Positions 1 through 64,000 of a stretch of 64,000 bases of DNA are shown here, in pieces. The stretch covers positions 24,886 to 88,885 of the forward strand of contig JAFMDN010000001.1 in NCBI GenBank assembly GCA_017857235.1, written 5' to 3'. Within the stretch, counting starts at the first letter, position 1; each line of letters begins with the position of its first letter. The notes beneath the pieces are model-generated. The model was not told the DNA's origin. It saw only the letters and a list, made by a program, of their open reading frames with translations, and did no database searches. Made by a program: the position numbers and the translations under genes. Source of the DNA: Methanobacteriota archaeon (GTDB taxonomy: Archaea; Thermoplasmatota; Thermoplasmata; Thermoplasmatales; GCA-001856825).

Positions 1-30
1 TGATCTAACATCAAAATTAAGGGAACTTCT

Positions 31-777
31 ATGGACTGGAAAGAAAAATTGAAAGCTGCAGTTGAAGAACTTAGATGGGTAATACCGGATAAAGTTGGAG
101 TAGTATTTTCAGGGGGTCTAGATTCCTCCTTTTTAGCCTATATTTCAAACATGTGGGATAAGGATGTACATCTTTATTCTGCAGGAACCATAGACTCGGC
201 TGACTTCAATTGGGTATTCAAAGCTGCCGATTACCTAGGTTTGCCTTTGAAGTTCATAACCATAGATGAAAACAACATTCTGGATTCAATCAAAATGATT
301 AAAAGGATAGACCCTAATTCTGATGCACTTCAGGTACTTTTTGACATCCCGTTGTATTTCGTCAGCTCAGTGGCTTATGAAAGTAACTTAGTAAGTGGTC
401 AAGGCTCTGATGAACTTTTTTTAGGCTATAGAAAATATGAAAAGAATGATACGAGCTCCAAAGATTTGGAAAAACTATTGAATAGGGATTTACCCAGGGA
501 AATTAAAATTGCCAAGAATTTTGGGAAGACCTTGATTGCCCCATATCTTAATGATTCATTCATGGATGTTGCAAAAAATATACCTTTTGAATTCAAAATT
601 GCAGATGGCATTCATAAAAAAATACTCCGGGAGGTGGCCATAGAATATGGATTAAATCCTGAGATAGCAATGCGACCTAAGAAAAGCGCCCAATATTCGA
701 GCGGTGTAAAATATTTAATAGAAAAGATTGCAAAAAACAATGGAAAAAAGGTCTATGAATTTATTAGGGACTTGTAG
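31..777 (+). CDS. Asparagine synthase-like ATPase (C-terminal PP-loop domain only, no glutaminase domain)
   Basis: SGGLDSS PP-loop motif and GQGSDELFLGYRKY asparagine-synthase-type motif in a 248 aa ORF. Confidence 0.75.
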   Translation: MDWKEKLKAAVEELRWVIPDKVGVVFSGGLDSSFLAYISNMWDKDVHLYSAGTIDSADFNWVFKAADYLGLPLKFITIDENNILDSIKMIKRIDPNSDALQVLFDIPLYFVSSVAYESNLVSGQGSDELFLGYRKYEKNDTSSKDLEKLLNRDLPREIKIAKNFGKTLIAPYLNDSFMDVAKNIPFEFKIADGIHKKILREVAIEYGLNPEIAMRPKKSAQYSSGVKYLIEKIAKNNGKKVYEFIRDL

Positions 778-2033
778 TTATTATAGATTTTGACATTCTT
801 TTTTATAATCTCTTCTACATCTATTCCCTTAAATTTTCCTTCCTCATACAGTATCTTGCCATTTACTATGGTATATTGCACATTCCTTCCGCTTCCTGAA
901 TAAATTAGGGATTCTATTTCATGACCTTCTGATGGTTCCATGTTCAATCCCTTATTTAAGATAGCTAAGTCAGCCAGATAACCCTCCTTGATTAGACCTA
1001 CCTTCTTCTTTAACACTTTATATGGATTTATGGTCATAAACTTAAAAATTTCTACTGCTGGAACTGCGGTTGGCTCCTCCCTGTAATTTTTTTGAAGGTA
1101 GGACGCTACCCTTCCGGTTTCAATCAGATCAAGATGATTTGAAGATGTAGCAGAGTCAGTACCCAGAGTTACATTAACACCGTATTGAAGCATTTCTAAT
1201 ATGGGTGAAAAATTTCCATTTCCTAGCTTCATGTTACTTACAGGATTGTTCACGATTGTGGCACCATATTTTCCAAGAGTTTTTATTTCAGATAGAGTTA
1301 AATAAACACCGTGTGCTCCAATGAATTTATCTGAAATTACTCCAATACCCTCCAGGTATTCAACCGGTCTTTTCTTCTCTTTTTTTACAAGATCATAAAC
1401 TTCTTTTTTATTTTCGCTTAGATGCATAGTCATGGGCAGATCAAACCGATCTGATAACTCCTTAGCTGCTAATAAATCATCTCTGGTTGTAGAGTAAACA
1501 CCATGAGGCGCAGGCAATGGTGTTACCAGTTCATGATTCCTAAAGTTTCTAATGAAATTTTCTGCATTTTTTATAGGATCTCCTTTTTGTGTAGTAATTT
1601 CCTTGTTTACTATTGCCCACCCCAGAAAACCTCTAATCCCTATTTCGTTTACTGCCCTTGCTATTATATCTTCAGAATAATAAAGATCCATGAATGCAGT
1701 TATTCCATTTGAGAGCATCTCGAGAATTCCCAGTTTGGCACCCCAATAAATTTCTTCATCCGTCCTATTTGAATCCAACATGAAACCCCTGTTCAGAAAA
1801 GCATCAAACTTCAGATCGTCAAAAAGGCCCCTCATGTTGGTCATAGCAATATGTGTATGCATATTTACAATCCCGGGGATAACTAACTTATTAGAGGCAT
1901 CTATTACATATTCTGCCTCCTGTGATATTTTCTGTTTTATCTCTGATATGATATTTCCATCGATGTATATGTCTCCTTTAAAATTATTACCATCTGGGTT
2001 TAAGATAGTTGCATCCCTTATCTTAATTTGCAT
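753..2033 (-). CDS. Amidohydrolase family, MtaD-like (5-methylthioadenosine/S-adenosylhomocysteine deaminase-type)
   Basis: Metal-binding VNMHTHIAMTNMRG, MHLSE, GAHGVYL, GTDSATSSNHLDL motifs typical of the ATZ/TRZ/MtaD family. Confidence 0.8.
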   Translation of the reverse strand: MQIKIRDATILNPDGNNFKGDIYIDGNIISEIKQKISQEAEYVIDASNKLVIPGIVNMHTHIAMTNMRGLFDDLKFDAFLNRGFMLDSNRTDEEIYWGAKLGILEMLSNGITAFMDLYYSEDIIARAVNEIGIRGFLGWAIVNKEITTQKGDPIKNAENFIRNFRNHELVTPLPAPHGVYSTTRDDLLAAKELSDRFDLPMTMHLSENKKEVYDLVKKEKKRPVEYLEGIGVISDKFIGAHGVYLTLSEIKTLGKYGATIVNNPVSNMKLGNGNFSPILEMLQYGVNVTLGTDSATSSNHLDLIETGRVASYLQKNYREEPTAVPAVEIFKFMTINPYKVLKKKVGLIKEGYLADLAILNKGLNMEPSEGHEIESLIYSGSGRNVQYTIVNGKILYEEGKFKGIDVEEIIKKNVKIYNNYKSLINS

Positions 2034-2094
2034 GAACGAACATTGTTTGATTTTATAATAATTTATAGCTTTATGGAAAACTATTCCGCAACTG

Positions 2095-3165
2095 CTAGAG
2101 AATCATTAAAAGGAGTGCCCCTATTATGGAAGTTATAAAGAGGAAAAGGAATGAAAACTTTGTGAACCTTAAAATATCCTTAACCCTCATGTTTCTGAAT
2201 GCTATAAGGTTGGCTAAGGAAGCAACCAGAGTACCATTACCACCAATATCTACACCATAGGCAAGCGCAGGCCAGTTAGCCACTTTTCCGAATAAAACGG
2301 TTGTTGGTACGTTGCTTATAAATTGGCTTAAAATCAATGAATAAACATAGATGTCAATAGCATTACGGGGTATTGTGATTCTTAGGATTTCCCTTGCTAA
2401 ATTTACATCGTAGAAAATCAAAATGAATGTTAATATAAGTCCTACATCCACCTTAGAAAGATTTGATGGTTCATTTAAAAGCATGGAAATAATAGATATT
2501 GAAATGGATAAAGTGAAAATATAGTAAGGCCATCCCAGCAAAAATGCCAATATTATTATTAAAAGCAATACAAAATTTGGAATAAATAAATACATATTTA
2601 CATAAGGAGCTTCGTCTAATTTATTCTTAAAATCTCCCGTTTTTAAAAGCATTATTATTATTAAAAGCAAGAACGAAGAAATCAAGAATGGAGGAAACAT
2701 AACCTTAAGGAAAAGAACGAAATTTCTTACGCTTTCGCGATAAATTATAATATTTTGTGGATTGCCGAATGGCATCAACATAGATCCTACATTTGCGGCA
2801 ATTGCCTGAAATATTATTACATCATCCACATCTTCCCTTGAGAATTTTCCTATGGATACTGTTATGGGTACTAAAACCAATAAGGCAACGTCATTAGTTA
2901 AGAACATTGAAAGTAAGAGAGTAAGTACTACTGAAAAAAGGAAAAAGGTTCTCTTGTTATTGAAATTCTGGAGTATTGTAAATGATATCCTATCAATTCC
3001 TCCTGAAGATAAAAGGGCGGCATTGACAACTATTAAAGATGCAAGTATCCAGATTGTATACCAATCTATGAGTCCCGATACAAATATTCTTTTAACAGCA
3101 ATAGATAATATGATATAAGCTGCTATCAGTATAATTAGCAAAAGCCTGTTTATGGTTAGCTTCAT
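2095..3165 (-). CDS. SLC13/ArsB/NhaD-type ion transporter-like membrane protein
   Basis: Multi-TM; 'LTNDVALLVLVPITV' and 'NVGSMLMPFGNPQNIIIY' motifs of the IT superfamily. Confidence 0.7.
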   Translation of the reverse strand: MKLTINRLLLIILIAAYIILSIAVKRIFVSGLIDWYTIWILASLIVVNAALLSSGGIDRISFTILQNFNNKRTFFLFSVVLTLLLSMFLTNDVALLVLVPITVSIGKFSREDVDDVIIFQAIAANVGSMLMPFGNPQNIIIYRESVRNFVLFLKVMFPPFLISSFLLLIIIMLLKTGDFKNKLDEAPYVNMYLFIPNFVLLLIIILAFLLGWPYYIFTLSISISIISMLLNEPSNLSKVDVGLILTFILIFYDVNLAREILRITIPRNAIDIYVYSLILSQFISNVPTTVLFGKVANWPALAYGVDIGGNGTLVASLANLIAFRNMRVKDILRFTKFSFLFLFITSIIGALLLMIL

Positions 3166-3175
3166 TTACGCTTTC

Positions 3176-3517
3176 TTAAAGTGTTTTTTTCAATAGTTCA
3201 TCAATTTCTGGCCCTACCGCTTTAATAATTGAATTAACAAGTTCTTCCTTCATTTCCTGGGGGAGTGATACTACTGCAACTTCGACCAGTATCTTTGTCA
3301 TCTTGGCTATTGCTGTTCCCTCCATAAGTTTTGCCCTTACAAATTCCTCCAGAGATTCCCGAAATTCCTTTTTCATTCTTGGATCCTTGTTTACCTTTTC
3401 CATTATGATGGATTTTATTTCCTCCTTGTAAATGTCCCTTATGGCGTCATAAATAAGATCTTCAGAAATTGTAACCTTCTTTATATCATCGATTATGTTT
3501 CTTTTATCTCCTTCCAT
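3176..3517 (-). CDS. Hypothetical protein, helical
   Basis: 113 aa ORF in a co-directional cluster. Confidence 0.5.
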   Translation of the reverse strand: MEGDKRNIIDDIKKVTISEDLIYDAIRDIYKEEIKSIIMEKVNKDPRMKKEFRESLEEFVRAKLMEGTAIAKMTKILVEVAVVSLPQEMKEELVNSIIKAVGPEIDELLKKTL

Positions 3518-3546
3518 AATTCACTATTAGATCTTCCGATAAAAAA

Positions 3547-3933
3547 TTATATGTCAAAAGTTACCTCAGCCAAATTTTCTGTTTCTACAAAATTATGGTA
3601 AGTTACTGCTTTGATCAGATAATGATAGCTATGCTTGCCATATTGAAATTCCTCACCACAAAACCCAACCAATACCTTGCTTCCGCAGAATCTTAGATAT
3701 TTGATTTTTAGTACTTTGTTTTCCGTATCAACAACATAAAGAACATCATTTAAAAAACTCACAGCATTTTTAACTTCGAATTCCCTTTGGAAGAAATACT
3801 CGCATTTATTATGATTCCCATGGAATATTAGACTTAGCATTGCATTGCCTAGTTTAAGATATAGTAGTTTCTTATCTCTTTCCGTTACCCTTATTCGAAT
3901 GTCTGCAGTATGGTTCAATATCTCAACTGGCAT
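3547..3933 (-). CDS. Archease family protein
   Basis: N-terminal 'ILNHTADIRIRV' and the size match archease (EHTADI motif). Confidence 0.75.
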   Translation of the reverse strand: MPVEILNHTADIRIRVTERDKKLLYLKLGNAMLSLIFHGNHNKCEYFFQREFEVKNAVSFLNDVLYVVDTENKVLKIKYLRFCGSKVLVGFCGEEFQYGKHSYHYLIKAVTYHNFVETENLAEVTFDI

Positions 3934-3941
3934 ATTATATC

Positions 3942-5471
3942 CTATTGGGATGGCCTCCTTAGTTCATCCGCTATATAGCTAAATAGCTTTTTTGGGTTTA
4001 TAATGTTAATTATATCATTTAATTCATCCCTATTTATTACTTTAAATGCTCTCAGGAGGATTAAATAAATAAACATATAGCCCACAAAAATTGCAGCTAA
4101 ATATAATGCTGACATCCTTGTGGAGTAGTAGAAGAAAATTATTAGAGGCAGTGCAGGTAAAATTGAAACCGCTATTGGAAGAACTGCATTTTTATCTATG
4201 AATTTACCAATTTCATTGTGGATGAGGAAGAGCGAATACAAAAACGTAATAATTGATGAAATTAACATGGCTAAAGCAGCACCCAATACTCCGAGATTCA
4301 TAAGTTTTATACCAAAAAATTGCGATGGTATTAGTATTATATCCAAGACTATGATAAGTACTGAGTTCAAAATGTTAATGAACGATGATACTTTTGTATT
4401 GGAGGTTGCATTAAAATGGTTTATGAAAGTAGTAGATACCACTGAGAAGAATATAGATAGAAGCATAACCTTTAGTGGCAACTGGAATGATATCAGTTGA
4501 GAGGTCCATAGATTTAGTATTGGAGCTGCAAATATTATGGTAAATACTATTAAAGGAGAGAGTAACATAATAAGGTATTTGGTTATGTAATTTACCCTCC
4601 CTTTGTATTCATTCATATCCTTAGAATCTTTTGCCAGCATTGGAAGAATCATAATTGTTATGGAACCAGCAAAAGTACTAATTATCTGAACTATTTTAAG
4701 ATCTCCTGAATATCCGCCAAGCTCATATGCATGGAAGAATGTTTGAATCAATATCTGTGAAATATTTGATGAAATGGTAGCTACGACGGTAGCAATCAAC
4801 AATGGAAACGAGAACTTCATATATTCCATTATTATGGAAAAATCTGGCCATTTGAACTTCCATGGCCTTCCGAAGTATAAATTCATGGCTAAATAAACCA
4901 TGTACGAGACGCTATAAGCTATAGAAATGTATATGGAATACTCCAATGAATTTCTTACGTGGAATATATTTACAAAGAAAAAAATAAAAATTAATAGAAA
5001 CCTAACCAAAGATTCCACTATACTTGGGATTGATAATTTAGCAGCCTCCATTGTACCCGTCAAGAAGCTCCTTATCCCCTGTATTAATGGAAGTGAAAAG
5101 AAATAGGGTATTAGAAGGAGTATGCTTATTAGTTCGAATCTTGTTTCAAATCCCCTATGCAGTACTATTTTCCATATATACAGGGAAAGAAGCATAACTC
5201 CAATATAGATCAAAGTCATGGAAATTTTTAGTAAGAAAAATGCCGAATTGTACTCTGCCCTGTTCTTGCCAGATGATATCATTTTTATGTGGGCAGTATT
5301 CAAACCCAAATCCCCTATAAAACTGAAGAGAAGACCGAAAGATAGTGCGAAAGAGAAAATTCCGTAGGCTTCAACCCCCGCGTATCTGAAAATTATAAGG
5401 AAAGTTAAGTATCCGAGTATCAGCCCTATTGCGCTCTGTAACATGATAATTGAGGGTTTGGAAGATTCCAT
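3942..5471 (-). CDS. Flippase-like polysaccharide/lipid-linked oligosaccharide transporter (MATE/Wzx superfamily)
   Basis: 509 aa, about 12-14 TM helices, Wzx-like 'FSFALSFGLLFSFIGDLGLNTAHIKMIS'. Confidence 0.7.
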   Translation of the reverse strand: MESSKPSIIMLQSAIGLILGYLTFLIIFRYAGVEAYGIFSFALSFGLLFSFIGDLGLNTAHIKMISSGKNRAEYNSAFFLLKISMTLIYIGVMLLSLYIWKIVLHRGFETRFELISILLLIPYFFSLPLIQGIRSFLTGTMEAAKLSIPSIVESLVRFLLIFIFFFVNIFHVRNSLEYSIYISIAYSVSYMVYLAMNLYFGRPWKFKWPDFSIIMEYMKFSFPLLIATVVATISSNISQILIQTFFHAYELGGYSGDLKIVQIISTFAGSITIMILPMLAKDSKDMNEYKGRVNYITKYLIMLLSPLIVFTIIFAAPILNLWTSQLISFQLPLKVMLLSIFFSVVSTTFINHFNATSNTKVSSFINILNSVLIIVLDIILIPSQFFGIKLMNLGVLGAALAMLISSIITFLYSLFLIHNEIGKFIDKNAVLPIAVSILPALPLIIFFYYSTRMSALYLAAIFVGYMFIYLILLRAFKVINRDELNDIINIINPKKLFSYIADELRRPSQ

Positions 5472-5543
5472 TTTAACGTTAATGTTAAGGTATTTAAATA
5501 GATTTATGGGTAAAAATTAACAATAGGAAAATGTTAAAGTTCT

Positions 5544-6089
5544 GTGAATTGGCTTGCATCCATAATAATACCAATCATACTTTTCATGCCTTCTTACATC
5601 GCAAATCCCAGTGCGGTAATTTTTGGCGGAAAAATAATCATTGACGGAGGAAGAAAATTTAGAGGCAGAAGAATTTTTGGGGACCATAAAACGCTATCTG
5701 GATTCTTAGGTGGAGGATTTGCTGGATTTCTTATCGGGATAGTAATAATTGTGATTGGTGCTTACTGGAAGCCATTGTCCTATTCAAGCAGTATTTACGT
5801 TTCAATAGTAATTATACTCCTCTTATCTTTTGGTTCCATGCTAGGTGATCTGATTGGTTCATTTATAAAAAGGCAATTGAATTTTGAGCCTGGAAAAGAA
5901 GCACTTTTTCTTGACCAGTATCCCTTTGCATTGGTTTCGCTTTTTTTAGTTTATCTTTACTTGAGATGGGATTTCTTCAAGGTATTCCCATGGCCTGGAA
6001 TAATAGCAATACTTATCATAACGCCATTACTACACAGAGCAGTTAATATAATTGGTTTTAAAATAAAGTTGAAGGACGTTCCTTATTGA
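5544..6089 (+). CDS. carS: CDP-2,3-bis-(O-geranylgeranyl)-sn-glycerol synthase (CDP-archaeol synthase)
   Basis: DUF46/CarS motifs: PSYIANPSAVIFGG, GRRIFGDHKTLSGFLGG, GSMLGDLIGSFIKRQL, DQYPFAL; GTG start. Confidence 0.9.
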   Translation: MNWLASIIIPIILFMPSYIANPSAVIFGGKIIIDGGRKFRGRRIFGDHKTLSGFLGGGFAGFLIGIVIIVIGAYWKPLSYSSSIYVSIVIILLLSFGSMLGDLIGSFIKRQLNFEPGKEALFLDQYPFALVSLFLVYLYLRWDFFKVFPWPGIIAILIITPLLHRAVNIIGFKIKLKDVPY

Positions 6090-7912
6090 TTAAGAAAATT
6101 AACGGTATCCTCAACAAGGTTTTCCGACCTATATAAATTTGGCAGTGCCTTTTTAAACCTTTTTGCCCTTGAATCTAATATTATTGCAACCCCCCGATCC
6201 TTAGGAGACCTAATCAATCTACCCAAGGCCTGTTTTAATTTCATTATAGCCACGGCCTCATAGGCATAGTACCAGCCTTTTTTGAATTTCATATCATAGT
6301 ATGTCTCCATGGCATTTGTTTCGGGAGATGGCTTTGGATATGGTATGCCAGCTATAATTGCAACTTCCAGGAATTTTCCTGGCAGATCTAATCCTTCCGA
6401 AAGTCTACCATTGATTACGCCCATGAGTACCCCTCCATTTTGCTTGAAAGATTCTATCATATCTGCTAATTCTAGGTTAGTGATGTTTTTTCTTTCAAAG
6501 AAGATTTTTCTTTTAAAATTAAGATCTCTTATTTTTGACAATTGCTCGTAGGATGTTGCTAATACCATGGTATTATACGAAGTCCTGTTAATGAAATCTT
6601 CTAAAATTTCAAGAAGCTTCTCTTCGCTCTCCAATCTTTTGTAATAGCTCAAGTTAACTTCGTCCGTATAGAGAACTCTTAAATTGCTTTCAAGGTAAGG
6701 TACGCTTATTGCTCTTTCATTAGCTTCCTCAATTCCTAACTCATCTTTAAACTTCTCAAATGGAGTTAATGTTCCTGATATAAAAAGAACACTCTTAAAC
6801 TGCTTCAAGAAATTTAGTTGATTCGATACATCTAAGAATCTCAAGTTTATTCTTTGTTCCGAGTCATCAACTATTCTTACAAACTCTGCTCCGGAATCCT
6901 CCATTAGTAATTGAGACAACACGGCTGTTCTATAAATGTAGCTCCTAGGTAATTTTCCCTCATTCAACTTCATCTCCTTTATGCCTTCACCCACGTAAAC
7001 CATCTGTTCCAGTAACCTTGAAATTTCAATGGTTCCTGATGAAAAGGACTTCATGAATGCTTCCTTGGCATCGTCCGGAGTAAGAATCCTTGGCCCATCT
7101 GAAAAGATGTATTCTAAAGCCTCTTCTATGTAATTCAAGCTTAAACTAAGGCTTAAATTATTGAAAGTTTTATCACCATATTTTTCTACTTCATCCCTAG
7201 CCTTATTTATGTCCGCAACACTAAAAGATGCTGAATTAATCATGCGTAAGAATTCAGGTACGTTATGCGCTTCATCGAATATGACAATTATTTTTTCCAT
7301 AGGAGTTTCAATCCAATCCATAAACCTTTCCCTAATGTAAGGGCTTAATAGATATGAATAAGTTGATACAACCACCTTGGCATCTTTCAATAATTCCCTC
7401 TGTGCAAAATAAGGACAAAAACCGAATTGATCTCCTAAGTTCACGAGATCCTGTGGCCGCATGATATCGGCTACCCAACCCATGTCATAATCGGTTTCAT
7501 AAAAACATCCTTCCTTTCCTTCCATTCTGTCTTTTACTAACCTTTGGCAAAGACGGGATTGTTCTTCTGGGTCTCCTTCCCTCATCTCTGGATTTACTTT
7601 TTTGAAAAGGCAAGTTTCGCCTCTTCCCATAAATGATATTACCTTTTTTAAACCCAATAATCTTGATTCTCTAAATACATTTTCAACTTGGGAGTTTGTT
7701 CTGGTTAGAAAAACTATTTTGCAATTATCACAATCTTCTAATGCATATATCAGTGAAACTAGTGTCTTGCCAGATCCTGTTGGGCTTTCCAGTATCTTTA
7801 TCTTGCTCTTTGAATTTTTCAAAAAATCGAGTGCCTCTACCTGCCACCTGTAGAGTTCATATGGACTCTTTATGCCCGTTCCCAAGAAAATCACCAAGAT
7901 TCTTTGCCACAC
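6083..7912 (-). CDS. XPD/Rad3-type DNA helicase (Fe-S)
   Basis: Walker A ESPTGSGKT, DEAH 'IFDEAHNV', four-Cys Fe-S region (C..C..C..CPYF), C-terminal QALGRLIRSPKD. Start overlaps the upstream gene. Confidence 0.85.
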   Translation of the reverse strand: MWQRILVIFLGTGIKSPYELYRWQVEALDFLKNSKSKIKILESPTGSGKTLVSLIYALEDCDNCKIVFLTRTNSQVENVFRESRLLGLKKVISFMGRGETCLFKKVNPEMREGDPEEQSRLCQRLVKDRMEGKEGCFYETDYDMGWVADIMRPQDLVNLGDQFGFCPYFAQRELLKDAKVVVSTYSYLLSPYIRERFMDWIETPMEKIIVIFDEAHNVPEFLRMINSASFSVADINKARDEVEKYGDKTFNNLSLSLSLNYIEEALEYIFSDGPRILTPDDAKEAFMKSFSSGTIEISRLLEQMVYVGEGIKEMKLNEGKLPRSYIYRTAVLSQLLMEDSGAEFVRIVDDSEQRINLRFLDVSNQLNFLKQFKSVLFISGTLTPFEKFKDELGIEEANERAISVPYLESNLRVLYTDEVNLSYYKRLESEEKLLEILEDFINRTSYNTMVLATSYEQLSKIRDLNFKRKIFFERKNITNLELADMIESFKQNGGVLMGVINGRLSEGLDLPGKFLEVAIIAGIPYPKPSPETNAMETYYDMKFKKGWYYAYEAVAIMKLKQALGRLIRSPKDRGVAIILDSRAKRFKKALPNLYRSENLVEDTVNFLNQ

Positions 7913-8786
7913 CTATTCCTAGAGCTCTAAGCTGCTTTTCCAGATCATCTTTCGAAATGGAATGATCGAATTCATATGATTTTAATGATTTTTCAATAAT
8001 TTTAGGTTCGAAACCCAATTTTTCTGAAATCACTTTAATACCCCTCTCAGGTTTTGAATTACTCTCGGTTAATTCAACATACTTAATGATTAATTTTTCT
8101 TTCAAATCGTTCAAAACATTGCCAAAAAGCGCACAGCACGTCTCATGGTTATTTTCAGGTTTACCGCCATAAAGTGTTAGGTATGGTTCCCATATGCTAA
8201 TGGCGTCAACTTTCCCCTTTCCATAAGCTTCTAATAGTTCTTCTATTCCTTTATAGTATACAATCTGGAATCCTTTCTTTTGCCTGGATAATCTGTCCAT
8301 TTTTGAAAATGGTGTGGTTCCCAAGATTCCTCTGTCGGATTTTTTGATTATGCCCCCTCCCCCTCTTGCAATACCCATTATTGGTTTGATCCTTTCATCC
8401 AGAAGGAAAAAAATATAACCCGACACTAGGGGACTTGCAAGGATGTCTATTTGCCCAAGTATTAGTTCCTTAAAACCTTCAAGGCTGTTATTGAAAATTT
8501 TCAATATATAATTTAATCCCAGATCTTCAATTGCTTCAATCAGATAAACATATTCAGAACTTGGCAGAATCCCAACAATTAAATTTGAATCCCTGTTTAT
8601 TTTAACCTCTATGGTTCTCTCGCTGATTTTTCTTCTAATTATCTTACCCTGTATTTCAAGCTCAGAAAGTATTTCAGATGTTCTTGATCTAGATAAACCT
8701 AGAGCCCGACTTATCTCTACTTGTGTTTTTTCTCCTGTTGATAAAAATTCTAAGATTTTATCTGCTAATTTACCCCTTGGTCTCAT
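7857..8786 (-). CDS. HTH regulator fused to a type-2 periplasmic-binding-protein-like (NMT1/THI5/NitT-like) domain
   Basis: N-terminal winged-HTH (VEISRALGLSRSRTSEILSELEIQGKI), then an about 220 aa domain with SBP-like patterns (IVGILPSSEYVYL, GQIDILASPLVSGY, GKVDAISIWEPYLTLYGG); no signal peptide. Confidence 0.65.
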   Translation of the reverse strand: MRPRGKLADKILEFLSTGEKTQVEISRALGLSRSRTSEILSELEIQGKIIRRKISERTIEVKINRDSNLIVGILPSSEYVYLIEAIEDLGLNYILKIFNNSLEGFKELILGQIDILASPLVSGYIFFLLDERIKPIMGIARGGGGIIKKSDRGILGTTPFSKMDRLSRQKKGFQIVYYKGIEELLEAYGKGKVDAISIWEPYLTLYGGKPENNHETCCALFGNVLNDLKEKLIIKYVELTESNSKPERGIKVISEKLGFEPKIIEKSLKSYEFDHSISKDDLEKQLRALGIGVAKNLGDFLGNGHKESI

Positions 8787-8788
8787 GT

Positions 8789-10009
8789 TCAGAATTCAAA
8801 AATTTCTCCGTTCTTCGGAAGGAGAACTTTTGCTCCTGTAATTTCCTTAGCAAGTTCTTCCCTCTTCTCTCCATGCATAAGGATTACTGTAGATGGCCGG
8901 CAACCCTCAATGAAATTTAATAGCTCTCTGTGCCCTGAATGGGCTGAAAAATCGAAGAACCTAACATCCATTTTAACTTTTGTAATCACTCCCGCCAGAT
9001 CTATATTTCCAGTTTCCAATAACATCCTTCCGTTAGTATCCTCCACTTGATAACCTGTGAGGAACAGACCATGCTTTGGATCATTAAGCTGAGATATGTA
9101 GTTTAAAACCGGGCCACCATCAAGCATCCCACTTGTTGTGATTATTACGTTACCCTCCATGGCCTTTTCCCTATCATAGTTATTTCGAATTTGCCTTATT
9201 CTTTTAAGCATTTTCTTGTATCTTGGGAAATTCTTAATATATTTTGGGTGGTTCAGAAGGACATTACTTACGCTTCTCGACATTCCATCCATCCAAATTT
9301 CGAAATCTGTATTTTCTAAGACCATTAAAAGTTCTTGAGCCCTTCCTGTTGCAAAAGCCGGAACGACAGCCACCCCTCCCCTTTCATTTACCTCCTTTAT
9401 GGAATTAATGAAATTTTCTTCTACATCCTTTCTAGGGGGATGCTCTTTTCCAGCATAGGTACTTTCAACTATTAGAACATCTGTATCTATAGATTTGATC
9501 CCGGTTAAAAGATGTGTATCTATGCTTTGAATATCTCCAGTAAACAGTACTTTTTTATCGTTCTGTATCAAATACATTCCACTACCTGGTAGATGGCCAG
9601 TATTGTGAACTGAAATTGTTACATCCTTGAACTCTACAACATCCCCATACTCTATTGGTGTGAAGGCTTCTATTATATTATCCACATCTATCCTCTCATA
9701 AGGCAAAGATGTACTCTCTATTGTAGATATTTTTACCGTATCGTATAGTAAAATTGGTGTTACTGCTAAAGTTGGAGGTGTTCCATAAACATTAGTAGGA
9801 GATGATTTAGCTAACCATGGCACCATTCCGACGTGATCAAGATGACTGTGAGTAAGAAATACTGCATCTACCTTCGGTGCAAATGCGGGAAACTGTGGTG
9901 GCTTCGTAGGATTAATACCATAATCAAACAAAAATTTGTGAATTGAGGCGTCCAGAACGAAACCTAACCTCCCTACCTCGTTCCCTCCACCCAAAAATTG
10001 ACCTTTCAT
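8789..10009 (-). CDS. Beta-CASP metallo-beta-lactamase-fold RNA/DNA nuclease
   Basis: HSHLDHVG motif, GHLPGSGM, FTGDIQ, beta-CASP TSGMLDGGP and FDFSAHSGH motifs. Confidence 0.85.
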   Translation of the reverse strand: MKGQFLGGGNEVGRLGFVLDASIHKFLFDYGINPTKPPQFPAFAPKVDAVFLTHSHLDHVGMVPWLAKSSPTNVYGTPPTLAVTPILLYDTVKISTIESTSLPYERIDVDNIIEAFTPIEYGDVVEFKDVTISVHNTGHLPGSGMYLIQNDKKVLFTGDIQSIDTHLLTGIKSIDTDVLIVESTYAGKEHPPRKDVEENFINSIKEVNERGGVAVVPAFATGRAQELLMVLENTDFEIWMDGMSRSVSNVLLNHPKYIKNFPRYKKMLKRIRQIRNNYDREKAMEGNVIITTSGMLDGGPVLNYISQLNDPKHGLFLTGYQVEDTNGRMLLETGNIDLAGVITKVKMDVRFFDFSAHSGHRELLNFIEGCRPSTVILMHGEKREELAKEITGAKVLLPKNGEIFEF

Positions 10010-10779
10010 AACGACGCCTCCTCCAAACTCCTTTTACAGCTACAGCCTCTATTTTCAGGTATTTTGGGGAGTAGATTCTCTAACAACCTCATTACCTTCT
10101 CCTCGTTCTCTTTCATTACTTTAGTTACTTCTGATGCTGATACTGGTTTATCAGCCCAGACGTCAAAATCTGTAACTGTAGCCAATGTCATATAGCACAT
10201 GCCCATTTCCCTTGCTAGATTTATTTCTGGCACCAGAGTCATCCCAATTATATTCCCGATCTGCCTGAAAAATCTCGATTCAGCCCTTGTACTGAACCTC
10301 GGACCTTCTATGCAAACATATGTTGAGCCCTTTTTTATATTTATACCCATTTTTTTCCCCTCAGTATAAGCTATTTCTGATAATTCTGGACAAAATGGAT
10401 CAGCCATGGAAATGTGAACTACCTTTGGGCCATCATAGAAAGTGTAAATTCTCCCCTTTGTAAAATCAAAAAATTGATCAGGTATTACTACTGTCCCAGG
10501 TGGCAATTCTGGATCCAACGAACCTACTGCGGAAATGCTTATAACCCTTTCAATTCCCAGTTGATTAAGAGCAAATATGTTTGCCCTGTTGTTTATTTTG
10601 TGGGGTGGAATTTTGTGTGGTTTTCCATGCCTGTACAAAACAGCAACTTCCACACCGCCAATTTCTCCCACTTCAATGGGGGATGATGTTTCACCATAGG
10701 GGGTATGAATTAAAATGGACTTATATTTAGTCAGCAAGTTTCCTACTGCTGATCCACCGATTATTGCAATCTTACTCAT
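10006..10779 (-). CDS. mtnP: S-methyl-5'-thioadenosine phosphorylase
   Basis: PNP/MTAP family: YRHGKPHKIPPHKINNRANI, ISAVGSL, CIEGPRFSTRAES, GMTLVPEINLARE. Confidence 0.85.
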   Translation of the reverse strand: MSKIAIIGGSAVGNLLTKYKSILIHTPYGETSSPIEVGEIGGVEVAVLYRHGKPHKIPPHKINNRANIFALNQLGIERVISISAVGSLDPELPPGTVVIPDQFFDFTKGRIYTFYDGPKVVHISMADPFCPELSEIAYTEGKKMGINIKKGSTYVCIEGPRFSTRAESRFFRQIGNIIGMTLVPEINLAREMGMCYMTLATVTDFDVWADKPVSASEVTKVMKENEEKVMRLLENLLPKIPENRGCSCKRSLEEASL

Positions 10780-10959
10780 TGAGTAGTGATATAATGATAC
10801 CTAAAATATATTTTCACGGTCATTAATCAATTAATCTAATTAATAATGAAAATTCAAAATTTATTATCGCATCAGAAATTTAATGATAGCATCTGGACCT
10901 AACTGATGATATATAAAACATAACGCAAGATTAAATATCCATAATGAATAAGGGGAAAT

Positions 10960-11193
10960 ATGGAAGGCAAATCACGTCCCCTAGGATTACTGGGTAGCAG
11001 CTTGAACAAGTACGTTTTAGTTAAAGTTAAGTGGAATCGAGAGTACAGGGGAAAACTGGATGGATACGACCAACATATGAATTTAGTGATAAAAGAGGCA
11101 GAGGAAATAATAGACAGTAAATCCAATGGAGTTTTGCCCATAGCTGTTATCAGAGGGGATGTGGTTGTATATATTTCGCCTTCGGAGGTGTAA
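10960..11193 (+). CDS. Sm-like (LSm) RNA-binding protein
   Basis: Sm1/Sm2 motifs: VKVKWNREYRGKLDGYDQHMNLVIKEAEE ... AVIRGDVVVYISP. Confidence 0.85.
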   Translation: MEGKSRPLGLLGSSLNKYVLVKVKWNREYRGKLDGYDQHMNLVIKEAEEIIDSKSNGVLPIAVIRGDVVVYISPSEV

Positions 11194-11197
11194 ATAA

Positions 11198-11359
11198 ATG
11201 AGAGGAACTCCATCCATGGGCAAGAGGAGCAGGATAAAAGTTCATATAAAATGCAGGAGGTGCGGACATCACGCATACAATGTTCAGAAAAAGAGGTGTG
11301 CACACTGTGGATATCCTGCCCCTAGAATTAGAGAATATAGCTGGGCAAAAAGTAAGTGA
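11198..11359 (+). CDS. rpl37e: 50S ribosomal protein L37e (53 aa; not in the ORF track)
   Basis: Own translation: [53 protein letters not shown]; two CxxC zinc knuckles; directly after the LSm gene as in other archaea. Confidence 0.93.
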
Positions 11360-12728
11360 TAAATGTGGAGTAGTTGCGCTATTAGAAGACAGTGGGGTAG
11401 AATATAGATTAATCCAGTCCCTGAGGATCCTGCAGCATAGGGGTCAGGAATCTGCTGGTATTTGTATTTACAATGGTAAGAATTTAAAGGTCTATAAAGG
11501 GATGGGTCTTGTCAGGGAAGTATTTTCTCAGATAAAGATAGATCAAACAGGGGATAGGGGAATTGGACACATCAGGTACAGCACTGCTGGTTCTTCCGTA
11601 ATAGATAATGCACAACCTATATTTTCTAGGGTTGGAAAATATGAGATAGCAATGGGCCACAATGGAGAAATAGTAAATGCAGAAGAGATCAGGAATGAAC
11701 TTGAATCTAAAGGTTATTCATTCAATACTACATCAGATACTGAAGTAATCTTGAGGCTACTTGCTATAAATCTCGCAAGGGGGGAGGATATAATAGATGC
11801 AATGAAACTAACATTCAGTAAAATTAGAGGTGCATATTCCCTAGTTATAATGATAAATGAAAGGGTTTTTGGTGTTAGGGATCCCAATGCTATTAGGCCC
11901 CTGGCAATTGGAAAAACTAAAAAAGGTTTTGGAATTGCATCTGAAAACGTTGTATTTGAACAACTTGGAGGTAAAATTATTAGAGATTTCTATCCTGGTG
12001 AAATTATTGAGTTGACGGAGAATGGTTATAAAAGTTATAGGTTTGGTAATGAATCCCCAGCACATTGCATGTTTGAATATGTTTATTTTGCAAGGCCTGA
12101 TTCCACAATAGATGGTAGAAACGTATTTGAAGTAAGGAAAAAAATTGGAGAAATACTTGCTAGAGAATGTCCTGCTGATGCAGATATTGTAATCCCGGTA
12201 CCTGATTCTGGGAGATCCCATGCCTTAGGGTATTCCATTGGTTCGGGAATACCTTTTGTGGAGGGTTTAATAAAAAATAGGTATGTTGATCGCACTTTTA
12301 TTATGCCAACACAAAATAAGAGGGAAGATGAACTTGATATAAAGCTCAACCCTATAAAGGAAGTTGTACAGGATAAAAGAGTTGTCCTTGTGGATGATTC
12401 AATTGTACGCGGGAATACAATGAGGAAGATTGTTAAACTTTTAAGGGATGCCGGAGCTAAAGAAGTTCATGTAAGGGTTGGGTCCCCACCAATAAAATAT
12501 CCTTGTTATCTCGGGATAGATATGAAAACCAAGGAGCAATTCGTGGCCAAGGAAGGTAAAAGCCTTGACGAACTGGCAAAGGAATTTGGTGCTAATAGCG
12601 TTGCTTATGTTTCAATAGACGGATTGGTGGAAGCAATAGGATTTGAAAAAAATAATCTTTGCCTTGGCTGCCTCATTGGGAAATATCCAATACCAATTAC
12701 TAATTTGAATGCAAACAATTTTACCTAA
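11280..12728 (+). CDS. purF: Amidophosphoribosyltransferase (glutamine PRPP amidotransferase); exact start uncertain
   Basis: CGVVALL N-terminal nucleophile region, [21 protein letters not shown] loop [18 protein letters not shown], Cys motif NNLCLGCL. Confidence 0.92.
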
Positions 12729-13515
12729 ATTCCCGTTTTATTTTCTCTATTTTTTCTTTAGTCCTCTTGGGTATATCTGATTTAATTCCTGCCAAATCGG
12801 CTCTTGCGGCTTTCACAATGCCGTTGGCATAAACTCTGGCAATTTTTCCTGCTAGTTTCCTAGGCGCTTTATATATGTCTGGTATTTCATATATGACCCC
12901 GTGCTTTGGAGGGGTGCCCTTTCCTTTTTTAAATCTAAAAAAGGCTTTTTCTGCACCCAATATCTGTATTGCACTTGATGAACTCATAGCAATTTCTTTT
13001 ATTCCACCTGATAAACTTATGAGCCTTGCAGTAACTTTATGTCCAATGAGGGAAGACGTATTGGGAGCATTCCTTTCCACATATGCCTTAAGCATAGAAT
13101 CCAATTTGTCCCTGTAATTCAGCAAATTTTCTTCTAACTCTTGAAAGAGCTTTGTTGCTCCTGGATCTATCTTATCGGAATATTTTATCAGAGTTTCTGA
13201 TTCCACTTTTTTCAATGTCACAAAATTTATGAACTTGTCAATTTCATCAATCATTTTAACAAGCTTATCTATAATTTGGTCTTCCGTTATCTTTTCTCTC
13301 ATTATACTTTTGTTAATGGCGCTTGTAAGTTCCTTTATATTTTCCAAGTCTAAATTTTTATTGACCAGTGAATCTGTGAACACTATAGTTTCTCCATTAT
13401 ATTCAGATCTGCCTTCTCTTAATAATTCCAAATATATTTTCATAAATTCATCTTTCGATATTTTTATTTTCCTGACGCCATCACTCAATTCGTCGTAGCT
13501 AACTAGATAAAGCAT
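12721..13515 (-). CDS. Nop5/Nop56-like C/D-box RNP protein (short form)
   Basis: Nop domain: LIGHKVTARLISLSGGIKEIAMSSSSAIQILGAEKAFFRFKKGKGTPPKHGVIYEIPDI. Confidence 0.85.
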   Translation of the reverse strand: MLYLVSYDELSDGVRKIKISKDEFMKIYLELLREGRSEYNGETIVFTDSLVNKNLDLENIKELTSAINKSIMREKITEDQIIDKLVKMIDEIDKFINFVTLKKVESETLIKYSDKIDPGATKLFQELEENLLNYRDKLDSMLKAYVERNAPNTSSLIGHKVTARLISLSGGIKEIAMSSSSAIQILGAEKAFFRFKKGKGTPPKHGVIYEIPDIYKAPRKLAGKIARVYANGIVKAARADLAGIKSDIPKRTKEKIEKIKREFR

Positions 13516-13686
13516 TCATAATCCTATTATGAATATGTTAATTAAATTTTATATCCCCATTTTTTAAACAAACTATCATTTGTTAATTTTTAATCTGTTA
13601 AATGCTTAATTTTCGCATTCAATGAAGAAATTGCACATCCATTATGATTCCAATTAAAATTTTATACTTATAAAGAATTTACCCTA

Positions 13687-14139
13687 ATGCAACTAAAAAA
13701 ATATGATTATGATAGACTCCTGTATGAATATAGGGAGAAGTTTGACAATAAAAACCCCCTTCAATATACTGTTAATTTTTTAAGGAATAAGGTGGATAAA
13801 TATAACTGGGTTGGAATTTACATGGTAGAAGACGATGATTTGGTATTAAGAGCCTGGGATGGACCGGAAGCTACTGAGCACGTCAGGATAAAGATAGGTG
13901 AAGGAATATGTGGGCTAGCAGCTAAAGAACAATTTACAGTTGTAGTACCTGATGTATCAAAGGACAGCAGATATATTGCCTGTTTTCCCAATACAAAATC
14001 TGAGATAGTTGTACCAATTTTCAATAATGGTAAAGTAATTGGAGAAATTGATATAGACAGCGATTTAATCGATCCTTTTGACAAGAAAGACGAGCATTTC
14101 CTCGAAAGCATAGCAAACTTTTTAGGCAGTTTGTTATAA
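13687..14139 (+). CDS. GAF-domain protein, free methionine-(R)-sulfoxide reductase (fRMsr)-like
   Basis: NWVGIYMVEDDDLVL, GEGICGLAA, YIACFPNTKSEIVVPI: GAF fold with two of the fRMsr-type Cys positions. Confidence 0.65.
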   Translation: MQLKKYDYDRLLYEYREKFDNKNPLQYTVNFLRNKVDKYNWVGIYMVEDDDLVLRAWDGPEATEHVRIKIGEGICGLAAKEQFTVVVPDVSKDSRYIACFPNTKSEIVVPIFNNGKVIGEIDIDSDLIDPFDKKDEHFLESIANFLGSLL

Positions 14140-14394
14140 GTGTCAATGTTGACTGCAGATTCGATTGACCTAATGAATAATTTTGGAGGTAATGCTCATA
14201 TGATTGTTAAAAAATATACTAAATATGAGAAAGCTAGAATTATAGGTGCAAGGGCTCTCCAGATATCAATGGGGGCCCCAATTCTGGTTGACATTCCAAA
14301 GGATATAATTGACCCTGTAAAAATTGCCTTAATAGAACTTGAGAATGATGCAATTCCCATGACTGTTAAGCGCAAGAAGAGGTCAACAGTATGA
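14140..14394 (+). CDS. rpoK: DNA-directed RNA polymerase subunit K (Rpb6-like)
   Basis: [28 protein letters not shown], characteristic RpoK. Confidence 0.88.
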
Positions 14395-14774
14395 AAAATT
14401 GGAGTGGTCATATTATTTTTCCCGATGACTTTCAGTGGAAATATCTGGAAAAGAGCTATAAAGGATTAATGGAACTATTCTTTGAAGAAACAGGAGAACT
14501 CGAGGAAGAACCAGACCATCGGGACGTTATAATATATATAAACATGGTAGATATAAAAAATAATAGAAAACCTGAAGGATATAATAGAGAGGGAAAGCTC
14601 AGGATGGTCTTTCCTTTGCATAGGAAAGAAATTACAATTTTATCGCCCTTACCTGAATCCTACGTAAGGGATGTTTCCGAATCTCTCAGCAGGTATCTTA
14701 CCAGTAAGAAAATAAAGCACAATTTGGAATTTGATTTAATGAAATACACTGAATACAGGAAAAAGAGAAAATAA
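14391..14774 (+). CDS. Hypothetical protein
   Basis: 127 aa ORF overlapping rpoK by 4 nt (translationally coupled). Confidence 0.5.
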
Positions 14775-14776
14775 GT

Positions 14777-15916
14777 TTATCCCAGATATTCAAGAATTCT
14801 ATTTCCACCTTCAATTAGTTCTTCCATAGACAAAGCATATGAGATTCTAAAATTGAACTTGGAAGATGGTCCGAATGGTTCACCGGGTGTCACCAGAACT
14901 CCCTTCTTTTCTAGAAGATCGTTGCTGAATTTGTTCCCATCCATACCATTCAATAGTTTTGGAAATATATAAAAAGTTCCGCGTGGTATATTTAATTTCA
15001 ACTTTTCGCTCTTTGATAGTATCTGATAAATTTTGTTTCTCTTTTCTTGGAAGGATTCTTTCAATTTTTGAGGAAAAACCCTGTCATCCATGGCTTTCAA
15101 TGCGGCATACTGAGAAATTGATGGTGCACATGTAATTGTATGCTGCTGATAAGCATCTAAATATGGACTAAATGATTTTGGGGAGATAATATAACCTATT
15201 CTCCAGCCAGTCATTGCGTGGCTCTTTGAGAAACCATTTACGACGAATGTTAAATCTTCCATGCCTGGAAACTGCAGAATTGATTCGTGTTTCCCCTCAT
15301 ACACTATATCTTCATAAATTTCATCTGACATCACATAAATCTTCTTATCCAAGGAAATATCTGCCAATGCTTTTAACTCTTCATGGGTTGCAACCCAACC
15401 TTGTGGGTTGGCAGGGCTATTTAGGAGTAACATTTTTGTTTTGGGTGAAATCTTTTCCTTCAGATCCTCAATATCCAAGGATCCATCATCGTTTGAGTTA
15501 ACGTATACTGGCTTCCCTCCAAAAAGCTTCACAATTTCTGGATAAGATAAAAATGATGGGTCTTGGAGCAAAACCTCATCACCTGGCTCAATCACTGATC
15601 CCACTGCTATGTTAATTGCAAATTTTGCAATCGATACTATAACCTGGGATGGCAGTATTTCCTTTGAGGTCATATCTGAATATTTCTTTGCTATTTTGCT
15701 TCTCAATTCAGGAATCCCGGAAGATGGAGTATAATGAGTTTTTCCGGCCTGGGCCATTTTGAATGCATATTCTATCACTTCAATTGGTGTGGTTGGCTCA
15801 GGTTCCCCGGCTGCAAATGATATTACGCTTTTCCCTTGAGACTTTAGCTGGGAAAATTTGTTATTCAGAGAAATTGTTGCAGAGGGTGTTATGTTTTTAT
15901 ATAAGGTAGATACCAT
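14777..15916 (-). CDS. Class I/II pyridoxal-phosphate aminotransferase (aspartate aminotransferase-like)
   Basis: FAAGEPEPTTP, NSPANPQGWV, SDEIYEDIVYEG, NGFSKSHAMTGWRIGY. Confidence 0.88.
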   Translation of the reverse strand: MVSTLYKNITPSATISLNNKFSQLKSQGKSVISFAAGEPEPTTPIEVIEYAFKMAQAGKTHYTPSSGIPELRSKIAKKYSDMTSKEILPSQVIVSIAKFAINIAVGSVIEPGDEVLLQDPSFLSYPEIVKLFGGKPVYVNSNDDGSLDIEDLKEKISPKTKMLLLNSPANPQGWVATHEELKALADISLDKKIYVMSDEIYEDIVYEGKHESILQFPGMEDLTFVVNGFSKSHAMTGWRIGYIISPKSFSPYLDAYQQHTITCAPSISQYAALKAMDDRVFPQKLKESFQEKRNKIYQILSKSEKLKLNIPRGTFYIFPKLLNGMDGNKFSNDLLEKKGVLVTPGEPFGPSSKFNFRISYALSMEELIEGGNRILEYLG

Positions 15917-15985
15917 GGCGAATTATGTCTTCTTGATATATTTAAATTTACATTTTCCTTACTTCGAAATGTAAATTAATCAGGT

Positions 15986-16768
15986 ATGGTTATTGAATTA
16001 GTGGCTGTAATTGCAAAAAATCTATATAAAAAGTACGGAAACAAATTGATTCTCAATGACATAAATTTAGAGATAGTAGATGGTGACATCTTTGGCCTAC
16101 TTGGACCTAATGGTTCCGGTAAATCAACACTAATGAAAATTTTTGCAGGGACACTGAAATATGATTATGGTCAGGTGACAGTAGAATCATACGATCCAAA
16201 TAGAAATCCAATTGAAATAAGAAAAATTGTTGGTTATGTTCCTGAGACTCCAGTTTTGTATGAATCATTGACTCCGAGAGAATATTTTGAATTCATAGGT
16301 AGCATGAGGGGTCTCGACATTTCTCCAAATTTATTGGAAAAGAGGATTGACGAATTGGCATATGCCCTTGGAATTTCTGAATATATGGATAATTTTATTG
16401 GTTCCCTTTCCTTTGGTACTAAGCAGAAGGTATCTATAATTTCATCCCTACTTCACAATCCTAAAATTCTAATACTTGATGAGAGCATTAACGGCCTTGA
16501 CCCAAAATCAGCAAAGATTTTTAAGAGCCTTCTAATGGATCTTTCTAAGGAAGGAAAAATAATTATTTTCTCCACACACATATTAGAAATAGCACAGAAC
16601 ATATGCAAGAAAGTTGCAATAATGGATAAAGGCTCAGTAAAGTATACTGGGAAAATAGATGAAATTTCTTCCCAGGATAAAAACCTAGAAGAAGTTTTTC
16701 TTAAATTAACATCTTCAGAGGACATAGATCAGATAGTTAAAGCACTGAAGGAGTCTATAACTTCGTAA
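15986..16768 (+). CDS. ABC transporter ATP-binding protein
   Basis: Walker A GPNGSGKST, signature LSFGTKQKVSI, Walker B ILILDESINGLDP. Confidence 0.88.
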   Translation: MVIELVAVIAKNLYKKYGNKLILNDINLEIVDGDIFGLLGPNGSGKSTLMKIFAGTLKYDYGQVTVESYDPNRNPIEIRKIVGYVPETPVLYESLTPREYFEFIGSMRGLDISPNLLEKRIDELAYALGISEYMDNFIGSLSFGTKQKVSIISSLLHNPKILILDESINGLDPKSAKIFKSLLMDLSKEGKIIIFSTHILEIAQNICKKVAIMDKGSVKYTGKIDEISSQDKNLEEVFLKLTSSEDIDQIVKALKESITS

Positions 16769-16814
16769 ATTAAGGTATATGGAACATTAATAAATATGTG
16801 TTTCATGTCTAAAT

Positions 16815-17900
16815 ATGCTTCATTATTTTAAGGTATCAATCCCGCTCATCCAGGAATTTAAAACAAGTTTTGGTGTGCAATACCAAAGGGAGGCAGTAAT
16901 ACTTCGATACTATGATGGGGAGATTGAAGCTTTCGGAGAGATGGTTTCGGATGAATATCCTGGATATTCTTATGAGTTCAATGACGCTGAAATTATTGTC
17001 ATAAAAAAATATTTAGCCCCTATTTTGAAAAAAACCCAAGACCCTGAAGAATTTTCTAAATTAACTGAACATATAAAAGGGCATAATATGGCCAAGGCTG
17101 CCTTGGAAATGATGCTTTATGATTATATTTCAAAGAAAGAGGAAAAACCGCTCTATAAATTTATAGGTAGAACTAAGGGTTATGCTGATGTTGGAATATC
17201 TATTGGCATATCAAGTATTGATGCCACCATTAGTACAGTAGAGAAGGCAGTTAATAGGGGATATAAGAGAATCAAAGTTAAAATACAGAAAGGGCATGAT
17301 ATTGAGCTTTTGAAATCCTTAAGGGGGAAGTTTCCTAATATTCCCTTGAGTGTGGATGCTAATCAGGATTACACCTTAAAAGATTTGGAAACTTTGAAGA
17401 AATTGGACGATTTCAATCTAGAATATATAGAACAGCCTCTTGGTAAAGATGATTTCATAGGATATACAAAGCTAAAAAAAGAGATTCAAACAAAAATATG
17501 CCTAGATGAGTCCATTGAGTCCCCAGAATCGGCCATAATGTATATTGAAGCAGGTATTGCAGACATTATTAATTTGAAACCTGGAAGAATGGGTGGCATT
17601 GGAAATACTTTGAAGGTAATTGATATTGCAAAGAAAAATTCAGTGGGTTTATGGGTTGGTGGCATGCTAGAAACAGGTATTGGAAGATCCTTCAATATTT
17701 CCATAGCATCCCTAGAAGATGTAAAATTACCTGGAGATACAAGCCCCAATGACAAATACTTTTGGAAGGATATAACAATGGAGGTTTTTACCATGGAAAA
17801 CGGGAGAATTTATCCATTCAACAATCCTGGGATAGGTGTAACCATTGACTACCCCAATTTCATTCAGGTGATGAAGGATGGAGAAAAAATTATTGATTGA
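16815..17900 (+). CDS. Enolase-superfamily enzyme (N-succinylamino-acid racemase / o-succinylbenzoate synthase / muconate cycloisomerase-like)
   Basis: Catalytic KVKIQKG, SVDANQDY, EQPLG, CLDES, LKPGRMGG motifs. Confidence 0.8.
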   Translation: MLHYFKVSIPLIQEFKTSFGVQYQREAVILRYYDGEIEAFGEMVSDEYPGYSYEFNDAEIIVIKKYLAPILKKTQDPEEFSKLTEHIKGHNMAKAALEMMLYDYISKKEEKPLYKFIGRTKGYADVGISIGISSIDATISTVEKAVNRGYKRIKVKIQKGHDIELLKSLRGKFPNIPLSVDANQDYTLKDLETLKKLDDFNLEYIEQPLGKDDFIGYTKLKKEIQTKICLDESIESPESAIMYIEAGIADIINLKPGRMGGIGNTLKVIDIAKKNSVGLWVGGMLETGIGRSFNISIASLEDVKLPGDTSPNDKYFWKDITMEVFTMENGRIYPFNNPGIGVTIDYPNFIQVMKDGEKIID

Positions 17901-19002
17901 AAATGTAAAAAAACAATTCCAGAGGATGGTCGAACTTAGAAGAGATATCCATAAGCACCCTGAGATTGGAATGGAAACTGTTAGGACCTCTGAAATAGTC
18001 ATTTCCGAAGCTAGTAAATTCGGCTTGAAATATAAAAAGATAGGAAATGGAGTAGTTTTAGACTTTGTAGATGAGCCTCATATAGCTCTGAGGGCTGATA
18101 TGGATGCACTTCCAATCAATGAAGAAACAAATCTCCTTTTTTCTTCGGAGATACCAAATAGGATGCATGCTTGCGGGCATGACATGCACACCGCAATTTT
18201 GCTTGGCTTAATTCCCATTGTCAAAAATATGAATCTTCCTGTTAGAATGATATTCCAACCAGGGGAGGAGATAGGCAAAGGAGCTATCTCAATGATAGAT
18301 GGAGGTGCACTTGATGGTATAAAATTCATTTTTGGTCTCCATGCATGGACCTCCATGGATGTCGGCGAGTATCATATTGTAAAAGGCGGAGCCATGGCAG
18401 CTGTTGACAACTTCATTATCAAAATAAGAGGGAAAGGTGGACATGCTGCCTATCCTCATCTAGCTTATGATACTATTGCGGAAGCTGCTCGCGTAATTAA
18501 TTACCTATTAGAAATACCAAGCAGAAAGGTTAATCCTCTTGATCCTGCGGTTGTTTCTATAGGATACATTAAAGGTGGATATACCAATAATGTTATTCCT
18601 CAAATTGTGGAAATGGGTGGCACAGCTAGATCACTTAACCAAAATGTCGCTTCAATCATTGAGAGAGAAATCAAGTCCATTTCTAATGAGCACGTGGAGG
18701 TAACATATGAAAAAGAGCTACCTGTCCTTGAGAACGATGTTGAATATTCTTATTCGATAGATAGAATCGCAAAGGAATTTGTCAAAGACAGGATGGTTCC
18801 ACCTACCATGGGTGGGGAGGATTTCGCCTTTTACTGTAAAAAAACACGTTGTGCCTTTGCATTTCTTGGAACTGGTAAAATCAATGGCATCGAAGTTTCA
18901 AAACACAGCAGTAACTTCAATATAAATGAAGAATCTATGATATATGGGGCCCTTCTCCATATTTCAGCCATTCTGGCCGCGGAAGAATTGATCAAAGTGT
19001 AG
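17878..19002 (+). CDS. M20-family amidohydrolase (N-acyl-amino-acid/hippurate hydrolase-like)
   Basis: RRDIHKHPEIGMET, ACGHDMHTA, FQPGEEIGKGA, FGLHAW, GKGGHAAYPHLAYD, MGGEDFAFY. Confidence 0.88.
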   Translation: MEKKLLIENVKKQFQRMVELRRDIHKHPEIGMETVRTSEIVISEASKFGLKYKKIGNGVVLDFVDEPHIALRADMDALPINEETNLLFSSEIPNRMHACGHDMHTAILLGLIPIVKNMNLPVRMIFQPGEEIGKGAISMIDGGALDGIKFIFGLHAWTSMDVGEYHIVKGGAMAAVDNFIIKIRGKGGHAAYPHLAYDTIAEAARVINYLLEIPSRKVNPLDPAVVSIGYIKGGYTNNVIPQIVEMGGTARSLNQNVASIIEREIKSISNEHVEVTYEKELPVLENDVEYSYSIDRIAKEFVKDRMVPPTMGGEDFAFYCKKTRCAFAFLGTGKINGIEVSKHSSNFNINEESMIYGALLHISAILAAEELIKV

Positions 19003-19141
19003 TTAATTTATTTTTCTTAATCCCTTTTTTAAGCAATGATTGCTCTTGATATGTAAAATATCTCATTTTTCAACTTACTGTTGGAAATATTCCATAGGTT
19101 ATCTATGTGGTAAAATAATTTATAATATTATGTAATAATGG

Positions 19142-19522
19142 TTGATGCCCGATCCAGCTTCTAAATTTTTCAGTTGCAGCAATGTTGAAAGAGCAATATT
19201 TGAAGCAGGTATAAAGCTTGGTGCCATTTATCATCAATACACTGGCATTCCCGTGAACCAATATAACGTTGAATACCTTGAAAAGGCAATAGAAATGGCA
19301 ACAGAGGCTCAGCCATTTGTAGAGGAAGTGAAGGTAAATATAGATAGGAATAAAATTGGCAAGGAGCTGTCTGTATACAAATATAAAACCCTAACCGGTG
19401 ATATGATAAATGTAACCATCAAAATTAATTATGAGGGTGCAAGGGTCATTGGAGAAATGAAGTTCATCGATGAGATGAATTATCCACTCATGTTTTTCAG
19501 GGTAGATAAAAATGATCAGTAA
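19142..19522 (+). CDS. mptD: Archaeal-type dihydroneopterin aldolase (MptD-like)
   Basis: ERAIFEAGIKLGAIYHQYTGIPV typical of the MptD family. Confidence 0.7.
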   Translation: MMPDPASKFFSCSNVERAIFEAGIKLGAIYHQYTGIPVNQYNVEYLEKAIEMATEAQPFVEEVKVNIDRNKIGKELSVYKYKTLTGDMINVTIKINYEGARVIGEMKFIDEMNYPLMFFRVDKNDQ

Positions 19523-20057
19523 AGTGGCCTTAAGTGGTTCCGAAGGGGTAGGAAAAACTGAAGTCTTAAAGAAAGTTATAGAAATATTGGAGAAAGAAGG
19601 GCATGTTGTTGGAGGGATAATTACAGAAAAGGAATATGAAGGAAAAGAACCAGTAGGATTAAGGGTAATAGACTGGCATTCTAAAAATTCCATCATATTT
19701 GCCCATAAAAGTATTAATTCAAGAATAAGGGTAGGGAAATTCGGTGTTGATATTAAAGCGTTTGATCAGATAGCAATACCTGCACTCCAATGGGCTAAAG
19801 ATAATGCAGAGATCATAGTCATAGACGAAATCGGAAAGGTTGAACAGGAGAGTAAGCAGTATACAGAGCTTGTAAAGGAGATTCTTGATATGGATAAAAT
19901 GCTGATTGTGACAATACACAAGAAAGGTAGAAATCCCTTATTGCAAGAAGTGAAGAAACGTGATGATATGAGGAACTTGGAAATAAATCCAATTAATAGA
20001 AATGTATTGGTCTTTAAAATTGTCAACATTATAAAAGGTGAAGAATCCACCATATGA
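19512..20057 (+). CDS. THEP1-type nucleoside triphosphatase
   Basis: Walker A SGSEGVGKTEVL, VVGGIITEKEYEGKEPVGLRVID, IIVIDEIGKVEQES. Confidence 0.85.
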   Translation: MISKVALSGSEGVGKTEVLKKVIEILEKEGHVVGGIITEKEYEGKEPVGLRVIDWHSKNSIIFAHKSINSRIRVGKFGVDIKAFDQIAIPALQWAKDNAEIIVIDEIGKVEQESKQYTELVKEILDMDKMLIVTIHKKGRNPLLQEVKKRDDMRNLEINPINRNVLVFKIVNIIKGEESTI

Positions 20058-21067
20058 TATTTGAGGGTAATGCAAAGTTTCAGGCAATAGGTGCATTTAC
20101 TCAGGGACCTGGAAAAGCTGGAAATGGATTTTACAATAGGGAAATGGTTACTTCTAGGGATTTCACAGTTTCAATATTAAAAATTTTTAGGCCAGGGTTG
20201 GCCCTGGATGGAATGGCAGGAACTGGCATAAGGGGTATCAGGATAGCTTTAGAATCCGGGTGGGAAGTTGTATTGAATGATAATAACCCTGTAAACTTTA
20301 ATTTAATTAAGGATAACGTGAAATTGAATGGCCTAAATTCTCTTGTATGGAATTTAGACTTCAATGCAGCGGTTGCAGAAAAATTTTGGGATTACATAGA
20401 CATTGATCCGTACGGTACCCCCGTAGGGTTTGTGGAAAATTCCCTAGCTCACCTAAAAAATCATGGAATTTTGGGTGTTACCATGACAGATACTTCTGTT
20501 CTGGAAGGAAAATTTCTCCAAAAAGGATATTTAAGGTATGGAGGATTTGGCTTAAGAGGGATCTATTCTAAAGAAGTATCAACCAGGATATTCGCAGCAT
20601 ATCTTATTAAAATTGCAGCATCTCTGGAGTTAGGGAGTAGAGTACTTCTCACAATAAGGGATAAACATTATATCAGGGTTTTTCTCCAGGTCCAACGAGG
20701 GGTAAATAGGGCTTTGAAATCCTTAGAAAATGTCAAAAATTTCACCTTAGAGGGAAAAACTATCGGTCCACTTTATTTGGGACCTCTGTACGATAACGAA
20801 GTTTTAGATAGAATAAATATCGAAAATCTATCAAGTAGATCCAAAAAGCTATTTGAAAATATGAAAAATGAAGACCTTATGCTTTTTTTCTATACGAATT
20901 CCATAAATAACCATGAAGTGAGTATAAATGAAATTATTGAAAGGATAAAAGAACGAGGATACAGGGCAGGCAGAACAAACTTCTATGAGAAAGGAATAAA
21001 GACTGATGCTCCTAATGATCTCTATTATTCCATATTACAAGAAGCAGATTCAAATAAATTTATCTAA
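20054..21067 (+). CDS. trm1: tRNA (guanine(26)-N2)-dimethyltransferase
   Basis: GKAGNGFYNREMVTSRDF, LDGMAGTGIRGIRIALE, DIDPYGTPVGFVE, VTMTDTSVL. Confidence 0.9.
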   Translation: MIFEGNAKFQAIGAFTQGPGKAGNGFYNREMVTSRDFTVSILKIFRPGLALDGMAGTGIRGIRIALESGWEVVLNDNNPVNFNLIKDNVKLNGLNSLVWNLDFNAAVAEKFWDYIDIDPYGTPVGFVENSLAHLKNHGILGVTMTDTSVLEGKFLQKGYLRYGGFGLRGIYSKEVSTRIFAAYLIKIAASLELGSRVLLTIRDKHYIRVFLQVQRGVNRALKSLENVKNFTLEGKTIGPLYLGPLYDNEVLDRINIENLSSRSKKLFENMKNEDLMLFFYTNSINNHEVSINEIIERIKERGYRAGRTNFYEKGIKTDAPNDLYYSILQEADSNKFI

Positions 21068-21910
21068 TTGCATGAATTGAACCTGACACAAATGAATGGC
21101 TTCCTTAAACTCATGAGACCCGTAAATGCAGTCATGGCATCCGTGGGAACAATAATTGGGGGTATAATCTCATTTGGCAGTTTTCGTGCTCTTTATGATG
21201 TCAATATTTATTTTGCAATGCTGACAGTTTTTCTTGTACTTATGGCAGGAAACATAATGAATGACTATTTCGATATTGAAGTTGATAAAATTAATCATCC
21301 TGATAGACCTCTGGCCTCAGGGAAAATAAAAAAGGACGATGCATTAGTATTTGCAATAGTATTTTTTATAATGGGATACCTTATTTCACTTTTCACCTTT
21401 AAGATAGTATTATCGCTAATAGTACTGTTCGCTATTGCATTGCTTGTTAGCTATGAGTGGAAGGCAAAAAAAGCAGGTTTAATTGGAAACATCATTATAT
21501 CGTTCCTGGTAGCTTTAATATTTATATATGGATCCCTCAGTGTTAAGTTTTCATTTTTGGTATTAATATTTGCATTTATGGCATTTTTAGCTAATCTGTC
21601 AAGAGAAATAATAAAAGATGTTGAAGATGTGGAAGGGGATATTGATAGAAGAACACTGCCAATGAAAATAGGAAAAAAGTTGAGTACAGTATTTGCATCG
21701 GTATTCCTTTTGATAGCTATAACTATATCCCCAATACCATACTTATATTTCCATTGGAATATTTACTATTTAATTGCCGTTCTTTTGGCAGACATCCTCT
21801 TTTTAGTTTCCATAATATTTTCATTTAATAACCCCAAGAGGGGGCAGGAATTTATTAAATTTGGAATGCTAGTTGGCCTAGTGGCATTTTTAATTGGTGG
21901 TGCGGTATGA
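21068..21910 (+). CDS. UbiA-family prenyltransferase, (S)-2,3-di-O-geranylgeranylglyceryl phosphate synthase
   Basis: NDYFDIEVDKINHPDRPLASGKI and DVEDVEGDIDRRTLPMKIG; immediately upstream of GGGP synthase; TTG start. Confidence 0.88.
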   Translation: MHELNLTQMNGFLKLMRPVNAVMASVGTIIGGIISFGSFRALYDVNIYFAMLTVFLVLMAGNIMNDYFDIEVDKINHPDRPLASGKIKKDDALVFAIVFFIMGYLISLFTFKIVLSLIVLFAIALLVSYEWKAKKAGLIGNIIISFLVALIFIYGSLSVKFSFLVLIFAFMAFLANLSREIIKDVEDVEGDIDRRTLPMKIGKKLSTVFASVFLLIAITISPIPYLYFHWNIYYLIAVLLADILFLVSIIFSFNNPKRGQEFIKFGMLVGLVAFLIGGAV

Positions 21911-22626
21911 TATTGAACAATATGAAATATGGGCGTATATCCCATTTGACCCTTTTGGATCCTGATAAGGTTAATGAAGAAAATATAGGTAGAATAATGG
22001 AAATTATCAACAATTCGGGATCTGATGGCATCATGGTCGGAGGATCCACTGCTACAGATACGGCAGTTGTTGATAAGACTGTAACCATGATAAAAAAGTA
22101 CACTAAACTACCCGTGATATTGTTCCCTTCAGCCTCTACAGCCATATCTCCGAAGGCAGATGCCATTTTCTTTATGAGTCTTCTCAACTCCAGAGATAGG
22201 GAATATATTATAGGGCATCAGGTTAAAGCCGCCAGGGCCATTAGAGAAATGAAAATGGAGGTTATCTCTTTAGCTTATTTAATATTCGAACCTGGCATGA
22301 CTGTAGGTAGGGTTGGAAACGCCATTCTTATCGGGAGGGATGATGTAGAAACAGCATTATCATATTCCCTGGCTGCGGAGATGCTCGGTTTTTCAGCATT
22401 GTATTTGGAGGCAGGTTCAGGGGCTGACAGACCCATTGACAAAAAAGTGGTTGAAAGTGTTACTCATGAGGTAACCATACCGGTAATTGTAGGAGGAGGA
22501 ATAAGAGATCCACAGACGGCAAAAGAATTTATAGATGCTGGTGCAACTACTATCGTCACTGGAACCATAGCAGAAAAAGATCCAAATATGCTCGCAAAAA
22601 TAATAAAATCAATTAAGGCTCGTTAA
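21907..22626 (+). CDS. Geranylgeranylglyceryl phosphate synthase
   Basis: HLTLLDPDK, DGIMVGGST, LFPSASTAISPKADAIFFMSLLNSRD, YLEAGSGADRPI, VGGGIRDPQTA. Confidence 0.92.
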   Translation: MILNNMKYGRISHLTLLDPDKVNEENIGRIMEIINNSGSDGIMVGGSTATDTAVVDKTVTMIKKYTKLPVILFPSASTAISPKADAIFFMSLLNSRDREYIIGHQVKAARAIREMKMEVISLAYLIFEPGMTVGRVGNAILIGRDDVETALSYSLAAEMLGFSALYLEAGSGADRPIDKKVVESVTHEVTIPVIVGGGIRDPQTAKEFIDAGATTIVTGTIAEKDPNMLAKIIKSIKAR

Positions 22627-23227
22627 ACTCGCTTTCAATTTTATCTATCCAGATCTTTGCCTTTTTGTTCGTGGGATCTAGAGATATTGCTTTCTCAAGA
22701 TCGGCAAGTGCTGTAGCCTTATCCTTTAGATAGTAATATGCCATAGCTCTATTTATGTAATTGTCAGGATTGGCCGGGTCTAAATCAATTGCTTTTGTGT
22801 AATTTTCAATTGCACCTTTGTATTCCTTCAAATAAAAAAGTGCGTTTCCAAGGTTAACAAATGCATCGAGATACAAGTTATCCTTATCGATTGTCTTTTC
22901 AAAAAATTCTACTGCATCCTTGAACTTATTTGTTTCCAGATAGATACTACCTATATTGAAGTATAGGTCCGGATCTTCAGGGTTCTCTTCCAATAGTTTC
23001 TTTAATATCTCGAGACTTTCGTTGTATTTACCAGTATGAAAATACGCAACGGCGAGATTGAATCTGGTTTCATAGTCATTTGGAACATATTCCAATGCCT
23101 TAAGATAGTTTTCTATTGCATCCTTATATTTCTTTAATGATAAATACCTGGAACCCCTTTCAAAATATATTTCTGCTTTCTGATATGCATCCCCTTCTTC
23201 TTTCGGCAGTTTTGGATTGAAGCTCAT
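22613..23227 (-). CDS. TPR-repeat protein
   Basis: At least five tandem 34-residue TPR units (YKDAIENYLKALEYVPNDYETRFNLAVAYFHTGKY...). Confidence 0.9.
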   Translation of the reverse strand: MSFNPKLPKEEGDAYQKAEIYFERGSRYLSLKKYKDAIENYLKALEYVPNDYETRFNLAVAYFHTGKYNESLEILKKLLEENPEDPDLYFNIGSIYLETNKFKDAVEFFEKTIDKDNLYLDAFVNLGNALFYLKEYKGAIENYTKAIDLDPANPDNYINRAMAYYYLKDKATALADLEKAISLDPTNKKAKIWIDKIESEFNEP

Positions 23228-23308
23228 TAAAGTGTTATATACGCAAGGTTATAAATAATTTGTAAAAGACCAATTGAAAATGGGATATAAAAAAACATAA
23301 GGATAAAT

Positions 23309-24643
23309 TTACTTCATCTCGCCAAGTGTTTCCTTCACCTTACTGGAGAACAGTTTTACATCCTCGTCTGAAACTATTAATGGAGGCCTGAGCCTTATGG
23401 TTTTCTCTCCAGCTTTAAGCACTAAGATGCCCTTTGAATAAATGCGGTTAAAGAACTCATCCCTTAGCTTCTCATTCTTCAGATCAAATGCGTCCATCAC
23501 GCCTCTCCCCCTTGGATTTTCAACTAGGTTTGTATATTTATTATATATGTCAGTTAATTCCTCCAATATGTGCTTCCCCTGAACTTCAACATTTTTCAAT
23601 AGATTGTATTTTTCCACTATTTCAATGTACTTTTTGGATCTTACCATATCTACCAGATTTCCTCCCCATGTCGAATTGATTCTGCTCGGAACTTTGAAAA
23701 CGTTATCTTCTACTTCATCAACCTTAGGTCCGACCATTATTCCACAGACCTGTGACTTTTTGCCGAATGCAATAATATCAGGTTTAATTCCAAAGTGCTC
23801 GTGTGCCCACCATTTCCCTGTTATTCCCATTCCTGATTGTACCTCATCTACAATGTACATTGCATCATTTTCATGGACAATTTTTAATGATTCTTCAAAG
23901 AACTCCTTCCTAAAGTGGTTATCTCCGCCTTCGCCCTGAATTGGTTCTATAATAAATGCTGCAATGTCGTTTCCATGCTTCTTGAAAGCTTCCTGCAATT
24001 CTTCAAGGCTTTTCCTTTCTTTCTCTTCAACTTCCTTTAAATTTCTATCATCTAACGGGAACCTTATCTTTGGATTGGATATCCTAGGCCAATCAAATTT
24101 TGGGAAATATTGAGTTTTCCTTGGGTCATATGTATTAGTTAGGGATAGGGTATATCCACTGCGACCGTGGAATGCCTCCTTCAGATGTACTATTTTCGTT
24201 CCTTTTTCTGTCTTTTCCCCATTTTTGAAATTCTTCCTGATCTTCCAGTCAAAGGCTGTCTTAAGTGCATTTTCGACGGCCAATGCTCCCCCATCAATGA
24301 AGAAGAAATACCTCATGTATTCAGGTGTAACTGAATCAGAGAATTTCTTAACAAATTCCGCCATCTCAACGGTGTATATGTCTGAATTTGTAACCTTATT
24401 CTTAGCAGCTCTAATTAATTCCTTCATAAATTCAGGTTCATTTAGGTCGGGATGATTAACCCCTACAGGATTTGATGCAAAGAAACCAAAGAAATCCAAA
24501 AATTTCCTGTCATATCTCGAATCGTACAATAGCATACCATGACTCTTTTCTAGATCTAATACTAAGTCGAATCCATCAGCCAGCATCCTGGACGCAATAA
24601 CTGAGTGAACTTCTTTTGGATCCATATTATAGTATTTGCTCAT
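23309..24643 (-). CDS. L-lysine 6-aminotransferase-like class III aminotransferase
   Basis: DPKEVHSVIASRMLADGFDLVLDLEKSHG, FFIDGGALAVENALKTAFDWK, FHGRSGYTLS, FGKKSQVCGI match the lysine epsilon-aminotransferase pattern. Confidence 0.8.
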   Translation of the reverse strand: MSKYYNMDPKEVHSVIASRMLADGFDLVLDLEKSHGMLLYDSRYDRKFLDFFGFFASNPVGVNHPDLNEPEFMKELIRAAKNKVTNSDIYTVEMAEFVKKFSDSVTPEYMRYFFFIDGGALAVENALKTAFDWKIRKNFKNGEKTEKGTKIVHLKEAFHGRSGYTLSLTNTYDPRKTQYFPKFDWPRISNPKIRFPLDDRNLKEVEEKERKSLEELQEAFKKHGNDIAAFIIEPIQGEGGDNHFRKEFFEESLKIVHENDAMYIVDEVQSGMGITGKWWAHEHFGIKPDIIAFGKKSQVCGIMVGPKVDEVEDNVFKVPSRINSTWGGNLVDMVRSKKYIEIVEKYNLLKNVEVQGKHILEELTDIYNKYTNLVENPRGRGVMDAFDLKNEKLRDEFFNRIYSKGILVLKAGEKTIRLRPPLIVSDEDVKLFSSKVKETLGEMK

Positions 24644-24743
24644 ACAACTCTATTGCTTCAAGAAATAAATAAATTTTCAACTTTTAAGAATATTGCTTAT
24701 AATATATAACAACTGATATTTATGTCTGATATTAACTGAATTT

Positions 24744-25346
24744 TTATAACATTTTTAAAATCTTTTCTTTGAAAATAGGTAGGAATTCATTTACACTAAT
24801 CATTTTACCTGTTATTTCGGAAATACTTGTCATTACACTAGGTTCAAAATCGCAGGGTTTTATCTTTTCAAATTTTCTCAGATCCGTACTCACATTTATA
24901 GCAATCCCATGAAGTGTGCAGTCCCCTTTTATTGCTAAGCCAATGGATGCAATTTTTTTGCTTCCGACCCAAACACCTGTCTCTTTATGTAACCTCCCTT
25001 CCGCATTTATATTATAATGAGAAAGTGATTCAACAGTTGCTCTTTGGATCTTAATTATGAGATCTAAAATATTTATACCCCTTTTTTTCAAATTAACTAT
25101 GAAGTATACTACTAATTGACCTGGACCATGGTAAGTAATTGCACCACCCCTTTCCACCTTTATGACATTTATATCTTTTGAAATTATGCTATCTTGATTT
25201 AAGTGTATTCCAGCGGTATATACGTCCGGATGTTCAGTAAATATTACATATTCTTGGCATTTTGAGGAGCAATGCATATTGAGTTCCCTTTGCTTCATTA
25301 AACATTCCATATAATCCCAGGGTATTTTCTCTATGACATCCATCAA
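24744..25346 (-). CDS. lipB: Octanoyl-ACP:protein octanoyltransferase / lipoyl transferase
   Basis: FTEHPDVYTAGIH, VERGGAITYHGPGQLVVYFI, TGVWVGSKKIASIG, ALHGIAINV-type, KPCDFEPSVMTS. Confidence 0.9.
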   Translation of the reverse strand: MMDVIEKIPWDYMECLMKQRELNMHCSSKCQEYVIFTEHPDVYTAGIHLNQDSIISKDINVIKVERGGAITYHGPGQLVVYFIVNLKKRGINILDLIIKIQRATVESLSHYNINAEGRLHKETGVWVGSKKIASIGLAIKGDCTLHGIAINVSTDLRKFEKIKPCDFEPSVMTSISEITGKMISVNEFLPIFKEKILKML

Positions 25347-25513
25347 ACAACAATAACCTGAAAACGAATAAAATCATTTTTAAAGTATATTGAAAACCGA
25401 ATATCCAAAGCATGAATCAAAATTAATTTTAAAACGAATTTTAATATAATATCGACTCTCATAAAGAATATATATGTAGAATTATTTATTGCTCTGCGCT
25501 TCCGAGGGATAAA

Positions 25514-26014
25514 ATGGCTGAACAAAATGAAAATTTGAGATATATAGTAAGATTGGCTAGCACCAACCTAGACGGTACTAAGCCAGCTGTCTATGCACTT
25601 TCAAATATAAAAGGGATGGGGTATAGGGCTTCAGAGATTCTCTTAAAAAAGATTGGGATTCCATTGAATGCTAAATTGGGAGAAATACCTGAAGATAAAA
25701 TGAATGAAATTAAAGAGTATATGGAAAAGAAATATGGTGAAATATTCCCAGAATGGGCATTAAATCATAGATTAGATATACAAACAGGGGAGAATTTATT
25801 AAAAGTTGGGCCAGAATGGGACGTTGCAGTTCAAGATGACATTAACAGGATGAAAAGAATCAGATCCTATAAGGGAATCAGGCATGAAAAGGGTAAGAAA
25901 GTTAGGGGCCAGAGAACCAGATCAAATGGTAGAAAAGGTTTGGCTGTTGGAGTCATAAAGAAGAAAGAACAGCCGGCTAAGCAAGAAGATAATAAGAAAG
26001 AGGCCAAAAAATAA
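25514..26014 (+). CDS. rps13: 30S ribosomal protein S13
   Basis: YIVRLASTNLDGTKPAVYALSNIKGMGYRAS; RMKRIRSYKGIRHEKGKKVRGQRTRSNGRKG. Confidence 0.95.
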   Translation: MAEQNENLRYIVRLASTNLDGTKPAVYALSNIKGMGYRASEILLKKIGIPLNAKLGEIPEDKMNEIKEYMEKKYGEIFPEWALNHRLDIQTGENLLKVGPEWDVAVQDDINRMKRIRSYKGIRHEKGKKVRGQRTRSNGRKGLAVGVIKKKEQPAKQEDNKKEAKK

Positions 26015-26026
26015 TGAGGTGATCTA

Positions 26027-26575
26027 ATGGGAGACCCCAGAAAAATTAGGAAAAAGTATGAAACTCCAAGACATCCTTATGAGGGACAGAGAATAAAAGA
26101 AGAAAATAAATTAGTTCGAAAGTATGGATTGAAAAATAAAAGGGAATTGTGGAAAGCCCAGTCAGAATTGAGGAAGTTCAGAGCTAATGCTAGGGATCTC
26201 CAGGGATCATTGAGGTCCGGGGATCCAGAAGCTCAGAGGCTTATGAGACAGATAGCAGGAAAATTGGCTAGATATGGTATTCTGAGTGAAAATGCTACAG
26301 CAGATGATATTCTTGCATTAAATGTGGAATCATTACTGGACAGAAGATTACAGACAATTGTATTTCTTAAGGGTTTGGCAAAGACCCCAAGGATGGCAAG
26401 GCAATTGATTGTTCACGGTCACATCGTTGTTAATGGAAGAAAAGTAACCATACCAAGCTACAGAGTTATGAAATCGGAAGAGGATACCATAGGCTATGCG
26501 CCAGATTCACCATTCGCTAATGAACTCCACCCCATGAGGGTACAACAGCCACAAGAAAATCAGGAGGCGAGCTAA
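26027..26575 (+). CDS. rps4: 30S ribosomal protein S4
   Basis: [19 protein letters not shown]4 domain [38 protein letters not shown]. Confidence 0.95.
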
Positions 26576-26959
26576 ATGGGAAAAATGGGCGTTGTTCATA
26601 TTTTTGCATCTCAAAATAATACCATAATAACTGTTACAGATATTACAGGCGCAGAGACCCTCGCAAAAGCGTCTGGAGGAATGGTAGTAAAAGCTGACAG
26701 GGATGAAAGCTCACCATATGCTGCAATGAAAGCTGTTGATATCATTGTAGAAAAATTGAAAGAGAAAGATGTTACTGATGTTGTTATAAAAGTAAGGGCC
26801 CCAGGAGGATCAAAATCTCATAATCCTGGACCTGGTGCGCAGGCAGCGATAAGAGCCATTGCAAGGGCAGGATTAAAGATACTTCAAATTGAGGATGTTA
26901 CCCCCATCCCCCACGATGGAACAAAGAAGAAAGGTGGGAAAAGGGGAAGAAGGGTATGA
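26576..26959 (+). CDS. rps11: 30S ribosomal protein S11
   Basis: [51 protein letters not shown]. Confidence 0.95.
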
Positions 26960-27774
26960 GTTCAATTAAGATATTGGAAGAAGGGGATAATTGGATCAGA
27001 TTCTTGGTGGAAGGTATCTCCCCTGCCTATGCCAATATGCTCAGGAGAACTTTAATAAATGACATTCCTAAGCTAGCTATTTCCAAAGTAAACTTTCACC
27101 ACGGGGAAATAAGGCAGGGTGATGACAAAGTTTATTCATCTTCCACATCACTCTTCGATGAGATGATTGCAAGTAGGCTAGGATTGATTCCATTACCAAC
27201 TGATTTAAATATGAACTTTAGAGATACATGCAGTTGTGGAGGGAAAGGCTGTTCTTTATGCACCGTAACATATTCATTATTTGCTATAGGACCCAAGGTT
27301 GTAAAATCTCAGGATTTAATCCCTGTTGGAGATGAAAAATTTTCGCCCGTAGATAAAGAAATTCCAATTGTAGAATTAAATGAGAGACAGGCCATAATGC
27401 TAGAAGCAGAAGCCTGGCTTGGTACAGCGAAGGAACATGCTAGATACCAAGTAACGAGTGGTACTTCATACAAATATCATAGGGAACTGACAGTTAATAA
27501 AAGGGAGCCTAACATTCAGAGAATAATTGAAAATGCCAAAAAAAATATTGTTAAAGAGACAGAAAATGAAGTAACATTTACAACTGATTATCCAAATAAA
27601 TACTTGGCACAACTTTACAGGATGGATAGCCTTAAGGTAACTGAGGATGACTCAAAATTTGTGTTTTACTTTGAAACGGATGGTAGCCTTACGCCCAGGC
27701 AAGTTTTAAGCTATGCATTAAACAGATTAAAAACCAGGCTTGAAAAATTAAGGGATTCTGTACCTGGCGAGTAG
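26956..27774 (+). CDS. rpoD: DNA-directed RNA polymerase subunit D
   Basis: [54 protein letters not shown] cluster. Confidence 0.94.
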
Positions 27775-27782
27775 AGGTAAAA

Positions 27783-29132
27783 ATGGTTTTAGATTCTCTC
27801 TCTAAGTCTCTGAGGGAGACCCTTAGAAAAATTTCAAGGAGCACTTCCATAGATGATAATTTAATAAATGAAGTTGTAAGAGAAATACAGAGAGCATTAA
27901 TTTTAGCAGATGTTGATATAAACCTTACAATAGAGCTTACTAGAAAAGTAGAGCAAAGGGCAAAAAATGAACCTGTACCTAAGAATTCAAACCCTAGAAA
28001 TCATCTTATTCTTATAGTCTATGAAGAGCTTCTAAACATACTTGGCAAACCAAGGGAATTTAAAGCGAAACCCGCCACTATAATGCTAGTAGGACTTTAC
28101 GGACAGGGAAAAACTACAAGCGCTGGGAAACTTGCTCGGTTTTATATAAAACATGGATTTAAAGTAGTTCTTATTGCGGCAGATACACAAAGGGTAGGGG
28201 CTTACGAACAACTGGAGCAAATTTCTAAACAAGTGGGTGCGGATTTCTTCGGAATTTATGGAGAAAAGGATAGCAGAAAGATTGTGAGTGGGGCCCTTTC
28301 GAAATATTCTAATTGGGATGTTAAGATAATAGATACCAGCGGTAGAAATGCACTAAATGAAGATTTGCTTGAAGAGATTAGAGGGATAGCTGAAATTGCA
28401 AAGCCCGATGAGGTCATGTTGATACTAGATGCAAGCATAGGCCAGCAGGCTGGAAAACAAGCAGAAGCTTTCAATAAAGCTGCAAAAATTACAGGGGTTA
28501 TAATAACAAAACTCGATGGAACTGCCAAGGGAGGCGGAGCCATAAGTGCAGTAGCCAAAACTGGAGCACCAATTCTTTTTATAGGGACTGGAGAGCATCT
28601 TGATGACCTAGAATATTTCAATCCTGCAAGATTCCTGTCAAGACTTCTTGGAATGGGTGATTTGGAAACCCTTATGGCTACTGCCAAAGAGCTACATGAA
28701 GAGATAGATGAAGAATCAGTAGAAAGAATGGCCAGCGGTAAATTCACGCTTAAGGACATGTATGAAATATGGGATAAGATGTCTAAACCAGGCCTATTTA
28801 AAAAATTATTTGATTCCCTTCCAATGTTTAAATTACAACAGAAGGAAATTGATGAAAGCTTAATCGATCAATCTGAGGCCAAAATAAGGAAGTATAAGGT
28901 AATAATGGATTCAATGACTTATCAAGAGCTTGATGAACCGGATATTATAAAGGGCGAAAGGATAGATAGAATTGCAAGGGGTTCAGGTACACAGCCATCC
29001 GATGTTAAGGAGCTTTTAAGGGATTACAAGAGAATGAGGGATGCCATGAAAAATCTTAGAGGGAACAGAAAGATAATTTCCATGCTTAAAAAACAGCTAA
29101 AAGAGGGAAATATAGAAGATTTCAATCAATAA
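27783..29132 (+). CDS. srp54: Signal recognition particle 54 kDa protein
   Basis: VGLYGQGKTTSAGKLARFY, DTSGRNALN, TKLDGTAKGGGAIS, M-domain SML-rich C-terminus. Confidence 0.95.
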   Translation: MVLDSLSKSLRETLRKISRSTSIDDNLINEVVREIQRALILADVDINLTIELTRKVEQRAKNEPVPKNSNPRNHLILIVYEELLNILGKPREFKAKPATIMLVGLYGQGKTTSAGKLARFYIKHGFKVVLIAADTQRVGAYEQLEQISKQVGADFFGIYGEKDSRKIVSGALSKYSNWDVKIIDTSGRNALNEDLLEEIRGIAEIAKPDEVMLILDASIGQQAGKQAEAFNKAAKITGVIITKLDGTAKGGGAISAVAKTGAPILFIGTGEHLDDLEYFNPARFLSRLLGMGDLETLMATAKELHEEIDEESVERMASGKFTLKDMYEIWDKMSKPGLFKKLFDSLPMFKLQQKEIDESLIDQSEAKIRKYKVIMDSMTYQELDEPDIIKGERIDRIARGSGTQPSDVKELLRDYKRMRDAMKNLRGNRKIISMLKKQLKEGNIEDFNQ

Positions 29133-29631
29133 TATATCTTTCGAATTCTCCACTCGCATGCAAATATTTTAATCTTTGATAAATTATTGCATTCCTAATT
29201 GCATATTCCTCCACATCATCACCGCACCTTATCACCTTTGCAGGGACCCCAACAGCTATGCATTTTTTGGGTATCTTCATTTTTTCTGTTACAACTGCTC
29301 CGCCTCCAATAACAGATCCAGCTTCTACCTCTGCTCCAGACATTACGATGGATCCCATTCCGATTATGACATTATCTCCTATTTTGGCTCCGTGAACTAT
29401 GGCAAGATGTCCCACTGATACATTCTTTCCAATTTCAGTTGGATTTTCTCCATCACAATGTATTACTGCATTGTCTTGTATATTTGATCCATCGCCCACC
29501 TTTATGTAATTTTGATCGCCTCTGAGAACCGCTCCATACATGATAGCCACATTATCGCCGATTGTTATATCTCCAATCAACGTAGCATTATGCGCGATAA
29601 ATACGTTTTTACCAATTTTCAATTTTACCAC
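29122..29631 (-). CDS. Gamma-carbonic anhydrase-like hexapeptide-repeat protein
   Basis: Left-handed beta-helix hexapeptides (GDITIGDNVAIMYGAVLRGD, VSVGHLAIVHGAKIGDNVIIGMGS). Confidence 0.85.
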   Translation of the reverse strand: MVKLKIGKNVFIAHNATLIGDITIGDNVAIMYGAVLRGDQNYIKVGDGSNIQDNAVIHCDGENPTEIGKNVSVGHLAIVHGAKIGDNVIIGMGSIVMSGAEVEAGSVIGGGAVVTEKMKIPKKCIAVGVPAKVIRCGDDVEEYAIRNAIIYQRLKYLHASGEFERYIID

Positions 29632-30514
29632 CGTAGGATAAATAAATCTGGCTTATTGAATGTATCATGACCTTACCATTAACCTCATATTGCTTTCCCT
29701 TTTTCATTGGTTTCCCATTGATTTCTGCGTTTCCCTGTATCAGATTCAATATGAAATTCCCAGATAATTCTGCATCTTTTCCTGAATACAACATTATGTT
29801 TTTATCTGTTATATATCCAAAATCGTAATCCCTCCTTTTCTCGAACATCTTTACAGCCTCCTCATAGTCCTTAATTGAATCTACCGATTTCCATATCCCT
29901 TTGTGCTTGTAGGCATATATTTTACCTTCTCTTGCCAATTTTGGAAATACAGTTTTCTCTATTTCCTTCTCCTGAAAATCTTCACCGAGTACCTCGCTTA
30001 TTTCCTTTCTAAAATAATAAATGCCACCGTTAATATAATAATCAAGAATAGGTTTTTCTTTGAATTCTACTATGGTGCTTCCCTTAATACCCAAGATACC
30101 ATATGGTGATACCATTTTTGTGGCTAAGATGCCTATAACCTTCCCACTTTTAGTAGTATTTTCGCTAAGTTTCCTTAGATCTGCATCACAAATAGTATCT
30201 CCATTCCTAATAATGAAATCTGATTTATCGTGCTCATAAAGATTTTTTATAGCCCATAGAGTTCCCATGGGCTTTTCCTCCTCTAGATATTTGATTTTAA
30301 TATCTTTCCATGAATTGCCGAATCTTTTCTCAATTTCTTCTTTCTTATACCCCACTAACATATAAACTTCATTTATTCCGTTCCTTTTGAAATCCAGCAA
30401 TTGTAAATCTAAAATTGTGAACCCCTGCTTTAATTCTAGCATTGTTTTGGGAATATCTTTTGTATATGGATAAAGCCTCTTACCATATCCTCCTGAAAGT
30501 ATGGCTCCCTTCAC
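29609..30514 (-). CDS. Sugar-1-phosphate nucleotidyltransferase-like protein
   Basis: MKGAILSGGYGKRLYPYTKDIPKTMLEL, FIIRNGDTICDADL. Confidence 0.85.
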   Translation of the reverse strand: MKGAILSGGYGKRLYPYTKDIPKTMLELKQGFTILDLQLLDFKRNGINEVYMLVGYKKEEIEKRFGNSWKDIKIKYLEEEKPMGTLWAIKNLYEHDKSDFIIRNGDTICDADLRKLSENTTKSGKVIGILATKMVSPYGILGIKGSTIVEFKEKPILDYYINGGIYYFRKEISEVLGEDFQEKEIEKTVFPKLAREGKIYAYKHKGIWKSVDSIKDYEEAVKMFEKRRDYDFGYITDKNIMLYSGKDAELSGNFILNLIQGNAEINGKPMKKGKQYEVNGKVMIHSISQIYLSYGGKIENW

Positions 30515-30548
30515 ATTCTTGAAAATATTCCTTAATATAATATAATTT

Positions 30549-31637
30549 TCATACCCATTCCCAATACTTATTTTTACTTAGCTTGGCCTTGCCAACTATG
30601 GCTATCTTTTCTCCACATCTAGGGCACATATTTTCATCAGTGAGCCTTATATCAGAAACATAGAATCCCCTTCTCTCAATAACTTTAAATCCACATCTTG
30701 GGCAATATGTATTTTCCAATGGATGACCTGGCACGTTCCCAGTATAAACGTATTTCAAACCTTCATCTTTTGCAATTTTATGGAATCTTTCAAGCATTTC
30801 CACCGGAGTTGGATCTACATCCATCATCAAGTAATCTGGGTGGAATCTTGTAAAATGCAAAGGCACTTCATCTCCCAAATTTTTGTATATCCACTGGGAA
30901 AGAAACCTTACATCCTCTTCCTTGTCTCCCAAGTCCTTTACTGGAACAACAAGGTCAGTTATTTCCACGTGCGTTCCTAATTCTTTCAACAATTTTAAAT
31001 TTTCAAAAACTGGTTTGTAAGTTTCAATTCCAATATATTTTCTGGCAAACATGTCATTACCATTTCCTTTAAAATCAACTGTAATGGCATCCAAAAATTC
31101 CCTAATATATGGTATGGACTCTTTGCTCATGTATCCGTTTGAAACAAATAAGTTAAATTTACCCGATTCCTTGGCTTTTACCCCGATATCGTGAGCATAT
31201 TCCGCAAAAATAGTTGGTTCATTGTAAGTGTATGAAACCCCGTCAATGTATTTATTTCTAAGAATTCTCTGGGCTGCTTCTGGTAATAAAGTCATACCAT
31301 CAACCTTTCTTCTTTGCGAAATATCATAATTCTGACAATACTTGCACATCCAGTTACATCCGGTGGTGGATATTGAAAGAACGTAAGAACCAGGAAAATA
31401 ATGGTACAGTGGTTTCTTCTCAATTGGATCAACATTATCGGACATTGTTAAACCGTATGAAAGAAGATAAAGCTTACCACCAACATTCTTCCTTATTCCG
31501 CAAAAGCCAGTCTGTCCATCCTTTAGCAGGCAGTACCTGTTGCATGCTGTACATCTTATTCTTCCACCCTGAATTTCCTCGTATAAGACTGCTTCCTTAC
31601 CCATCAATTGGAAATTGGAATTCATTTGAATATACAT
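30549..31637 (-). CDS. AmmeMemoRadiSam-system-type radical SAM protein
   Basis: CNWMCKYCQNYDIS radical-SAM triad; N- and C-terminal Cys clusters (CTACNRYC, CPRCGFKVI, CPRCGEKI); VSYTYNEPTIFAEYAHD. Confidence 0.8.
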   Translation of the reverse strand: MYIQMNSNFQLMGKEAVLYEEIQGGRIRCTACNRYCLLKDGQTGFCGIRKNVGGKLYLLSYGLTMSDNVDPIEKKPLYHYFPGSYVLSISTTGCNWMCKYCQNYDISQRRKVDGMTLLPEAAQRILRNKYIDGVSYTYNEPTIFAEYAHDIGVKAKESGKFNLFVSNGYMSKESIPYIREFLDAITVDFKGNGNDMFARKYIGIETYKPVFENLKLLKELGTHVEITDLVVPVKDLGDKEEDVRFLSQWIYKNLGDEVPLHFTRFHPDYLMMDVDPTPVEMLERFHKIAKDEGLKYVYTGNVPGHPLENTYCPRCGFKVIERRGFYVSDIRLTDENMCPRCGEKIAIVGKAKLSKNKYWEWV

Positions 31638-31654
31638 AATAAAAAAAATAAATA

Positions 31655-33319
31655 TTAAGCTAATGCTGAATCTCTAAAATTTATGTTCCTCTTGCTGTAA
31701 AGGAATAGCATAATTGGAATATTGATTATTATTATGATGAAGGCAAGTGCTGCTCCTTGTGAAAGTTCCCCCGTTGTAAGGAAGGCAAAAGAAGCAAGTG
31801 TTAATGTGGTCCATTGAATTGGTGCTAGCATAATGGTTGTTCCATAATCTATGGTAGACCTTACAAACACCAAAACAAAACCTTCAACAATTCCTGGAAT
31901 TAAAAGGGGGATTGTTATCTTTCCAAACCCTTTGAATTTCGAACGAACCATTAGTCTCTCTGCCTCGAATAGAGTTTTAGAAATGGATGAAAGAGTAACG
32001 TCTAATGCTCGAGTAGAGTATCCCATTCTTCCAACAACGTAACCAAATATGACTCCTATAGGAACTGAATTTATTATCCATCCGGTTATGCTATTGTTAT
32101 ACATGGTAAGTAAGAGAATCCCAATTATAACTGGAGACATTGAAAATATTAACAGTATAACAACATTAGCCATCTTTTTCCACTTCATACCATATATCCA
32201 AGAAAAGTAAGTGGGTATCATTGAAAGGGTAACTCCAATGAAAGCCGCTAGTCCTGAAAGTATTAATGTCGACCAAATGGCATTTGGGTACAAACCTAAT
32301 GATTCATAGAAATTATTTAAAGTGAAATGTGTGGGAAAGATTGTGCCTACCCACTTGTATGAAAATGATGTGAGTCCAATTATAAATATTTCCACTAAAG
32401 GAAACAATGAAAATAGAATTGAATAAACTGTGATAATAACCTTCAGGATTTTATTATCGTTTCTAAATGGTCTAAAAGCCTTGCCAGTAACTGTTGCGTA
32501 TCTCTTTGATTTTATATAAAACATATAAGTCAAGATTACTGATAGATTTATTAATAGCAATATTAACAATAGAGCTGACGCAATGCCCCAATTATAAAAA
32601 GAGAATAACTGTACAAATGCCAATTCCGAAATGACTTGAAAATTTGATGGGGCGAGAAGAAGTGGGACTGATAATGTCCCTGTATTTAGGAGAAAAACTA
32701 TGAGAATGGATGTAGCAAACCCTGGCATCAAAAGAGGCAAAACAATCTTTCTGAAAGTTCTCAATTTTGACAAGCCATGAACAGTTGCAGCCTCTAGTAA
32801 CCTTGTATCAATGCTATCAAATGCAATCGTTTGATATATTACCATAAAAGGGAGTGATGAGATAGTCATTACGGCCATTAGGCCATAAAATGAATATAAT
32901 TGGTACCTAAATAGGCCGAAATTAGTTGCTATTATTATCAGGGCATATGTTGTTATTAGGCCTGGAATTGATATCCCTGAAATTATCAAGGATTTTATAG
33001 TCTTTTTAAAAGGAATATTCATAAAACTCATTCCATATGATATTGGTAATGCCAATAGAAAAGATGCAATTGTAACTGCTAAAGATAACTCCAATGTGTG
33101 GTAAATTGAATCATAATAATATGGATCATTCAGGATATATAAAAAATACTTTAAAGTAAGGTTATGAATTAGATTAAGCCTAAACTCCAAAATAGATAAT
33201 GGTTGACCATAAAGTGAAGTTAAAAGAAATGATATTAATGGAAAAATCATGAATAGAATTATGAAAAAAATAAAAAAAGATTCAAGTAATAAATTAAATC
33301 TTTGGCGCAAGCTTATCAT
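31655..33319 (-). CDS. ABC transporter permease, Fe3+/2-aminoethylphosphonate type (two fused BPD_transp domains)
   Basis: 554 aa, about 12 TM helices, two EAA-like loops (EAATVHGLSKLRTFRKIVLPLLMPG; EAERLMVRSKFKGFGKITIPLLIPG). Confidence 0.85.
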   Translation of the reverse strand: MISLRQRFNLLLESFFIFFIILFMIFPLISFLLTSLYGQPLSILEFRLNLIHNLTLKYFLYILNDPYYYDSIYHTLELSLAVTIASFLLALPISYGMSFMNIPFKKTIKSLIISGISIPGLITTYALIIIATNFGLFRYQLYSFYGLMAVMTISSLPFMVIYQTIAFDSIDTRLLEAATVHGLSKLRTFRKIVLPLLMPGFATSILIVFLLNTGTLSVPLLLAPSNFQVISELAFVQLFSFYNWGIASALLLILLLINLSVILTYMFYIKSKRYATVTGKAFRPFRNDNKILKVIITVYSILFSLFPLVEIFIIGLTSFSYKWVGTIFPTHFTLNNFYESLGLYPNAIWSTLILSGLAAFIGVTLSMIPTYFSWIYGMKWKKMANVVILLIFSMSPVIIGILLLTMYNNSITGWIINSVPIGVIFGYVVGRMGYSTRALDVTLSSISKTLFEAERLMVRSKFKGFGKITIPLLIPGIVEGFVLVFVRSTIDYGTTIMLAPIQWTTLTLASFAFLTTGELSQGAALAFIIIIINIPIMLFLYSKRNINFRDSALA

Positions 33320-34443
33320 CCTACTGTGCTTGCATACTGATTGAATATATTTGTTATGTTTTGCTGTTCTTCAACTGTGAATGTCTGGCTGTAGGGGAAA
33401 GCGTACTGTTCTTCTTGTGCTAGAGACGGGAAGTAAGGCGGAGGTGTTATGTTTTGATAGTTCATTATAGGTGGCTTCAGGAATATTTTTGGAAGCAGGG
33501 ATTGACCTTCATATGATAGTACCCAATTTATGAATTTTTCAGCTGCACTTAGATGAGGAGCACCATTAACTATTCCCATTGCTGTTGGACCTAATATATT
33601 CTGTTGTACCATTATGGGAATAAGTGGGTAACCATTAATTTCGTGATAAAGTACCGGTCCATTAATCCAGTCAATTGTGATGCCACCAGTACCTTCACCC
33701 ACAACTGTTTCAGCGTGTTCATCGTCAGGGGTAATGGGGGGTATAGTGTTGTTCAATAGTGCTCTTACATATTGCTTGAACATGATTGTTCCATTCGTAA
33801 AACCATATTGTTTAATGTAAATTTGCCATATTAGTGAGAAAAATCCAAGACCTGTAGTTGTAGAAGTTGATGGGTTTTCTATTATTATTTTTCCCTTATA
33901 CTGTGGTTGGGTTAAATTCCACCATGATACTGGATATTGGGTTTTATTAATCAGATTTGTATTGACTACAATTCCCAATATGTTGTATGTAAATGAATAC
34001 CAAGTCCAGTTGGGAGCATAGAGCGATGGATTGTTAATATAAGCACTGTAATTTTGTAACACGGGAACTTTATAGGGCATTAAAACTCCTTGCTCTGCTG
34101 CTCCTATATATGCAGAAGGAGCTCCACCAAACAGAACATCTGCCTGCGGATTTGATTTTGATGCAACTAACTTTCCTACTAATGTTCCCATGGCACCATA
34201 AACTGGGATTACTTTTATTCCAGTATCCTTTGTGAAATTATCAAAAAAAGGTTGGGCAACGCTTGCACTGTAATCTGCATAAATAACAACTTCCTGTTGA
34301 GGCGTCTGTGTAGATTGGCCATTGTGTCCATAAAGTATCATTGCAGCTGCTAGGGCCGCCACTCCTATTATTATTACGGCCACTAATGCTAGGATCCTTG
34401 AGGATACCTTGGCTTCGTTCTCTAATATTATTATTTGCCGCAT
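33316..34443 (-). CDS. ABC transporter substrate-binding protein, Fe3+-type
   Basis: N-terminal TM anchor; VVIYADYSASVAQPFFDNFTKDTGIKVIPVYG, SNPQADVLFGG, PTAMGIVNGAPHLSAAEKFINWVLSYEGQ. Confidence 0.82.
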   Translation of the reverse strand: MRQIIILENEAKVSSRILALVAVIIIGVAALAAAMILYGHNGQSTQTPQQEVVIYADYSASVAQPFFDNFTKDTGIKVIPVYGAMGTLVGKLVASKSNPQADVLFGGAPSAYIGAAEQGVLMPYKVPVLQNYSAYINNPSLYAPNWTWYSFTYNILGIVVNTNLINKTQYPVSWWNLTQPQYKGKIIIENPSTSTTTGLGFFSLIWQIYIKQYGFTNGTIMFKQYVRALLNNTIPPITPDDEHAETVVGEGTGGITIDWINGPVLYHEINGYPLIPIMVQQNILGPTAMGIVNGAPHLSAAEKFINWVLSYEGQSLLPKIFLKPPIMNYQNITPPPYFPSLAQEEQYAFPYSQTFTVEEQQNITNIFNQYASTVG

Positions 34444-34627
34444 GTTTTGAGATTTTAAACCATTTACTATTTTTTGACAAAATAGAAAAATTTCATAAAG
34501 TAATTGAAATTTTCCATATATAAACTACATTGGAAAAGGTTAATAATATGTAATAAGAACCTTTTGAGAAATTATTAATACGATTTCCTTTAAATTTTCG
34601 AAAGAAATTTAAAAAATAGAAGAAATA

Positions 34628-35710
34628 TCAGTTTTCTTTGAAGATAAAGGATTTTTCCGTGTCAAAATTTATAAAGCATCTAGATATATTAGTATCTTCA
34701 GGTATTTCACTGGCTGTGAATTTTATGATTCTTTTATCATTTAGCTCCACAAATATTCTGTAATTGTCCTTAAACCGCTTAATATCAACAACCCTACCTT
34801 CAACACCATTATCCCCAACGCCACTGCTAAGTTTTAAATCAGACGTCCTTACTATAATAGATACTTTTTCTCCGTTCTTGAATCCTTGTAATTTTTTATA
34901 TTTAATATTCCCTAATGGCCCAAGGTTTATTTTAATGGATTCGGGTAAAATTTCTTGTATGGTACCCTCTAATTGAAGATTTTCCCCTATGAATTGTGCC
35001 ACAAATTTGCTAGATGGCCTAAAGAATATCTCTTCCGGTTTTCCTACTTGTTCTATTCTTCCTGAATTAATTATGGCAATTCTATCTGCTATTTCAAACG
35101 CTTCATCCTGCGAGTGTGTCACCATTATGGCAGTTAATTTTCTATCCTTCACGATTTCTAAAATTTTGATTAAAAGTTCTTTTCTTATTCTTTCATCTAA
35201 ATTACTCAATGGCTCATCTAGAAGCAGAAGTTTAGGTTTTGAAGCCAGAGCCCTAGCAATGCCCACCCTCTGGAGTTCTCCTCCGGATAGCTCATGGGGC
35301 ATGCGCTTTAATTTATCTCCCAGACCAACTGAATAAGTTAGTTCAGCTATTTCCTTTTCGATTTCATCCCTGCTATTTTTTCCAAATTTTTTATCTTCCA
35401 TTACAATCATTAAATTCTCTTCTACCGAAAGATGTGGCCAAATTGCATAATCTTGAAAGACCATCCCTATTCCCCTTTTTGAAGGGGGGAAACTTGTTAC
35501 ATCTTCCCCGTCAAAGTAAATTTTTCCTGAATCTGGATTTTCAAGACCTGAGATAACCCTTAAAAGTGTAGATTTACCAGATCCACTTGGACCTAAGATT
35601 ACTAACAGTTCGCCTTGCTCAATATCCAAGTTTATATCTTTCAATACCTGATTTTTTCCAAATTTTTTGGAAACACCCTTAATACTTATAGCTGTCACAC
35701 CCCAGAACAA
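34628..35710 (-). CDS. ABC transporter ATP-binding protein, Fe3+/polyamine/sugar type with TOBE-like C-terminus
   Basis: GPSGSGKSTLLR, LSGGELQRVGIARALA, LLLLDEPLSNLD. Confidence 0.9.
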   Translation of the reverse strand: MFWGVTAISIKGVSKKFGKNQVLKDINLDIEQGELLVILGPSGSGKSTLLRVISGLENPDSGKIYFDGEDVTSFPPSKRGIGMVFQDYAIWPHLSVEENLMIVMEDKKFGKNSRDEIEKEIAELTYSVGLGDKLKRMPHELSGGELQRVGIARALASKPKLLLLDEPLSNLDERIRKELLIKILEIVKDRKLTAIMVTHSQDEAFEIADRIAIINSGRIEQVGKPEEIFFRPSSKFVAQFIGENLQLEGTIQEILPESIKINLGPLGNIKYKKLQGFKNGEKVSIIVRTSDLKLSSGVGDNGVEGRVVDIKRFKDNYRIFVELNDKRIIKFTASEIPEDTNISRCFINFDTEKSFIFKEN

Positions 35711-35829
35711 TTAGAAAAGATAATTGTCTCTTCCATAATTAAAAAACTTACCTCTATTTTTTCTACATGCAAAAAATTCTTATGTAAACAGACAGGATTA
35801 AAATATCTTGTAATTTTATTGCTGGGTAT

Positions 35830-36000
35830 TCATATGGATAAAGGCCAAAACACTTTGAGCAATTCAATCGTGACACCAAAAATTATTGCAATATATAGAA
35901 CCAGTTTGGGATCAAGAATGGGACCTAAGTCTTCCTCTTCCTCAAAATATCTGATTAAGCCAGCTGCTGATTGGAAACCTGATCCCCTTTTCTCGGCCAT
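35830..36000 (-). CDS. Preprotein translocase subunit Sec61-beta (SecG-like), 56 aa; not in the ORF track
   Basis: Own reverse-strand translation: MAEKRGSGFQSAAGLIRYFEEEEDLGPILDPKLVLYIAIIFGVTIELLKVFWPLSI, the archaeal Sec61-beta signature (G..SSAGLIRYFEEE, single C-terminal TM). Confidence 0.92.
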   Translation of the reverse strand: MAEKRGSGFQSAAGLIRYFEEEEDLGPILDPKLVLYIAIIFGVTIELLKVFWPLSI

Positions 36001-36143
36001 TTGATAAGCAATAAATGATTTGATTTAAATTTTTTCTATCCCTTAATTTCATAATAGGTTATGATTCGAGAATTTTAACGGAATAAAATTTACAGATACA
36101 AATTACTTAAAAAAATTGCAATATTTATTTAAGATAAGATTTA

Positions 36144-37892
36144 ATGCAGATGAGAAAGGGATTTACCATGAAAGACCTAAACCTAATGGTAGCCGGGCCG
36201 CAAGGAAGTGGAATAAACTTCACTTCAGATACTTTCTCTAAGGTTATGGCTCGGCTGGGATATTATGTATTCAGCAATGCAGAGCTTTTCTCTACCATAA
36301 AAGGCGAACATTCTTACTTTAGGGTCAGAGTTAGTGATGAGCTAATAAGGAGTTATTCCAAGAGGGTCGACATACTGATTGCATTAGATTCTAAAAGCAT
36401 AATATTGCATAAAGACGAAGTTGATAACAACGGTTTTATAATAACAGAGGAAAAGCCACTTGATTCAAGATTTATACAGGTTGAGTACAACAAGATTCTC
36501 CAAAATGTAGCTAATAAATACAACAAGAATCTATCTGAACTAAGCGTTATGAAAAATACCATTGCCCTTGCAGTTGTTGGAAAAATTGCTTCCATACCAA
36601 AGGATGCCATACAAAAGGTGATTAGTGAAAATTTCGCAAAGAGACCAAATATTGCAGAATTGAACAATGCAGTAGTGGATGAAACATACTCCATAACAAA
36701 AATTGAAAGAAGCATAACTTTGCCCAAGGGGAAGTCATTTGGAAAAATGTTAATAAATACAGCTGAGGCAGTAGCTATTGGTAAAATTGCCGCCGGATTG
36801 AGGTTTCAATCTTATTACCCAATAACACCTGCGAGCGATGAATCTCAGTATCTGGAAGGGGTTATGTCCAAATACAATGTAATTGTAGAGCAAACGGAGG
36901 ACGAAATAGCCGCAATTAATATGGCTATTGCGGCTGCAAATACAGGATTAAGGGCAGCCACTAGCACATCTGGGCCTGGATTTTCATTAATGGTTGAAGC
37001 GCTTTCATATGCAGGAATGACAGAAACGCCCGTTGTAATATTCTACTACCAAAGAGCTGGCCCATCAACTGGTATGCCAACTAGACACGAACAGGGTGAT
37101 TTGAAATTCGCGATAAGTGCAGGCCATGGAGAGTTTCCAAGGATAGTAATAGCACCTGGTGACCATGAAGAGGCCTTTTACGATGCATTTGAATCTTTTA
37201 ACCTTGCTGAGAAATATCAATTGCCTGTAATAGTGATGCTTGATAAATCCATGGCAATGAGCAATTATACAATTCCAAAATTTGATACATCAAAGCTCAA
37301 AATAGATAGAGGTAAGTTAATTCTTGAGGGAGAGGTAAGCAACTATAAGAGGTATGCGTTTACAGAAGATGGCATTTCACCAAGAACAGTCCCTGGAGTT
37401 AAAAACGGAATGTTCACCATTGCCGGAGACGAACATGAGGAAGATGGACACATCTTCAGCGAAGACCCAGATAATAGGATCAGAATGATGGATAAAAGGA
37501 TGGGTAAGCTAAAGAAGGTTCTAAGTGAAATACCCACAGATATGAAATACAAGTTTTATGGAAATGGAGAGAACCTCATAATTTCATGGGGATCACCCAA
37601 AGGAGCTATACTTGATGCAATAAGAGAGAGACCGGAATATTCATACTTACAGATCAGATTATTACATCCATTCCCGGTGGATGAAGTAAAACCCTTTGCC
37701 AAATACAAAAGGATCGTAACAGTGGAACAAAATTATTCTGGTCAGCTTGCAGACATTCTAAAAGAAGATGCTGGAATTGATGTTAATTCCAGAATAGTGA
37801 AGTTTAATGGTAGACCCATAGCTTTTGAGGAGTTGATTGAAGGGTTAGATAGATCTAAAACTGAAAGGAGGGTGGTGTTAACTTATGCCTAA
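36144..37892 (+). CDS. korA: 2-oxoacid:acceptor oxidoreductase alpha subunit (gamma-alpha fusion)
   Basis: AGPQGSGINFTSDTFSK, GLRFQSYYPITPASDESQYLE, ATSTSGPGFSLMVEALSYAGMTE. Confidence 0.9.
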   Translation: MQMRKGFTMKDLNLMVAGPQGSGINFTSDTFSKVMARLGYYVFSNAELFSTIKGEHSYFRVRVSDELIRSYSKRVDILIALDSKSIILHKDEVDNNGFIITEEKPLDSRFIQVEYNKILQNVANKYNKNLSELSVMKNTIALAVVGKIASIPKDAIQKVISENFAKRPNIAELNNAVVDETYSITKIERSITLPKGKSFGKMLINTAEAVAIGKIAAGLRFQSYYPITPASDESQYLEGVMSKYNVIVEQTEDEIAAINMAIAAANTGLRAATSTSGPGFSLMVEALSYAGMTETPVVIFYYQRAGPSTGMPTRHEQGDLKFAISAGHGEFPRIVIAPGDHEEAFYDAFESFNLAEKYQLPVIVMLDKSMAMSNYTIPKFDTSKLKIDRGKLILEGEVSNYKRYAFTEDGISPRTVPGVKNGMFTIAGDEHEEDGHIFSEDPDNRIRMMDKRMGKLKKVLSEIPTDMKYKFYGNGENLIISWGSPKGAILDAIRERPEYSYLQIRLLHPFPVDEVKPFAKYKRIVTVEQNYSGQLADILKEDAGIDVNSRIVKFNGRPIAFEELIEGLDRSKTERRVVLTYA

Positions 37893-38790
37893 TACTTACA
37901 GAACAAATGTTGAAATAGATTGGTGTCCAGGATGTGGAGATTTCGGTATACTCAACGCTCTGACACTGGCACTACAGGAATTGAAAATACCTAATGAGAA
38001 AGTAGCATTAACCGGTGGTATCGGTTGCAGTTCAAAAATTCCTCATTATGTAAATGTATATGCATACCACACATTACATGGTAGGTCTTTGGCCCAGGCA
38101 CAAGCAATAAAAATTGCTAATCCTGAATTGGAAGTTATCGCAGCGGCAGGTGATGGAGATGCATTGGGTATTGGTACTCAACATTTTGTAGCTGCTGGAA
38201 GGAGAAATGTTGACCTCACCTATCTCATATTTGACAATGGAGTCTATGGTCTTACAAAAGGGCAAGCATCCCCGACACTTCCATATGGTGAAAGCCCTAA
38301 ATCGTTACAGGTAGAAAATATCAAGGATCCAGTCAATCCAATTTTCCTTGCACTTGCTTCAGGGTATACATTTGTTGCAAGATCTTATTCTTACAATATA
38401 AAACATCTTAAGGACACCATAATTAGGGCCATTAAACACAAAGGGCTTGCCTTAGTAGATATAATGCAACCGTGCGTTACTTACAATAACATCAATACAA
38501 AGGAATATTACGATGCTAGGTTGTATGACCTGCAGAAGGAAGGGTGGGATCCTGTTGCTAAGAATGAAGATGAATATAAACAGAAATTAGGACAGGCTAC
38601 TATAAAATCCCTGGAATGGGGAGATAAAATTCCTATGGGGGTATTCATTGAATATCAGAAGGAAACCTATGATGAACGTTTATCCAGGCTTCTAATGAAC
38701 TATAAATCCAAAAATTTCGTAACATTGCCCATACACGAAAATGGAAAGCCAGTGAATGATATAACTCCTCTTATAGAGGAATTAATTTGA
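37885..38790 (+). CDS. korB: 2-oxoacid:acceptor oxidoreductase beta subunit
   Basis: DWCPGCGDFGILNAL, TGGIGCSSKIPHY, AAAGDGDALGIGTQH, DNGVYGLTKGQASPT. Confidence 0.92.
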   Translation: MPNTYRTNVEIDWCPGCGDFGILNALTLALQELKIPNEKVALTGGIGCSSKIPHYVNVYAYHTLHGRSLAQAQAIKIANPELEVIAAAGDGDALGIGTQHFVAAGRRNVDLTYLIFDNGVYGLTKGQASPTLPYGESPKSLQVENIKDPVNPIFLALASGYTFVARSYSYNIKHLKDTIIRAIKHKGLALVDIMQPCVTYNNINTKEYYDARLYDLQKEGWDPVAKNEDEYKQKLGQATIKSLEWGDKIPMGVFIEYQKETYDERLSRLLMNYKSKNFVTLPIHENGKPVNDITPLIEELI

Positions 38791-38925
38791 TCATAGATTC
38801 AAATCAATTTTATTTTGTTTTTCTATTAGTTTGTGATGATTGATTTCCTTTTATCATCATATTTATCGGAACGCATCAAAAAATCAGTTTAAGAAGAAAT
38901 AGTAAATTAAGAATTTTTCAAAAAT

Positions 38926-38999
38926 AGCGGGGGGTGGATTTGAACCACCGATCTACGGGTTATGAGCCCGTCGGGATTTCCTGGCTACCCCACCCCGCT
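38926..38999 (-). tRNA. Initiator tRNA-Met (CAU)
   Basis: Reverse strand AGCGGGGTGGGGTAGCC..ACGGG-CTCATAA-CCCGT..GGTTCAAATCC..CCCCGCT; CAU anticodon; A1:U72 pair and GGG:CCC anticodon stem of initiators. Confidence 0.92.
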
Positions 39000-39173
39000 G
39001 ATACCAGTATGAGCGCTCTGGATTTATATTTTCCCATTTTTGATGGTGTTAATGGGATTTCTGACGAAAAATACCTTTAAAGATAAACCGTACAGAATTA
39101 AATTTAATATCTTTTTAGAAAATGAATCGAAGAAAAATTTTTATCGTTTTATAAGATAAATCAAATTACCGAA

Positions 39174-39995
39174 ATGATATTTGAAAAAAATCCTAATATT
39201 TTCATAAAATCCGTGGAAATTACTTCAAGCAGGTCACCGGGACTGAAAGATATTGAAAGTGCCAGGGAACTTATTTTAGATTACATAAATATGGCTACAA
39301 GTCCTTATAACCCAAGAGGATTGCCCTCTATCGACCCAATTTTAATTTTGCATGAATTCGGTAGAAATTCAAATGTTGAATTGGTTCCTCACATATCCCC
39401 CAGAGATGGTAACAAACTTATGATAATTTCTAGAGTTGTAACATCACTCAAAGTAGGAATAAACAGCTTTCTGGTACTAAGAGGGGATAGCATAAATCCC
39501 AGGATTGGTTCAGAACCTGTAGATGAGATTGATACAATAGGCCTTATGAAATATCTGAAGGAAAATGAATATTTGAAAGAGATTTCTAGTAAATTTGGTA
39601 TGGATATTAACATAGGTGGAATTTCTAACCCGCATAGAGGTAATGAGCAAGAAGTATTAAATGCAAAAATTGCAGCTGGATGTAGTTTTTTCATTACACA
39701 TTCAATTTATGATCCAGAAGTTTTAAAACATGATTGGATCAAGCATAGAAAATTCAAATTGATTGCTGGTTTTATTCCTATATTGAAAAAGGCTTCATTG
39801 GATTTTTACAGGGATTTGGACTTAAATATTCCAGATAACCTTCTTGAAAAAATGGAAAATTCAGCAGATTTGGAAAATTTGTTTTTCAATTTAATTGTAA
39901 ATTCAATAGATGAATTGAAAGGATACATCGATGGCATTCATTTAATGCCTATAGGTAAATATAAATTTGCTAGGAAAGTTTTGGAGGTGATTTAA
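39174..39995 (+). CDS. Methylenetetrahydrofolate reductase-like protein
   Basis: SVEITSSRSPGLKD, PHISPRD, FLVLRGDS, INIGGISNPHRGNEQEVLNAKIAAGCSFFITHSIYDPEVL. Confidence 0.75.
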   Translation: MIFEKNPNIFIKSVEITSSRSPGLKDIESARELILDYINMATSPYNPRGLPSIDPILILHEFGRNSNVELVPHISPRDGNKLMIISRVVTSLKVGINSFLVLRGDSINPRIGSEPVDEIDTIGLMKYLKENEYLKEISSKFGMDINIGGISNPHRGNEQEVLNAKIAAGCSFFITHSIYDPEVLKHDWIKHRKFKLIAGFIPILKKASLDFYRDLDLNIPDNLLEKMENSADLENLFFNLIVNSIDELKGYIDGIHLMPIGKYKFARKVLEVI

Positions 39996-39998
39996 ACG

Positions 39999-40856
39999 AT
40001 TGTTAGGAAACTTATTTATGGGATATACCCAAGAAGTGAAAGGCTAAGACTGGGAATAGGAAGATGGGAAAGGGGAATTATAGAAACGAATGATCTGATA
40101 AAAATGATTACGGAAGAAAAGGATCAATTCTACAAAATGATGCGAGTGAACAAGGTAGATTACTATACTGATCCCCTTTTCAACTGGCAGGATATTTTCA
40201 GGCCGCTGGTGGCTAGTATAGATGGTATTTCATTGGGACCATTGACAAGATACTTTGAAACCAATACTTTTTATAGAAAACCCATAGTCAATGAAATAGG
40301 TAATGTCAAAAATTCCCTGGATGTGGATGGATCTGAATATAACATTCCAGGACCTGTATATAAACCCAATGAATTTGATGGATATATGACATTCCTTCCG
40401 GGAATTGGAACTTTCTATTCATTGTCACAAGTAAATATGGATTTCAAAAAATTTCAGGATGGAATGATAGAGGTTTACAGTCAATTATTGAAAATTATGG
40501 GGACTGACAAGGTTTTCTTTTATGAAGAGGTCCCAAAGGATGCTGAAGTTTATGGTTCATTTACCCAAAGGGTTTTTTTAAGAATACCACTCAATTCAAA
40601 GAATTCTCATATTAACAGTTTGAAAGTTTATTCACTAATAACTGAAGACCCGTATTTATCGTCTAAATATTCCAATCTACCGGGGTATTTTGCGTTAGAT
40701 TCAACCAGTACAAAATTAGAAAATGATTTGCCCGGCGAACTTAAAAGATTTGTAGATGATTTCCCGGAATTACTTATTACTCATAACAATTACTTAGACT
40801 TTCTGCCCAGAAAAATTGCTGATAAGAAAGTTGAATTGCTGGGAGGTGTCGCTTAA
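39999..40856 (+). CDS. MetE N-terminal-domain protein (archaeal split methionine synthase, N-terminal half); proposed ATT start
   Basis: The frame is open upstream of ATG 40104 and encodes IVRKLIYGIYPRSERLRLGIGRWERGIIETNDLIK, the conserved 'GSYPRSEELR'-like MetE N-terminus; GGAGGTGA at 39983-39990. Confidence 0.7.
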   Translation: MVRKLIYGIYPRSERLRLGIGRWERGIIETNDLIKMITEEKDQFYKMMRVNKVDYYTDPLFNWQDIFRPLVASIDGISLGPLTRYFETNTFYRKPIVNEIGNVKNSLDVDGSEYNIPGPVYKPNEFDGYMTFLPGIGTFYSLSQVNMDFKKFQDGMIEVYSQLLKIMGTDKVFFYEEVPKDAEVYGSFTQRVFLRIPLNSKNSHINSLKVYSLITEDPYLSSKYSNLPGYFALDSTSTKLENDLPGELKRFVDDFPELLITHNNYLDFLPRKIADKKVELLGGVA

Positions 40857-41869
40857 TGAATTCGGATTATCTTTTAACTCAGGAAATAGGCTCATTTAGA
40901 AAACCAGAATATCTTTCACGAAAATTCAGATCTCTAGATGAAAATGAATTAAATGAATTGGCATCTAAGGCTACCTTCGAAACAATTGAACTGTACGAAA
41001 AAGCAGGGCTGGACAATATCGGTGTAGGGGGAGAGATGTTCAGGTGGGAGATGTATGAACACCCAATTAGGAGGCTGGATGGCATAATTGTTCATGGACC
41101 TGTAAGATCCTTCGATAACAGATATTATAACAAAGGTAGCGTTGTGAATAAACTAAAAAGGATCAAGAGCTTCCATATGGAAGAAATTCAGCTGTTGAAA
41201 AAATTAAAGAAAAAGAATATTAAAATACCCATTACTGGCCCATATACCTTAATGGATTGGTCTTTTAATGAATACTATAGAGATAGATATGAACTGGCAA
41301 TGGAATTTGGAAAAATAGTCAATCAGGAAATTAGGGAACTGAAAGAATTTTGGGGAGATGATTTATTACAGATACAGATAGATGAACCTGCTGCTACAAC
41401 ACATCCAGCTGAAATGACAACTGTTTTGGATTCCATAAATGAATCCGTTAGAGATATAAATGGCATAGAGGTTCATCTCCATGTTTGCTACAGTATTGAT
41501 TACGGTCTTCTCTTCAACATAGTTCCAGATTTAAAGGTTGATTATTACAATCTTGAATTTGCAAACAGAGATTCACTAAATCTCAATGCTGATAGGATCG
41601 GATACGCAGATGTCAAAAGATTCAAGGATGCTATGGACGTTACATCTAGAAAAATTGGACTTGGACTAGGTGTTACTGATGTACACATTGACGATATTGA
41701 AACTGTTGACCTCATAAAGAACAGAATAGAATATGCACTAAAATTCATTGAACCTGACAGACTTAGGATTAATCCTGATTGTGGTCTGAGAACGAGGTCC
41801 AGAGAAGTGGGGTACAATAAATTGAAGAATATGGTGGATGCCACAAGAGAAGTTTTAAAAAATTTATAA
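40856..41869 (+). CDS. metE: Cobalamin-independent methionine synthase C-terminal domain (MetE-like)
   Basis: EIGSFRKPEYL, DNIGVGGEMFRWEMYEH, QIDEPAATTHPAE, VHLHVCYSIDY, LRINPDCGLRTRSR Zn-site motifs. Confidence 0.88.
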   Translation: MNSDYLLTQEIGSFRKPEYLSRKFRSLDENELNELASKATFETIELYEKAGLDNIGVGGEMFRWEMYEHPIRRLDGIIVHGPVRSFDNRYYNKGSVVNKLKRIKSFHMEEIQLLKKLKKKNIKIPITGPYTLMDWSFNEYYRDRYELAMEFGKIVNQEIRELKEFWGDDLLQIQIDEPAATTHPAEMTTVLDSINESVRDINGIEVHLHVCYSIDYGLLFNIVPDLKVDYYNLEFANRDSLNLNADRIGYADVKRFKDAMDVTSRKIGLGLGVTDVHIDDIETVDLIKNRIEYALKFIEPDRLRINPDCGLRTRSREVGYNKLKNMVDATREVLKNL

Positions 41870-41911
41870 ATTTTATCACAATTTTAATATGTTAATTAAA
41901 AATAAGCTCTC

Positions 41912-42925
41912 ATGCAGAGAGCTGCTATTTTAAAGGAAATTAATAAATTCCCTGAAATTGAAGATTTTCCTGATGAAGAGCCTGAAGATAATGAAGTTTT
42001 AATAGAACAAAACGAGACTGGAATCTGCTATAGGGATATTCTAACAATGAAAGGATTCTTTCCCAGAGTAACGCTCCCAATAGTTCCTGGGCATGAAATT
42101 TCAGGGAAAGTTGTTAAAATTGGAAAAAACGTAACGAAATTCAAAGTTGGAGATAGGGTATCTTCCTTGATATATGTCCCCTGCGGTAAATGTGAATACT
42201 GCCTTAGCGGGAGGGAAAATTTATGCAGAAATAAAAGAACCTTCGGTGAATCACTAAATGGTGCTTATAAAAAGTACATAAGGGTGCCAGAAATAAGTCT
42301 GGTAAAGGTACCTGATGGAGTTGGTGAAGAAGAAGCGGTAATTGCAGCATGCGTAACTGGAATGCTAATTCAGGCTATGAGGGTAAACGGAGGCTTATCT
42401 GAAGGTCAATGGGTACTTGTAACTGGTGCGGGTGGAGGAGTTGGAAGTCATGCTGTACAAATTTCCAAAGCATATGGCGCCAAGGTGATAGCCGAAACAT
42501 CTTCACCGTGGAAAAAAGAATTGCTTGAAAAACTAGGTGCAGATTATGTTATAGAAAAAGAAAACATGGAAAGAAAGGTTAAGGAAATAACAGGTGATGG
42601 TGTACACCTAGCTCTTGAAAGTGTTGGAAGACCCACCTTTAATGAGGCATTTAGAAGTCTCAGATTCGGCGGATCGGTTGTTGTGGTTGGGAACGTTGAT
42701 GTTACCCCGGTAAATTTGCCTTTGGGCAATTTGATATTAAAGGGGAATAAAGTAATTGGGAGCATAAGTTCTACGAAAAGAGATATGGAAGAAGCTCTTC
42801 GCCTATCTAAGGAGGGAAAAATAAAAGCCATTGTAGGGAAGAAGTTTGATTTAAATAATGTAAAAGAAGCGTATGAAGCCCTGGATAGAAAAGAGATATT
42901 TGGAAGGGCCTTCCTCAAGCTTTAG
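41912..42925 (+). CDS. Zinc-dependent medium-chain alcohol dehydrogenase family
   Basis: GHEISGKVVKIGKNV, structural Zn CGKCEYCLSGRENLC, GAGGGVGSHAVQISKAYGAKVIAE. Confidence 0.88.
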   Translation: MQRAAILKEINKFPEIEDFPDEEPEDNEVLIEQNETGICYRDILTMKGFFPRVTLPIVPGHEISGKVVKIGKNVTKFKVGDRVSSLIYVPCGKCEYCLSGRENLCRNKRTFGESLNGAYKKYIRVPEISLVKVPDGVGEEEAVIAACVTGMLIQAMRVNGGLSEGQWVLVTGAGGGVGSHAVQISKAYGAKVIAETSSPWKKELLEKLGADYVIEKENMERKVKEITGDGVHLALESVGRPTFNEAFRSLRFGGSVVVVGNVDVTPVNLPLGNLILKGNKVIGSISSTKRDMEEALRLSKEGKIKAIVGKKFDLNNVKEAYEALDRKEIFGRAFLKL

Positions 42926-43445
42926 TCTCAAAGAATTTTTTCCTATTATCCCAAGACTGCATTAAGTCATTTATCCCTTTATTTATTTTATCCAAGACAT
43001 TCTTATCAAACTCACCGGATATAGATGCCCCTCTGAATGTATTGACGTTGTCCTGTATTGAAAGCAATGTATCGACTGAAAATTCGTCCATTTCATACAG
43101 TTTCTTAATTTCTTCTTGCGTGGCATTGATTACCTTATCAGTTTTTGTGAATTCGGATGGCAGACTTGCCAAATATTGCAGTTTTTTTAGTGTTTCTTCA
43201 GCCTGTGAAGCTTCCTTCAAAAGATTATAATCCTTTAAATTTTGAATAGCGGCAGAAAGGTTTGATGATATTATTTTTACTCTTTTTGATATTTCATTGT
43301 AAATTGTGAGGGAGTTCCCCTTAATATCTACATTTTCCTTGTAAGGTTTATATTCCGGCAATTTGCTCTGCAATTTCTTTAATATTATCAATGATCTATC
43401 TGGCATGGGTGGGAGATTTATATCGCTCATGTAACTGAATTCCAA
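42915..43445 (-). CDS. Hypothetical coiled-coil protein
   Basis: 176 aa ORF; start codon close to the divergent L15e promoter. Confidence 0.5.
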   Translation of the reverse strand: MEFSYMSDINLPPMPDRSLIILKKLQSKLPEYKPYKENVDIKGNSLTIYNEISKRVKIISSNLSAAIQNLKDYNLLKEASQAEETLKKLQYLASLPSEFTKTDKVINATQEEIKKLYEMDEFSVDTLLSIQDNVNTFRGASISGEFDKNVLDKINKGINDLMQSWDNRKKFFETKA

Positions 43446-43503
43446 GATGATATAAATATTAACCTAATCCTTTTATAATCAATAAATATAACCAAAAACT
43501 AAG

Positions 43504-44106
43504 GTGTCGGAATTGGAGGCTAAAAGTAGCTATTCATTTGAATCTCAAAACATACTTAAGGCTAAAGAGGAGATCCCTGACTATGTAAGGCTGAGGATGG
43601 TCTCTTGGAGAAGGGGACCTGCCATAGTAAGGGTTGAAAAACCTACTAAGATAGCAAGAGCCAGGTCATTGGGTTATAAGGATAAACCTGGTTTTGTTGT
43701 TGTAAGAATCAGGATAAAGAGGGGAGATCTTCATAGGAGAAACATAATGGGAGGCAGAAGGCCAAGGAGATATGGCTATAATAAATTGACACATGGAAAA
43801 AGCGAGAAATGGATTGCTGAGGAAAGGGTTCAAGATAAATATCCAAATTTGAATGTCCTTAATTCATATTATCTTGCTGAAGATGGAAAATACAAATTCT
43901 TTGAAGTTATACTTGTTGATCCAAGCCATCCAAATATCAAAAATGATCCCCATCTTTCATGGACTGGCGAACCTGCAAATGTCGGAAGAGTTTACAGGGG
44001 TTTAACCTCTTCAGGCAAGAAGGCACGCGGACTAAGGAAGAAAGGGAAAGGATCTGAAAAATCAAGACCTTCTATAAGGGCCAACGGAAGGCTCAGGAGA
44101 CATTAA
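43504..44106 (+). CDS. rpl15e: 50S ribosomal protein L15e
   Basis: [75 protein letters not shown] start. Confidence 0.93.
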
Positions 44107-44440
44107 CTAGATACTTTCCTTTCCACTTTTTAATTTCAATTAAATTATCAGGATTCTCCAAATCTACTCTTTTACCTTTTGAAATAAACAAACCCGCGAA
44201 TTTATCAATTACATCTCTGGATGAATCTATTTTAAAACTCTGACCTGGAAAGTCTAATTCACCAACTTCTTTTTCTTCCATTAATAAGTATTTCTTCCCA
44301 ATGTTTTCAATTTCCTTTTGAGACAATGGAATTATTAAAACATGAAATTTTGCCTCATCCTCTAAAAATTCAATATTTTCCTGTATTAATCTTGACTTAA
44401 TATCATTAAATTTCTCTTTTCTCACTACGTAGCAAATCAC
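44093..44440 (-). CDS. Hypothetical protein (possibly THUMP-like C-terminal segment)
   Basis: [23 protein letters not shown] resembles the end of a THUMP domain; weak. Confidence 0.4.
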
Positions 44441-44485
44441 AACCCTCGTAATGTTACAAACATATTTCTATTATTTTGTGTATTA

Positions 44486-44971
44486 ATGGTTATGAACATC
44501 CGGATCGTTAAAATTAAAAAGGAAGATGAAAATGTAATTATCGGGCAAAGCCACTTCATAAAGACGGTAGAAGATTTTTATGAGGCATTGGCTACAGCTT
44601 CCCCTGGGATTAAATTCGGATTAGCCTTTTGTGAAGCTTCAGGTAAAAGATTAGTTAGGCATGACGGTAACGATGCTGAATTAGAAAAAAGGGCTGTTGA
44701 AAATGCAATGAATGTTGGAGCTGGACATTCTTTCATAATACATATTAAAAATGCATATCCCATAAATGTTCTTCCACATTTAAGGTCAAAGGAGGAACTT
44801 GTAAATATATTTGCAGCAACTGCTAATGACCTATCAGTTGTTGTTATTGATGAAGGTGATCAATCCGGAATAATAGGGGTCTTAGACGGTTACAAACCAC
44901 TTGGAATTGAAGGAAACAATGATATTGAAGATAGAAAAAAATTTCTAAGAGATATAGGTTATAAAAGATGA
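44486..44971 (+). CDS. Adenosine-specific kinase family protein (PF04008-like)
   Basis: [48 protein letters not shown]. Confidence 0.85.
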
Positions 44972-45654
44972 TAACTGAAGTAGAAGACTTTTATGACTTT
45001 GAATCGAAATTCTACGATAATCTTTATTCATCGTTTATAGACGATCTTATTTTCATAAAAAAATATGGATTCGAACCACCCTACTGCGAACTTTTTTCCG
45101 GGACAGGAAGGATCTCAAGATTCTTAGAGAACTCCTGCGGCTTAGAAATTAACAAAAAAATGGTATTAGGAGCTTCAACCAGATACAATGCTGTTATTGG
45201 AGATGCACGTATGATCCCTTTTAAAAAACATTTCAAGACTGTACTGATACCATTGAATTCTTTAAACCTTCTGGATAGAAATAGCAGGATAGAGGTATTG
45301 AGGGAATCAAATAGAATTCTATTAGACAATGGGAAAATTTACTTGGAGATTATGAATGGCTTTCCCTTTGAAATCGGAAATGAATTTCTAGTAAGCGAAT
45401 TCAGTGACCATAGAAATAATGTGTCGGTGTTTATTACTCCGATCTCAGAAGGTGGGAGATTATATTTCAAATATAGATACATAATAAATGGAGAAACAGT
45501 TACCAAAAAGTTAATGATATTCCCAATTAGCAGTAAAGAAATTGAGGAAGAGGCAAAATTGGCCAATCTAAAAATATTACATATATTTGGAGGCTTTAAC
45601 TTTGAGGAGTTTAATGCCAAAAGTGATAGGATGATTATTGTAATGACGAAATAA
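44968..45654 (+). CDS. SAM-dependent methyltransferase (class I)
   Basis: [38 protein letters not shown]. Confidence 0.75.
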
Positions 45655-45680
45655 AATTATATTAGATTAACCTTTAATGA

Positions 45681-46067
45681 ATGTTGGTATCTCAGGATAA
45701 TAGGGAACTTTTGGTTAAGCAGATTAAGGAAACAAGGGAATTGAACCTTGAAATTCCCATAATTGTTGAGGGAAGGCTAGATGTCGTGGCATTAAGGAAA
45801 ATAGGTTTCAGTGGAGAAATAATCCACCTCCCAAAGAATAAGACCATAATAAATTTCTCTTATTCTTTAACTAAGTATAGGGAAGTAATACTCTTGATGG
45901 ACTGGGATAGAAAAGGTAAAAGGCTTACGTCCATCCTAGAAAAATACCTCATAACAGAAGGGATTCGCGTAAACTTAAAACTCTGGAAATTACTGAACAC
46001 CATCAATTCGGAGACCAGCAATGTGGAAGGATTGCCAGCCTTCATGGAAAAAATAGGTTATTTATAA
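45681..46067 (+). CDS. Toprim-domain protein (small primase/RNase M5-like)
   Basis: IIVEGRLDVVALRKIGF ... VILLMDWDRKGKRL (E and DxD toprim motifs). Confidence 0.8.
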   Translation: MLVSQDNRELLVKQIKETRELNLEIPIIVEGRLDVVALRKIGFSGEIIHLPKNKTIINFSYSLTKYREVILLMDWDRKGKRLTSILEKYLITEGIRVNLKLWKLLNTINSETSNVEGLPAFMEKIGYL

Positions 46068-46204
46068 TATATTCCTTTACCTCTAGCACATCTAATACAT
46101 AACCCCGTTGAAGCATCATAATGTTCTGTGCAAACTGGCCTGCCACAGATTTTGCAGGTGTGTAAAGCTGGGCGTAAACAGATGTAGCATTGAGATACCA
46201 TCAT
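46058..46204 (-). CDS. Small zinc-ribbon-like protein (48 aa; not in the ORF track)
   Basis: Own reverse-strand translation: MMVSQCYICLRPALHTCKICGRPVCTEHYDASTGLCIRCARGKGIYYK; CxxC..CxxC..C..H..CxxC spacing. Confidence 0.7.
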   Translation of the reverse strand: MMVSQCYICLRPALHTCKICGRPVCTEHYDASTGLCIRCARGKGIYYK

Positions 46205-46228
46205 AGCTTTTATAGTGGAATACTAGGA

Positions 46229-47371
46229 CTAATATTTTTCCTTCAACTCCCTGAACCTTAAATACAGCAGAATGTCATATATTATCTTGAGGGTTCCACC
46301 ACCAATGAAAGGTATTGGAGAAGCTGCCGCCGATATTAGTGAAGAAGAAATATAGGGGGTAGTTGATTGCGCAATACTCCTTGATGCATTGGAAATACCC
46401 ACTACATAGCTCCTTTCTTCAGGTGGAACTATACTATTAAGATAAGATTGGCGTGTAGGAACATCCATCTGACTTAATGAATATCTCAGAAATAGGAATG
46501 TTAAACTGGCCCATAAATTGGGTATTAATGGAATAAGTATCAAAAATACGTTTGATGGCAGATGTGAATAAACCATTGTTTTTACAAGCCCTAGTCTCTT
46601 GGCTATATAAGGGGTTGCAACAATGCTTGCTCCGATTATTACATCCACTATTGCAAATATTCCCCCAAGAGATGACAGGCTTATACCATACCTTACTTTG
46701 AACCAATAAGCTATTAGACTTTGAAGGACAAACCCACCACCTATGGCGTCTAAGGAAAACAGTAAAGATACATCTCTTGAAATTTTCTTGGTTTCATTTG
46801 ACACCTTCAATTGTTTTTTATTTTCATTTTCTATTGTTCCGAATTTCATTACTGAATACATTACCATTATTACAATGGAAAGTAAAACTGAAAGCTCTAT
46901 CAGATAGTCAATACCCAAAAAGAGCATAGCTGAACCTATGGAAGCAAATGCATAGCCAGAAAGAGTGTAAATTGAGAATAGCCAGTTCCTGTTTTCCTGA
47001 TCCTTTGCAATATATGACAACTGCGGTTGTTCAAATGAAGAAAACAGGGTATTATCACTTGGATTTACACCGAGACCACCTATAATGGCACCAATATTAT
47101 TCAATATTGATGATTTAGGTATGAGCAATAATAAACCTATAGAGAGCATGGAAGTCATGAAAATCAGAAAAATTTTTGCCCTGGATATGTGATATTTAAA
47201 CGTAATCAAAAATGTAATGAGAGAACTTAAAATAATTGATCCCGAAGCTATCAATCCTGCAATTAAAGGGCTATCACCCCTAGAAATTAAAAATAATATA
47301 AGGGATACAGAAAATATCCCGTAAATAAACCCTCTAATGGATTTTGTCGCAAACAATAAGAATTTTCGCAT
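46229..47371 (-). CDS. MFS transporter-like membrane protein (start set to ATG 47371; track start 47599 overlaps gcvPA)
   Basis: MRKFLLFATKSIRGFIYGIFSVSLILFLISRGDSPLIAGLIASG; about 12 TM. Confidence 0.75.
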   Translation of the reverse strand: MRKFLLFATKSIRGFIYGIFSVSLILFLISRGDSPLIAGLIASGSIILSSLITFLITFKYHISRAKIFLIFMTSMLSIGLLLLIPKSSILNNIGAIIGGLGVNPSDNTLFSSFEQPQLSYIAKDQENRNWLFSIYTLSGYAFASIGSAMLFLGIDYLIELSVLLSIVIMVMYSVMKFGTIENENKKQLKVSNETKKISRDVSLLFSLDAIGGGFVLQSLIAYWFKVRYGISLSSLGGIFAIVDVIIGASIVATPYIAKRLGLVKTMVYSHLPSNVFLILIPLIPNLWASLTFLFLRYSLSQMDVPTRQSYLNSIVPPEERSYVVGISNASRSIAQSTTPYISSSLISAAASPIPFIGGGTLKIIYDILLYLRFRELKEKY

Positions 47372-47426
47372 GCTAAATCTCTCATAAATGCTATATTTAT
47401 AATAATAATTTCCTGGCTGATCATAA

Positions 47427-48755
47427 ATGGATAACATTAATGATATTTTGAAAGAGATGGGATTGAATAGCATTGATGACCTATTCTCCGATATTCCTTC
47501 TGATTTGAGAATAAGCTCCATGGGATTAGATTCGGGCCTTTCTGAAGATGAGATAAGAAGAAAGGCAATGGAGTATGCATCTATGAACAAAACAATCACA
47601 CAATACCATTCTTTCCTTGGTTTTGGATGCTACAACCATTATGTCCCAGCCATAATTTCTGCCATTATTTCAAGGGGTGAATTCCTGACAGCATACACAC
47701 CCTATCAGGCAGAAATATCACAGGGGATAATGCAAGCATTATGGGAATATCAAAGCTTAATGGCCGAACTTCTTGAAATGGATGCCGTGAATTCATCTAA
47801 TTATGATGTTTCTACCGCCTTAGGCGAAGCAATAAGAATGGCTGTAAACATTACTGACAAGGATGAAGTCCTCATACCTAAATTCACTCACCCGTTTAAG
47901 AAGAGTGTGGCTAGGGTATATGCAAGAGGTTCCAATATAAAATTGGTTGAATATCCATTTGACGAGTCAGGCAGGATAGATTTGGAATTCTTAAAAAATA
48001 ATATAAATGAAAAAACAGCTGCAGTGTATGTAGAATATCCCAACATGTTCGGTATAATAGATGAAAACGTGGCAGCAGTCAAAGAAATAATAGGTGATCA
48101 AAGAATCATGATTGCAGGTGTAAACCCCATATCTTTGGGCGTTCTCACACCACCGGGACAATTGGGGGCAGATATTGCCATAGGAGATGGTCAAGTCTTT
48201 GGCCTAGGTCTTAATTTTGGTGGTCCCATGCTTGGAATTTTTGGCACCAAAATAGAATACATTAGGAAGATGCCTGGAAAAATAATGGGTGTAACTAGGG
48301 ATTCAAATGGCAAACTTGCTTTTGCAATGATTCTTCAGACAAGGGAACAACACATTAGGAGGGAAAGAGCAGTAACCAACATGACAAGCAATATGGGTCT
48401 GATGGCAGTAGCAAGTGCCATATACGTTTCACTTTTAGGTGAAAGTGGCTTAAGAAAGCTTGGAGAAATAAATATGGGTTTAACCAACAATTTAATTGAG
48501 AGGATCAGAGACACCGGAATTGATTTGCCTTTCCAAGGTTCACCTGTATTTAATGAATTCTATATCAAATTGAAAGTTTCTAAGACTTATCTCAATTTGG
48601 CTGCCAGGAAATCTAAGGTAATACCAGGTGCCATATTGGGACAAGAATTTGGATTTGACACAAGAAAAGAAGTGAATATAATCACAAATGTTACTGAGAG
48701 GAATACTAAGGAAGATTTTGATGCTTATATTGATTTTTTAATGAAGGTGATATAA
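47427..48755 (+). CDS. gcvPA: Glycine dehydrogenase (decarboxylating) subunit 1
   Basis: FLGFGCYNHYVPAII, FLTAYTPYQAEISQGIMQALWEYQSLMAEL, GDGQVFGLGLNFGGPMLGIFG. Confidence 0.94.
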   Translation: MDNINDILKEMGLNSIDDLFSDIPSDLRISSMGLDSGLSEDEIRRKAMEYASMNKTITQYHSFLGFGCYNHYVPAIISAIISRGEFLTAYTPYQAEISQGIMQALWEYQSLMAELLEMDAVNSSNYDVSTALGEAIRMAVNITDKDEVLIPKFTHPFKKSVARVYARGSNIKLVEYPFDESGRIDLEFLKNNINEKTAAVYVEYPNMFGIIDENVAAVKEIIGDQRIMIAGVNPISLGVLTPPGQLGADIAIGDGQVFGLGLNFGGPMLGIFGTKIEYIRKMPGKIMGVTRDSNGKLAFAMILQTREQHIRRERAVTNMTSNMGLMAVASAIYVSLLGESGLRKLGEINMGLTNNLIERIRDTGIDLPFQGSPVFNEFYIKLKVSKTYLNLAARKSKVIPGAILGQEFGFDTRKEVNIITNVTERNTKEDFDAYIDFLMKVI

Positions 48756-50222
48756 ATGTATCATCAGGCAGTATATGATGAACCATTAATATTTGAAATT
48801 GCGGGAAGAAGGACTGTAAGGCTTCCTCATGAAAAGGAGAATTTTAAGATAAATATACCTGAAAAAATGCGGAGAAAGTCCCTTAACATCGGAGACAGAG
48901 AAGAGTTTGAGGTAGTAAGGCATTTCACCAGATTATCACAGATGAACTTCGGTGTGGATCTCGGCTTCTACCCATTGGGATCCTGTACAATGAAATATAA
49001 TCCCAGAATTAATGAGGAAATAGCATCCTATTCCGGCTTCAGGGAAATACATCCTCTGCAGGATGAAGATGATGTCCAGGGCGCCTTGAAGTTGATGTAT
49101 GAACTCGGAGAAGATCTTAAAAAAATAACCGGCATGGATGCCATTACACTTCAACCTCTGGCAGGTTCTCAGGGTGAATTCACCGGATTGTCTATTGTAA
49201 GGGCATACTTCGAAAATAGAGGAGAACTGGATCAGAGAAAAGAAGTGGTTGTTCCAGACTCAGCTCATGGTTCAAATCCTGCCTCGGCAAACATGGCAGG
49301 TTTTAAGGCAATCGAAATTAAATCCAATAAAGATGGGAAGGTAGACTTTGAGGAATTCAAAAAATATATAACAAAGAATACAGCTGCATTCATGATAACC
49401 AATCCAAATACCCTTGGCATATTTGAAGACAATATCAAGCAGATGGCTGATTATGCTCATGAAATGGGTGCACTGGTTTATTACGATGGAGCCAACTTAA
49501 ATGGAATTATGGGCAAAACATCACCAGGGAAAATGGGATTTGATATCGTTCACTTAAATCTTCATAAAACATTCTCTACTCCCCATGGGGGTGGAGGGCC
49601 TGGAGCAGGGCCTGTAGCCGTAAAAGAATACCTAAAAGATTTTCTTCCAGTTCCAATCCTAACATATGAAGGAGGAAAGTATCATCTAGATTACAACGTT
49701 CCAAAGACGATTGGAAAGGTGGCCAATTTCTATGGCAATTTTAGCATTTTAGTAAGAGCCTGGGCTTATATAAAATTGCATGGAGAGGAAGGACTGAAGG
49801 AAGCATGTGAGAGAGCGGTGTTGAATTCAAACTATATGAGCTTTAAAATCTCTAAGTTAATGCCGGTTCCAGGATTTAAGATAAAGAAACATGAATTTGT
49901 GGCATCATCACACGATGAAGACGGTAGATTGCCCAAGGCATCCGATATAGCTAAACACTTAATCGACAACGGAGTTCATGCACCAACAATATACTTCCCC
50001 CTGATAGTTCCAGAAGCACTCATGATTGAACCCACTGAAAGCGCAACCAAAGAAGAAATGGATAGATTCATAAAGATACTGGAAGATGCTATTAATACAC
50101 CTAAAGAGCAGCTGGAAAAGGAACCCACTAATTTAAAAGTCGGGAGGATTGATGATGTTGATGCTTCGAGAAATCCAAGGCCCACATACAGGGTGCTGTT
50201 GAAGACAAACAGCAAAAATTAA
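48756..50222 (+). CDS. gcvPB: Glycine dehydrogenase (decarboxylating) subunit 2
   Basis: FYPLGSCTMKYNPRINEE, PDSAHGSNPASANMAGF, HLNLHKTFSTPHGGGGPGAGPV. Confidence 0.94.
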   Translation: MYHQAVYDEPLIFEIAGRRTVRLPHEKENFKINIPEKMRRKSLNIGDREEFEVVRHFTRLSQMNFGVDLGFYPLGSCTMKYNPRINEEIASYSGFREIHPLQDEDDVQGALKLMYELGEDLKKITGMDAITLQPLAGSQGEFTGLSIVRAYFENRGELDQRKEVVVPDSAHGSNPASANMAGFKAIEIKSNKDGKVDFEEFKKYITKNTAAFMITNPNTLGIFEDNIKQMADYAHEMGALVYYDGANLNGIMGKTSPGKMGFDIVHLNLHKTFSTPHGGGGPGAGPVAVKEYLKDFLPVPILTYEGGKYHLDYNVPKTIGKVANFYGNFSILVRAWAYIKLHGEEGLKEACERAVLNSNYMSFKISKLMPVPGFKIKKHEFVASSHDEDGRLPKASDIAKHLIDNGVHAPTIYFPLIVPEALMIEPTESATKEEMDRFIKILEDAINTPKEQLEKEPTNLKVGRIDDVDASRNPRPTYRVLLKTNSKN

Positions 50223-50247
50223 ACCATCAAATCGATTACGGGTGGAA

Positions 50248-50332
50248 GCGGAGGTTGCCGAGCCTGGCCAAAGGCGGCAGACTCAAGATCTGCTCCCACA
50301 GGGGTTCGCCGGTTCAAATCCGGCCCTCCGCA
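50248..50332 (+). tRNA. tRNA-Leu (CAA)
   Basis: GCGGAGG/CCTCCGC acceptor stem, anticodon loop CTCAAGA, class II long variable arm, GGTTCAAATCC T arm. Confidence 0.93.
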
Positions 50333-51077
50333 TTTCATTACATATTAAATATTGAGTTCTCTTAGTCCAGAATGAAATAATATATCCGTTTAAAAAAGTT
50401 AATTGGAGAATTGTGGATATTGGAATGCGTTTCGTTCATTACCTTTTATTAATTACGTGACTTTTTTAAATTTAATATTCTAAGTTTGATAGAAATACAA
50501 TAATGTATACCGATATATTTCTAATATTGTCTTAAATTCTATTTAAATTTAATAATATCTTTTTATGTACATCATATTCAATTTATCCTAAGATCTCATC
50601 TCAATATCCTTAAATTTACATAGAATTGGGGGCACTATCCTATAATTAGTGGCAAAATTTTTGTGGAAATTTTTGGGATGCCCAATTTCAAAGTTCCTCA
50701 TTATATTATATCTTTGTATACATTTAATCTAAGGACTGAACTTACGCTGAATTTATAATTTTGTTCAATGATTCTTAAGTACGTAATTTTCTTGCTGATT
50801 CTTAACCTGGCTATGAATCTATTATATTTATTCTTCTACTAATACCTCTGTTTGATCTTTCTACCATATTCTTCAATCTTACAATCTTCCCTATGCGTTA
50901 AGCAAATTTGTAAAAGGTTAAGAGAAGATACAATCTTGTTTTCATGTTATTGATGCTTCGTTGCCTGTGATTTTTGCTAATGCGATATATTTAACTTCAT
51001 ACACAAAATTTAAAGACAGTGTTTCATTTATCGCCATATTTGAATTAAGTTAAAATACGTTTATAAAATAATTCAAA

Positions 51078-52346
51078 ATGAACTCAAATAATGAAAGCAT
51101 AGTTTCACGAATTCGTCAACATTTTCCTAATATAGATCATGACATTTCAGGTAAAGAAAGAATATTCCTGGACAACGGAGCAGGAAGTTTAGTTTTGAAA
51201 GAGGCTGCTAACGCTGAAAATTTTGCCAGAATTAATGCCAGTGCCAATGTTGATGGACAATACTATGAATCTGAATTAAATGAAGAAATATTAAAGAAAG
51301 GAAGAGAGGCTTTGGCAGTTCTTTTCAATTCTAAAAGTCCCGATAATATATTTCAGGGAGAGTCAGCATCCAGTCTATCATTTTTGATAGCGATTGCGCT
51401 AAGAAATTATATAGGCAAGGAAGGTAATGTAATATCAACATACAATGAACATTATTCCTCGGTGGGACCTTACATATTCCTGAAGAAAAATGGATTTATT
51501 AGGGATGTAAAATTAACTAAGATTAATCCCGAAACCACAGAAATAGATCTAGAGCATATGAAAGAGCTCATGGATAAAAATACTAAACTCATTGTAGCTA
51601 CTGCAGAAAGCAATCTAACTGGCACTAAATCAACAATAACCCAATTAAGAAAGCTGGCTGATGAGAATGATGGTCTTTTAATAATTGATGGAGTCCATTA
51701 TGCTCCTCAGGATTTGATAGATGTGACATCTCCGAATGTTGATGCTTTTATTATATCCATGTATAAATTATTTGGACCTCGAGGTTCCTTCGCATATTTA
51801 TCTGACAATCTTCTGAGGCAATCTGAGCCATACAATGTAGATCCATTCACAAATAGATTCAAGGGTTCCTTCATGGAGCTTGGCACCAGAGACCAGGCGA
51901 TTTTTAATTCATCTTTCGAGGTAGTTAAATTTCTTTCTAATCTAATCGAAGATAAGGGAATTATTTCAAGGTCCGGCATTGAAGAAGCTTTTGCATGGAA
52001 TAAGTCATACCTTACAAATTTGAATAAATTTATTTTAGAAGGTGATGGATATACTCCGGGTTTAAATAATATAAAAAATGTAAGAATATTAGGGATTAAG
52101 GAAACAAAGGATCTTGATAGAAGAGGAAGCACTTTTTCATTCAATTTCGAAAACATTGACGATGCAAAAGCTGAAAAAATTTATTGGGAAAAATTTGGTA
52201 TCACTGTAGTTGGGGGAAATCATTTCAACTTGGCACATGATTACCTTTCTAGAAAATCTGTTCTAAGGGTTACCTTCTTGATGTACAATACAATCGAGGA
52301 GGCAAGAAAATTCCTTAAAGCAACTGAATACATTGCTTCTATTTAA
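51078..52346 (+). CDS. Class V aminotransferase / cysteine desulfurase-like protein
   Basis: IFLDNGAGSLV, STYNEHYSSVGPY, IIDGVHYAPQDLIDV, PLP-Lys context ISMYKLFGPRG. Confidence 0.82.
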   Translation: MNSNNESIVSRIRQHFPNIDHDISGKERIFLDNGAGSLVLKEAANAENFARINASANVDGQYYESELNEEILKKGREALAVLFNSKSPDNIFQGESASSLSFLIAIALRNYIGKEGNVISTYNEHYSSVGPYIFLKKNGFIRDVKLTKINPETTEIDLEHMKELMDKNTKLIVATAESNLTGTKSTITQLRKLADENDGLLIIDGVHYAPQDLIDVTSPNVDAFIISMYKLFGPRGSFAYLSDNLLRQSEPYNVDPFTNRFKGSFMELGTRDQAIFNSSFEVVKFLSNLIEDKGIISRSGIEEAFAWNKSYLTNLNKFILEGDGYTPGLNNIKNVRILGIKETKDLDRRGSTFSFNFENIDDAKAEKIYWEKFGITVVGGNHFNLAHDYLSRKSVLRVTFLMYNTIEEARKFLKATEYIASI

Positions 52347-52388
52347 AATGAAAATTAATCTTGAATTTTATTTTTAATCTTTTTATTG

Positions 52389-53744
52389 TTATACACAACA
52401 GCTCATCTTATTAACGTCGCCATAATAGGATAAAGCTGCTAATCTTAAAACCTCTGAAAAACTTGGGAATATTTGATTGCTGTCTATTAGGTCATTAATA
52501 GTTGCACCAGCATTCATCAAGATCGCAGATTCATTGATGATCTCTTCCGATCTTTCTGAAATTACCTGAATGCCCAAGATCTTTAAGTTTCTTAAATCAA
52601 CATTCAATTTTACCAATCCAATTTCCTCATTTTCTATGTATCCCCTAGCCAATGAATCAATTGGAACCTTTAGGCTTTTTACATACATGTTGCCTATAAG
52701 CTCGCTTGATGTTTTACCTACCTTAGCAATACCTGGAGAAATAAATATGTTCTCAGGAACTGCATCATAGTTGATTTTCTTTTTTTCTTCCGTAAATGCA
52801 TTGGAGACTGCTATCGATCCTTGCCGACCTGCTAAAGGTTCTAGCATTTTTATACCTATTACGTCTCCCGCAGCAAACACACTTGGATTCGTGGTTCTAA
52901 GCTCTTCATCTGTTTTGATCCCACCTCGTTCGTTTAATTCAATTTGTGCATTTTCCAGTCCAATTTCAACATTAGGCTTTCTTCCAGTTGCCATTAAAAG
53001 CCTTTCTGATTCTATAATCCCAAAGTTCCCACTAACAATTAATTTATCATTTTTCTTTTGAACTTTAATATTTTTAGAGTTTAAAAAAACCTTGACACCG
53101 TATGATTCTATTATCTTTCTCGCCATGACTGAAAATTCCGGATCATATTCCGGTATTAATCTAGGACTCCTCTGAATTATCGAAACTTCTGCCCCCAAAC
53201 CAGAATATATGTCTGAAAATTCCAATGCTAATGCCCTGCCTCCAATTATAGTCAAAGATTCCACTTTTTTATCGGGGCTCAGAGCCCTATCACTTGTCCA
53301 GAAATCTATCTTTTCTAGACCTTCAATTTCAGGGATGTTCGGTCTAGAACCAGTTGCGATTATACACCTCTCAAACTCATAAATGTCATTTCCTACCTTT
53401 ACTGATTTTCTATCCTTAAATTTAGCCTCGCCCTGAACCAATTTAACATCATATGAGTTCAATATATCTTCATACTTTTTTTTCCTTAATGTTCCTACCA
53501 CTTCATCTTTTTCACTGAAAGCGGCCATAAAATCTGGGAATTGATTTGAATTTATCCTTTTTCTTAGTTCTCTATAAAAATGTGATATTGAGAGCAATTT
53601 TTTCGAAGGAATACAACCAACATTAACACATGTTCCACCTAAGGAGCCTTTTCCTATCAATATTGGCTTAATTCCTAGTTCATTAGCCTTTATCATAGCA
53701 GCAAAACCTGCTGCTCCGTATCCTATTATAACAAGCTTTTCCAT
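52389..53744 (-). CDS. merA: Mercuric reductase (no NmerA domain)
   Basis: GGTCVNVGCIPSKKLLSISH redox disulfide site; pyridine-nucleotide-disulfide oxidoreductase domains; C-terminal vicinal Cys pair ...DVNKMSCCV characteristic of MerA. Confidence 0.87.
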   Translation of the reverse strand: MEKLVIIGYGAAGFAAMIKANELGIKPILIGKGSLGGTCVNVGCIPSKKLLSISHFYRELRKRINSNQFPDFMAAFSEKDEVVGTLRKKKYEDILNSYDVKLVQGEAKFKDRKSVKVGNDIYEFERCIIATGSRPNIPEIEGLEKIDFWTSDRALSPDKKVESLTIIGGRALALEFSDIYSGLGAEVSIIQRSPRLIPEYDPEFSVMARKIIESYGVKVFLNSKNIKVQKKNDKLIVSGNFGIIESERLLMATGRKPNVEIGLENAQIELNERGGIKTDEELRTTNPSVFAAGDVIGIKMLEPLAGRQGSIAVSNAFTEEKKKINYDAVPENIFISPGIAKVGKTSSELIGNMYVKSLKVPIDSLARGYIENEEIGLVKLNVDLRNLKILGIQVISERSEEIINESAILMNAGATINDLIDSNQIFPSFSEVLRLAALSYYGDVNKMSCCV

Positions 53745-53750
53745 TTTCTA

Positions 53751-53933
53751 TCAGCAACTGCATGCGTGGTTATTACCTGAACCTATGAATTCATTAGCAC
53801 AGTGATCACAGCAGAAGTAATGTGCTTTGCCTTCTATTTTAACTTCATATGATTCTTCCAGCGTTATCTCTTTACCGCAGTATTCACATTTTAAATTTGA
53901 TACTTCTTCATTCTTTTTAATTATGAAATTCAT
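53751..53933 (-). CDS. TRASH-domain metallochaperone-like protein (MerH-like)
   Basis: LKCEYCGKEITLEESYEVKIEGKAHYFCCDHCANEF TRASH motif, adjacent to merA; ATG at 53933 preferred over the track start. Confidence 0.8.
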   Translation of the reverse strand: MNFIIKKNEEVSNLKCEYCGKEITLEESYEVKIEGKAHYFCCDHCANEFIGSGNNHACSC

Positions 53934-53971
53934 AAAATGCCATTTGTTGGGTTTATTTAAAATTATTGTTA

Positions 53972-53991
53972 ATATGAACAATAGTTCATAT
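53972..53991. promoter_or_regulatory. Perfect inverted repeat atatgaac-aata-gttcatat, candidate ArsR-type operator between merH and the regulator
   Basis: 8+4+8 nt perfect palindrome in the 88-bp divergent intergenic region. Confidence 0.7.
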
Positions 53992-54021
53992 ATTTATACG
54001 TTAAATAAATTACATATATAA

Positions 54022-54354
54022 ATGAATCAAATAGAAGATCTAGGACTAATAGAAATAAGCAGGCTCTTCCAAGCCCTATCTGAACCAACAAGGCTACAGA
54101 TAACTGCACTATTGATTAACCAAGGTTCCATGAGTGTATCAATGATTTCTAAAGAATTAAAAAAGTCGCAATCTTTAATATCACATCATTTGAGCTGCCT
54201 CAGAAATTGTGGGGTAGTAAAATATAATAAAAAAGAACAAAATGTCTATTATGAAATAGCATCGGATAAAATCAGAGTTATTATATCAAGTGCTATAAAA
54301 CATGTCAGAGAATATGGTTCGAGTATTCTTTCCTGTGATATTATTAACGATTGA
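54022..54354 (+). CDS. ArsR-family transcriptional regulator, probable mercury-responsive regulator
   Basis: LFQALSEPTRLQITALLINQGSMSVSMISKELKKSQSLISHHLSCLRNCGVVKY winged HTH; divergent from merH-merA. Confidence 0.8.
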   Translation: MNQIEDLGLIEISRLFQALSEPTRLQITALLINQGSMSVSMISKELKKSQSLISHHLSCLRNCGVVKYNKKEQNVYYEIASDKIRVIISSAIKHVREYGSSILSCDIIND

Positions 54355-54365
54355 TAATAAATAAA

Positions 54366-54917
54366 TTAATCTTTATTAGCAATTATAAGATCATAAAAAT
54401 TTTTCCTAACCTTATCTAATTTGGGTTCTATCACGAATTTGCAATATGGATTCCTTCTATTTCTGAAAAAATACATCTTATGGTAGTCCTCAGCTTCGTA
54501 AAAGTTTTTCACGTAATCCACTTCAGTGACTATAGGTTTAATAAAGTATTTCGCCTTCTCTTCCAGAAATTTCTTAGCAGCATCGTAGTCCTCTTTATTA
54601 TATACATAAATTGCGGACCTATATTGCTCACCAATATCATTACCCTGCCTGTTCAGTGAGGTAGGATCATGGATAGCTAGGAATATTTCAAGAAGTTCCC
54701 TTAATGAAATTATATTATCATCGTACTGGATTTTCACAACCTCAGCGTGACCTGTTAATCCGCTGCAAACTTCCCCGTATGTAGGATTATTTTTATGCCC
54801 TCCAGAATATCCTGGTGTTACTTGTATTACGCCCTTTACTTGTGAGAATACTGCCTCTGAACACCAGAAGCATCCCGTTCCAAATATTATTTCCTTATTC
54901 ATTTCTATCAGGAACAA
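54366..54917 (-). CDS. msrA: Peptide methionine sulfoxide reductase MsrA
   Basis: FGTGCFWCSEAVF, GYSGGHKNNPTYGEVCSGLTGHAEVV. Confidence 0.93.
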   Translation of the reverse strand: MFLIEMNKEIIFGTGCFWCSEAVFSQVKGVIQVTPGYSGGHKNNPTYGEVCSGLTGHAEVVKIQYDDNIISLRELLEIFLAIHDPTSLNRQGNDIGEQYRSAIYVYNKEDYDAAKKFLEEKAKYFIKPIVTEVDYVKNFYEAEDYHKMYFFRNRRNPYCKFVIEPKLDKVRKNFYDLIIANKD

Positions 54918-55272
54918 ATAATATGGATAAGGAGTTCACGCAATATCTTGTATTCTTTGAAGTAAAACCCTCACCATAAAATATATGACCCAAATGAGCA
55001 CCACAGTTTTTGCATCTTATCTCAGTTCTAATTCCATCCTTATCTGGTAATTTAAGAACTGAGCCTGGAATTTCATCATCAAAACTTGGCCAACCGCAGT
55101 CAGAATGGAATTTATATTCAGACTTGAAAAGTGGTGAATCACACCTCCTGCAGACGTAAATCCCCTTTTCGAAGTGATTATAATATTCGTTTAAAAATGG
55201 GCGTTCGGTTCCACCATAAACAATTATCCTTTCCTCTTCAGGAGTAAGTTTCCTGTAGTATTTCCCTTTCAT
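54895..55272 (-). CDS. msrB: Peptide methionine (R)-S-oxide reductase MsrB
   Basis: YVCRRCDSPLFKSEYKFHSDCGWPSFDDEI, EIRCKNCGAHLGHIFYGEG, RYCVNSLSI. Confidence 0.93.
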   Translation of the reverse strand: MKGKYYRKLTPEEERIIVYGGTERPFLNEYYNHFEKGIYVCRRCDSPLFKSEYKFHSDCGWPSFDDEIPGSVLKLPDKDGIRTEIRCKNCGAHLGHIFYGEGFTSKNTRYCVNSLSILFVPDRNE

Positions 55273-55342
55273 TAGTTAGTCAATCTAAATCAGCTTAAAT
55301 CCTATTTGTAGCTTAGATTATTAATTTTATGCGAAAAGTTGA

Positions 55343-56251
<909 letters not shown>

Positions 56252-56437
56252 ATTTTAAGAAAATAATTTAGCATGGAGGTTTTAACCCTTAAACTTGATT
56301 ATATTACATTTTCTTAATTTAAATTTGATGAAGATATAACATGTAAATTTTGCCTTATAATTTTTCCAGGGGAAGATCATTTCAATTTAATTAATGAAAA
56401 TATTAAATAAAAAAATTATAATCAATTTTCTGTCAGA

Positions 56438-56935
56438 TTAGCCCTGCACTATGAAGGTTCCAATATATGGAGTAAACATCCTTGATTGTAAATTCAAGCT
56501 CTGTTGTATTGAGAAGTCTATTATGACGGTCACTGTCTTATGGGCGGGAATATTTATAGGATGATTTATAAAAGCAAATGGAGAACTTAACTTGAAAGAT
56601 ATGTTCCCCATGCCGACAATATTGACAGTAACGCTAGATATGTACAATCTCATCATTGTATATTTCTGTGCACTTAGAGATATGTTTGTTAATAAACTTG
56701 CATTGTTTATTGTTAATCCCAAAATGTTAATGGTTACTGGGCTTGATAAGTTGTAATAAGTCCAGCCGCTTTGATTTCCATGAAGGGCCACTTCGGTGAA
56801 AGTGATATAAACGGCTGATATACCAGGCATAGGTTGATCTGCGACCTTAAGTGCAAGGTTACCATTATTGCTAAACATAAAAGATGCAAAAATTACCCCG
56901 ATTATCAATATTATTACTACTGAAATAATAGCCAA
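56438..56935 (-). CDS. DUF4382-like secreted/membrane-anchored protein (start ambiguous because of an A9 tract)
   Basis: N-terminal hydrophobic segment, then PMPGISAVYITFTEVALHGNQSGWTYYNLSSPVTINIL, DUF4382-like pattern. Confidence 0.6.
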   Translation of the reverse strand: MAIISVVIILIIGVIFASFMFSNNGNLALKVADQPMPGISAVYITFTEVALHGNQSGWTYYNLSSPVTINILGLTINNASLLTNISLSAQKYTMMRLYISSVTVNIVGMGNISFKLSSPFAFINHPINIPAHKTVTVIIDFSIQQSLNLQSRMFTPYIGTFIVQG

Positions 56936-57096
56936 AGTTTTTTTTTCCCATTATTCAAAAATAATCATATGTTATTTAATTGATTTGATACAATTTTCAA
57001 ATTTTAACTTTGGTGCATTTAACAAATTGTACATTTGTTAACAGAAGCCTTTAAATAGCGCTTCCTATCTCCATCTTATGGCCGATAAAATGAGAG

Positions 57097-57705
57097 ATGA
57101 TTTACTTTATAGAGGCACAGCTTGAACTTAATAAACTTAGAGAGCAAATGTTAATAAATACCCGCGAAGTCATTAATGTTTTAAACAAGAGAAAGGAACT
57201 TTCTCAGTCTATTGGCAGATTGAAATCTATACTTGGTATAGATGTCAGGGATTACCAAAGGGAAAGAGAAGTACTTAATAATCTAGAATTTGATGATGTA
57301 ACTTCAAGAGCCATTGTTAATCTTCTATTTGAGTTATCAATTCAGAGCCAAAGACCTTTAATTTCAAGTATCAAATGGAAAGAACTTAGGGTTTTAGGGA
57401 AGGAATTTAATATCTTGACCGGTTCCTCTGATTTTGTCCTGATAATGGCTGGATTGATTGCAAGTAAACCAGGAGGAGTCGTTTACACCCTGAATCCATT
57501 GCCCAATATGCTTGAACTCGGATTGATATTGGGTGGTTCTCATATAATCAATTCAGAAGCAGAGAGTTCAGCAATCCGCATTTATTACAATAAGAAAATA
57601 TTACATGATAATGCTTTTATATTTGATGATCCAAAAGGTTCATATTTCGGGGTTCCGGCTGATTCACTAAAATTTTTCGGAAAAATGGATGTTGCCATTA
57701 TATGA
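57097..57705 (+). CDS. Chorismate mutase (AroQ-like) fused to an unrecognised C-terminal domain
   Basis: LNKLREQMLINTREVINVLNKRKELSQSIGRLKSILGI resembles CM type II; about 120 aa after it is unassigned; precedes the tyrA-like gene. Confidence 0.6.
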   Translation: MIYFIEAQLELNKLREQMLINTREVINVLNKRKELSQSIGRLKSILGIDVRDYQREREVLNNLEFDDVTSRAIVNLLFELSIQSQRPLISSIKWKELRVLGKEFNILTGSSDFVLIMAGLIASKPGGVVYTLNPLPNMLELGLILGGSHIINSEAESSAIRIYYNKKILHDNAFIFDDPKGSYFGVPADSLKFFGKMDVAII

Positions 57706-58328
57706 TAGTATCAATAATAGGCTCGGATGGAAGATTAGGAACTTCTTTGAAGAAAGTAATGAATAATAGACTTGATTACGTTTATTGCAATTCGAAGCAT
57801 TGTGATGAGGATGCAATAATGGAATCAGATGTATCCGTATTGGCAGTTCCAATAACTGAAACTATTAAAATACTTGACAGATATTACACAAAAAAATTGA
57901 TTATTGAAACGTGCTCGGTTAAAACACCTTTTAGAAAATATAAAGGACATTTTATTTCAATACACCCGCTCTTTGGCCCACTATCATATGAAAAACGCAA
58001 GAAAATTTTGGTAATAAAGGATCTAAGCATCCCTAATTATGGAAGTGTTTTGGAAGAGCTCTTTCCTAGCTACGAATTTCTTGAAATGGATTTAGAAGAA
58101 CATGATAAAATTATGGCAATAGCCCAAGCTATACCGTATCTTTTATCCCTATCTGTTAATGTACCTGAGATAAATATTGATATGAATTCATATAATGCCC
58201 TGAAGACATTGATAAATCTTAGAGAAAATGAAAACCCTGAAGTGATGAGAGATTCAATACAATTAAATCCATTTGCAAAGCCATTAATAAGGAAACTACT
58301 TGAGAATATTTCACAATTTGAAAAATAA
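57702..58328 (+). CDS. Prephenate dehydrogenase-like (TyrA N-terminal domain)
   Basis: IIGSDGRLGTSLKK Rossmann motif, VLAVPITETIKIL, ETCSVKTPFRK, SIHPLFGP. Confidence 0.8.
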   Translation: MIVSIIGSDGRLGTSLKKVMNNRLDYVYCNSKHCDEDAIMESDVSVLAVPITETIKILDRYYTKKLIIETCSVKTPFRKYKGHFISIHPLFGPLSYEKRKKILVIKDLSIPNYGSVLEELFPSYEFLEMDLEEHDKIMAIAQAIPYLLSLSVNVPEINIDMNSYNALKTLINLRENENPEVMRDSIQLNPFAKPLIRKLLENISQFEK

Positions 58329-58484
58329 ATTTCCGGTGACAATAATTTAACAGAGGTAGTGAGAATAAACTTTATTAATGCGGAACCATGGAACAGAATG
58401 GCAAACCTTAATTATTGTGCTTTCAAGGAATATATAATGAAAGATTGCTCTTGATCCTCTAACATTTATAGTATCTTTCGCAAC

Positions 58485-58691
58485 ATGAGAATATCGAGGA
58501 AGAGATCTCTTGTAGATTATCCATTTGTAATAATGAAGAGTGAATTCCACTTCTCACACACTTTAGTCACACCTTTCAGAACAGTGAGAATGAAATTCGT
58601 GTTTTCTCGCATCTATTATAATCTGTTTGCACTGGGTCAACTAAAACAGAGAGTAAACTATCGAAATTTTAACAAAAAATTGAGAAAATAA
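58485..58691 (+). pseudogene. Possible transposase C-terminal remnant
   Basis: RKRSLVDYPFVIMKSEFHFSHTLVTPFRTVRMKFVFSRIYYNLFALGQL resembles the C-terminal part of a DDE transposase; no intact N-terminal part. Confidence 0.4.
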
Positions 58692-58857
58692 GATGGGGAA
58701 ATAGGATTCGTTTGTTTATTTGGCTGAATTGACGATAGAACTATGGTAAAACTAAATAGTTTGGTATAACTTAATCAAAATTCTCTGGATTTTAGAAATC
58801 CTCAATATTGTCTAGCAATATTTAAATATTGAAAATCCAATATTATACATTAGTGGT

Positions 58858-60417
58858 ATGATGTCCAAAGAAATCGGCTTAACTTTGGATAGGCTTTTTT
58901 ATAGAACTCTCATGGTTAACCCTGATGAAAAAATAATTTATAAAGATACTTATTTGACATATAAAGATTTTTTTAAAAATTCGGTTAAAATAGCAAATTC
59001 ATTGAACGAATCGGGATTTAAAAACATAAACATAGGAATAATGGATTGGAATACAATTGAATACGCCGAGCTTTTATATGCCATCCCATTTTCGGGTAAT
59101 GTTGCACATCCGATAAATATTAGATTACCTCCTGAAAATCTAATCAAAACGATAATTGAAGCTAAGGATTCTGTTATTTTCTTTTCAAAAGATATGATAC
59201 CTTTAATAGAGAAAATAAAAAATTTAGACATTATTCCCAAGAAAAATCTATTTTATATAGGTAGTGAAGCAAACGGATATAACAATTTCCTTGATCTTTT
59301 AAATAACTCAAATGAAAAACTAAATTTGAATATAAATGAAAATGATCCAATTATGATATTATTTACTTCAGGAACAACAGGTACTCCAAAAGGAGTAAAA
59401 TATACTTCAAGAGAGATGATACTAAGTATATGGTCCATGTTAACACAACTTTCTGCATTTGAAGGGAATTCCAGATTGTCATCAAAAGATGTTGTTTTTT
59501 CATTGATACCGTTTTATCATTTAATTTCTTGGGGATCATTATATATTTCAACATTATTGGGAGCTAAATATGTGATGGATGGAAAATTTGATACAGAAAG
59601 TATATTGAATGCAATAAAAGATAATAAAGTAACATGGATGGCAATGGTTCCAACAATGCTATATCAACTATTATCCTCAAAAAATGCGGATATTATGAAT
59701 GGAATGAAAATATTAATTGGAGGTTCTGTGATACCATCAGGCTTGGTAAAAATGGCAATGCAGCATAATATTGAATTAACTTCAATTTATGGTTTTACAG
59801 ATGGTCTTGGAGCAGGGATAGGCACACTAAAACAAAAAGGAAGTAGAACTAAAGAAGAAGAATATTATGATTCAACTGCTTTTTTCACGCCACTACCACT
59901 TACTGAATATTATTTTGATGAAAGTAAAGGTGGAGAAATTTATTTTAGAGCTCCTTGGTTACCTAATGAATATTTTAATTTGCCAAAAGAGGAGTCAGAT
60001 AAAGCATATACAAAAGATGGATGGTTTCTACCTGGTGATGCCGGATCAATAGAGAAGGACGGTAAAATCAAGATTATAGATAGAACTAAAGACCTTATTA
60101 AGAGTGGTGGTGAATTTATACCATCAATGAAGTTAGAAGATTTAATTTCTGAATTAGAATCTGTTGAGCTTGTTGCAGTTGTTGGTAAAAATAACCCACA
60201 ATGGATAGAAAGGCCATGGGCATTTGTAAAATTAAAAAAAGGAAAGAATTTCAATGAAAAAGATGCGCGTGAGCATTTAGAAGAATATGTTAAAAAAGGA
60301 ATAATAGAAAAATGGTGGATACCAGACAAATTTATCATTATTGATGATATGCCATTAACGGGTACTGGAAAAATAGATAAAAAAGTATTAAAAGATAAAA
60401 TTAACAACTCAGAATGA
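58858..60417 (+). CDS. AMP-dependent acyl-CoA synthetase/ligase
   Basis: ILFTSGTTGTPKGVKYTSREM, IYGFTDG, DGWFLPGDAGSIEKDGKIKIIDRTKDLIKSGGEFI, PLTGTGKIDKKVL. Confidence 0.9.
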   Translation: MMSKEIGLTLDRLFYRTLMVNPDEKIIYKDTYLTYKDFFKNSVKIANSLNESGFKNINIGIMDWNTIEYAELLYAIPFSGNVAHPINIRLPPENLIKTIIEAKDSVIFFSKDMIPLIEKIKNLDIIPKKNLFYIGSEANGYNNFLDLLNNSNEKLNLNINENDPIMILFTSGTTGTPKGVKYTSREMILSIWSMLTQLSAFEGNSRLSSKDVVFSLIPFYHLISWGSLYISTLLGAKYVMDGKFDTESILNAIKDNKVTWMAMVPTMLYQLLSSKNADIMNGMKILIGGSVIPSGLVKMAMQHNIELTSIYGFTDGLGAGIGTLKQKGSRTKEEEYYDSTAFFTPLPLTEYYFDESKGGEIYFRAPWLPNEYFNLPKEESDKAYTKDGWFLPGDAGSIEKDGKIKIIDRTKDLIKSGGEFIPSMKLEDLISELESVELVAVVGKNNPQWIERPWAFVKLKKGKNFNEKDAREHLEEYVKKGIIEKWWIPDKFIIIDDMPLTGTGKIDKKVLKDKINNSE

Positions 60418-60420
60418 TTT

Positions 60421-61683
60421 TTACTTGTAAACTTTTTCTTCAACAAGATTAAAATCAAGTGCATCCAGTTGAATATTTCTCTTTGTAGAGAAATAACTGG
60501 GATCCTTCATTTCTTTTATGAATTCATGCTGTATAATCATTTTCATAACCTCATTTGAACCTGTCCAGATCATACCCAATCTTGAATCTCTCAGCAATCT
60601 CTCAATCGGATATATTGTAGTGTATCCTATGCCTCCCATTATCTGCATTGCATCATTAACTACCTTCCACATTACTTCAGTTGAATTCAGTTTAGCCATT
60701 GATATCAATTTCCTTGCGTAAGACAGAGGTATTTTTCCCTTTTCCAGAAGGTCTGCCGCCTTGCTTGCGGTATACACAAGTGACATAGCTTGTTCAATTT
60801 CCGTCACAGATTCCGCGATTTTAAAATTAATACCCTCATGTTCCACAAGCTTACCCCCGAAGGCCTCCCTCTTCATGGCATAATCTGTAGCAACCTCTAT
60901 TGCTGCAAGTGCAACTCCTACTGAACCGGCGGCAGTAGTGAGCCTTTCCGGTACCATCATGATGTTGAAAACGTCGTACCCTCCATTTACCTCTCCGATC
61001 ACATTTTCCTCCCCAAGTTGCACGTCCTTGTAAACGATTCTTGCTGTTCCTCCGCCTTTGTTTCCAAGCAAACCATATATTGTTTCCGTTTTCAACCCTG
61101 GACTATCCCTGTCGACGATAAACGCTGTTATCCCCTTCGTTATGGGTTTAGCGTTAGGATCTGTTATTGCGTAAGTCACAAAGAAGTCTGCACCACTCCC
61201 CCCGACAACGAACCTCTTCTGACCATTCAGGATGAACTTTGATCCCTGCCTCGTTGCCCTTGTTCTCATCATTCCGAACAAATCGGATCCTCCTGTTGGT
61301 TCAGTAATGGCCTCAGCGCCGTATCTGTTTCCTGATGTAATCCCTTTGAGGTATTTTTCCTTCTGATATTCCGTCCCAAATTTGTTGATTGGTTCCCCTA
61401 CTATTGATCCTAGGGAATACATACAGCTCAGCGTGAACCCGAGGTATCCCATTTCTTCAACTGCTGCCATCTCAGCCACCCAGGATGCGTTTCTGCCGCC
61501 ATATTTTTCTGGAAACCTCAATCCTACGATCCTGTTTTCAGTTATGATCTTAATGAATTCCCTAGGAAATTTTACTTCTTCCCTCTCTAATTTCCTTATT
61601 AAATCACCGGGGACATCCTTCACAACTTTCCTGACTTGGTATTTTATTTCCCTCTCCTTTTCATCCAGCAGAAAATCCTCCAT
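60421..61683 (-). CDS. Acyl-CoA dehydrogenase
   Basis: GAEAITEPTGGSDLFGMMRTRA, FAVITDP-type region YAITDPNAK, QIMGGIGYTTIYPIERLLRDSRLGMIWTGSNEVMKMII. Confidence 0.9.
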   Translation of the reverse strand: MEDFLLDEKEREIKYQVRKVVKDVPGDLIRKLEREEVKFPREFIKIITENRIVGLRFPEKYGGRNASWVAEMAAVEEMGYLGFTLSCMYSLGSIVGEPINKFGTEYQKEKYLKGITSGNRYGAEAITEPTGGSDLFGMMRTRATRQGSKFILNGQKRFVVGGSGADFFVTYAITDPNAKPITKGITAFIVDRDSPGLKTETIYGLLGNKGGGTARIVYKDVQLGEENVIGEVNGGYDVFNIMMVPERLTTAAGSVGVALAAIEVATDYAMKREAFGGKLVEHEGINFKIAESVTEIEQAMSLVYTASKAADLLEKGKIPLSYARKLISMAKLNSTEVMWKVVNDAMQIMGGIGYTTIYPIERLLRDSRLGMIWTGSNEVMKMIIQHEFIKEMKDPSYFSTKRNIQLDALDFNLVEEKVYK

Positions 61684-61751
61684 CTCTAATCACTATATGA
61701 CTTTATGGGTATCATATATAAGAATATAGCTCATCCGATTTTTGTATGGGT

Positions 61752-62310
61752 TTATGGATAGAGCTGCAAATTACCACACCTGAAATATATTGCAGCTTTA
61801 AGGTGTTCCCTATTTCTGTAACCGAAAGCCATCTTCTCTATAAGTAAAATCTTTAAATTGATTCATTCAGCCCTTGCATTTGTTATATAGTGTGTGAAAT
61901 AGTTCAGTATCTTTTCGATGTGAACTCTCATCATTCTTGCAACATCCTTCATTGCATCCACTCATGAATGCATGACCCATCAATATGAGCTTTGCCAGTA
62001 TTTTTACCTTCATCCATGGATAAAGAACTCCACAGATTGCGGTTATTCTAATTCATTCAATATGCCTCTCCTCTTAGCAAATCAGATCGTTTCAGTTCAT
62101 TGAATCTTTCCCTGTATTTCTCAGGGGGGTTATCTGATCATTATAGCCACTTGTATCTTGTTCTGTTAAGTTCAATTAAGCCCTTATTTTTCAGTTTTTT
62201 TTGTTTTCATACTTCCTTGTTTTATCAACAACCTCATTGATATGCTTCATTACATAAAATCTGTTAAAGACAATTTTTGTAAGTGGCAATTGAATATTCC
62301 CAAAAATGGC
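61752..62310 (-). mobile_element. Decayed ISL3-family transposase relic
   Basis: Reverse-strand fragments: TKIVFNRFYVMKHINEVVDKTRKYENK..., DNPPEKYRERFNELKRSDLL, VDAMKDVARMMRVHIEKILNYFTHYITNARAE*INLKILLIEKMAFGYRNREHLKAAIYFRCG; in-frame stops and frameshifts. Confidence 0.85.
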
Positions 62311-62345
62311 ATAATAAAATTCCCCGCTTGTATTTAAAATTTCAA

Positions 62346-62580
62346 TCATCCTTTTTCACCACCCCTGAATCTTGGAAGAGAATTCCTCATCCAATCCTTC
62401 AATCCATATGATTCTCCCCTTATATTCACAACAGAGGAGTGATTGAGAATCTTGTCAAGAACTAGGGAAACCATCACCTAGTCTCCTAATACCCCTTCCC
62501 ACTTAGAAAATGATTTGTTGCTTCTGAATATTGTTTCCCTATTCTCATACCTTGATGAGACGAACAAGAATAAGAGATAT
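62346..62580 (-). mobile_element. Decayed IS21-family istB (ATP-binding helper) C-terminal relic
   Basis: Reverse-strand: YLLFLFVSSRYENRETIFRSNKSFSKWEGVLGD*VMVSLVLDKILNHSSVVNIRGESYGLKDWMRNSLPRFRGGEKG; IstB hallmarks with one in-frame TAG. Confidence 0.85.
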
Positions 62581-63330
62581 AATTCATTATTTTATAAATC
62601 AAATGATTAAATAATCTTCCCTTGGAAGGTCAGGGGATATCACCCTAAATTTGAAAGAAAAATTCTTCCAGATGAGCGTTTTGAGAGGATACGAAGATAA
62701 GGACGGAAAATTACACTACCTGATACCTTATCTCGCAAAATGGATAGAAGATCAAGTAACGAAAAATATACGATTTTATCGATTTTGAACCATGGTATCT
62801 ATCTGAGAGAGAAAAAGCGAACTGAAAAATTCCTTTACTTTCATGAGATATTACAGGGATTCTCATTGATGACTGTTAAAGGCTCTCATCCAATTCAAAA
62901 ATGTGTTGATTTATTGAGTTTTCGGAGGTATCACTTTCAAAAGTTAATAATATATTACCCTATTTATTATCTCTAAAAAGTGACCTTTATTTTTCCAATT
63001 AAAAGTGAATTTAGAGAATGGTTTTGAGGTGCGAAATCCTGATAAAAAGCCAAGACCTATGAACTGCTAATACACAAAAACAGATATGTCAGTTTTTTCA
63101 CTTTCTCCGGATCCTTTGATATTTCTCGGCAGATAGGCCAAATAGCGCTAACTTGGCAATCTCCAGTACTGTCTCTGTTAACTCTTTAGAGAGGGTTGTC
63201 AGTAATATTATAATGCGAGATTAACAATTTTACTTAATTAATTAACATAATTTTATATTAATGATAATCCCTCACGGAGTATATAAATAAACATGAAAAT
63301 CAATGATAAGGATTTATACCAATCAAAAGA

Positions 63331-63404
63331 GGCCGGGACCGGGATTTGAACCCGGGTCCGGGGATCCACAGTCCCCAAGGATACACCGCTACCCCATCCC
63401 GGCC
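63331..63404 (-). tRNA. tRNA-His (GUG) with encoded G-1
   Basis: Reverse strand G-GCCGGGATGGGG...GGGGA-CTGTGGA-TCCCC...GGTTCAAATCCCGGTCCCGGC-C; GTG anticodon; C73 opposite genome-encoded G-1. Confidence 0.92.
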
Positions 63405-63465
63405 ATACTTCTATCCCTCATAAATATCTAATAAAAATATTTACTGTTTAAATCATTATTGCTCC

Positions 63466-64000
63466 GTGAAGACCTCAATATTGATTGATTTCTCGAACAC
63501 CATTTCTACAACGGAGTCAGAAAATGAGGCACTTGAAATCTTTCTCGAATATATCAGGAGAAAATATCATATTGCAGAACAAATACTTGATAAGTTTGTT
63601 AATATAAGACACCAAAAACTTATAGAACGGGAAAACAACTTTAAGACTTTCATGGAAATAAACGCGGAAATTCTAAAAGAAAATTTTGGAATTCAATTGA
63701 GCTATGATGACATTGAATATTACTATAACATACATTGCAAAAATCTTAAATTAAGGGAAGGCTATCATGAGTTCATAAAGTTCATAAAATCAAGAAGAAT
63801 AAATATAGTTATGGTCACTGATGCTGATTTTGAATATACCATTAGAACAACCTCAGCTCTTAAAATATTGGATGATTTCGATTATATAATAACTGCTGAG
63901 GATGTCCGATCCCCAAAACCAAATGCCCAAATTTTCATTAAAGCACTACTTCTGGCAGACTGCCCAGAAAAGGCATTTTTTATTGGAGATTCTGAGAGAA
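63466..64000 (+). CDS. HAD-superfamily hydrolase-like protein, truncated by window end
   Basis: GTG start; own translation VKTSILIDFSNTIS...IVMVTDADFEYTIRTTSALKIL...ITAEDVRSPKPNAQIF...KAFFIGDSER; HAD motifs. Confidence 0.75.
   Translation, partial: MKTSILIDFSNTISTTESENEALEIFLEYIRRKYHIAEQILDKFVNIRHQKLIERENNFKTFMEINAEILKENFGIQLSYDDIEYYYNIHCKNLKLREGYHEFIKFIKSRRINIVMVTDADFEYTIRTTSALKILDDFDYIITAEDVRSPKPNAQIFIKALLLADCPEKAFFIGDSER

Follow-up and report, generated by a model that had tools for sequence, protein, structure and literature searches.

At which codon does translation of the MetE N-terminal-like gene begin? The gene lies between an MTHFR-like gene and the gene of the MetE core in the window, which is the whole 64-kb stretch of DNA analysed here (source assembly: 1.28 Mb in 58 contigs). 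The preliminary description had proposed ATT 39999 as the start codon. By direct reading, ACG ATT GTT AGG AAA CTT ATT TAT GGG begins immediately after the stop codon of the MTHFR-like gene, and the frame stays open from this junction down to the stop codon TAA at 40854-40856. The ACG at 39996, which stands in this open frame between the upstream stop and ATT 39999, was absent from the preliminary description. The same reading confirmed two of its statements, that no ATG, GTG or TTG lies in frame before 40104 and that the TTG at 40000 belongs to another frame. The comparison within the genus covered two genomes, the source genome and that of one sister species. In both species the MTHFR-like and MetE N-terminal-like ORFs share one frame with a single stop between them. 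The MetE core gene starts at an ordinary ATG (40856) that overlaps the preceding stop as TAATG, and a GGAGGTG of its own lies at 40842-40848. The comparisons reported below suggest that the MetE N-terminal-like gene is probably translated from ACG 39996, by near-cognate initiation. The features are listed in Table 1.

Table 1. Features around the MTHFR-MetE junction (window coordinates) and further candidate genes with near-cognate start codons (locus coordinates).
Feature	Position	Strand	Remarks
Initiator tRNA-Met gene	38925-38999	-	A1-U72; GGG-CCC anticodon stem; CAT
MTHFR-like gene	39174-39995	+	PF02219, E=2.1e-11; SD within the last codons; stop TAA 39993-39995
Shine-Dalgarno (SD) GGAGGTGAT	39983-39991	+	9 nt complementary to own 16S 3′ end; same in sister species
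ACG, proposed start codon	39996-39998	+	abuts TAA; 8 nt past GGAGG; start column of 25/28 homologues
ATT, start codon of the preliminary description (rival)	39999-40001	+	11 nt past GGAGG; start column of L027 and L030
MetE N-terminal-like gene	39996-40856	+	286 codons if ACG-started; NF005029, E=2.7e-68
First canonical in-frame ATG	40104-40106	+	would remove 36 conserved codons; not conserved in sister species
MetE core (catalytic domain) gene	40856-41869	+	PF01717, E=2.2e-40; NF002272, E=1.5e-143
Deoxyhypusine synthase, ATA	L134:8121 (this genome); L095:14685 (sister)	+	12/12 matched family relatives have ATG
Permease-like gene, CTG in both species	L045:15582 (this genome); reciprocal hit in L108 (sister)	+	several relatives have TTG
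Aspartokinase, CTG in this genome only	L214 (G000:C58:12537)	-	ATG in sister species

Residues 2-284 of the ATT-started form of the protein aligned with positions 3-291 of the 293 positions of profile NF005029, a full-length match. The score was 230.6 bits, under the curated equivalog cut-off of 428, and the protein is therefore termed a relative of NF005029 and not a certified member. Among solved structures, a profile search turned up no relative. The protein is homologous over essentially its full length to the split MetE of Thermoplasmata (NF005029/PRK06438), which consists of a MetE N-terminal-like protein and a MetE core. Several relatives share the order MetE-N, MetE-C with MTHFR in front; an adjacent MTHFR is present in the loci of seven relatives. 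Unlike these split-MetE relatives, which start with ATG, GTG or TTG, the gene studied here would start with ACG.

The 36 codons upstream of ATG 40104 were compared with their counterparts in the sister species. Differences at codon positions 1, 2 and 3 numbered 4, 3 and 13, respectively (third-position excess, P=0.004). Of the codon changes, 9 were synonymous and 4 non-synonymous, with a dN of 0.07 and a dS of about 1.06. This pattern indicates purifying selection on the 36 codons, and hence that they are coding. The upstream codons were also aligned with those of relatives, as the preliminary description had advised, and were found to be conserved as protein: an alignment of seven sequences, with identities down to 34%, shows eight invariant residues ahead of Met40104. 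The invariant residues and the purifying selection bear out its view that these codons encode a functional part of the enzyme. In the sister species ATT/ATA takes the place of the ATG at 40104 (LRQIISEE vs LIKMITEE), and no canonical start codon can yield the conserved N terminus. Standard gene callers would truncate the protein at 40104, as had been foreseen, since the first canonical in-frame start lies there. This short form is wrong, because the 5′ codons are coding and the ATG is absent in the sister species.

The SD GGAGGTGAT pairs perfectly, over nine bases, with the organism's own 16S 3′ end (...GGATCACCTCCT; 16S end ATCACCTCCT). It occurs once in the 64-kb window, against 0.38 copies expected. 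The motif GGAGGTGA, given before at 39983-39990, is present, but the full SD is one that extends beyond it. In both genomes of the genus, spacing was surveyed at those ATG starts whose SD match spans 6 nt or more, the distance being counted after GGAGG. The distances peaked at 7-9 nt (7 nt, 15 cases; 8 nt, 21; 9 nt, 18), with 5 cases at 11 nt, and the mode was 8 nt in each genome. ACG 39996, at 8 nt, lies exactly on this mode; the corresponding distances of ATT and GTT are 11 and 14 nt. ATT had been credited with an ideal spacing of 8 nt, but the spacing of the genus fits ACG and not ATT. The spacing had seemed ideal because it was counted from the end of GGAGGTGA and not from GGAGG.

Start codons were compared among 28 homologues, all from other genera, and all 28 start with ATG, GTG or TTG. 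In 25 of them the ACG 39996 column holds the only ATG, GTG or TTG candidate. L029 is ambiguous, with a start either on this column or one codon earlier. L027 and L030, which belong to one other genus, have ATG on the ATT 39999 column. Their SD, however, is shifted along with the start (GAGGTGTTTATATG), and for this reason they back the spacing and not the ATT column. In L019, which has the same gene order, GGAGGTTTTATAAATGAATGTTAAAACA (core GGAGGTTTTATAAATG) forms the same MTHFR junction with ATG replacing ACG. The ACG differs by one base from AUG and stands on the homologous start column. Because the homologue start column and the SD spacing of the genus both point to it, ACG 39996 is favoured over ATT. 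The earlier proposal was right in placing a non-AUG start behind a perfect SD and probably wrong in its choice of ATT, since at least 25 of the 28 homologues start on the ACG column.

The junction TAAACGATT is present in both species of the genus, and the SD is also unchanged. The sister species keeps TTGGAGGTGATTTAAACGATTGT intact, while the MetE N-terminal-like proteins of the two species are only 79% identical. Since the same junction is found despite this divergence, an independent sequencing error at ACG is very unlikely, and sequencing error at the start codon was rejected. The ATT codon is likewise conserved in the sister species.

That ATT 39999 is the start codon and ACG a 3-nt spacer after the stop is unlikely in our judgement. 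Table 11 includes ATT among its rare starts, and in E. coli the codon reached about 0.3% of ATG, ranking seventh (Hecht et al. 2017, cited in PMC10666635). It is conserved in both species, and two homologues have ATG on its column. Against these points, its distance from GGAGG lies outside the 7-9 nt peak (5 ATG starts at 11 nt vs 21 at 8 nt), the SD of the two homologues moved with their start, and 25 of the 28 homologues begin one codon earlier. ACG has points against it too. The codon, which stands one base from ATG, is not listed as a start in table 11, and it performs poorly in bacteria: one reporter tested in E. coli placed it among the codons reaching 0.1-1.5% of ATG (PMC6925171). A start at the third codon, with the GTT of the window as a decayed GTG, is very improbable. 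The sister species has GTG there, which a gene caller would select, but the codon lies 14 nt from GGAGG, none of the 28 homologues starts on its column, and the gene is under purifying selection throughout. If translation begins upstream, GTT/GTG is a mere synonymous third-position difference.

Slightly less credit still can be given to ATG 40104 as the true start with the upstream part untranslated. It is the first canonical start codon in frame, but the upstream codons are conserved as protein and the family profile begins at codon 3 of the long form; the truncated form was rejected, the codon being missing in the sister species. Equally slight is the chance that there is no separate start and that readthrough of TAA 39993-39995 yields an MTHFR-MetE fusion. 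The common frame with its single intervening stop in both species would allow it, but L019 has a real ATG past the stop, a perfect SD at ideal spacing would serve no purpose, and no recoding signal was seen. C-to-U editing of the mRNA, which would convert ACG to AUG, is the reading to which we attach the least probability, and in archaea we are aware of no such editing of mRNA. Such ACG-to-AUG start editing is known in plant chloroplasts (PMC9845219), and the ACG is kept in both species; editing would not, however, account for the starts at ATA and CTG described below for this genus.

Initiation at ACG 39996, the reading that we prefer, may proceed as follows. ACG is ATG with the middle T changed to C, and the ordinary initiator tRNA would read it as methionine, which would be the first residue of the protein. 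The perfect 9-nt SD would keep the 30S subunit with ACG in the P site; alternatively, a ribosome fresh from termination at the abutting TAA would be held in that position. The hold by the SD, together with the abutting stop, would give time for acceptance of the initiator tRNA and offset the mismatch at the middle position. In archaea AUG is selected on the small subunit by aIF1, aIF1A and aIF2 (PMC6412873, PMC7531240), and the start codons named in PMC7531240 are AUG, GUG and UUG. The distance from TAA to ACG is 0, within the stop/start proximity of termination-reinitiation coupled gene pairs, and by analogy such coupling to MTHFR translation is plausible (cf. PMC10666635). In archaeal termination-reinitiation pairs (PMC6728339, PMC10666635) stop and start adjoin and the SD lies inside the upstream gene, as here. 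As a rule the two genes of such a pair share 4 or 1 nt and the start is canonical, in contrast to the distance of 0 and the ACG of this junction. By analogy with reporter data for GUG and ACG, a reduced yield from the ACG is expected; in a haloarchaeal reporter whose leader is very short, GUG alone brings a 5-37 fold loss (PMC4574771).

The initiator tRNA-Met gene is normal, and it is identical in the sister species. An altered initiator tRNA as the cause is unsupported, given the normal anticodon and this identity. Damage to aIF1 as the cause is also unsupported, since aIF1 looks intact in an alignment judged by eye. In both species of the genus the initiator tRNA-Met gene adjoins the MTHFR-MetE operon in divergent orientation.

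Other near-cognate starts were sought in 570 reciprocal gene pairs; the sequence compared amounted to about 0.89 Mb in this genome and 1.05 Mb in that of the sister species. In a plain stop-to-stop reciprocal-hit screen, antisense ORFs overwhelmed the output, together with conserved 5′ UTRs followed by a later canonical start. Filtering by codon-position bias and SD spacing left few cases, three of which passed the homologue start-column test. In these three further genes (Table 1) the near-cognate codon stands exactly on the start column of the relatives, in a screen of two genomes of one genus and with homologue sets chosen where the genus looked odd. The SD context of deoxyhypusine synthase is alike in relatives (GGAGGAATTCAGATG) and in the genus (GGAGGGATTAAAATA). 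The start region of the permease-like gene, whose naming rests on a weak match to a sulfate-permease model, reads GGTGACAAGTTG in relatives and GGTGACATCCTG in the genus, with CTG behind GGTGAC. The SD spacing of aspartokinase is 7 nt in both species, and a TTG two codons downstream is a possible fallback start. Because the three codon types differ from AUG at three positions, they favour a general acceptance of near-cognate codons downstream of an SD over a changed anticodon or RNA editing. We suggest, tentatively and as something we would not yet expect to hold, that start-codon selection may be relaxed in this genus. Several genes, including deoxyhypusine synthase, would have swapped AUG (or UUG) for ACG, AUA or CUG, deviating at different positions and offset by SD pairing, despite an initiator tRNA and aIF1 that look normal.

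Non-AUG starts as such are known. A survey of start-codon switches found that, of 61,358 ancestral AUG starts, 2 had become CUG and 1 AUU (PMC5622118). Those rare prokaryotic starts are, like ACG, one-base neighbours of AUG, and non-AUG starts in the survey came with stronger SD motifs, which resembles the 9-nt SD here. It reports switches of AUG to GUG, UUG, CUG and AUU only and leaves ACG unmentioned, unlike the start proposed here. In eukaryotic and viral ACG initiation, for which Sendai virus P/C is cited in PMC9845219, the same codon is read as Met via the initiator tRNA. Archaea have start selection of the eIF1/eIF1A/eIF2 type in common with eukaryotes (PMC6412873), but placement here would be by SD pairing, whereas eukaryotic ACG initiation is by scanning. 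No example of an ACG start in archaea was found in the literature searched, which included few subscription papers. As far as that search goes, no archaeal metabolic gene with a conserved ACG start has been described.

If the proposed start is correct, ACG, which gene callers ignore, would be a natural archaeal start codon kept across the divergence of two species. The fidelity of archaeal start-codon selection, with the parts played by aIF1, aIF2 and SD strength, would become testable on natural substrates. A small share of the genes in genomes of this kind (here four near-cognate candidates in 570 reciprocal pairs) would carry wrongly annotated 5′ ends, central ones such as deoxyhypusine synthase among them.
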